Below are positions 1-33,292 of a stretch of DNA of 33,292 nt, one piece after another; position 1 is the first letter of the stretch, and every line of letters starts with the position of its first letter. The notes under the pieces are model-generated. The model ran no database searches and was not told the origin of the DNA. It saw only the letters and a program-made list of their open reading frames with translations. The stretch comes from Candidatus Cloacimonadota bacterium (GTDB lineage Bacteria; Cloacimonadota; Cloacimonadia; Cloacimonadales; Cloacimonadaceae): positions 1-33,292 of the forward strand of contig JAKLEY010000005.1 in the NCBI GenBank assembly GCA_022711455.1. Reading direction: 5' to 3'. The translations under genes and the position numbers were made by a program.

Positions 1-1366
1 CCACTACCAGCTTGGTAGTGGCGATTTTACTGTTTCCCTTATCCAGGCTAATCAAGTAAACACCGCTGGTCATGCGTTCTAAAGCTTCGTGTGGAAGCTC
101 AAAGCTTTGCTCTTTATTAAGCCCATTTATCTTACCAGAATATATTCTTTGTCCCTTGATATTGAAAATGCTGTACCCTAAATCACCCACCAGATCACTT
201 TTTACTGAGATCATAACAGTGCTACTTGCTGGCTGTGGATAAGCCATGATGGATGCCACAGGTACGGGAGCATTTGGATCATCATTAGCAACATTGCCCC
301 CTGCATCAGTCTTAATCAATACTATGCCACCGTGATGCATTGGGAACAGGATGCTGCCGTCGGGCATTACTAAAAGGTTTTTGGAGCCTGTCCCAAAGTA
401 AATTGCTCCCAGGGTGTCGTATGATCTACTCCATTGATGGACACCATCAGGACTATAGCTGTGAAGTAACTGATTGGTACTGGTTCTACCAGTATACACT
501 ATGTTGCCATTAGGCAAACAGCTAATCGATTGATTGGGACTGTTACCGGTTAATGGATTGATATTTGCCACTACCTCATATGACTGAGTAGTCAAACAGA
601 CGCGTACAAGCTTGTATCCGATTACGTCTCTAGTGAGGCTGTAAATTGTGCCATTATAGGATACAGCAACATCAAAGAAGCTCGTTAAGTTTACGCTGTC
701 AATAACTGTCCATATTGAGTCTCCGACAGCATCAAATTGCGAAAAACTTCTTTGTGTAACTGCAACCCAGTCATTCTCGTAAGGCTCTATAGCACGAAAA
801 TGAAAACCATGAGCCCAGAAAGGATCGCTTTGCCAGACCACATTGAACTGGAAATCGGTTTTAATTACCACAGCTTGGCCATTGACTTTACCAGCAAAGA
901 CCAGGCCATCGTCAACATATTGCATGTCGTATAATGAAGGGGAAAAGTTGTTTACATTAGGGAAAATGTAATGGCCTATCATACTTATCTCTGAATCGAA
1001 AACATATAGATAGGAGACCCCTGAATTCGTTTTCAAGCAATAGTATCTGTCAACGCCATTGGTAACCAAACTGACAAATGGGCTCCCTGCCCCCCCTGTT
1101 CTTCTCCAGATGATCTCACCATTTTCGTCAAGTTTCCAGAATACGTTTGCGTCATAAGCAGGAATATCTCCCCATACGAACTCAACGTACCCCTGTAGTA
1201 AATAACCACCACCAATTGCAGGGATTACGTTACACAACTCACCGTCAGAACTGTCATATGGACCCGGGCATAATCCCCCAAAGTCAAACCCGCGTATCCA
1301 CGTCTGTCCTGTTAGCAGGCCTATAGACATTAGTAATAGCAACGAAAACAACAAGTGTTTTTTCAT
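1..1366 (-). CDS. Secreted propeller-like protein with T9SS sorting domain (3' end cut by window)
   Basis: The frame runs 455 codons from an ATG preceded by AGGAGGA, with no stop before the window edge. The N-terminus is a signal peptide (MKKHLLFSLLLLMSIGLLTG). The body has repeated segments of the type 'FWKLDENGEIIWRR' and 'LLHSYSPDGVHQWSRSYD', which suggest a beta-propeller of the delta-60/PQQ-like kind. The last ~80 residues form a type A C-terminal sorting domain, with 'AYPQPAS', 'YSIFNIKGQRIYSG' and 'MTSGVYLISL' in the expected order and the final 'KLVV' strand at the window edge, so only a few residues should be missing. The protein is therefore probably exported by type IX secretion and surface-attached or released. 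Ligand unknown. Codon use is AT-richer than in genes beyond 4.7 kb. The sorting-domain assignment is firm; the propeller is an inference from repeat spacing. Confidence 0.85.
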   Translation of the reverse strand, partial: MKKHLLFSLLLLMSIGLLTGQTWIRGFDFGGLCPGPYDSSDGELCNVIPAIGGGYLLQGYVEFVWGDIPAYDANVFWKLDENGEIIWRRTGGAGSPFVSLVTNGVDRYYCLKTNSGVSYLYVFDSEISMIGHYIFPNVNNFSPSLYDMQYVDDGLVFAGKVNGQAVVIKTDFQFNVVWQSDPFWAHGFHFRAIEPYENDWVAVTQRSFSQFDAVGDSIWTVIDSVNLTSFFDVAVSYNGTIYSLTRDVIGYKLVRVCLTTQSYEVVANINPLTGNSPNQSISCLPNGNIVYTGRTSTNQLLHSYSPDGVHQWSRSYDTLGAIYFGTGSKNLLVMPDGSILFPMHHGGIVLIKTDAGGNVANDDPNAPVPVASIMAYPQPASSTVMISVKSDLVGDLGYSIFNIKGQRIYSGKINGLNKEQSFELPHEALERMTSGVYLISLDKGNSKIATTKLVV

Positions 1367-1473
1367 CAATCCTCCTGATAGATACAGGGCGTTGTTCGCG
1401 TTTTTCATCGATGAGCTCAAACTGAACTGGTTTATTTAAAGCCTTATGATCAATCATAATCACTCAGTCCATA

Positions 1474-2460
1474 TTAGCTAACTACATCATAAAAACCCAC
1501 TCCCAGGGCGTCTAAATGTTGATATGGTACTTTGGCTGTAACATCAAAATAGTAAATTGGAGATCCAAGGGCAAGATAATCAGAATACTTAAAAACTCCG
1601 TTTTGAATTGAATAGGGTCCAGCGGGAGTATTAGTAGTAACTTGAATTGGGATTAACGGTATCGGATTACTCCACGTCTGGCCAGCGCATGTGTATCCGA
1701 TGATCCGAAAGTAGAGAAGTGGTGTATCAAGGGGCAGAGTCGGTACATTCTCCATCTTAACTCGGTATGTTATATAGAAGCAGTCGTCAACAGTAAGACT
1801 GCCAATTGGTTTTTGTACTTGGAACAAGCCATTGACCAGAGGGTAATTATTCGCACTTACATCCCACATAGATTGTAGATCAGCATTGGCATACCCAACA
1901 TATGTTGTATCTGGAATACACACCCATGAAAAACTATTACTTGCACCAATATCATATCGGTTAACCCCCATTCGTTCTTTAGGATGTTTTGGGATTAAAA
2001 GATCATTTCCAGCTTCGTCAGTCATTACGTAGCTACTCCCATACCAGTTCAGATCATTATTTTCGATACCGACTGGAAGATTGAATTCATTCTTAAACTC
2101 CGCTTCAAGCCGCACATAATTACTTTTTGTCAATGAGTGTGTTGAGTATGGAAGGGCACTGGTCCAGCAACGATCCGTGACAATGGCGTCTATTCCGGCC
2201 CCATCCAATTGACCTAATAGACTTACAAAGTCAGACTCTGGATATACGTAGCCATCAAATTGATTTACTACAGGGAACAACTGCATGATGTTTGTGTTAT
2301 AAGAGAGTGACTCCATCCAGGCGACAAACAAATCCCTATTTTCATACACGAATCTTTTGTTTCCCAAGTGGGAATAAACTCCGAGTGGGAAATTACTTGT
2401 ATTGCTTGCAAAAAGAGTCACGGCGAGCAAAGCCAATGCTGTTAATAATGTTCGTTTCAT
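1474..2460 (-). CDS. Secreted protein of unknown function, possibly truncated
   Basis: A 328-residue protein starting with a signal peptide (MKRTLLTALALLAVTLFAS). The N-terminal part (~22-110), with 'FPLGVYSHLGNKRFVYENRD' and 'LLGQLDGAGIDAIVTDRCW', reads like a TIM-barrel or glycoside-hydrolase-like opening, but I cannot name a family. Residues ~200-320 look like a beta-sandwich ('YITYRVKMENVP...LLYFRIIGYT'). It stops at 'FYDVVS' with no sorting domain, unlike both neighbours, so it may be the 5' remnant of a longer secreted protein. It lies 13 bp after the FG-GAP gene and ~107 bp before the next gene on the same strand, suggesting co-transcription. No strong ribosome binding site is visible, consistent with coupling to the gene before it. 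Confidence 0.7.
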   Translation of the reverse strand: MKRTLLTALALLAVTLFASNTSNFPLGVYSHLGNKRFVYENRDLFVAWMESLSYNTNIMQLFPVVNQFDGYVYPESDFVSLLGQLDGAGIDAIVTDRCWTSALPYSTHSLTKSNYVRLEAEFKNEFNLPVGIENNDLNWYGSSYVMTDEAGNDLLIPKHPKERMGVNRYDIGASNSFSWVCIPDTTYVGYANADLQSMWDVSANNYPLVNGLFQVQKPIGSLTVDDCFYITYRVKMENVPTLPLDTPLLYFRIIGYTCAGQTWSNPIPLIPIQVTTNTPAGPYSIQNGVFKYSDYLALGSPIYYFDVTAKVPYQHLDALGVGFYDVVS

Positions 2461-2473
2461 AATTCCTACCTTG

Positions 2474-4099
2474 TTAGTATATGGTAAATCTTTTCACGCT
2501 CTTGCTTTCTCCAGCAATAAGAACCGCTATCTGATAAATGCCGGGGCTAAGACCACCGATACCGAGTTCAAAGCTTCTTTGGCTTAGAGCTTCAGGGCTT
2601 ATTTGCCCTTCCTGGATCTTCTGGCCCCTGATATTGAACAGCCTATAAGAATATTGCCCCAATTTGGTGAATGACTCTCCCTGTAGCTCAATATTTAGGT
2701 TACCAGAACCCGAAGTATAGGGATTGGGATAGATATTCAAGCTCCAGTCCTCAATGCTTACCGGAGGAGCAATGGGATCATCAATGGCAACCGTCGTATC
2801 CTCGAGTTCCGCATTTCCGGAAAAGACGTATATCCTACCAGGAACGTGATATCCGCCATCCATCCAGCGTGGACAAGATAACGCAAGATCATCAAAACCA
2901 TCTCCATCGAAATCACCAACGGCTTTGGCATGTCCAAAATTGCGCCACTGCCAGTCGATAGGAGGATTAAACACCAGATCAACTGTTGCGTTCACATTGG
3001 TACCTCCCAGCCACAGCCCGGCCTGGCCGTTATAGTCATTGGCACGGGGGTCACTACAAACAAAATCGTCATAACCATCTCCGTTTAAATCTCCATAGAC
3101 GGCATATCCGTCGTTCGCTCTTCCGAATGAATGCATATCATGATCCGAAGAGTTTAGGCTGAGTGTTAGATCAGGGATAGAATCCAGCACTGTAGAGCCA
3201 AACCAAATATAGTGATTCGGCCATACAGTATAACCAATGAAATCTGCGTAACCATCACTATTTATATCGCCCAGGGGAGACACTAGTGGAAAGCCATCGA
3301 CAAATGATTGTGTTAGCAGTAGACTGTCCGATAATGACATACTTGCGTTGCCGAAAAGCAATTCTGACCAAAAAGTACTTAGATTGTTTGGTGATGCCAG
3401 ATAAGCGTCATCGAATCCATCACCATTTACGTCGCCGACTCCTCCCAGATAGATTGGTACAGTATATACACCACTATTTAAAAAAAGCACAGGATCAGAT
3501 TCCAGATCTGTCCAGATATAGGTGAAGTATGAATATCTTTGCGAAAGGTGCCAACCCCAAAAGGCCAGATCGCTTTTCTCATCGCCATTTACATCTCCAA
3601 GATAGACCGGAACGACATGAGTATATGGAATCGTCCACACATAATCCGGTGTGGACTGAGGATTTGACCTACCAAGATAAATGGCAATACTCTTATATGT
3701 CCCTTGTTGTACAATATCTGTGCTATAAGTAATCGCCAGATCTTCAATCCCATCCCCGTTCATATCACCGGCATTACACATCCAGGGTGCAAATTGTTGG
3801 TGCGATTGTCCCTCAATCACGAAACCAGGGGTATTGCTCAGACCATTGGGTCCACCCCAGTAGAAATAGAGCTTTCCGGGATAATAATACCCGAGGACGC
3901 CTGTTGCATTCCAGTATTTTGCCACTACAATCAGGTCGTCATAGCCATCTCCATTATAATCCATTGAGACCATAGCTGCACCAAATTCATCACCTTCGAA
4001 TTCACCGTAAAGTGTATTCATCAGATCCATCTGGTTCTGTGCGCATAGTGCCGTTATTGTGATCACGAATAGCAGCACTAAATAATTAGCTAGTTTCAT
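2474..4099 (-). CDS. FG-GAP (VCBS) repeat surface protein with T9SS sorting domain
   Basis: I place the start at the ATG of MKLANYLVLLF, because GGAGG lies 5 bases before it; an in-frame ATG four codons upstream overlaps that site. The 541-residue product has a signal peptide, then seven calcium-loop motifs of the form D-x-[ND]-x-D-x-x-x-D (DYNGDGYDD, DMNGDGIED, DVNGDEKSD, DVNGDGFDD, DINSDGYAD, DLNGDGYDD, DFDGDGFDD). They are spaced as in a seven-bladed integrin-alpha-like propeller. The C-terminus is a type A sorting domain ('IYPNPYTSGSG', 'YSYRLFNIRGQKIQEG', 'LSPGIYQIAV', ending 'KRFTIY'). Role: exported, Ca2+-stabilised, probably adhesive. It is first of a short run with the truncated secreted gene downstream. 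Family call is firm; ligand unknown. Confidence 0.93.
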   Translation of the reverse strand: MKLANYLVLLFVITITALCAQNQMDLMNTLYGEFEGDEFGAAMVSMDYNGDGYDDLIVVAKYWNATGVLGYYYPGKLYFYWGGPNGLSNTPGFVIEGQSHQQFAPWMCNAGDMNGDGIEDLAITYSTDIVQQGTYKSIAIYLGRSNPQSTPDYVWTIPYTHVVPVYLGDVNGDEKSDLAFWGWHLSQRYSYFTYIWTDLESDPVLFLNSGVYTVPIYLGGVGDVNGDGFDDAYLASPNNLSTFWSELLFGNASMSLSDSLLLTQSFVDGFPLVSPLGDINSDGYADFIGYTVWPNHYIWFGSTVLDSIPDLTLSLNSSDHDMHSFGRANDGYAVYGDLNGDGYDDFVCSDPRANDYNGQAGLWLGGTNVNATVDLVFNPPIDWQWRNFGHAKAVGDFDGDGFDDLALSCPRWMDGGYHVPGRIYVFSGNAELEDTTVAIDDPIAPPVSIEDWSLNIYPNPYTSGSGNLNIELQGESFTKLGQYSYRLFNIRGQKIQEGQISPEALSQRSFELGIGGLSPGIYQIAVLIAGESKSVKRFTIY

Positions 4100-4339
4100 C
4101 TTAGCCTCCATCGAAGCTTATTGTCTTTATGTAATATCTGCGAGCATACATTTACACGCTCGAGCTACTAATGACATCAGATGTCTATAAGGTATTGACG
4201 ACACGAAGCAACATTATTTGGCTCGCTTATGCTGTCAAGTTTTTTTACTAAAAAGAATTGAAAGTACGGCAATGCTCCATCCTCTTTACTGTCCTGCTTA
4301 AAGGACAGTTGTTTAGCGCTGGGCATTACGTCAAAATAC

Positions 4340-4441
4340 CTATACATATCCATTGAAGTTACCGCTTGGCCAGGGACCGTATTCATGTGATGCGGTTATA
4401 GCTATGTCGTCAAAACCATCGGCATTGAAATCCCCTCTACC
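4340..4441 (-). pseudogene. Fragment of a second FG-GAP repeat gene
   Basis: About 33 codons read GRGDFNADGFDDIAITASHE and continue to 'YGPWPSGNFNGYV' before a TAG. DFNADGFDD is an FG-GAP calcium loop like those in the gene just downstream. No start codon, signal peptide or further repeat is in frame. A different frame directly upstream reads 'DVLFVVFG', so at least one frameshift may have occurred. It is most simply the remnant of a duplicated or deleted FG-GAP gene. Confidence 0.55.
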
Positions 4442-4691
4442 CCGAAGACCACAAAGAGGACATCATTGCCAGCACCGAGCGGAGCTATAACATCGCTCCG
4501 GAGCTTTGGAGCTATCATATCTGAGGCTATCAGGCTGAGTATCATCTCCTTTGCCACTCCCTCGCTTACCGCTATCATACCGCTCCGCGCAGCGATATGC
4601 CAGCGTTATGGGAGCGTTATGGGAGCGTTATGCCAGGGATATGACCAGGCGCAGCGCCCCATAATTCTTAATTATCAATTCTTAATTCAAG
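4442..4691. other. Gene-free, repeat-rich spacer
   Basis: No convincing gene is seen on either strand. It contains three 11-bp tandem copies of agcgttatggg (4602-4634, last copy ending in gcc), several scattered 'gctatcat' and 'gctccg' words, an imperfect hairpin around 4489-4500, and an AT-rich tail with repeated 'aattcttaatt' words. The base composition changes here, from AT-richer genes on the left to GC-richer genes on the right, so it is a plausible junction between segments of different origin. Confidence 0.5.
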
Positions 4692-6014
4692 CTATAAGAT
4701 GTTGGGTGGCACACGTTTATACACATATCTGCGGTAGTGCAGATTCACCATGAAGGCATAGAGATGCATCAGGGGAGATTTCCGGGCGGCAGGGTGGAAG
4801 AGGGTTCGGCGCAGGATGCAGCGCAGGGAGAAGACCCTTTGATAGAGCTCCCAGAACAGCTCGGTGAGGCGCTGGGGGCTCATGTTTTCGGGTTTGAAGA
4901 CAGCCGTGGAGCCGTCGTAGAGCTTCCAATCCTCGGTCACTAACCTGCCCGCAGCCTTGAATTCGTCATAGAGTTCGGTGCCGGGGGTGGGAGTGAGGAT
5001 GTAAAAGCGCGGGATGGGAATTCTGCTTTTGTTGATAAAATCGTAAGTGGCACGGATGCTGGCTTCGGTATCCGAATCCAGCCCGATGATCATCTCGCTG
5101 CTGACCATGATCCCGGCGCGGGTGATGTTTGCGATCAGGCGTTCGTGATCATCCACGCGCAACCAGGATTTATTGAGCTTATCCAGTCCTCCCTGGGTGA
5201 TGCTCTCGATCCCGAAGCTCATGATCTGGGCTCCGGAACGCACTAACTGTTTTAAGAGCTGGGTTTTATCCCCGATCTTGAGCGCGCATTGGGTTCCCCA
5301 TTTCATTTTCAGAGGCTCGATCTCCTTCACGAGTTCGAGCAGATATTTCTCGTTGGAGACCAGATTGTCATCGATCAGATAAAAGCGTTTGAAACCCAGA
5401 TCCCGCACCGCCTTGATATCCCGGATGACCTCTGCCACGGGACGGAAGATATAGCGTCCCTTATAGATACAGGCCACGGAACAGAAGCTGCAGGAATTGG
5501 GACATCCCCTCCCGGCCTGGACCGGAAGCATGTTTCCGATGGGTTTGGAGGTTAGGAGTTCATAGCGGGGCACCGGCAGACCCTCCAGTTTATCCAGAGG
5601 ATGGTCGTAAACGGGCTGCAGCTTTCCGGTGCGCTCAAAATCTTGCAGCATCAGCGGATAGGAGATCTCGGCATCGCCCACCAACACGGAATCCACGTGT
5701 TTGAGAGCTTCGGAAACAGTCATGGACGCCATGTAACCACCCATCACAACAGTCTTTCCGCGTTTGCGAAATTCATCCGCGAGCTCCATTCCCCGAAACA
5801 TGGCATAGCCCATGGTTCCGATCCCGATCAGCTCAGCATCGGTCTCAAGATCAATCTCATCAACCACTTCCAGCTTCATCTCCACCTCCCAGTGCGGAGG
5901 CGTGAGCGCTGCCAGGAGCGGAAACACGAGCCCCGGCAGATTGATCAGCTTCTGTTTGAGAGGTTTGCCATCAGGGCCGTATTGCGAGGGCTGGATGAAG
6001 AGTATTTTAGGCAT
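4692..6014 (-). CDS. B12-binding-type radical SAM protein (first of two)
   Basis: 440 residues from the ATG of MPKILFIQPSQYG, chosen because GGAGGAAAT sits directly before it. Residues ~1-130 form a cobalamin-binding-like Rossmann domain ('LIGIGTMGYAMFRGMELADE', 'KTVVMGGYMAS'), but the DxHxxG base-off motif is not apparent, so cobalamin binding is uncertain. The radical SAM core follows, with the cluster motif C171-P-N-S-C175-S-F-C178. Further core elements are 'FKRFYLIDDNLVSN', 'MSFGIESITQGGLDKLNK' and 'FYILTPTPGTELYDEF'. The C-terminus is basic. It should use SAM and a [4Fe-4S] cluster for a radical reaction, perhaps methylation or ring chemistry; substrate unknown. It follows the other radical SAM gene in the same direction, separated by ~150 bp of hairpin elements, and may belong to the same operon. 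Confidence 0.9.
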   Translation of the reverse strand: MPKILFIQPSQYGPDGKPLKQKLINLPGLVFPLLAALTPPHWEVEMKLEVVDEIDLETDAELIGIGTMGYAMFRGMELADEFRKRGKTVVMGGYMASMTVSEALKHVDSVLVGDAEISYPLMLQDFERTGKLQPVYDHPLDKLEGLPVPRYELLTSKPIGNMLPVQAGRGCPNSCSFCSVACIYKGRYIFRPVAEVIRDIKAVRDLGFKRFYLIDDNLVSNEKYLLELVKEIEPLKMKWGTQCALKIGDKTQLLKQLVRSGAQIMSFGIESITQGGLDKLNKSWLRVDDHERLIANITRAGIMVSSEMIIGLDSDTEASIRATYDFINKSRIPIPRFYILTPTPGTELYDEFKAAGRLVTEDWKLYDGSTAVFKPENMSPQRLTELFWELYQRVFSLRCILRRTLFHPAARKSPLMHLYAFMVNLHYRRYVYKRVPPNIL

Positions 6015-6023
6015 ATTTCCTCC

Positions 6024-6169
6024 GTAGAGCAGCATGCCGATGCTGCTGAACTCTTATGTAGAGCAGTATACCGATGCTGCTGAACTGTGATCTATAGCAG
6101 GATCGGCATCCTGCTCTACCGATCGGCATCCTGGGTTTTCTGTTCAGCAGGATCAGCATCCTGCTCTAC
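6024..6169. repeat. Cluster of four GTAGAGCAG-type hairpin elements
   Basis: Four short imperfect palindromes, two on each strand: 6024-6051 and 6058-6085 forward, 6094-6119 and 6143-6169 reverse, plus a truncated piece at 6121-6133. Each reads GTAGAGCAG, a stem half, a loop of about 4 bases (GCCG or a variant), the other stem half and usually CTGAA. Stems differ in a compensating way: CAGCAT pairs with ATGCTG in one copy, CAGGAT with ATCCTG in others. The leftmost copy directly precedes the ribosome binding site of one radical SAM gene, and the rightmost supplies the TAG stop of the other. Confidence 0.85.
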
Positions 6170-7509
6170 CGGTAACGGCGAACATATTGCGTTTGCACAC
6201 TGTAAACTCCCCTGAGCATCTTCCAGAGCATGCGGGGAGGATAGTTCCGCAGATAAGCCAGCACAAATTTGGGTTGAAACAAAACAGCACGGTAGACCCT
6301 CAGAATGGACAGGTAATAATCCCGCAAACTGAGTTTGCCAGGGCGGATGGAGACATGCGCGAGGTCCCACTTGTGAAAATCCGAGCGGGGGAAGAGCAAA
6401 ACGCTGTCATCAACCGTAAATTCGGTTCCGGGCAGAGGTGTCAGCGGCTGCAAGTTTACATAATGTATTCCCAGTTTGAGCAGGCTTTGCTTACAACGCT
6501 CAAAATCGCCCCTGTCCCAATCCGGAGATACAATTATAGTGGCATAGCAATCGATCCCGTATTTATTGAGGACCCGCATAGCGGCCTCATTGGTGCCCGC
6601 GTCCGTGTGTTTATTGTAAAGGTTTAGTTCGTTATCAGAAAAGGATTCCAGACCCACTATGACGGTTTTTAGGCCGATGGATGCAAAATCCTGCATCAGC
6701 TCCGGATTGGCTGCGATGAAATCCGCCCGGCCATAGAGCAGATAGCTTTTGTGCAGACCCGCTTTGCGGTTGGCACGGATGAAATCCTCCACCCGTTTGG
6801 GACTGGAGAGGAAATCGTCATCCACGATATAGACGTCCCTTTCTTCGATCAGGATCAGCTCGCGGATCACGTCTTCCAGGGGACGTTCGTGATAATGATC
6901 GCGGGTGATGGAGCGGCAAAAACAGAAGCTGCAGCGGTAGGGACAGCCAAAGGAAGTCTTGATCAGGGCCACTTTGTCGTGGAAGATATAGAAATAGCGC
7001 TTGCGGTATCTAGCTGTCAGCTTGCGGTTGGGGAGCGGGAAGAAGAAGTCGAAGGGGGGAAGTTCCGCTTGGGATGATGCGCTCCAAACGCCGGGTGGAA
7101 GGTCTCCGTTGCCATTAAGATAGGCCAGCAGTTTGGGGAAAACCGTGGTGGCATTACGCACTACTCTGAAATCGATAAAGGGATCGGAAAGATCCTCCGG
7201 GCAGACCTCACAGTGGACTCCTCCCACGATCGTAACTATATGGGGGTCAAATCCTTTGGCCATCTTGCAGACGCGCTTCAGCTCCGGCACGTTGGTGATG
7301 TAACCGGTCACGCAGATGACGTCCGGACGCTCCCTTTGCAGAAAGTATCCGATCCCCTGCCGTTCGAGGATTAGATCGATAATGACCGGCGTGTCGTCGG
7401 GGCTCACCAGGCTTGCAAGAACCTCCAGCTCAAGGGGTTCGACCAGCATCACATGCTGCAGTCCGATGGTTTCGGGAGAGGGGCGGGGGCGGAGGAAGAG
7501 GATTTTCAT
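6166..7509 (-). CDS. B12-binding-type radical SAM protein (second of two)
   Basis: 447 residues from the ATG of MKILFLRPRPSPE, preceded by AAGGAG; this start overlaps the previous gene's stop in an ATGA. Longer upstream frame is antisense-like and lies inside the FemAB-like gene. N-terminal Rossmann-like domain with 'PLELEVLASLV', 'RPDVICVTGYITN' and 'IVTIVGGVHCEVCPED', as in B12-dependent radical SAM enzymes. The cluster motif is C189-P-Y-R-C193-S-F-C196, followed by 'DVYIVDDDFLSSPKRVEDF', 'LKTVIVGLESFSDNELNLYNK' and 'VNLQPLTPLPGTEF'. The stop codon TAG belongs to the adjacent hairpin repeat, so the C-terminal end may have been altered by repeat insertion. Reaction and substrate unknown; its coupling to the acyltransferase genes suggests it acts on their product or precursor. 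Confidence 0.9.
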   Translation of the reverse strand: MKILFLRPRPSPETIGLQHVMLVEPLELEVLASLVSPDDTPVIIDLILERQGIGYFLQRERPDVICVTGYITNVPELKRVCKMAKGFDPHIVTIVGGVHCEVCPEDLSDPFIDFRVVRNATTVFPKLLAYLNGNGDLPPGVWSASSQAELPPFDFFFPLPNRKLTARYRKRYFYIFHDKVALIKTSFGCPYRCSFCFCRSITRDHYHERPLEDVIRELILIEERDVYIVDDDFLSSPKRVEDFIRANRKAGLHKSYLLYGRADFIAANPELMQDFASIGLKTVIVGLESFSDNELNLYNKHTDAGTNEAAMRVLNKYGIDCYATIIVSPDWDRGDFERCKQSLLKLGIHYVNLQPLTPLPGTEFTVDDSVLLFPRSDFHKWDLAHVSIRPGKLSLRDYYLSILRVYRAVLFQPKFVLAYLRNYPPRMLWKMLRGVYSVQTQYVRRYR

Positions 7510-8507
7510 CTGTTCTCCTTGAAGGGGTGGGGACTTTCGAACTTTGCGGAGTATTCCAGCAGGGGTCTTGCCAGGCATAAAAGCTTGCGGATCAAGGGAT
7601 TGGAATGGTAACCCAAGAGCCATTTGGGGGAGAGCTGTGCGCCCAGACGCTGTTTGGGGATCTCTGCGGTCTGGCCGAAGTCCAGCTGGCTGAATCCACC
7701 CTCAATACCCTGTCGGAGAATGGCATAGAGCAGATTCAGATAGCTGTGGTGGCTATGGTTCAAGCTCTGCTCGTAGCCACCCAGGAAGAAGAACAGCCTA
7801 TCCCCCTGAGCCAGAGTGATATACCAGCCGACTAAGATCTTGCCATCATAGTACGCGCTCAATTGAAAAGCGGGAGGCAGCGCCCGGAAGAAGCTGAGAG
7901 AGAGGCTTTCCAGCTTGCCTTTGCTGCGGGCGAGCACTTCCAGATAGAGGCGATACATTTCGTCATCGAAGCCTGAGCAATCACTTGTCCGCAAAGTTAA
8001 TCCCTGAAAGGCTTTCAAGGTGAGATGCAACCTGCGTTTGTAATCCGAGCGCAGGCAGTTCTGATAGTCTTCCCAGCTTTGAAACCGGTTCTGAAAGAGC
8101 AGCGTGGGCAGGGTTTTCCCGCTCATGACCCCGGGGATATGGGCTTGGGAATCCAGATTCAGCCAGACCAAGAAGCCCTTTTCATGAGGCTTGAGCAGTT
8201 CCAGCAGCTGAGGCAGAAGCGCTTCGGGACCGAGCATTCCGGAAGCCGAAACGGAGCAGGGAATGCCGGCGATATTCATTTGCAGCGGGATCTTCAGGAA
8301 AGCATAGGTGAAAAGATCCAGCCTGAGGCTGTAGACCACTATTCCGGCGCGCAGGATATCTTCCTCATAGGCTAGGTAATAGCGTTGCTTGCAGGGGTTG
8401 TGAGTTTCCGTGTGGAGCAGAAACTCACGCTGCTGAAAATAGCTGGAAGCCAGGCTGTCCCAGGCTTCAGGAAGCATAGAGGCGGAGCTGAAGCGTTTCA
8501 CTTGCAT
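7506..8507 (-). CDS. FemAB/BioF2-like GNAT acyltransferase
   Basis: 333 residues. The C-terminal half matches the GNAT fold of the FemAB/CelD/BioF2-like group: 'RSDYKRRLHLTLKAFQGLTLR', 'FQLSAYYDGKILVGWYITLAQGDRLFFFLGGYEQSLNHSHHSYLNLLYAILRQGIEGGFSQLDFGQTAEIPKQRLG'-like order of strands, where the 'Y..LY..I..GI..G...LDFG' segment is characteristic. Such proteins transfer aminoacyl or acyl groups to amines, for example in peptidoglycan bridge or exopolysaccharide building. Substrate here is unknown. It begins 3 bp after the preceding GNAT gene's stop and ends in a 4-base ATGA overlap with the radical SAM gene, so all are translated from one message. No signal peptide: cytoplasmic. Confidence 0.82.
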   Translation of the reverse strand: MQVKRFSSASMLPEAWDSLASSYFQQREFLLHTETHNPCKQRYYLAYEEDILRAGIVVYSLRLDLFTYAFLKIPLQMNIAGIPCSVSASGMLGPEALLPQLLELLKPHEKGFLVWLNLDSQAHIPGVMSGKTLPTLLFQNRFQSWEDYQNCLRSDYKRRLHLTLKAFQGLTLRTSDCSGFDDEMYRLYLEVLARSKGKLESLSLSFFRALPPAFQLSAYYDGKILVGWYITLAQGDRLFFFLGGYEQSLNHSHHSYLNLLYAILRQGIEGGFSQLDFGQTAEIPKQRLGAQLSPKWLLGYHSNPLIRKLLCLARPLLEYSAKFESPHPFKENR

Positions 8508-8510
8508 GGC

Positions 8511-9548
8511 TCAGAGCCCGGTCTCATACACTGCCAGATAGCGCCAGGGTTCCGGAATAATGCCGTAAACCCTCTGGTAGTAACGCTTGGTCATGATAAT
8601 ACTGGCGCGGTTCTGCTCAAAGATGAAACCGCCTTCCCCCCAAACGCAGCCGAGAGCCTCAACCTGAACCAGCATCTCCAGAAAGAGCGCGAGGGTCACC
8701 AAACCCCTGTGTTCCGGTAAAACCGCGATCTCAGCATAACGATAGCTGTGATAGTGGTCTTTGCTCCCCTCGTTAAGATCCGGCATCCAATAGAGATAGC
8801 CCACTGCTTTGCCCTCGACTTCCGCAAAGAGCAGGTTTCTCGGTTGAAACTGCTCGCCCATGCTCTCGAAAAGCTCCAGATCGTCTTCCGCTCTGCGCCG
8901 GGACCAGTAAGGATGATCGGTGAAACAGGCATTGTTGAGCTCCGTGTAGAGCGCGATCTCTTCGGCAAATCTACCTTGGTCCAGAATGCGTACGCTGATC
9001 CCCTCCAGATCTGTCTGTTCACGGGTCTTTTTACCCCAGGCATAGAATTCCGGCATATGGAATCTGTAGGTGAGCATCCGCTTCTCGCTCAAGCCTTTAA
9101 AGTAGCTTGGATAATAGGGCGGACTGTGGGGCAGGCCAAAAGGAGGAACTTCCTCAAAGGGCTGGAGCAGAAAGCCCGCGCCGTAGTTCAGATGTCCGTT
9201 TAGCCCTGCCACCAGTTTGCGGCAATCCGGAAAGAGCTTGCGCGCGGTGGAAATGATGAGCTCACAAACACCCTGCAGACCAGGCAGAGCCTCGAACCAG
9301 GCTATCTGGATGTGATCCGGCAAATTGGGATCGCGGACAAAGGCAAAGCGTCCCGACACTTTGGCACCCTCAAGGATCAGATAGGGCAGCACGGAAGCGT
9401 GACTGCAAAAGGCAGAGCTGCCTTCCACCATGGCCCGCAGCAAGGGGTCCTCTGTTTTGGGATGCTGGGGATAGGGGGTGTAGACCTCGGTTTCAAGCTC
9501 AAAGAATTGTTCCCGATCGCTTGAATTAAGAACTGGTTTCAGCTCCAC
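8511..9548 (-). CDS. GNAT-family acyltransferase-like protein, copy 2
   Basis: 345 residues with a GTG start; GAGGG lies 6 bases upstream and no other start exists before residue 39. It overlaps the end of its paralogue by 10 bases. The N-terminal part has 'LVAGLNGHLNYGAGFLLQPF' and 'PPFGLPHSPPYYPSYFKGL', a segment typical of an uncharacterised ~370-residue GNAT family (core G-x-N-x-x-x-N-x-x-x-G-x-L...P-Y/H-x-P-x-Y-Y). The C-terminal part holds a GNAT core: 'LLFAEVEGKAVGYLYWMPDL' then 'YAEIAVLPEHRGLVTLALFLEML', equivalent to the acetyl-CoA pyrophosphate loop, and 'EGGFIFEQNRASIIMTKRYY'. The loop (EHRGLVTL) is not the standard R/Q-x-x-G-x-G/A, so the donor may differ or activity may be weak. 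Cytoplasmic. Confidence 0.82.
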   Translation of the reverse strand: MELKPVLNSSDREQFFELETEVYTPYPQHPKTEDPLLRAMVEGSSAFCSHASVLPYLILEGAKVSGRFAFVRDPNLPDHIQIAWFEALPGLQGVCELIISTARKLFPDCRKLVAGLNGHLNYGAGFLLQPFEEVPPFGLPHSPPYYPSYFKGLSEKRMLTYRFHMPEFYAWGKKTREQTDLEGISVRILDQGRFAEEIALYTELNNACFTDHPYWSRRRAEDDLELFESMGEQFQPRNLLFAEVEGKAVGYLYWMPDLNEGSKDHYHSYRYAEIAVLPEHRGLVTLALFLEMLVQVEALGCVWGEGGFIFEQNRASIIMTKRYYQRVYGIIPEPWRYLAVYETGL

Positions 9549-10633
9549 AGTTTACCCTCGAAGATACCATAGTGGCGATAGGGCTGCATTTTGGCTCCGG
9601 TTGCCCTTTCGATCAGCCTTTGGGTCATGTTTTGGCTGGGCAGATTGGCCTCGAAGATAAAGCCGCCTTCTCCAGTTTGATATCCGGCTTTGTGCACCAA
9701 TTCGGCCCCTTGGCAGATCAGAGCGGAGAGGACGTGACTGTTCCGGAATTGCGGCAGCACAGCGATCTGGGTGAAGCGATAGCTTGTGATCGGGTCACGG
9801 AGCTTATGGCGCAGCAATTCCACCAGGCCCAGGGGCCGGGAACCCTTCACCAGTTCATTGAAATCGGGATACCAAAGCAGGAAACCCACCGGCTTGCCAC
9901 CGACTTCGGCAAAGAGCAGGTAATCCCCCCGCAGCAAGTGACGGAAGGGGTAGAAGAGCTCCCAGTCTTCTTCCGGACTGCGCGGAGCCCAGAACGGGTG
10001 CTCCTTGAAACTGGCGTTGTTGAGCTTGGTATAGAGCTCCAATTCCTCTTTCAATCTGCTTTTATCCAGTTTGCGGATTGTGCAGCCGCTGGCCCGGAGC
10101 ACGCTTTCCTGCCTTTGGCAGTATTGCCAAAAAGGCTGGTGAGGAAAGCGCCAGGAAGACATGCGCTGGGTTTCCAGTCCCCGGAAATAATCCGGATACC
10201 AGGGTGCGGTGTAGGGTAAGCCGAAGACCGGAGGCTCGTCGAAGCGATCCAGCAGGAAGCCCGCGCTGTAGTTCAGATGTCCGTTCAAGCCCACTAAAAA
10301 GCTGTTGGCACCAGGCTCTGCCTTGCGGGCTTCGGCTTTGATGAGTTCCAGAGGATCGTCCAGTCCTTGCACAGCCTCAAAGAAAGCTATCATCAGCTGC
10401 TCCGGCAATCTGCGATCCCGGATCAGGGCAAAGCGAGCCACAGCCTTCCTGTCCTTCAGGATCAGATAGGCTTTAACGGTGGCGTGGACCCGAAAAGCTG
10501 CAGAACCCTGAATCACAAGCCGGGCAACGCTTTCATCCGTGGCACGGTAAGAGGGATTTCCCCGGTAGACGGTTTTCGGAACTGCAAAAAAAGCATGAAG
10601 TTGTTTCGCGGTCTTGACCGGGAGGATTTTCAC
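9539..10633 (-). CDS. GNAT-family acyltransferase-like protein, copy 1
   Basis: 364 residues with a GTG start that shares a 4-base GTGA overlap with the stop of the decarboxylase-like gene; no strong ribosome site, so translation is probably coupled. It is a clear paralogue of the next gene. Shared blocks include 'GLNGHLNYSAGFLLDRFDEP', 'FGLPYTAPWYPDYF', 'LYTKLNNASFKEHPFW', 'LLFAEVGGKPVGFLLWYPD', 'QIAVLPQFRNSHVLSALI' and 'GGFIFEANLPSQNMTQR'. The acetyl-CoA loop region (PQFRNSHVL) lacks the canonical glycines. An insertion (~270-290) relative to copy 2 carries 'LGLVELLRHKLRDPITSY'. The pair may form a heterodimer or act on successive intermediates. Substrate unknown. Confidence 0.82.
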   Translation of the reverse strand: MKILPVKTAKQLHAFFAVPKTVYRGNPSYRATDESVARLVIQGSAAFRVHATVKAYLILKDRKAVARFALIRDRRLPEQLMIAFFEAVQGLDDPLELIKAEARKAEPGANSFLVGLNGHLNYSAGFLLDRFDEPPVFGLPYTAPWYPDYFRGLETQRMSSWRFPHQPFWQYCQRQESVLRASGCTIRKLDKSRLKEELELYTKLNNASFKEHPFWAPRSPEEDWELFYPFRHLLRGDYLLFAEVGGKPVGFLLWYPDFNELVKGSRPLGLVELLRHKLRDPITSYRFTQIAVLPQFRNSHVLSALICQGAELVHKAGYQTGEGGFIFEANLPSQNMTQRLIERATGAKMQPYRHYGIFEGKLWS

Positions 10634-11793
10634 GTGAAGAATTCCCTGGCCGGAGCAAAGCCCAGAAAGTGGGTGTAGGACGAGGCACAGTAGGATCCGG
10701 CATAGCCCAGGATCACGGTGTCACCGGGCTTGACAGGGGGCAGGAGGATGTCCCTGGCCAAAAAGTCACGCGAGTAGGTCGAACAGCCATAGATGGAGCT
10801 AAGTATCTTTTCCTCATTGGCTTCCGCTTCATTCTGAGCTAAGATCGCCACCGGGTGAAAAGCTTCATCGGGATAGAAAAGCGGACGGGGAAACTGGGCG
10901 CAGGAGGCGTTAACCCCGATCAGTTGGTGCTTTCCCCTCGTTTTGAGATCGACCACTTCACAGACAAAATAGCCTGCCTCCGCTCCAATGATCCTGCCCG
11001 GCTCCAGGATCAGTCTGATCTGAGCTCCCAATTTTAGAGAAAGCTGCCGCATCAGAGCCGAAACCTGAGCGCCATAGTCCTGCAGGTCAAGCTGCTGCGA
11101 GGGATCTTCGCTGAGTCCGAAACCGCCCCCGAAATCCAGCACTTGCAGGTTTGGAAACCACTCTGCCAGTTCACTCAGCTTCCGGTAGCAATCCATGAAA
11201 TAGCTGAGTTGGAGGATATTGGTGCCCACGTAACTATGCAGACCTCTGATCCGCGGATCGCCTTTGAGTTGCTGTAATTCCTCCCGCGTGAAACCCAGAC
11301 GGCTGTCCTTGCCGATGAAATATCCCCCCAGAGTCTGCTTAGGGCTCACCTGATCCCCGATATTGCATCTGAGACAGGCTCCCTGCAGGGGAAAGAGCCG
11401 GCTCCAAAGCTCCAGCTGGCCAACTGAATCCAGCACCACCAGACAGCCCGCGCCTTCTGCCTGCTTCATTTTGGCTTCATCCATGGCAGAGGCCGCAAAG
11501 ACGATCTCTTCCCCTTTGAATCCGAGGCTGAGGACCTGCTCCAGATGGGGGATGGAGTTCACGAAGACCTTGAGACCGCAGTCTTTGAGGATGCGGATGA
11601 ATTGGGGATTGGAATTGGCCATCAGGGCAAAGTGGATGGCTTTGGGTTCATAGGGAAGAGCTGTGAATTGCAGGCAATGCTCCCTGATCGCGGCACAGTC
11701 ATAGAGATAGAATGGACTGCCCTGAATCGCTTTGATCTCGCTGATCCTGGTTTTCAGGGCTTCAGGGATCTGAAGTTCAAATGTGTTGTTCAA
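10630..11793 (-). CDS. Fold-type III PLP decarboxylase homologue lacking the PLP lysine
   Basis: 387 residues from a TTG codon in a 4-base TTGA overlap with the upstream stop; AGGCAGG lies before it. The order of motifs is that of the ornithine/diaminopimelate decarboxylase family (PLP alanine-racemase-fold barrel, then beta domain). 'AIHFALMANSNPQFIRILKD' (52-71) corresponds to the Y-A-V-K-A-N-S-N block, and residue 58 is Met where the Schiff-base Lys should be. Present are 'GLHSYVGTN' (184-192), 'LDFGGGFG' (219-226), 'EPGR' (264-267) and 'YAGSY' (364-368). The C-terminal G-P-x-C-x-S-x-D catalytic segment reads G336-C-S-T-Y-S-R-D, so the catalytic Cys position is Thr. It is probably not a normal decarboxylase: either a non-catalytic partner or a repurposed enzyme. 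Fold call firm, function unknown. Confidence 0.85.
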   Translation of the reverse strand: MNNTFELQIPEALKTRISEIKAIQGSPFYLYDCAAIREHCLQFTALPYEPKAIHFALMANSNPQFIRILKDCGLKVFVNSIPHLEQVLSLGFKGEEIVFAASAMDEAKMKQAEGAGCLVVLDSVGQLELWSRLFPLQGACLRCNIGDQVSPKQTLGGYFIGKDSRLGFTREELQQLKGDPRIRGLHSYVGTNILQLSYFMDCYRKLSELAEWFPNLQVLDFGGGFGLSEDPSQQLDLQDYGAQVSALMRQLSLKLGAQIRLILEPGRIIGAEAGYFVCEVVDLKTRGKHQLIGVNASCAQFPRPLFYPDEAFHPVAILAQNEAEANEEKILSSIYGCSTYSRDFLARDILLPPVKPGDTVILGYAGSYCASSYTHFLGFAPAREFFT

Positions 11794-12491
11794 AATCTAA
11801 TGTCCTGCCTTGCGAGTTTATTCAAGAATTCGAATATTGGTTTGCTAAGCTCGGGATCCGCAATGCGTTCCGGATGCCACTGGATGCCCAGGACCATCTG
11901 CGGGGATTCATATTCGAGCGCTTCCACCATCCCGTCTTCAGCTTGGGCAACGATGCGAAGTCCCTTGCCCAGGAACCGCGGATCGACTGCCTGATGGTGG
12001 TTCGAATTCACCCTTATCCGTTCTCTGCCAAAGATCTGCGGCAGCCATCTGCCACCCAGGATCCGAACCTCGTGGCTGCGTTCCCCGAAATGGGCGTCGT
12101 ATTCCCTGATGTGCTGGATCAGCTTGCCCCCGAAATAGATATTGAGCAGCTGCATCCCCGCGCAGATGCCCAGCACCGGTTTATGCAGCTCCAGAGCAGT
12201 TTCCAGGAGGGCATAATCTCCCTCCCAGCGGCGCTGATGCGCCTCTTCAGTGAGCGGATGCGCTTCCTCTCCGTAGAGCGAGGGGGGATAGTCCATCCCG
12301 CCAATGATGATCAGGGCTCCCACCTTGTTCAGATAGGCCCGCAGACAATCCCGATCCGTCATACAAGGAATGAGGAGGGGCAGCGCGCCGTTGTTATAGA
12401 CTGCATCCACATATTTATCCCGCACGTGGAACTGGTGATAGCTCCCCAACTGCATGTAGTTCATACTGATACCGATCACGGGTCGATCCAT
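11790..12491 (-). CDS. Class-I glutamine amidotransferase-like hydrolase (peptidase C26 / PuuD family)
   Basis: 233 residues, close to the usual ~250 of gamma-glutamyl-gamma-aminobutyrate hydrolases. The nucleophile elbow is 'PVLGICAGMQLLN' with Cys110; the partner residues are His206 and Glu208 in 'LGIQWHPE'. Also present are 'GALIIIGGMDYPPSLYG' and 'VNSNHHQAVD', both typical of the family. Known members hydrolyse gamma-glutamyl amides (PuuD in putrescine breakdown); others act as synthetases or transferases. AGAGG precedes the ATG. It is the first gene of the operon, overlapping the next by 4 bases, so it probably releases glutamate or trims a gamma-glutamyl intermediate made by other operon members. 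The precise substrate is not readable, so I give no symbol. Confidence 0.88.
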   Translation of the reverse strand: MDRPVIGISMNYMQLGSYHQFHVRDKYVDAVYNNGALPLLIPCMTDRDCLRAYLNKVGALIIIGGMDYPPSLYGEEAHPLTEEAHQRRWEGDYALLETALELHKPVLGICAGMQLLNIYFGGKLIQHIREYDAHFGERSHEVRILGGRWLPQIFGRERIRVNSNHHQAVDPRFLGKGLRIVAQAEDGMVEALEYESPQMVLGIQWHPERIADPELSKPIFEFLNKLARQDIRF

Positions 12492-12518
12492 GCTAAACCT
12501 CTCAATTTCGATTTTTAC

Positions 12519-12546
12519 AGGCTATAAACTGCAGTCTATCTGTCAA
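12519..12546 (-). promoter_or_regulatory. Candidate sigma70-type promoter of the amidotransferase/GNAT/radical SAM operon
   Basis: On the minus strand a perfect TTGACA (12541-12546) is followed after 16 bases by TAGCCT, a poor -10 box; TATAGC after 14 bases is an alternative. It lies ~30 bp upstream of the first gene's ATG, the right place for an operon promoter. The -35 is convincing, the -10 is not. Confidence 0.35.
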
Positions 12547-12560
12547 GCTTTGCGTGCGAG

Positions 12561-12805
12561 GTAGAGCAGCATGCCGATGCTGCTGAGATCTGCAACTTAG
12601 TTCGGATCAGCATCCGAACCTACAGGTAGTGTCGCATGCCGATGCTGCTGAGATTGGCAACTTAGTTCGGATCAGCATCCGAACCTACAGGTAGTGTCGC
12701 ATGCCGATGCGACGACGTGTCTGTGTTTAGTTCGGATCGGAGTCCGAACCTACAGGTAGTGTCGCATGCCGATGCTGCTGAGATCTGCAACCTAGTTCGG
12801 AGCCG
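12561..12805. repeat. 65-bp composite tandem array with two hairpins per unit
   Basis: Units start at 12561, 12626, 12691 and 12756, an exact 65-bp period, with the last copy truncated. Each begins GTAG and holds hairpin A, (GCAGCAT or GTCGCAT)-GCCG-(ATGCTGC or ATGCGAC), and hairpin B, GTTCGGAT-CAGC-ATCCGAAC, ending CCTACAG. Unit 3 has matched GTCGCAT/ATGCGAC arms, whereas units 2 and 4 pair GTCGCAT with ATGCTGC only in the inner bases. It lies between two divergent transcription units (operon to the left, peptidase to the right), and no gene is present in 12492-12899. Confidence 0.9.
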
Positions 12806-12899
12806 TAGCGCTTGCCAGCGATCCCGTTGAAAACAAGGACTATTCCGAGATATGGAATGATTCTTGTATAAAACTTATGAAATAATAAAGGGAGGAGTC

Positions 12900-15185
12900 A
12901 TGCGTGTTCTGACTTTTACCAAACTTTTGAAATTCTTGGTTCCGGGCTTGATGCTCCTTGGGCTGGTCTTGCCATTGACGGCTGCTTTCGTGCAACCGCA
13001 GGAAGCACTCAGGGCTGCCCAGACCTGGTTGAGCTACAATCTGGAGACCGGCAGGAGCCTCGCTCCGGCCGAACAGATCTCGCGCTTTAGCGGTGAAACT
13101 TTTATCGCCTGTGCCTCTGAATATGACGAAGCCGCAGGTAATCTCCCCGGGATCTACCTGATAAAATATACCGATGGCAGCTATGTATTGCTCTCCGCGG
13201 ATGACAATTCCCTGCCCGTGCTGGCATATTCCACCGAACCGCGTGGAGCCACCGGCTCCTATCCTCCGGACTTTATCGCCTGGGTGGCAAACTATGAGAA
13301 ACAGGTCTCGGCTATCCTGCAAAACCGGACTGAACTGCCTCAATACCGGCAGCAATGGAGCGAACTCCTCAGCGGTGTGGTCAATACGGACAACCGGACA
13401 GACCGCTCAGTGCAGCCTTTGTTGGCTCTGACCTGGGATCAGGGTTGGCCTTACAACGAGCTTTGTCCTGCTGATGCCGCGGGTCCCGGTGGTCACGTCT
13501 ATGCCGGCTGCGTTGCCACTGCGATGGGGATGGTGATGAAATATTGGAATCATCCCACCACAGGAGTCGGGAGTAACAACTACTACGCCTATGGCTACGG
13601 CTATCAAAGCGCAAATTTCGGCGCCACTACCTACCAGTGGGATCTGATGCCAAATTCTGTGGGTTATTCAAATCTCCCGGTCGCGACCCTGCTCTATCAC
13701 TGCGGAGTCGCGGTGGATATGGGCTATGCTCCGGATGGATCAGGCGCTCAGAGCTATGACGCGGCAGCTGCCATGGTCAACAACTTCCGCTATCCCAACG
13801 CGGTGATCTATGACAAGTCGAGCTATTCGGACGCGACCTGGAACTCCATGCTGCAAGCGCAGATAGATAACGGCAGCCCCATGTATTACAGTGGTTCCGG
13901 TTCGGGTGGCGGACACGCCTTTGTGATCGATGGCTATGACACAGCGAACTACTTTCACTTCAATTTTGGTTGGAGCGGCTCTGCCAACGGCTATTTTTAC
14001 GTGAGCAATATCAATCCCGGCGGATCAGACTTCAACGACTGGCAGTCGGCGATCATGAACAGCATTCCCCAGAATTACAGCATCGCCAATACCCGGATCA
14101 AGCTGCGTTCCGATGCCGGCAGCGTCGGCAATCCCATCAATCTGACACTCAGCACCAATCCCGTTTTGGGCACCTGGAACGTCAATCACTTCCAGTTTGA
14201 ACTGCTTTACGATGCTCAGTTCATGAGTTTCAACGGGGCAAATCTCACCAATACTCTCGCCGCAGGCGGGACGGTGAACGTCACGGAAGCTGAACCGGGA
14301 CTCCTTTCCGTGGTCTGGAACAGCACCGGAAAGATCATCGGCGGAGGAGACCTGATTAATTTGTCCTTTACGCCAAATGACGCGGGTGAATTCCTCTTTG
14401 ACCTCGGCGGAATGATGTACAACAGCAGTCCGGTGACCAATGTTCAGTATCTTATGGCAACGGTGACGGCTCCGGTCGCTGAGCTCTCGGAGAGCCATAT
14501 AAGCATGCAGAATGTGATGCATCTGGGCTACAACCAGGTGGGTTCGACGGAGATCCGCACGACCTATCTCCTGCCTTCCTGGGACGTCACGCATTACCAG
14601 TTTAACCTCGGCTACGACCCTTCCAAGCTGGAGTTTGTGGGAGTCGACGCGGTCGGTACCCTGAGCGACGGCTTCAACCCGGTGGCTACTCTCGTCAGCC
14701 CTGGCACCGTGGCAGTTTCATGTGACGCGAGCCCTGAATACACGGGTTCCGGATGTTTGCTCAAAGCCAGGTTCCGGGCGATCGGTAACGGTCCGTCTCT
14801 GGTTGTCACGCAGGTGACGCCCTCGAATTTCTACTTTAATAACACTTTGATCAGCTCTGTCGGATCGGCGAACTTCATCCTCTCCGCAGCTTCGGACGCG
14901 GAAGACGTCGTTGCGGTTCAGCCCGCATTGTCTGTCTCGCCCAATCCCATACGCGACCACGCCAGGATCAGTCTCTCCACAAAGGCTGTGGCTAATACCC
15001 GGCTCAGGATCTATAACGTTCGGGGACAATTGGTTTGCGTTCTGGATTTGGATAGGGATCAGACAGAGCTTGCCTGGGATGCCAGAGACTTTTCGGGCAG
15101 AGCTCTCGCTTCAGGTATCTACTTCCTAAGCTGGGAGCAGGGCGCATTCAAGGGTGCAGTCAAGCTCCTAATCTTCAAACAGTAA
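12900..15185 (+). CDS. Secreted C10-family cysteine peptidase with cohesin-like domains and T9SS sorting domain
   Basis: 761 residues from the ATG of MRVLTFTKLL, preceded by GGGAGGAG; an in-frame ATG 12 codons earlier has no such site. Signal peptide to ~30. Residues ~30-145 resemble the Spi/streptopain propeptide ('ALRAAQTWLSYN', 'GIYLIKYTDGSYVLLSADD'). The catalytic domain (~170-390) has the C10 nucleophile in 'GCVATAMGMVMKYW' (Cys204) and the base in 'GGGHAFVIDGYD' (His339), followed by 'FNFGWSG'. Two cohesin-like beta-sandwiches follow (~393-545 and ~545-670, sharing 'LSTNPVLGTWNVNHFQFELLYD' and 'YLLPSWDVTHYQFNLGYD'-type segments). The sorting domain starts at 'LSVSPNPIRDHARISL' and ends 'KGAVKLLIFKQ'. 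Role: extracellular proteolysis, with the sandwiches giving possible protein or cell-surface binding. Confidence 0.93.
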   Translation: MRVLTFTKLLKFLVPGLMLLGLVLPLTAAFVQPQEALRAAQTWLSYNLETGRSLAPAEQISRFSGETFIACASEYDEAAGNLPGIYLIKYTDGSYVLLSADDNSLPVLAYSTEPRGATGSYPPDFIAWVANYEKQVSAILQNRTELPQYRQQWSELLSGVVNTDNRTDRSVQPLLALTWDQGWPYNELCPADAAGPGGHVYAGCVATAMGMVMKYWNHPTTGVGSNNYYAYGYGYQSANFGATTYQWDLMPNSVGYSNLPVATLLYHCGVAVDMGYAPDGSGAQSYDAAAAMVNNFRYPNAVIYDKSSYSDATWNSMLQAQIDNGSPMYYSGSGSGGGHAFVIDGYDTANYFHFNFGWSGSANGYFYVSNINPGGSDFNDWQSAIMNSIPQNYSIANTRIKLRSDAGSVGNPINLTLSTNPVLGTWNVNHFQFELLYDAQFMSFNGANLTNTLAAGGTVNVTEAEPGLLSVVWNSTGKIIGGGDLINLSFTPNDAGEFLFDLGGMMYNSSPVTNVQYLMATVTAPVAELSESHISMQNVMHLGYNQVGSTEIRTTYLLPSWDVTHYQFNLGYDPSKLEFVGVDAVGTLSDGFNPVATLVSPGTVAVSCDASPEYTGSGCLLKARFRAIGNGPSLVVTQVTPSNFYFNNTLISSVGSANFILSAASDAEDVVAVQPALSVSPNPIRDHARISLSTKAVANTRLRIYNVRGQLVCVLDLDRDQTELAWDARDFSGRALASGIYFLSWEQGAFKGAVKLLIFKQ

Positions 15186-15243
15186 GAATCGCTGGCGGGA
15201 TCTTCCAGAGGGGGGGTCTCTGCTTATCAGCTCTATATAAAAG

Positions 15244-15280
15244 GGCAGCCCCGGATACTATTCGAGGCTGCCATTTTTTG
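15244..15280 (+). terminator. Rho-independent terminator after the C10 peptidase gene
   Basis: GGCAGCC (15244-15250) and GGCTGCC (15266-15272) form a 7-bp GC-rich stem around a 15-base loop, followed by ATTTTTTGG. It lies ~60 bp after the peptidase stop and is in the correct orientation. The rest of 15186-15607 contains no gene I can support. Confidence 0.8.
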
Positions 15281-15507
15281 GTTTTTGTGATAATCCCGGT
15301 GCTGTTCCTCTTTGACAGCGTATGAAATAGTGACGCATGTCAGAATCAAGAATATAGTATACCATTCCATGGCACTGTTCCTTTACCTGGCTAAGTTTTT
15401 GTAGTCTGCCTATCGAGTTAATCAGCGTCTCAGTCGAATGTCGGGAAGTTTTACCTGCCGCACCCTGAGCGTGGATAGGTCATCCACCCTGTGCAAGCAA
15501 ATTCTGC

Positions 15508-15536
15508 TTGACAGATAGCAGATGGAAATCTAGCTT
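15508..15536 (+). promoter_or_regulatory. Weak candidate promoter of the FHA/PP2C operon
   Basis: TTGACA (15508-15513) lies 17 bases before TAGCTT (15531-15536), a weak -10. It sits ~70 bp upstream of the first gene of the signalling operon. The sequence TTGACAGATAG is the same as at the start of the divergent operon near 12.54 kb, which may reflect a shared promoter type. Confidence 0.3.
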
Positions 15537-15607
15537 GATAAGTTGTGTGGGACTGAGATTGTAACATGAAAACAGTATCGCAGCCCTGCTGTATTCAAGG
15601 AGATATT

Positions 15608-16246
15608 ATGAATTGCCCGAAATGTAAGACAGTGAACAGCGATGGAATGCTTTTTTGCCGGAAATGCGGCACGCCATTGAATCCGCAATACAAGGTCTGC
15701 CCCAACGGCCACAATTATCCCTCTGATTTGGATCTGTGCCCGCACTGCCCCACCAATCGTGCTGCGGAAGCCTACGATGACACTGATGGTCTGGATAAGA
15801 CCCGGATCGACAGCAGCGCGCCGCAAATGGCAGGTGGAGACAAGGCCGGCTGGACGATCGGCAGAGTGGAAGCCGACCGGGATAAGACCGTGATCATGAA
15901 TCCGCCCAAAACATCGGTTCCCTCCGCGACTGAGCAGCCTGCGATTCGCAAGCTTACTGGCTGGTTGGTGACCTTTGATCTGCAAGCCAGCGGGGTGGAC
16001 TTCCGGCTCTATATGGGCAGGCATCTGATCGGGCGCGGAGCCAGATGTGACATCGTTTTACAGGTTCCGGGAGTCTCAGAGGAGCATGCAGTACTCTTGA
16101 ACCGCGACGGCAAATTCATATTACAGGACAATCTCTCTGCCAACGGTACTTACGTGAACGGCGAAGCCATTGATGACAAACGAGTTCTGCGGGAAAACGA
16201 CGTGATCACCATTGCCGGGATCAAGCTCAAGCTGAAGCTGGTATAG
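15608..16246 (+). CDS. Zinc-ribbon / FHA domain protein
   Basis: 212 residues from the ATG of MNCPKCKTVN, chosen because AAGGAG lies 6 bases upstream. Two zinc-binding motifs open the protein: C3-x2-C6...C17-x2-C20, and C31-x3-H35...C44-x2-C47. A linker (~52-115) has two short threonine sites, 'DKTRI' (T65) and 'DKTVI' (T94). Residues ~118-212 are a forkhead-associated domain with 'LIGRGARCDIVLQ' (G142, R143), 'VSEEHAVL' (S157, H160) and 'SANGTYVNG' (N179), the residues that grip phosphothreonine peptides. Cytoplasmic, no membrane segment. It is first of a five-gene operon with the VWA/FHA protein and PP2C phosphatase, so it is probably a phosphorylation-responsive adaptor. Kinase not in the window. 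Confidence 0.92.
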   Translation: MNCPKCKTVNSDGMLFCRKCGTPLNPQYKVCPNGHNYPSDLDLCPHCPTNRAAEAYDDTDGLDKTRIDSSAPQMAGGDKAGWTIGRVEADRDKTVIMNPPKTSVPSATEQPAIRKLTGWLVTFDLQASGVDFRLYMGRHLIGRGARCDIVLQVPGVSEEHAVLLNRDGKFILQDNLSANGTYVNGEAIDDKRVLRENDVITIAGIKLKLKLV

Positions 16247-16254
16247 GGGAGAAA

Positions 16255-17721
16255 ATGATGTTTAAAAAGCTATTGATCCTGGTTTTACTGCTGCCTGTCC
16301 TGCTGACGGGAGCTGAACTGCGGCATCTTTATACGGATGCTGAAGCCTATCCCTTGATGAAGTCTACAGTTCTGGCTCTGGATAACGCGGGGAAGCCGCT
16401 TTCCGGCTTGACTGCCTCCAATTTTGAGCTCAGTTTTGGGGGGCAAGCGGTGGATTCGCTTTCGGTGAGAAGCTTTGAGGAGACGGGGCAAGCCTTTAGC
16501 CTGATGCTCTGCATAGACGTATCCAATTCCATGAAAGGCGAGCCGCTGAGCAGCGTGAAGAAAGCGCTGCGTGATCTGGTGGAAGCCAAACGCTCCAACG
16601 ATGAATACGCCCTGGCAGTCTATGCCGGCACCTGGGTCATGCTCACGGATTTCACCCCCGAAAAAGAGCTGCTGCACAGCCGGATCAACGAACTGGCAGT
16701 GCGTTCCGGTTCCACGGCAATGTATTACAGCGCTTACAAGAGCCTGGAACAGATCAAACGCACGGCCCGCAATCCCTTCAGAGCCCTGATCCTCTTTGGT
16801 GACGGCAAGGACGAAAACCAGACCGATGCCTATACCGAGAAGGACGTGATCAGCTATTCCCGGGAACAGCAGATCCCCATATTTACTGTGGGCTACACCG
16901 CAGTGGACAAGCAGTATCTGCAAGCGCTGGAACATCTTGCGGGCGTTTGTGGCGGAACCTACGGCATGGCAGCCAATTCTGGTGAATTGAGTGCTGTCTT
17001 TGCAGGAATCTCCGCTCAATTTGTACAATCCAGCGTGCTCAGCTATCTCCCGATCGGCCTGGCAGGAGACGGAGCCCTGCACAAGCTTTCACTGATCCTG
17101 AACAGCAGTTCGGGCAATTCCACCACCAGTGCCGAGCTCAAGATCCCCTCCGGAAGACCCGCGCATCAAGGGGTCAATGTGAAGCTGAATTCAGCCCGAA
17201 AATACTGGAAATATGCCATTTTAATCCTATTTGCAGGTCTTGTGGTCCTGGGAATCTGGCTCAAGATCGTCTACTGGCCCCGTAAAAAAGCTCAAGCAAG
17301 TCCTCCCCCTCCCCCGATCAAGCCTGATCTTGTCGCAGTCAAACCTAAAGCACCTGCTCCAATAGCCCCGGAACGTGAACGCACCATGATCCTCACCCCG
17401 GGAACCAAACCTTCAGTGCAGCAGACAGCAGCCGGACTGAGGATGGAGATCCTCATCGGACCGGATGCCGGAAAGGTCTTCAACATCAATGCCGGAGGAG
17501 CCTCGATCGGCAGAGCGAGTGACAATCAGATTGTATTGACGGATGACACTGTTTCCGGGCATCATGCCAAAATCTACTTTGCCAATGGGCAGTTTATCGT
17601 GGAAGAAGTGCGCGCCACCAATGGCATCTTTATCAATGGGATAAAGACTTCCCGGGCCGCGCTGAGCGGAAACACGACCTTCAAATTCGGAGCCTCGGAA
17701 GGGGCCTTCACTCCTTATTAA
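16255..17721 (+). CDS. Membrane VWA-domain protein with cytoplasmic FHA domain
   Basis: 488 residues with tandem ATG starts after GGGGAGAAA. Signal peptide 1-19, a periplasmic von Willebrand A domain at ~80-260 with MIDAS-like D88-V-S-N-S92, T154 and D183 ('FGDGKDE'), one transmembrane helix (~318-341), a proline-rich linker (346-372), and a C-terminal FHA domain (~395-488) with 'SIGRASDNQIVLTD', 'VSGHHAKIYF' and 'ATNGIFING'. With an N-terminal signal, topology is periplasmic VWA and cytoplasmic FHA. A threonine site 'ERTMI' (T377) precedes the FHA domain. It would couple an envelope ligand or metal-dependent interaction to phosphothreonine recognition inside. Eight bases after the FHA gene and 12 before the phosphatase: one operon. 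Confidence 0.92.
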   Translation: MMFKKLLILVLLLPVLLTGAELRHLYTDAEAYPLMKSTVLALDNAGKPLSGLTASNFELSFGGQAVDSLSVRSFEETGQAFSLMLCIDVSNSMKGEPLSSVKKALRDLVEAKRSNDEYALAVYAGTWVMLTDFTPEKELLHSRINELAVRSGSTAMYYSAYKSLEQIKRTARNPFRALILFGDGKDENQTDAYTEKDVISYSREQQIPIFTVGYTAVDKQYLQALEHLAGVCGGTYGMAANSGELSAVFAGISAQFVQSSVLSYLPIGLAGDGALHKLSLILNSSSGNSTTSAELKIPSGRPAHQGVNVKLNSARKYWKYAILILFAGLVVLGIWLKIVYWPRKKAQASPPPPPIKPDLVAVKPKAPAPIAPERERTMILTPGTKPSVQQTAAGLRMEILIGPDAGKVFNINAGGASIGRASDNQIVLTDDTVSGHHAKIYFANGQFIVEEVRATNGIFINGIKTSRAALSGNTTFKFGASEGAFTPY

Positions 17722-17733
17722 ATTCGGGGTTTT

Positions 17734-18846
17734 ATGGAAGAGCAAACAGTCCATCTGCCAATGACTTACCAGATCGGGAACAAATCCGACACCGGGAAAG
17801 TGCGCAAGCAAAACCAGGACTATTTTGGCAAATACGGCGGCAGCTACGGAGATCTGCTCATCGTCTGTGACGGCATGGGCGGATATTTTGGAGGAGAGCT
17901 GGCAGCGCAGATCGCGGTTGAAAGCATTTCCGCTCACTTTACCGATCTTGGCGAGGATTACGATCCTGAACTGGTCTTGAAACAAAGCCTGCTCTATGCA
18001 CAGAACAGGATCGAAGACTATAAGATAGATCATCCGGAAGTCTCAGACATGGGCACCACAGCGGTGGTCCTGCTGCTGCATGAGGGGCAGTTCTGGTATG
18101 CCTGGGTGGGAGACAGCCGCATCTACCTGGCACGTGAAGGCAATATCCAGCGGCTGAGCACGGATCACTCCTATGTTCAGGATCTGATCGAGCAAGGCTT
18201 GATCGAGCCTTCAGAGGCAGCCACCCATCCACAGCGGAACATTATCACCCGGGCTTTGGGCACTCAGAATTTTGAGGCGGAGATCCGGGGACCCTTCAAG
18301 CTGGTGCCGGATGACCGTATACTTTTGTGCAGCGATGGTTTGCATGGCTATTTCAGCGACAGTGAATTGCTGCGTTTTCTGCAGCTGGAAGCTCAGGAAG
18401 CCTGCAACCAACTGGTAGATGAAGCCAATGCCAGAGGCGGCGCGGATAATATCACTCTCCAGATCGTGCGGGCTGATCACATCATGAGTTCCTCGCCCGA
18501 AACCGGTTTGAAGAAATACAATGCCATCACCCTCGCTCTGATGGGGCTCACTGTCCTGCTTTTCACGGTTGCCATGATCTCCGGGATCGTGATCTATTCC
18601 AAAAGTTTGTCCACCCGGGAACAACTGAGCCTTTCCGCCAAGAATAAGCACGTGGCAGATTCTCTCAAAGCGGCCCGGGCAGAAGCAGAAAAGTTCAAGC
18701 AGGATGAAGCTCAGGCACTCAAAGAAAGAGCACAGGATGAAGCTCTTGCTAAACGCCGGGCTCTGCGACTCAAACGGGAAGCCGAAGAAAGAGCCAGGAT
18801 CGCGGACAGCCTCAAAAAAGCCTCTGAAGCAGGCGGAACGGAATAG
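17734..18846 (+). CDS. Membrane-anchored PP2C-family Ser/Thr phosphatase
   Basis: 370 residues. The PP2C domain (~12-248) keeps the metal and catalytic motifs: 'VRKQNQDYF' (R24, D29), 'CDGMGG' (45-50), 'MGTTAVV' (106-112), 'VGDSRIYL' (125-132), 'CSDGLHGY' (199-206) and 'GGADNITL' (235-242). It should remove phosphate from Ser/Thr using Mn2+ or Mg2+. Unlike simple PrpC/Stp enzymes it continues into a transmembrane helix (~264-288) and a charged Ala/Lys/Glu-rich coiled coil (~300-365), which on a simple reading lies in the periplasm. It probably reverses phosphorylation of the two FHA proteins upstream. Three bases separate it from the next gene. Catalytic call firm, topology inferred. Confidence 0.94.
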   Translation: MEEQTVHLPMTYQIGNKSDTGKVRKQNQDYFGKYGGSYGDLLIVCDGMGGYFGGELAAQIAVESISAHFTDLGEDYDPELVLKQSLLYAQNRIEDYKIDHPEVSDMGTTAVVLLLHEGQFWYAWVGDSRIYLAREGNIQRLSTDHSYVQDLIEQGLIEPSEAATHPQRNIITRALGTQNFEAEIRGPFKLVPDDRILLCSDGLHGYFSDSELLRFLQLEAQEACNQLVDEANARGGADNITLQIVRADHIMSSSPETGLKKYNAITLALMGLTVLLFTVAMISGIVIYSKSLSTREQLSLSAKNKHVADSLKAARAEAEKFKQDEAQALKERAQDEALAKRRALRLKREAEERARIADSLKKASEAGGTE

Positions 18847-18849
18847 ATA

Positions 18850-19326
18850 ATGGCAGATTGGAAGCGGAATCTGTTCTTTCAGGTTCGCTGGTGGCATCTG
18901 CTCTGGCTGGGCCTGATCATAAGTGTGACTATTTTTGGGGTTTGGAGCCTGACCCATTCCCGGGCTCAGATCCGGCTGATCCGCGTCGATGATCTCAGCG
19001 GGGCTCACGTGGCAAGGATTGGTCTTTCGAGCAGGCTTCCCTTTCGCTACACGATCGAACCCTTCCATGCGGAAGTATGGCGGGATGACGTTCTCTGTCT
19101 GCGTTTCCAGCCCTTCGACGGAATACGGCAGATCAGCCCAGGTGAAGAGACCGAATTGCTGCTGGTCTTCAATCTGGAGGACGTCTCAGCTGCCCCGCAG
19201 GCAAATAATCAACAAAACTACAAGCTCAAAGCCATCATCCCGCTCACTGTGCTCGGGATTACCCGGGCTGAGAGCTTTCAAGCAAGTTTCAGCTCTGCCG
19301 ATACTGAAGTCAAGCTCATCCCCTAA
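18850..19326 (+). CDS. Small single-pass membrane protein of unknown function
   Basis: 158 residues. A basic N-terminus (MADWKRNLFFQVRWW) leads to one transmembrane helix (~15-34), then a ~120-residue domain rich in beta strands ('AQIRLIRVDDLSG', 'FRYTIEPFHAEVWRDDVLCLRF', 'EETELLLVFNLEDV', 'NYKLKAIIPLTVLG') that would be periplasmic. I do not recognise a family. It sits 3 bp after the PP2C gene and 3 bp before the ABC ATPase, so it is translated with them and could be an envelope partner of the phosphatase coiled coil or the VWA protein. Confidence 0.78.
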   Translation: MADWKRNLFFQVRWWHLLWLGLIISVTIFGVWSLTHSRAQIRLIRVDDLSGAHVARIGLSSRLPFRYTIEPFHAEVWRDDVLCLRFQPFDGIRQISPGEETELLLVFNLEDVSAAPQANNQQNYKLKAIIPLTVLGITRAESFQASFSSADTEVKLIP

Positions 19327-19329
19327 GCT

Positions 19330-20115
19330 ATGATCAGCCTCGAATCAGTCAGCTGTTCCTACGCCACCCGTCCTGTGCTGGATTCACTTTCTGCCAGGCT
19401 CAATGCTTCGGATTTTACGATAATCATCGGTCCCAATGGAGCCGGGAAATCTACTCTGTTCAATGCCATAATGGGTTTCATGCCCCTGAACTCCGGCAGG
19501 ATCAGGATCTTTGACCGGGATCTGCGGGACTACAGCAGGCTGGAACTAGCCAGGCTGATCTCCTTTGTGCCTCAGGAATCGAGCTTTACTTTTGATTATC
19601 GGGTGGAAGAGCTGGTCTTGATGGGTCGTTATCCGCATCTTGGTTTGATGCAATCCTGGGGAGAAACTGATCGCCTCGTTGCCGCCAAAGCTTTGCAAAG
19701 CATGGGTTTGGATGGATTTGGGGAGCGCTGGTATTCCCGGCTTTCCGGAGGCGAAAAACAGCGGGTGCTGATCGCCAGAGCGCTGGCGCAGGAAACCCGC
19801 TTTATATTTTTGGATGAGAGCCTGTCCCAACTGGACATAAACTTTCAGCTGGAGATCATGAATCTGCTGCAAAAAGTACATCGAGAGAGCGGTCAGAGCA
19901 TCGTTCTGATCTCGCACAACCTCAATCTGGCAGCGAATTATGCCAGCCGGCTGATCTTCCTTAAAGAGGGCAGAATTCTTGCTGAGGGGAGTCCGGACGC
20001 CTTGATGAACCCGGCAGAGCTAAGGGACCTGTTCGGTCTGGAACTCCGGACCGCGCTCAACCCGCTATCCGGCAGGATGAACATCGTTTACCCGGGGGCG
20101 GCAAAAAACCTTTAA
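19330..20115 (+). CDS. ABC transporter ATPase of the iron/cobalamin (FecE/BtuD) type
   Basis: 261 residues, the usual size. Walker A is 'GPNGAGKST' (34-42), Q-loop Q82, signature 'LSGGEKQ' (138-144), Walker B 'FIFLDE' (D162, E163), D-loop 'SQLD', and H-loop His196. The segment 'VEELVLMGRYPHLGL' is typical of siderophore, haem and cobalamin importers. The residues after Walker B read 'ESLSQLD' rather than 'EPTSALD', a mild change. No permease or binding protein is adjacent, which is unusual; the partner must be elsewhere or the gene is a captured orphan. It ends the signalling operon, and its TAA overlaps the TAA of hisC on the other strand. Confidence 0.92.
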   Translation: MISLESVSCSYATRPVLDSLSARLNASDFTIIIGPNGAGKSTLFNAIMGFMPLNSGRIRIFDRDLRDYSRLELARLISFVPQESSFTFDYRVEELVLMGRYPHLGLMQSWGETDRLVAAKALQSMGLDGFGERWYSRLSGGEKQRVLIARALAQETRFIFLDESLSQLDINFQLEIMNLLQKVHRESGQSIVLISHNLNLAANYASRLIFLKEGRILAEGSPDALMNPAELRDLFGLELRTALNPLSGRMNIVYPGAAKNL

Positions 20116-21185
20116 ACTCCGCAGAATTCCTTGATCTTCTCCAGCAGATAGGCGGTGTCATCCGCGCAGCTGAGAGTGGCTCGCAGACAGTTCTTCAAAC
20201 GCCGGTGAGCGCCCACATCCCGCACCGAAATCCCCTTATCCTGCAGATATTGAAAGAGTTGCGGAGTTCTATCCCCGATCGTGAAGGTGAGGAAATTGGT
20301 GTGGGAGGGATGGACCGTGAGCCCCGGAATGGCCTTTAGCTCCTGATAGACCTCATCCCGCAGCTTGATGGTGTCCAGCACTAAAGCGCAAAAGACCGGC
20401 ACATTTTCCAGGATCGTGAGGGCAAAAGCCTGGCTTAAAATACTGCTGTGGAAAGTGGTAAAGACCTTTTTGAGATTGTAGATGTTGTTGGCGGAAGAGA
20501 TGGCATAGCCAAAACGCAGACCCGCTCCCGAAAAGGCCTTGGAAAAACTGCGGGTCAGGATCAGGTTGGGGTGCTCACCCAGCTCTCCGGCAAAGGTGGA
20601 ATCCGAGAATTCATAGTAGGTTTCATCGATCAGCACTAATTTCTGGGGCAGTGCGTCCACGATCTCCCTCAGCTGTTCCTTCTCATAGAGATTTCCGCTG
20701 GGGTTATTGGGATTGCAGAGGATGGCAAGCTTGCAATTAGGATCGCTTGCCAAATCCAGATAAGCCCGCGTGTCAAAGCTGAAGTCTTCATTCAGCTCCA
20801 AAAACTTGATCTTCAGACCCACGGCGTCGCAAAAGGTCTTGTAGTCAAAGTAGGAGGGAGCCAGGCTGACCGCAAATGCCTCTTCATTCTCGCGCACGGA
20901 GAGGAAGATGTGATAGAGCATGTCGTCCGCGCCGTTACCCCAGGCCACGTTCTCCGGCTTGACCCCGCAACCGATATAATCCGCGAGTTTTTGGTTCAGT
21001 TCCGGGGTGAGAGGGGAGAGATAGCGGTTCAGGCGCACATCCTTCATCCTTGCCAGAAACTGATCTTTGATCGCCTGATAGGGATCCAGGCAGCTTTCGT
21101 TCAAACACATCATCCGCTCACGGATGGGCACGGTCACGGTCGGGGGCTCCAAGGCCTTCAAATCGGTGCGAAATAATCTATCCAT
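20112..21185 (-). CDS. hisC: Histidinol-phosphate aminotransferase
   Basis: 357 residues, normal for the family. It transfers the amino group of glutamate to imidazole-acetol phosphate in histidine synthesis, using PLP, in the cytoplasm. Key features: 'LNESCLDPY' N-terminal motif, 'WGNGADDML' (82-90), 'CNPNNPSG' (157-164), 'LIDETYYEF' (185-193), and the PLP lysine K216 in 'TRSFSKAFSGAGLRFGY', with R335 in 'LRATLS'. It stands alone without other his genes. A class-I aminotransferase with aromatic or cobalamin-pathway (CobD) specificity is the main alternative. Convergent with the ABC ATPase, with the two stops sharing bases in TTTAAA. Confidence 0.88.
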   Translation of the reverse strand: MDRLFRTDLKALEPPTVTVPIRERMMCLNESCLDPYQAIKDQFLARMKDVRLNRYLSPLTPELNQKLADYIGCGVKPENVAWGNGADDMLYHIFLSVRENEEAFAVSLAPSYFDYKTFCDAVGLKIKFLELNEDFSFDTRAYLDLASDPNCKLAILCNPNNPSGNLYEKEQLREIVDALPQKLVLIDETYYEFSDSTFAGELGEHPNLILTRSFSKAFSGAGLRFGYAISSANNIYNLKKVFTTFHSSILSQAFALTILENVPVFCALVLDTIKLRDEVYQELKAIPGLTVHPSHTNFLTFTIGDRTPQLFQYLQDKGISVRDVGAHRRLKNCLRATLSCADDTAYLLEKIKEFCGV

Positions 21186-21215
21186 GATAATTCTCCAATT
21201 ATTAGTTGTTTAGAG

Positions 21216-21244
21216 AATCTAACACGTTTCGGCTCCAATGGCAA
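21216..21244 (-). promoter_or_regulatory. Candidate sigma70-type promoter of hisC
   Basis: On the minus strand TTGCCA (21239-21244) is separated by 17 bases from TAGATT (21216-21221), ~30 bp upstream of the hisC ATG. The match is 5/6 for the -35 and 4/6 for the -10 with ideal spacing, and GGAGAA precedes the start codon. Confidence 0.5.
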
Positions 21245-21255
21245 GTCTGGATTCC

Positions 21256-21362
21256 TGAATGTACCGGCGCTCGCCGTAGCGCCGATCCTGGAATTGTCCT
21301 GAAAGCTTTTAAGATAGGCGGTACAGCGACCGCCTGTACAGCACAGCGATCGCCTGTACAAC
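21256..21362. repeat. Hairpin elements between hisC and the GLUG-protein gene
   Basis: Several hairpins: GGCGCT-CGCCGT-AGCGCC near 21269-21286, then GGCGGT-ACAGCG-ACCGCC near 21318-21335 and a related GCGATCGC copy near 21345-21352. The last two share the word 'cgcctgtaca'. They have the same layout (a GTA-type edge, 6-8 bp stem, 4-7 base loop) as elements elsewhere in the window. The gap 21186-21510 contains no gene I can support. Confidence 0.65.
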
Positions 21363-21510
21363 GATTGTTCAAAAAAACATTTGCCTGATCTGATAAACTG
21401 CCTTAACATATACAAGCCGCCGTAATAACATAGTAATTTGGTATGTGATGCAATGTTGTGCTCTCAAGTGTTATTGACATGCGGTTTTAGACCTAAACTG
21501 GAGTTTTATC

Positions 21511-24387
21511 ATGAAAATATATAAACCGGCATTAGTAATGCTGCTCGGTCTGTTATGGCCGGCAATTTCGCTCTTCGGACAGTTTGGAGGAGGGCTGGGA
21601 ACACAGGCGAGTCCTTACCAGATTTCCACTATAGTTCATCTGAACAATATCCGGGACAGCTTCTTGAGCGCAAGGTTCATCCAGATGGCGGATATAGACA
21701 TGTCCGTGACCAACCCTGTTAACGTCTCAGAGTGGGTAAGCGGTTCGGCCTACAGCGTTGGTAACTTCGTAAGGTACAGCAGTTCCGGTTTCACATACAT
21801 CTGCAATCTGGCCACGAATTCCGCTCTTCCCACAAACACAGCGTTCTGGACCCCTATGTGGGAAAGCGCCAAGGGCTGGAAGCCGATCGGAGATGCCACC
21901 ACTGCTTTCACGGGGGTTTACAACGGCAACGGCAAGGTGGTTTCCAATCTCTATATCAACCGCAAAGCCTCCCCCGTGGCGGATAACGTTAACCCAACAG
22001 ACGGAGAAGACAACGTGGGGCTGTTTGGGTTCCTGAGAAACAGCCCAAGCGCTGACGCTGTGATCAGAAATCTTGGCGTGCTCAACCCCAATGTCTCAGG
22101 AAGACGTGCCACCGGTAGTCTGGTGGGCAGAAATCTCCTGCCCTATTCCACTCCTGCGCCCGCCTTTACTGTCATCATCGAGAATTGCTATGCCATCCCC
22201 AGCGGAGGCAGTGCCACGGTCAGCGGTTTCGGAGCCACGGGAGGTTTGGTCGGTGCCAATAACAGCGACCGCAAACAGCAGGTACCCGTGGTCCGCTATT
22301 CCTATGCCAATGTTACTGTTTCATCCACTCACCCCACAAACAGTTTCCGCAACCCCAACGATGAGACCGCGGTCAACGGAATCTTCAATCCTTATAACAT
22401 CAAATATGGTGGATTGGTAGGCTGCAACGAAAACGGCCTCACCCAGGACAGCTTTGCCAGAGGCAACGTTACAGGTGGAGACAGGGTTGGCGGTCTGGTG
22501 GGCTGCACCATCAGCGGAGCCATCTTCCGCAGTTATTCCACCGGAACTGTTGCCCGGGGGATCGCTCCCGGTGATTGGGAAGGCGGGATCGGCGGTTTGG
22601 TTGGCAGAGTGGTGGGAAAGCTTCCCAGCGGATTGGGAGGCACGAACTCCCAGGCCAATTCAGTGCAGGATTCCTATTGGGACACTGTGACTTCCAATTT
22701 CCCCACCTCCCCCGGCGGAACTGGCAGAGTGACCTCGATCATGAAGACTCAGAGCAATTTCGTCAATTGGGATTTTGTGAATGTTTGGGGCATCGATCTT
22801 AGCGGTGCCATAAACAACGGCTATCCCTATCTGCGTGCCAATCCCAGCTCAGCTTTTTATTATCGCAGCCTGGCTACGGGGGGATGGAACAGCCTTTCCA
22901 GCTGGGAGTATTCAGCCGATAACAGCATCTGGAATCCGGCAGTAGTGATCCCGGATCACTCCAATTCACTGGCTATCACTATTCGCAGCCCGCATACCCT
23001 AAGCCTGGTCAGCGACGTGATCGCGGATCAGATGACAATAGCTTCGGGAGGGATCCTCATCATCCCCGTGAGCCGCACGCTGACTGTGTTCAACGGGGTC
23101 GGGGATGACCTGACCATCAACGGCGATCTGCAAGTTGCGGGCATCATGATAATGGATCTCAGTTCCACTCTGATCATCAATGGCCAGCTGACGATAACCG
23201 GTAATCTGCAAATCGATCCGCTTGCCCTTGCCACAGCCGGACCCTCTTCCACCATCACTTTCAACGGCAGCCTTGCCCAAAACACAGGCTCTCAGTTCCC
23301 CACCATTCTCAACAACCTGATCCTGAACAATCCCGCCGGAGTGAGCTTTTCCAATCCGCTCACCATCAACGGGACGCTCAGTGTGCTCAGCGGAAGCTAT
23401 ACCGGCAGCGGAACTCCGGATGGTTATCACTCTCCCGCTCTAAACTACCTGGAGATCTTTGAGACCGGATCCAATATCAGCGGATTCTCTGCTGCCACAG
23501 CCAATCCCAATCTCTTCCCAAACCGCATCAATCGCAGCTGGAACCTGAGCGGAACCTGGAGCGGTGCCAAGACTGTGCGCTTCTACTGGACTTCAGCAGA
23601 TGACAACAGTTATGACTGGACCGGTAAGACTCCCGCAGCCTGGGAAGGCACTGCAAAGTTCAATGCCACAGACTGGGATCTTTCTGCCAACCCACGTTGG
23701 ATAGAAGTCTCCAGCTCCAGCTTTGCTGCCAGCAAGGGAAGCTGGACCATCGGATTGAACAGCGAACAGACTCTGCCCGTGGAGCTTAGCTCATTCACAG
23801 CCAGCGCCAGCATCTCCAATTTTGCGCTCCTGCAGTGGATCACCCAATCCGAAACTAACGTCTCCGGCTTCAGGATCTACCGCAACAGCTCTCCCGATCT
23901 GGAGACAGCTCAGATCTTGAACGTCTTCATAGCTGCCACAAACAGCTCCCAAACTCAGAGCTATGTCTATGAGGACAAGGAGATCACGAGCAGCGGAACC
24001 TGGTATTACTGGCTGGAAAACGTCGATCTGGACGGAGGAAATGCCATTCACGGACCCGTTTCGGTCAGGATCGAAGCGACCGGTGGACAGGGGATTCCCG
24101 GAGTCGTGCTCAAAGACGGGATCGAACGCGTTTACCCTAATCCCTTCAATCCCAGCACCACCATCAGCTATCAGGTCAAAAGCACTGCTGAGCTAAAGCT
24201 GGAGATCTTCAATTCCAAAGGCCAGCTGGTGCGCAGACTCTTTTCCGGCAGCAAATCCCCGGGCGTCCACAAAGTGAATTGGGATGGCAGAGATGAGCAA
24301 GGCAGAGCCGGAGCCAGCGGGGTCTACCTCCTCAGAGCCAAAATCGGGAACAACAGCTATCAAACGCGCTTGACCCTGAGCAAATGA
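21511..24387 (+). CDS. Large secreted GLUG-repeat protein with inserted CBM5/12-like domain and T9SS sorting domain
   Basis: 958 residues, GGAG 9 bases before the ATG. Signal peptide to ~23. 'GGLGTQASPYQISTIVHLNNI' and 'ARFIQMADIDMSV' are the classic opening of GLUG beta-helix proteins. Residues ~73-117 ('SAYSVGNFVRYSSSGFTYIC...NTAFWTPMW') resemble a chitin-binding CBM5/12 module inserted before the helix resumes at 'GWKPIGD'. GLUG motifs ('VGLFGFL', 'TGGLVGAN', 'YGGLVGCN', 'VGGLVGCT', 'IGGLVGRV') run to ~375. Next come a long beta-rich region and a fibronectin-like domain opening with 'LPVELSSFTA'. The sorting domain (~870-958) has 'VYPNPFNPSTTISYQVK', 'LEIFNSKGQLVRRL', 'GRAGASGVYLLR'. Probably a surface adhesin; ligand unproven. 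Confidence 0.93.
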   Translation: MKIYKPALVMLLGLLWPAISLFGQFGGGLGTQASPYQISTIVHLNNIRDSFLSARFIQMADIDMSVTNPVNVSEWVSGSAYSVGNFVRYSSSGFTYICNLATNSALPTNTAFWTPMWESAKGWKPIGDATTAFTGVYNGNGKVVSNLYINRKASPVADNVNPTDGEDNVGLFGFLRNSPSADAVIRNLGVLNPNVSGRRATGSLVGRNLLPYSTPAPAFTVIIENCYAIPSGGSATVSGFGATGGLVGANNSDRKQQVPVVRYSYANVTVSSTHPTNSFRNPNDETAVNGIFNPYNIKYGGLVGCNENGLTQDSFARGNVTGGDRVGGLVGCTISGAIFRSYSTGTVARGIAPGDWEGGIGGLVGRVVGKLPSGLGGTNSQANSVQDSYWDTVTSNFPTSPGGTGRVTSIMKTQSNFVNWDFVNVWGIDLSGAINNGYPYLRANPSSAFYYRSLATGGWNSLSSWEYSADNSIWNPAVVIPDHSNSLAITIRSPHTLSLVSDVIADQMTIASGGILIIPVSRTLTVFNGVGDDLTINGDLQVAGIMIMDLSSTLIINGQLTITGNLQIDPLALATAGPSSTITFNGSLAQNTGSQFPTILNNLILNNPAGVSFSNPLTINGTLSVLSGSYTGSGTPDGYHSPALNYLEIFETGSNISGFSAATANPNLFPNRINRSWNLSGTWSGAKTVRFYWTSADDNSYDWTGKTPAAWEGTAKFNATDWDLSANPRWIEVSSSSFAASKGSWTIGLNSEQTLPVELSSFTASASISNFALLQWITQSETNVSGFRIYRNSSPDLETAQILNVFIAATNSSQTQSYVYEDKEITSSGTWYYWLENVDLDGGNAIHGPVSVRIEATGGQGIPGVVLKDGIERVYPNPFNPSTTISYQVKSTAELKLEIFNSKGQLVRRLFSGSKSPGVHKVNWDGRDEQGRAGASGVYLLRAKIGNNSYQTRLTLSK

Positions 24388-24555
24388 TGATTTGTGGCAG
24401 AATGTCCACAGCTATTGTAAGCGGAGCAGATAGACTGAACAGAATTCACTTGCCATAATTCAAGAGCTTGCTTCATATTGCTTTAGAGCTGTTAGGCAGG
24501 GTTGGTTCACCGCACCCGGAGAGCAGCCCTGCCCGAGAGCTCAAAGGAGATCAAG

Positions 24556-27500
24556 ATGAAAAAGCTCTGCCTCTTGGGGTTCTTAATTTTTGTCTGCGGG
24601 CTCTTGTCGGCAGAAACGATCATTTCAGCGAATATCACTTCTTCCCAAACCTGGAATTTGGAAGGCTCCCCCTATATCATCAGCGGAACCCGCAGTATCG
24701 GAGGACCGTCCAATCCTGTGGTGAGCGTGGATCCGGGAGTAGTGATCAAATTCAATGCCGGAGCCTCGCTCCAGGTCGGGATGAGTACCACTTCGGTAGG
24801 AGGTCTGGTTGTCAACGGCAGCTCCGACAATCCTGTCCTGATCACAGCCAACAGCAGCGAGCCTGTTCCGGGCTTCTGGGCTTGTATCCGCTGCACCGCG
24901 AATGCCAGTCAAGTGCTTCTGAATTATGCCGTTTTGGAATATGGCGGTTCCGGCAATGGTATTTTCGAGACCGCGGGAGGCAGTCCCGTGCTGGACCATT
25001 GCACTTTCAGAAACTCTGCCACCTGCGGGATCTACAGCAGTTCGGTGGGTGTGGGGCCCGGTGTGAGCAATTGTCTGTTTGAATCCAACACCACTTATCC
25101 GATCCAGACCAATTCCACGCGCGCGGATCTGCTGGGGAGTGGCAACCTGTTCTATAGCAACGGCATCCAGCGGATACTCTTGAATTCCGACACTCTCAAC
25201 GAAGGCGCAAGCTGGCTGAACCACGGAATTCCCTATGAACTCGATGACAACCAATACCTCTATACAAACAGCAGTCCACTGGTCTTGAGTGAAGGGGTGG
25301 AATTACTTTTCCGCCTTGGAAAGAAGCTCTATGTCGGCTACAGTTCATCCTCCGGTATCACCGGTTGTATCCGCGCGAACACTGTGAGCTTTGGAGCCGT
25401 CAACCCTGCAAGCGGATGGGGCGGGATCGAAGTGCAACCCTATAATTCCGCGTCTGTTTTTGAGAATTGTCAGGTTATGGACGTCAGTTCCGCCGGCACA
25501 GCAGCTTTCTACATCCGGGGCAACAATATGACCGAGGTCAGCGGCTGCACTATTCAGAATTGCAACACCTATGGACTTTATGGAGCCACGGGCGCGGTGT
25601 TTTCGTGGAGCGGAAACACCATTACAGGCTGCAGCAAAGCAGTATACCTCCAGGCCAATGATATCAGGAAGCTGGGCGCCGGCAATCAGTATACCTTCAA
25701 CACCGATAACTGGATCTTTTGCCCCACGGGAGTGATCAGCGTCACTTGCACCTGGATTCCTCAAAGCGTTCCGATTCGCGTGGGAGGAAATCTATCCATA
25801 TATGTTTCAGGGCTTTGCACCCTCACGCTGCCCCCCGGAGTGGTGATGGAATTCAATCCCGCGGTCCGCCTTACGATCGGCTATACTGGTTCCACAGCTT
25901 CCTCAGGTGCGCTTGTTGCCACCGGAGCCATTTTCAGAGGAGCGGTTTCGGGGCCAGGAAGCTGGGATGGTCTGTATTTCAGCACTTACACAGGCTCGAA
26001 CCTCCTCTCCGCGTGTCAGATCAGCGATGCCGGCGCGGGAGGCATGGGAGCTGTGACCATTGCCAACAATTCCACCACGGTCACAGGATGTCTGATCCAA
26101 AACAACCTGTCCCGTGGAATAAACATCAGTACCGGAAAACACGCAAACATCTCTGCCAATGTGATCACTGCCTGCGGCTCCTATCCCCTTGCGGTCGATG
26201 CCAAAGGCGCGCATTATGTGCAAGCCAATAATATCATGACGGGCAATGCCATGGATATGGTGGAACTCAATCCCGTGGTTATTGATATAGATTGCACCTG
26301 GCGCAATCCGGGCATCCCCTATCTGCTCACCGGATCGGTGAACATCTATGCCAGCACCGCGCCCCGGCTGACCATTCTACCCGGCACGATCGTGATGATG
26401 AATAATCAGGAAGGGATCTTGATCGGCTACTCGGGCTCCAATGTAAATTCAGGAGCTCTGCGTGCAACGGGTGTCACTTTCACCAGGAGCAGCTCTGTGG
26501 CGGTTCCATTTGGCTTGATCTTCCAGAACTATATGGATGACGCAAACACTATCCTGACCGATTGTGTCATCGAGTACTGCCGAAACGGCACTTATAGCAC
26601 GGCAGCCTGGTGCAACAACTCCTCCCCCGCTTTCAACGCTTGCACTTTCCGCAATAATCCCGGGCACGGGGTCGGAGGGGGCACCAGCTCTCATTTCCGG
26701 GTCGAAAACTGTTCGTTCCAAAACAACGGAGGATATCCCATCAAGACCACCGCGGAAGCTTTTTCCTTTGTGAGCGGGAGCGGGAACAGCTTCAGCGGGA
26801 ACAATCCTGATCGCATCCTGATCAGCGGGGGTGTTCTGAGCAACAGCAGCACCTGGAACAACCCCGGGATCCCTGTGGAAGTGAATTCTCCGATTTATGT
26901 CTATGGTAATCCCTATCCTATTCTCACCATCAACTCCGGTTTGCACCTGCTGTTTCAAACCGGCACGCACTTAAGTGTCGGCTACTCCGGCAGTACCGTT
27001 AATCAGGGCGGACTCCATGCCACCGGAGCTTACTTCTCAGCTCTGAACAATACTGCCGGGGGCTGGAGCGGAATCAACTTCCTCATCTATCTGGTCCCGG
27101 GCTCCTATCTGCGCTATTGCACCATTGAACACGGGGGCGCGAACGGAAGCGTCTACGTGCTCAATTCTCCTCTTGCCGAAATCTTCGATTGCGTGATCCG
27201 CAACAGCACGGTGGGAATCAAATTGAATGGCGCAAATTCCTGTCCCAATATCTGGCGCAACCATATCTACGGCAATGAGACCGGTATCTCCTGCGTCAGC
27301 TCCTCCAACCCCCTGATCGGAGGCAGCCTCGGAAATGCCAATTCCTTCACGGATAACACCGGGGTGGGAGTGAGCAACAGCACTGTCAGTATCACCATAA
27401 ACGCTGAGTATAACTGGTGGGGAGACCCTGCCGGGCCCAATGGTCCTCTGGGAGACGGAGTTTCAAATTATGTGGATTACGATCCGTATCGGGACAGTCC

Positions 27501-28152
27501 GATCGGTGCGGCACCAGGATTGTTTGCCCTGCTCAGCCCCGCTAATGGAGTGGTGCTGAGCACCCTCAGCCCGCTGCTGGATTGGGAGGACGCCGTCGAT
27601 CCCACTCCCGGGGACGTCGTCACCTACACTCTGGAGCTCAATATCTCTCCTTCCTTCAGCACCGGAGGCTGGGCCTTCAGTGGGATCCCTGCTTCCATCT
27701 TCAGCGTCCCTCCCGGAAATCTGGCTGATGACAGCAGATATTACTGGCGGGTAACGGCTTATGACAGTCAGGGCCAAAACACCTTCTGCAGTCAGCCCTA
27801 TCTTTATTTCGACGTGGCAGTTCCGGAAGCGCCCGCTGCCTTTAGTCTGCTTTCACCCTTGCAGGATGCAAATCTGCCCTACACCAGCAATCTGCTCACC
27901 TGGCAGGCTGCCCTCGACCCGGATCCCGGAGATACTGTCACCTACAACGTTTTGGTGGATATCTCAGCCGGTTTCGAGAACGCTTCAGGTCTGGGCGCCA
28001 CTGCCCCGCAGGTCTATTCGGATTTTTGCGTGCCGGGAACCCTTTACTACTGGCAGGTGGTGGCATCCGACACTCAGGGGCACAGCACCCTGAGCGAGAT
28101 CAACGCTTCTACGTGCTTCCGGATGCGTTGCCCAGAACACCTTCATGGTTAA
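24556..28152 (+). CDS. Giant secreted right-handed beta-helix protein, frameshifted near its end
   Basis: 1198 residues from the ATG of MKKLCLLGFLIF, preceded by AAAGGAG; an in-frame ATG 18 codons upstream lacks one. Signal peptide to ~19. A segment recurs about five times: 'V.PGVVIKFN.GA.L.VG', 'LTLPPGVVMEFNPAVRLTIGYTG', 'LTILPGTIVMMNNQEGILIGYSG', 'LTINSGLHLLFQTGTHLSVGYSG', each followed by a right-handed parallel beta-helix stretch ('FRNSATCGIYSS', 'CLIQNNLSRGINIS'). After 'NAEYNWWGDPAGPNGP' come two fibronectin-III-like domains ('FALLSPANGVVLSTLSPLLDWEDA', 'FSLLSPLQDANLPYTSNLLTWQAA'). The frame then ends abruptly in 'CFRMRCPEHLHG', which looks out of frame; the missing end continues in another frame. 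Surface or extracellular, possibly polysaccharide-binding. Confidence 0.88.
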   Translation: MKKLCLLGFLIFVCGLLSAETIISANITSSQTWNLEGSPYIISGTRSIGGPSNPVVSVDPGVVIKFNAGASLQVGMSTTSVGGLVVNGSSDNPVLITANSSEPVPGFWACIRCTANASQVLLNYAVLEYGGSGNGIFETAGGSPVLDHCTFRNSATCGIYSSSVGVGPGVSNCLFESNTTYPIQTNSTRADLLGSGNLFYSNGIQRILLNSDTLNEGASWLNHGIPYELDDNQYLYTNSSPLVLSEGVELLFRLGKKLYVGYSSSSGITGCIRANTVSFGAVNPASGWGGIEVQPYNSASVFENCQVMDVSSAGTAAFYIRGNNMTEVSGCTIQNCNTYGLYGATGAVFSWSGNTITGCSKAVYLQANDIRKLGAGNQYTFNTDNWIFCPTGVISVTCTWIPQSVPIRVGGNLSIYVSGLCTLTLPPGVVMEFNPAVRLTIGYTGSTASSGALVATGAIFRGAVSGPGSWDGLYFSTYTGSNLLSACQISDAGAGGMGAVTIANNSTTVTGCLIQNNLSRGINISTGKHANISANVITACGSYPLAVDAKGAHYVQANNIMTGNAMDMVELNPVVIDIDCTWRNPGIPYLLTGSVNIYASTAPRLTILPGTIVMMNNQEGILIGYSGSNVNSGALRATGVTFTRSSSVAVPFGLIFQNYMDDANTILTDCVIEYCRNGTYSTAAWCNNSSPAFNACTFRNNPGHGVGGGTSSHFRVENCSFQNNGGYPIKTTAEAFSFVSGSGNSFSGNNPDRILISGGVLSNSSTWNNPGIPVEVNSPIYVYGNPYPILTINSGLHLLFQTGTHLSVGYSGSTVNQGGLHATGAYFSALNNTAGGWSGINFLIYLVPGSYLRYCTIEHGGANGSVYVLNSPLAEIFDCVIRNSTVGIKLNGANSCPNIWRNHIYGNETGISCVSSSNPLIGGSLGNANSFTDNTGVGVSNSTVSITINAEYNWWGDPAGPNGPLGDGVSNYVDYDPYRDSPIGAAPGLFALLSPANGVVLSTLSPLLDWEDAVDPTPGDVVTYTLELNISPSFSTGGWAFSGIPASIFSVPPGNLADDSRYYWRVTAYDSQGQNTFCSQPYLYFDVAVPEAPAAFSLLSPLQDANLPYTSNLLTWQAALDPDPGDTVTYNVLVDISAGFENASGLGATAPQVYSDFCVPGTLYYWQVVASDTQGHSTLSEINASTCFRMRCPEHLHG

Positions 28153-28352
28153 ACGCCTCTGTGAACGGATCCGATCTGATCCTCTCCTGGGAAGCCATCC
28201 CCGGCGCGGATAGCTATCTGCTTTACTCCGCGGATGATCCCTATGGCAGTTTCGGAAGCCCGGTCAGCTGTCCCACAGCAGGATACAACGATACCGGCGG
28301 AGCTGTTTCAGCCCGCAAATTCTATCAGGTGAAGGCGGTCGACAGCTTTTAG
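28105..28352 (+). pseudogene. Out-of-frame C-terminal domain of the preceding beta-helix protein
   Basis: Reading one frame over gives 'FYVLPDALPRTPSWLNASVN', then 'LILSWEAIPGADSYLLYSADDPYGSF' and a terminal 'KFYQVKAVDSF'. This is a fibronectin-III-like C-terminal domain, the usual continuation of the type of protein encoded upstream. One deleted base near 28104 would restore a single gene of ~1265 residues. It has no start codon or ribosome site of its own. A sequencing error or a real mutation are both possible. Confidence 0.8.
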
Positions 28353-28375
28353 AATCAAAAATTATGAATTAAACC

Positions 28376-28534
28376 GTAGGTTCGGATTCTGATCCGAACT
28401 AAATACAAGGTATGTCATTGTAGGTTCGGATTCCGATCCGAACTAAATATAAGGTATGTCATTGTAGGTTCGGACTCTGATCCGAACTAAATATAAGGTA
28501 TGTCATTGTAGGTTCGGACTCCGATCCGAACTTA
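28376..28534. repeat. 44-bp tandem hairpin array
   Basis: Units begin at 28376, 28420, 28464 and 28508, an exact 44-bp period, with the last copy cut off. Each opens with GTAG, then GTTCGGA, six loop bases (TTCTGA, TTCCGA, CTCTGA or CTCCGA) and TCCGAAC, followed by TAAATATAAGGTATGTCATT. The hairpin arm matches hairpin B of the 12.56-kb array, so the two arrays are one family with different linkers. No spacers of unique sequence exist. Confidence 0.92.
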
Positions 28535-28563
28535 ATGTTTGCTTGAGCTTGTTTATCGATTCT

Positions 28564-28975
28564 CCGAGGCTCAAGCCTCGGGTACAACAGCTTGAAAGCT
28601 ATGTTACGGTAAACAGCCCTAACCCCGGCAGGGGTACCACCCTCATAGCCCGGGGGTGGAGCTTTAGCGGAACCCCGGGGACATTGCCATAAACGATCAG
28701 AAGCCCTGGAAGGGCGACACCGGGTCTTTCATATGGTGTCACCCCGTCCGGGGTTCTGTGGTAAATATGCACTCCACAACCCGGGGTTCCGCTCCCGCTT
28801 CACCCCAGGCTATAAAGTTCTCACCCCCTCCGGAGGTTCAGACTTTTGACCAAGTGTGAGTCTCATTTTTCCCGGCTAATGTCAACCGTCATTCCTGCGG
28901 AGGCAGGAATCCAGCTAACTGCACCCCAATAACTTATTAAAATCTGGTTTCCAGCCTCCGCTGGAATGACGGGTT
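28564..28975. repeat. Dense cluster of unrelated palindromic fragments
   Basis: CCGAGGCTCAAGCCTCGG (28564-28581) is a perfect-arm hairpin. From ~28617 to 28850 there are GC-rich inverted pieces of the kind 'aaccccgg', 'gcccgggggtggagc' and 'agccctggaagggcgacac', a composition I associate with REP-like debris common in FCB and planctomycete genomes. At 28887-28971 a pair, 'cgtcattcctgcggaggcagg' facing 'cctccgctggaatgacg'-type sequence, are inverted copies of one word. No coding frame resembles a gene. Confidence 0.6.
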
Positions 28976-29041
28976 TCTTATTCTCTTAATGCCCATATCC
29001 CGGAATGGTCAACACTCTGTACCATTTCCGGGGTTCGCGCG

Positions 29042-29226
29042 ATGCACCCTATATTCATATGACTAAACCCCTGCACCCCTGCACCCCTTTTCAACAACGG
29101 CGCTTCAGGAGAGCGCCGCTACACTACACCCCTACACCCCTTCACCCCTTCACCCCTCCCAAATAGCGCTTCAGGAGAGCGCCGCTACACTTCACCCCTG
29201 CACCCCTTCACCCCTGCACCCCTTCT
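29042..29226. repeat. Cytosine-rich octamer repeats with two identical hairpins
   Basis: Many near-exact repeats of 'ttcacccc' and 'tgcacccc' form a pyrimidine-rich tract. Two copies of the same hairpin interrupt it: GGCGCT-TCAGGAG-AGCGCC at 29099-29117, and a GCGCT/AGCGC version at 29166-29182, both followed by 'gctacac'. It adjoins the 5' side of the flavoprotein gene, leaving ~200 bp without further feature. Confidence 0.75.
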
Positions 29227-29439
29227 GATCATATCCCTGTCTAACCGCTTGCATGTCGCTTTCAAACCGCTTTCAAACCGCTTGCGGAACTGATATGATA
29301 CAGGCATGACAGGGAGGGGACGGCACTCTGATCACAAGCAAGGTCTTCCCGATTTTTGTTGACTGCTGCTCCCGCCTCCCAAAAACTTGCTCTCAGCTCT
29401 GCCGGACAGCATGATCCGGCACAGCCAAGGGAGCGGAAA

Positions 29440-30060
29440 ATGAAAGTTTTATTGATCAACGGCAGTCCGCACGCACAGGGCTGCGTGTTTACATCTTTAA
29501 CCGAGATCGCCCAGGAACTCAACAAACAGGAGATCGAGACCCAGATCTTTCACATTGGCAGCAAACCCATCATTGGTTGCCAGGCTTGCTTTGCCTGCAT
29601 GGAAACCGGCTATTGTGTCTTCAAGGCGGACCCTGTGAACGAATGCATCGATCTCGCTGCTGCCGCGGATGGTCTGATCATCGGCAGTCCGGTATACTAC
29701 GCCTCGATCAACGGCTCTTTGAAGGCCTTTCTGGATCGGCTCTTCTTCCTGAAATCCCACAAATACAATCTCAAACCCGCAGCCGGGATCGTCAATTGCC
29801 GCAGGGGCGGTTCCACAGCAGCCTTTGACCAGCTGAACAAATATTTCACGATCTCCGGAATGCCCGTGGTTTCCTCCCAATATTGGAATATGACCCACGG
29901 CACGGCTCCCGAAGAGGTGAAACAGGATCTCGAAGGCCTGCAGATCATGCGAACCCTTGCCCGAAACATGGCCTGGCTGCTCAAATGCATCGATCATGCC
30001 AAAAGCACGATCCCCCTACCGGCGCGGGAAGAATGGACCGCGACCAACTTTATCAGGTAG
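29440..30060 (+). CDS. Iron-sulfur flavoprotein / NADPH-dependent FMN reductase family
   Basis: 206 residues from the ATG of MKVLLINGSPHAQG, preceded by AAGGGAG; an earlier in-frame ATG lacks a site and adds a non-family leader. The flavodoxin-like fold has the FMN phosphate loop 'NGSPHAQGCVFTSL' (7-20) and 'GSPVYYASINGSLKAFLDRL' (82-101). A compact cysteine motif C47-x2-C50-x2-C53-x5-C59 fits the cluster site of iron-sulfur flavoproteins (C-x2-C-x2-C-x4-7-C). It should pass electrons between NAD(P)H or ferredoxin and an unknown acceptor in the cytoplasm. The stop TAG is the first part of a hairpin element, so its last residues may have been changed. It stands alone. Confidence 0.88.
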   Translation: MKVLLINGSPHAQGCVFTSLTEIAQELNKQEIETQIFHIGSKPIIGCQACFACMETGYCVFKADPVNECIDLAAAADGLIIGSPVYYASINGSLKAFLDRLFFLKSHKYNLKPAAGIVNCRRGGSTAAFDQLNKYFTISGMPVVSSQYWNMTHGTAPEEVKQDLEGLQIMRTLARNMAWLLKCIDHAKSTIPLPAREEWTATNFIR

Positions 30061-30083
30061 AGCAGGATGCCGATCCTGCTGAA
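30057..30083. repeat. Hairpin element that supplies a stop codon
   Basis: GTAGAGCAGGATGCCGATCC begins at 30057 and continues TGCTGAA. It forms CAGGAT-GCCG-ATCCTG with matched arms. Its TAG is the stop of the flavoprotein gene. It is the same element type as the copies at 6024-6169. Confidence 0.85.
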
Positions 30084-30107
30084 GATTGATCTAAAAAAGG
30101 AGGGAAT

Positions 30108-30822
30108 ATGAAAAAAAAGCTAATTCAAGCGCAACCCACTTTCCTGATCTATACCACTTAGGATGGTAGAATCAAGATCGAAACCAAACTCTTGGATGAA
30201 ACTATCTGGTTAAGCCAAAAACAACTGGCAGAGCTGTATCAGACCACGGTTGCCAACATCAATATCCATATCCGTAACATCCTCACAGAGGGTGAGCTGG
30301 AGCCGAATGCAGTTATTAAGGATTTCTTAATAACTGCCTCCGATGGTAAAAGCTATCATACCATGCACTACAATCTTGACATGGTGATAAGTGTTGGATA
30401 TCGGATCAAGTCCCGTATCGCTACACGGTTCCGCATCTGGGCCACAGAACGTCTCAAAGAATACCTGATCAAGGGTTTCACCCTGAACGATGAGCTGTTC
30501 AAACAAGCCGGAGGAGGCTCCTATTTTGATGAACTTCTGGCTCGCATCAGGGATATCCGTTCCTCGGAAAAGGTCTTCTGGCGCAAGGTATTGTATCTCA
30601 AAGCTGGATGAGTTTCTGAAGCTCAGCGGCAGGGATATTCTGGAACATGCAGGCTCAATTGCTCATGAAGATGCGATCCGCAAAACCGGACAGGAATATG
30701 AGAAATGGCATCAGGAACAGCTTTCACAGCCAACTGCAGCAGAAAAACACTTTGTGGAAGCCCTGCAGGAAGTGAAGCAAATCTCCCAAATTACAAAACC
30801 CAAGAGAAATAATGAGTTATAA
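30108..30822 (+). pseudogene. rhuM: Broken rhuM (virulence RhuM family / DNA-binding) gene
   Basis: AAAGGAGGGAAT precedes an ATG (30108) reading M-K-K-K-L-I-Q-A-Q, then 'PTFLIYTT', a TAG at 30159-30161, then 'DGRIKIETKLLDETIWLSQK', the start of the RhuM motif in the same frame. It continues with 'QLAELYQTTVANINIHIRNI' to 'RIRDIRSSEKVFWRKVLYLKAG' (stop at ~30611). The C-terminal part resumes in another frame as 'SKLDEFLKLSGRDILEHAGS' to 30822. The central region expected between 'VFWRKV' and 'LDEFL' is missing (~80 residues judged from the family). So it carries a nonsense codon plus a deletion with frameshift. Function is lost; RhuM genes often lie with restriction-modification or mobile loci, none of which is visible here. 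Confidence 0.85.
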
Positions 30823-30913
30823 CAGCTACAAACCTATGGGAAATAACAAACATTTATCGGATGTGAATAGGTAAGAATCTCCGTTTCCAAATCCCCCACC
30901 CCCGACAAAAACC

Positions 30914-30941
30914 TTGACAGAATGGAGAAACAAAATAAGAT
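30914..30941 (+). promoter_or_regulatory. Candidate sigma70-type promoter of purA
   Basis: A perfect TTGACA (30914-30919), 16-base spacer, and TAAGAT (30936-30941) lie upstream of the purA GGAG (30959-30962) and ATG (30969). Spacing from -10 to start leaves a short leader of about 20 bases, as expected. The rest of 30823-30968 shows nothing else. Confidence 0.6.
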
Positions 30942-30968
30942 GAGGAAACAATAATAATGGAGTGAGAA

Positions 30969-32219
30969 ATGAGCACACTGGCAGTTTTAGGATGCATGTG
31001 GGGTGATGAAGCCAAGGCCAAAGTCGTGGACTATTTGGGTGGTCTGGCGGATTACGTGGTAAGGTTTCAGGGTGGTTCCAATGCCGGGCACACCATTCAT
31101 CACGCCGGGCAGAAATACGTTTTCCATTCGGTTCCTTCCGGGATTTTATATCCAAATTCCAAATGCGTGATCGCTGCAGGTGTGGTGATCGATCCGGTCT
31201 CTCTGCTAAACGAAATGGACGCGCTCACGAAGCTTGGCATTCAGTTTGAGGGCAGGCTTTTCATCGATGAACGCGCGGGCTTGGTTTTACCCTTGCATCA
31301 GGAGCTGGACAGCAGCGCGGAAGCGGGTTTGGGAGCCAACAAGATCGGAACCACGCAGCGTGGAATAGGTCCCGCTTATGCTGATCACACTGCCCGGGTG
31401 GGACTGCGGATGGCAGATCTGCTCTATCCGGATTGGCTATCTTCACGCCTGGAAGCACTTTACAAACATCACAAACGTGAGCTTGATCCCGCTCTTGTGC
31501 AGAAGCTGCTGCAGATCAAAACCCGGCTCGAGCCCTTTATCTGCAAGGCTGACAACTTGCTCCAGGAAGCTTATCTGGAAGATAAATACATCCTCTTTGA
31601 AGGGGCCCAGGGCAGCCTGCTGGACGTCAGTTTTGGCACCTATCCCTATGTCACTTCATCAAATACAATCTCGGGTGGGATCTGTACCGGCTGCGGCATT
31701 CCTCCCCGCATGATCAATAAAATCCTGGGAGTCTACAAAGCCTACAGCACCCGGGTCGGAGAGGGTCCCTTCCCCACGGAACTCTTTGATGCCACAGGAG
31801 ACAGGATCCGCATTCAGGGTAACGAATTTGGCTCCACCACCGGAAGACCACGCAGGATCGGTTGGTTTGATGCCTTTGCAGCAGCCTACACCGCCCGGAT
31901 CAACGGATTGGATTCGATCGCGGTTACTTTGTTAGATGTGCTTTCCGGTCTTCCGGAGCTGAAAATCTGCACCGGATACTGGATCGGTGAGCGCAAACTG
32001 ACTGCCTTCCCTTCTCATCCCATGGAACTGCAAGCGGTTGTTCCGGAATATCTTAGCCTGCCGGGTTGGGACGCCGATCTCAGCGACTGCCGCAAACTGA
32101 ACAAACTGCCTAAAGCAGCCAGGGACTATTTAGAAGTGATCCAGGACCTGGTGGAGCGTCCGCTCGAGCTGGTTTCAGTTGGGCCGGATAGAAGCCAGAC
32201 TATAGCCATAAAATCCTGA
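30969..32219 (+). CDS. purA: Adenylosuccinate synthetase
   Basis: 416 residues, normal size. It joins IMP and aspartate with GTP to make adenylosuccinate, the first AMP-branch step of purine synthesis in the cytoplasm. Motifs present: 'WGDEAKAKVVDYLG' (11-24) with the catalytic Asp, 'QGGSNAGHTI' with the His of the GTP switch, 'IGTTQRGIGPAYADH', 'FEGAQGSLLDVSFGTYPYVTSSNT', 'GVYKAYSTRVGEGPFPTEL' and 'RPRRIGWFDA'. The phosphate loop is G-D-E-A-K-A-K rather than the usual G-D-E-G-K-G-K: both glycines are alanine. A barrel gene follows within 14 bp. Confidence 0.97.
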   Translation: MSTLAVLGCMWGDEAKAKVVDYLGGLADYVVRFQGGSNAGHTIHHAGQKYVFHSVPSGILYPNSKCVIAAGVVIDPVSLLNEMDALTKLGIQFEGRLFIDERAGLVLPLHQELDSSAEAGLGANKIGTTQRGIGPAYADHTARVGLRMADLLYPDWLSSRLEALYKHHKRELDPALVQKLLQIKTRLEPFICKADNLLQEAYLEDKYILFEGAQGSLLDVSFGTYPYVTSSNTISGGICTGCGIPPRMINKILGVYKAYSTRVGEGPFPTELFDATGDRIRIQGNEFGSTTGRPRRIGWFDAFAAAYTARINGLDSIAVTLLDVLSGLPELKICTGYWIGERKLTAFPSHPMELQAVVPEYLSLPGWDADLSDCRKLNKLPKAARDYLEVIQDLVERPLELVSVGPDRSQTIAIKS

Positions 32220-32233
32220 TACAAGGAATACTT

Positions 32234-33292
32234 ATGAAAAAAACAATGCTCTTGCTCTTCTCAGTCATGTTGCTGGGATACGCTTTCGCGCAAGCCGGTC
32301 CGGACAGCATCGACATCCCTTATCCCCAGTTTATCAATCCTTTTTATGACAGCTACGCGCACAGCTATCTGAGCGCTGTTTCAGCAGGCAGAGCCGGAGC
32401 CGGGATAGCCTTTATGGGTGGTGTGGAAAACGTCCTGATCAACCCTGCGGCCTACGATCCGGAAAAAGCCTCCATGGCTGTCGAAGCTGTGATCAAGCCT
32501 CCGGTCAAGGTTTCGGGCTTTTCTTCCAACACCAGCTTCAGTTCTCCCATCCCCTTCGGCCTCTTTGCAATTGGTGGCAAACTGGCTTCAAAACTGAGCG
32601 GATCTGTGATCTATAGCCAGCCCAAAGCTCTTTATCTGGCAGGATACAGCATTCCTCTGTTCAACAATACCTACAGCATCGACCGCTTTCCCAAATACTA
32701 TTTACATCAGTTCACGGCAAATCTGGGCTATCACGTCTCAAATCTGCATTTGGGGCTCTCTCTGCACAATCAGATCCACTATCAGGACGATCTGCCAGTG
32801 ATGCAGACCTTTGAGCGTATAGATGATCACAAATATGTGCTGCGCGTAGAGCCGGGGATCCTTTATGAGAGCGACCGCGGAGCCATCGGGCTCACCCTCA
32901 CTCCTCCCACAAATATGGATTGGGATCTGAAATACGTGAGTTATGACAGTCTTTTACCCCTGAAAGTGGGGCTTGGAACTCTGGTCCGGCATGGCAATTC
33001 AAATCTTATGCTGGATTTGGATTATGAGCAATTCAGCGCGGTGCATGCCGGCTTTTCGGATCGCTTACGGGTCAAAGCCGGATATGAACTGGAGCACAAG
33101 AGCATCCGCTATCGCCTGGGCTATCTCTATTCCCCTGAAGTGTTCAAGGGTGAGTATAACATTCCCTTCTATGCTGCCAGCGTGGATTCCAGCGATGCCT
33201 GGGACGGAGTGCAAAGCGTGGCAGTGGTGAAATCAAACACCCAGCACATCCTCAGCCTGGGCGCTTCCGTAAAGCATAAATACGGCTATTTC
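32234..33292 (+). CDS. Outer-membrane beta-barrel protein, FadL/PorV-like (3' end cut by window)
   Basis: 353 codons from the ATG, which is preceded by AAGGAA, to the window edge with no stop. Signal peptide 1-22 (MKKTMLLLFSVMLLGYAFAQ). 'SAGRAGAGIAFMGGVENVLINPAAY' is the N-terminal hatch segment of FadL/PorV/OmpP1-type barrels. Alternating short beta strands follow ('LHLGLSLHNQIHY', 'YVLRVEPGILYES', 'AIGLTLTPP', 'SNLMLDLDYEQF', 'LRVKAGYELEH', 'IRYRLGYLY'). It should sit in the outer membrane; whether it serves type IX secretion or uptake of hydrophobic compounds is unclear. It begins 14 bp after purA and probably shares its transcript. Confidence 0.88.
   Translation, partial: MKKTMLLLFSVMLLGYAFAQAGPDSIDIPYPQFINPFYDSYAHSYLSAVSAGRAGAGIAFMGGVENVLINPAAYDPEKASMAVEAVIKPPVKVSGFSSNTSFSSPIPFGLFAIGGKLASKLSGSVIYSQPKALYLAGYSIPLFNNTYSIDRFPKYYLHQFTANLGYHVSNLHLGLSLHNQIHYQDDLPVMQTFERIDDHKYVLRVEPGILYESDRGAIGLTLTPPTNMDWDLKYVSYDSLLPLKVGLGTLVRHGNSNLMLDLDYEQFSAVHAGFSDRLRVKAGYELEHKSIRYRLGYLYSPEVFKGEYNIPFYAASVDSSDAWDGVQSVAVVKSNTQHILSLGASVKHKYGYF

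Follow-up and report, generated by a model that had tools for sequence, protein, structure and literature searches.

PLP enzymes are considered to be defined by the lysine that forms the internal aldimine. In ODC, a fold-type III enzyme like LysA, this is Lys69, and the catalytic Cys360 is contributed by the second subunit. The antizyme inhibitor is a precedent for a non-enzymatic member of the ODC fold; it keeps Lys69 and loses pocket residues, the reverse of the pattern described below. A PLP-binding barrel with no known catalysis is found in the PLP homeostasis protein YggS/PLPHP, which is single-domain and retains its natural Lys. Its K36A variant still binds PLP, with 124 nM against 1.3 nM, and PLP is non-covalent in crystals of this variant, other lysines being able to take part in solution (PMC9601805). 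Thus, the loss of the lysine lowers the PLP affinity of a PLP-binding barrel but need not abolish it. We searched the literature for a natural fold-III clade without the internal-aldimine lysine and found no report of one; nor did the search return a description of the protein clade or of the gene cassette that are presented here.

The window, i.e. the whole stretch of DNA that was analysed, comprises 33,292 nucleotides of a Candidatus Cloacimonadota genome. An earlier note, made from the sequence of the window, had read one of its open reading frames as a PLP decarboxylase homologue with replaced catalytic residues. The gene, here named DEC (Table 1), lies on the minus strand, and stops interrupt the plus-strand reading of the same interval. 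Homology to the fold-type III PLP-dependent decarboxylases is borne out by two Pfam domains that score above their gathering cut-offs, Orn_Arg_deC_N (PF02784, 77.3 bits, cut-off 23.4) and Orn_DAP_Arg_deC (PF00278, 50.1 bits, cut-off 23). An AlphaFold model built with ten clade sequences (pLDDT 85, pTM 0.85), which replaced a model from three sequences with pLDDT 54, predicts an alanine-racemase-type barrel followed by a C-terminal sheet domain. The best PDB matches of this model in Foldseek are LysA and Lys/Orn decarboxylases (TM 0.77-0.82). The superposition proposed in the earlier note thus holds at the level of the fold. The model is weakest at residues 305-310 and 339-341, the remodelled loops.

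Relatives of DEC were found with a three-sequence alignment as the query of genome contigs; the same kind of scan with DEC as a single protein found none. The alignment-based scan of GTDB genomes identified ten loci in MAGs labelled Cloacimonadota, Bacteroidales/Bacteroidetes/Paludibacter, Krumholzibacteriia, Nitrospirae and unassigned bacteria. Genome searches around these loci added further homologues, one of them in a genome (G129) that shares its phylum with the Krumholzibacteriia genome. The resulting set has 17 distinct intact proteins from separate genomes (the window protein and 16 homologues) that share 39-77% pairwise identity and all carry Met at the position of the PLP lysine. In a tree of these 17 and 24 other fold-III sequences, in which the stems are long, the Met proteins form a clade of their own (support 100/100, stem of 1.63 changes per column), which settles the question for which the earlier note had suggested a phylogeny. 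Among 125 genomes of the window's phylum two close relatives were found, both with Met, and a sample of 396 genomes from the phylum to which another genome (G131) belongs yielded no further member, so the family is rare and patchy in its distribution.

These data bear directly on the simplest explanation of an aberrant active site, namely an alignment error, a frameshift or a decaying pseudogene. A broken copy with stops does occur in one genome (G203). Against this stand 17 intact copies with the same residue, located in operons of overlapping genes, and a clean bimodal gap in profile scores, with 493-662 bits for the Met clade and at most 191 bits for all the rest. Given a single clade with Met throughout and Lys in every sequence outside it, we regard this explanation as refuted, its residual probability being negligible.

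Residue equivalences to ODC were obtained through the alignment chain window - L028 - ODC, and the list of ODC pocket residues stabilising PLP was taken from PMC5518511. In an alignment with solved LysA structures, the block FALMANSN of DEC falls on F/YAxKAxSN, which confirms the claim that an ATG-encoded Met58 replaces the Schiff-base lysine. The proposed Thr at the catalytic Cys position was likewise found: Thr339 is encoded by ACC (10777-10779), and its column, equivalent to ODC Cys360, has Thr in 17 of 17 clade sequences and Cys in 24 of 24 Lys-bearing ones. The adjacent Tyr340 is also invariant in the clade (17/17), its column being occupied by Glu/Asp in 21 Lys-bearing sequences and by Met in three. 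Besides Phe77, His83, Tyr188 and Tyr340, a further clade-specific swap was found at Ser297.

Table 1. Positions in the window of DEC, its changed and retained active-site residues, and the other cassette genes (counts: Met clade, 17 sequences; Lys-bearing fold-III sequences, 24)
Feature	Position	Strand	Remarks
DEC, Lys-free fold-III (LysA/ODC-like) protein	10630..11793	-	387 aa, TTG start; ORF, Pfam, homologues and tree
Met58, codon ATG	11620..11622	-	PLP Schiff-base lysine position, ODC Lys69; Met 17/17 vs Lys 24/24
Phe77	11563..11565	-	ODC Asp88 position; Phe 17/17 vs Asp/Glu 24/24
His83	11545..11547	-	ODC Glu94 position; His 17/17 vs Glu 24/24
Tyr188	11230..11232	-	second His of HxHxG motif; Tyr 17/17 vs His 23/24
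Thr339-Tyr340	10774..10779	-	ODC Cys360-Asp361 (LysA Cys-Glu) position, in motif G[CS]STYS[RQ]D
GGG222-224 phosphate loop, retained	11122..11130	-	ODC G235-237; 17/17
EPGR264-267, retained	10993..11004	-	pyridine-N Glu264 (ODC E274) and phosphate Arg267 (ODC R277); both 17/17
Tyr368, retained	10690..10692	-	ODC Tyr389; 17/17
GNAT1, YghO-type acyltransferase homologue	9539..10633	-	overlaps DEC by 4 bases
GNAT2, second copy of GNAT1 family	8511..9548	-	Cloacimonadota copies and L012
Acetyltransf_6 protein ('FEM')	7506..8507	-	conserved cassette member
B12-binding radical SAM protein, HpnR-like	6166..7623	-	CxxxCxxC
Radical SAM protein	4692..6035	-	440-447 aa, 'MPKILFIQPxQY', CxxxCxxC; last cassette gene

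The GGG loop, EPGR and YAGSY, which the earlier note had listed as retained, are all present in DEC. Arg142 (ODC R154) and His186 (ODC H197) are kept in all 17 sequences, and Thr191 occupies the position of ODC S200. The dimer residues of ODC are represented by Asp343 (D364) and by a basic residue, Arg165 (K169). The equivalent of ODC Asp332 is Asn in 16 of the 17 clade sequences, and also in five of the 24 Lys-bearing ones. DEC has in common with LysA (structures 1knw, 2yxx and 2p3e) the two-domain fold (Foldseek TM about 0.8), GGG, EPGR, Arg303/Tyr307 and the final Tyr. It differs from LysA by the exchanges of Lys for Met, Asp for Phe, Glu for His and Cys-Glu for Thr-Tyr, and by a two-residue insert (P308-D309) that is absent from all 24 Lys-bearing sequences, to which it is 17-29% identical. 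With ODC it shares fold type III and the residues around the PLP ring and phosphate; unlike ODC and the antizyme inhibitor, DEC is accompanied by no antizyme system.

Among the invariant positions of the 17 clade sequences we found no replacement lysine at the PLP site. The only invariant lysine, Lys284, belongs to the C-terminal sheet domain and is present in 20 of the 24 Lys-bearing homologues as well, and Lys51 occurs in just 14 of the 17 clade members; a takeover by another lysine was therefore rejected. No clade member retains Lys at the site, which supports the loss of the Schiff-base lysine, and as judged from the alignment DEC has lost the ability to form an internal aldimine. Since only 21% of the columns are invariant in the Met clade, the change of each swapped site to an invariant new residue is not drift, and because the residues that hold the ring and the phosphate of PLP have been preserved at the same time, DEC has been re-tooled and has not decayed. 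By these sequence comparisons, DEC is a conserved re-tooled protein, neither a sequencing slip nor a dying gene. Its domains are laid out like those of a PLP protein. It is nevertheless not classifiable as a PLP decarboxylase, because two defining residues of this class, the Schiff-base Lys and the catalytic Cys, were tested and are absent. With the Lys, Asp, Glu and Cys of one site gone from every member and the residues around the ring and phosphate invariant, the clade makes it directly testable in nature which function requires the lysine.

DEC is also unlikely to be the true LysA of its genome. The best NCBIfam model is lysA (TIGR01048), at 176.3 bits far under its cut-off of 297.9, and five of nine genomes with the Met protein also encode a LysA above this cut-off, so that in these five the Met protein is not needed as LysA. 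Similarity-based annotation as LysA would probably credit carrier genomes wrongly with a decarboxylase. The genome of the window (88% complete) has no LysA above the TIGR01048 cut-off. It encodes a DEC paralogue of 449 aa (L002, 1174-2523) that keeps the Lys and overlaps an ATP-grasp-like gene; as the genome is without a LysA above the model cut-off, this paralogue may represent a different decarboxylase for amino acids in the lineage.

DEC heads a conserved cassette in the order DEC - GNAT1 - (GNAT2) - Acetyltransf_6 - B12 radical SAM - radical SAM. All five core genes are found in this order in 14 of the 17 loci. The other three are a locus that locally lacks the last radical SAM gene (L068), one that runs off its contig (L072) and one with DEC and GNAT1 only (L070). 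GNAT1 comes after DEC in every intact locus examined, and several cassettes have extra B12 radical-SAM genes. In two Bacteroidales-group loci (L068, 8768-9439; L069, 7983-8651) a protein of ~220 aa with an N-terminal signal-like stretch is encoded between DEC and GNAT1. The co-occurrence of DEC with the Acetyltransf_6 gene is significant both in the window's phylum, where the two are found in the same three of 125 genomes (Fisher p 3e-6), and in the Bacteroidales group, where five of the eight genomes with the Acetyltransf_6 gene have DEC (Fisher p 3e-8 in 344 genomes, computed with seven DEC carriers, one of them a decayed copy). The Acetyltransf_6 cassette gene was not found in the genome that harbours a decayed copy with two stops (L071, contig G203:C477, match at G203:C477:2387-3028).

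GNAT1 is homologous to E. coli YghO over its full length (hhalign probability 98.5%, E 3e-15, 336 columns). The DEC-linked GNATs nevertheless form a clade apart from the YghO-type ones (100/100), with the common signature GxNGHxNYxAG, and in most cassettes they have lost the glycine of the RxxGxA-type CoA loop. The loop is kept in the locus that branches deepest within the Met clade (L070, 7917-11309), where DEC and GNAT1 stand alone and are followed by a SPASM radical-SAM gene. PDB profile searches with GNAT1 and with the Acetyltransf_6 protein gave no convincing structure. YghO presumably belongs to the bacterial ceramide synthase (bCerS) family. In Caulobacter, bCerS is an acyltransferase of the cytoplasm that associates with the membrane and acts on a long-chain base (PMC11087976), and a Black Sea study noted Spt-like genes in Cloacimonadota that have neither bCerS nor CerR nearby (PMC11334938). 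Three cassettes without DEC (L087-L089) have an ordinary YghO-type protein in the place of GNAT1. One of them (L087, 1610-5860) comprises genes for a PSD-like decarboxylase, a FeeM-like N-acyl amino acid synthase and the YghO-type protein; in L088 and L089 a SPASM-type radical SAM protein and an MMPL-like transporter are added. DEC and GNAT1 thus act as a single module that is exchangeable for YghO plus other enzymes.

Transporters in or beside the cassettes point to the nature of the product. The cassette of L012 includes an HpnN-like RND transporter (313 bits, under the curated HpnN cut-off of 752), and MMPL-type transporters adjoin the cassette in L014, L073 and the DEC-less L088. This neighbourhood suggests that the product is a lipid. 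The B12 radical-SAM protein of the window matches HpnR at 165.2 bits, which is under the curated cut-off of 650. With radical SAM and B12 radical SAM proteins, two acyltransferase folds and sometimes an RND exporter, the cassette is probably responsible for a membrane lipid of uncultured bacteria that has not been described.

The functional reading of DEC draws on its sequence and gene context. The interpretation that we favour, with a probability of roughly 40%, is that DEC is a neofunctionalised, Lys-free fold-type III protein whose non-covalent ligand is a B6 vitamer (PLP, PMP or a PLP-amine adduct) and which serves as the partner of GNAT1 in an amino-lipid step. Two subunits would dimerise and thereby create a composite site, as they do in LysA and ODC, and PLP would be held by the GGG loop, Arg267, Tyr368, Glu264 and His186. 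An amine substrate could then react directly with the free aldehyde to give the external aldimine, or an adduct formed beforehand could be bound, with His83, Tyr188, Thr339 and Tyr340 in place of the Lys-Asp-Glu-Cys machinery. GNAT1 would receive the amine and acylate it, and the resulting lipid would be the substrate of the radical-SAM enzymes and the RND exporter. YggS offers a comparison for a barrel that binds PLP with no known catalysis, although it has no such cassette. Some features count against this reading: the phosphate pocket could hold another phosphorylated compound, the Asp332 equivalent is mostly Asn, and the CoA loop of GNAT1 is mostly lost. A wider proposal is more tentative, namely that the family needs no internal aldimine for its B6-dependent or B6-pocket amino-lipid chemistry and operates together with a YghO-type N-acyltransferase and two radical-SAM enzymes in a lipid pathway so far undescribed.

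A close rival, possible though somewhat doubtful, is that DEC is a non-catalytic pseudoenzyme that serves the GNAT acyltransferase as a structural or allosteric subunit, comparable to the antizyme inhibitor for ODC, and whose pocket is there for fold stability or sensing. It accounts for the loss of the Schiff-base Lys together with the equivalents of Asp88, Glu94, Cys360 and Asp361, and for the fact that DEC and GNAT1 are an adjacent, usually overlapping and co-varying pair, an ordinary YghO-type GNAT being found where DEC is absent. As the CoA loop of GNAT1 is lost in most cassettes, both proteins may even be structural. However, the lost sites of a scaffold should drift, and here each has become one invariant residue in all 17 sequences, with the residues for the PLP ring and phosphate invariant as well. 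The earlier note had left open a pseudoenzyme, a small-molecule-binding subunit or a new chemistry; the invariant replacements and the intact PLP ring and phosphate pocket weigh against a drifting pseudoenzyme and in favour of a selected ligand-binding or catalytic site.

A new chemistry on a non-B6 ligand, such as a phosphorylated lipid precursor or a nucleotide, is less probable. Met58, Phe77, His83, Tyr188, Thr339 and Tyr340 would then make up a different active site, in agreement with the hydrophobic (Met, Phe) and hydroxyl or imidazole groups that now stand where charged catalytic ones were, and with the lipid-type genes nearby; yet Glu264, the partner of the pyridine nitrogen, and the ring-stacking His186 are kept in 17 of 17 sequences, and a ligand without a pyridine ring would not obviously require them. 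We consider it improbable that DEC is a PLP enzyme with a lysine from another chain or a partner protein, or one using PMP chemistry with His83 as the base. The sugar dehydratase ColD, in which His stands for Lys, provides a comparison for the latter, and His83 is indeed invariant at the Glu94 position, but within DEC itself only Lys284 of the C-terminal sheet is an invariant lysine.

Upstream of DEC, and sharing 4 bases with its start, lies a gene for a class-I glutamine amidotransferase-like peptidase C26 of the gamma-glutamyl hydrolase type (11790-12491, minus strand; PF07722, 186 bits); it was rejected as a cassette member, as it is absent from the cassettes of other genomes. Divergent from the cassette is the gene of a secreted C10-family peptidase with an I69 inhibitor pro-domain, cohesin domains and a type IX secretion sorting tail (12864-15185, plus strand). 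It is followed by a row of genes on the same strand (15566-18846) for zinc-ribbon/FHA, VWA-FHA and PP2C phosphatase proteins, then a small protein and an ABC ATPase.
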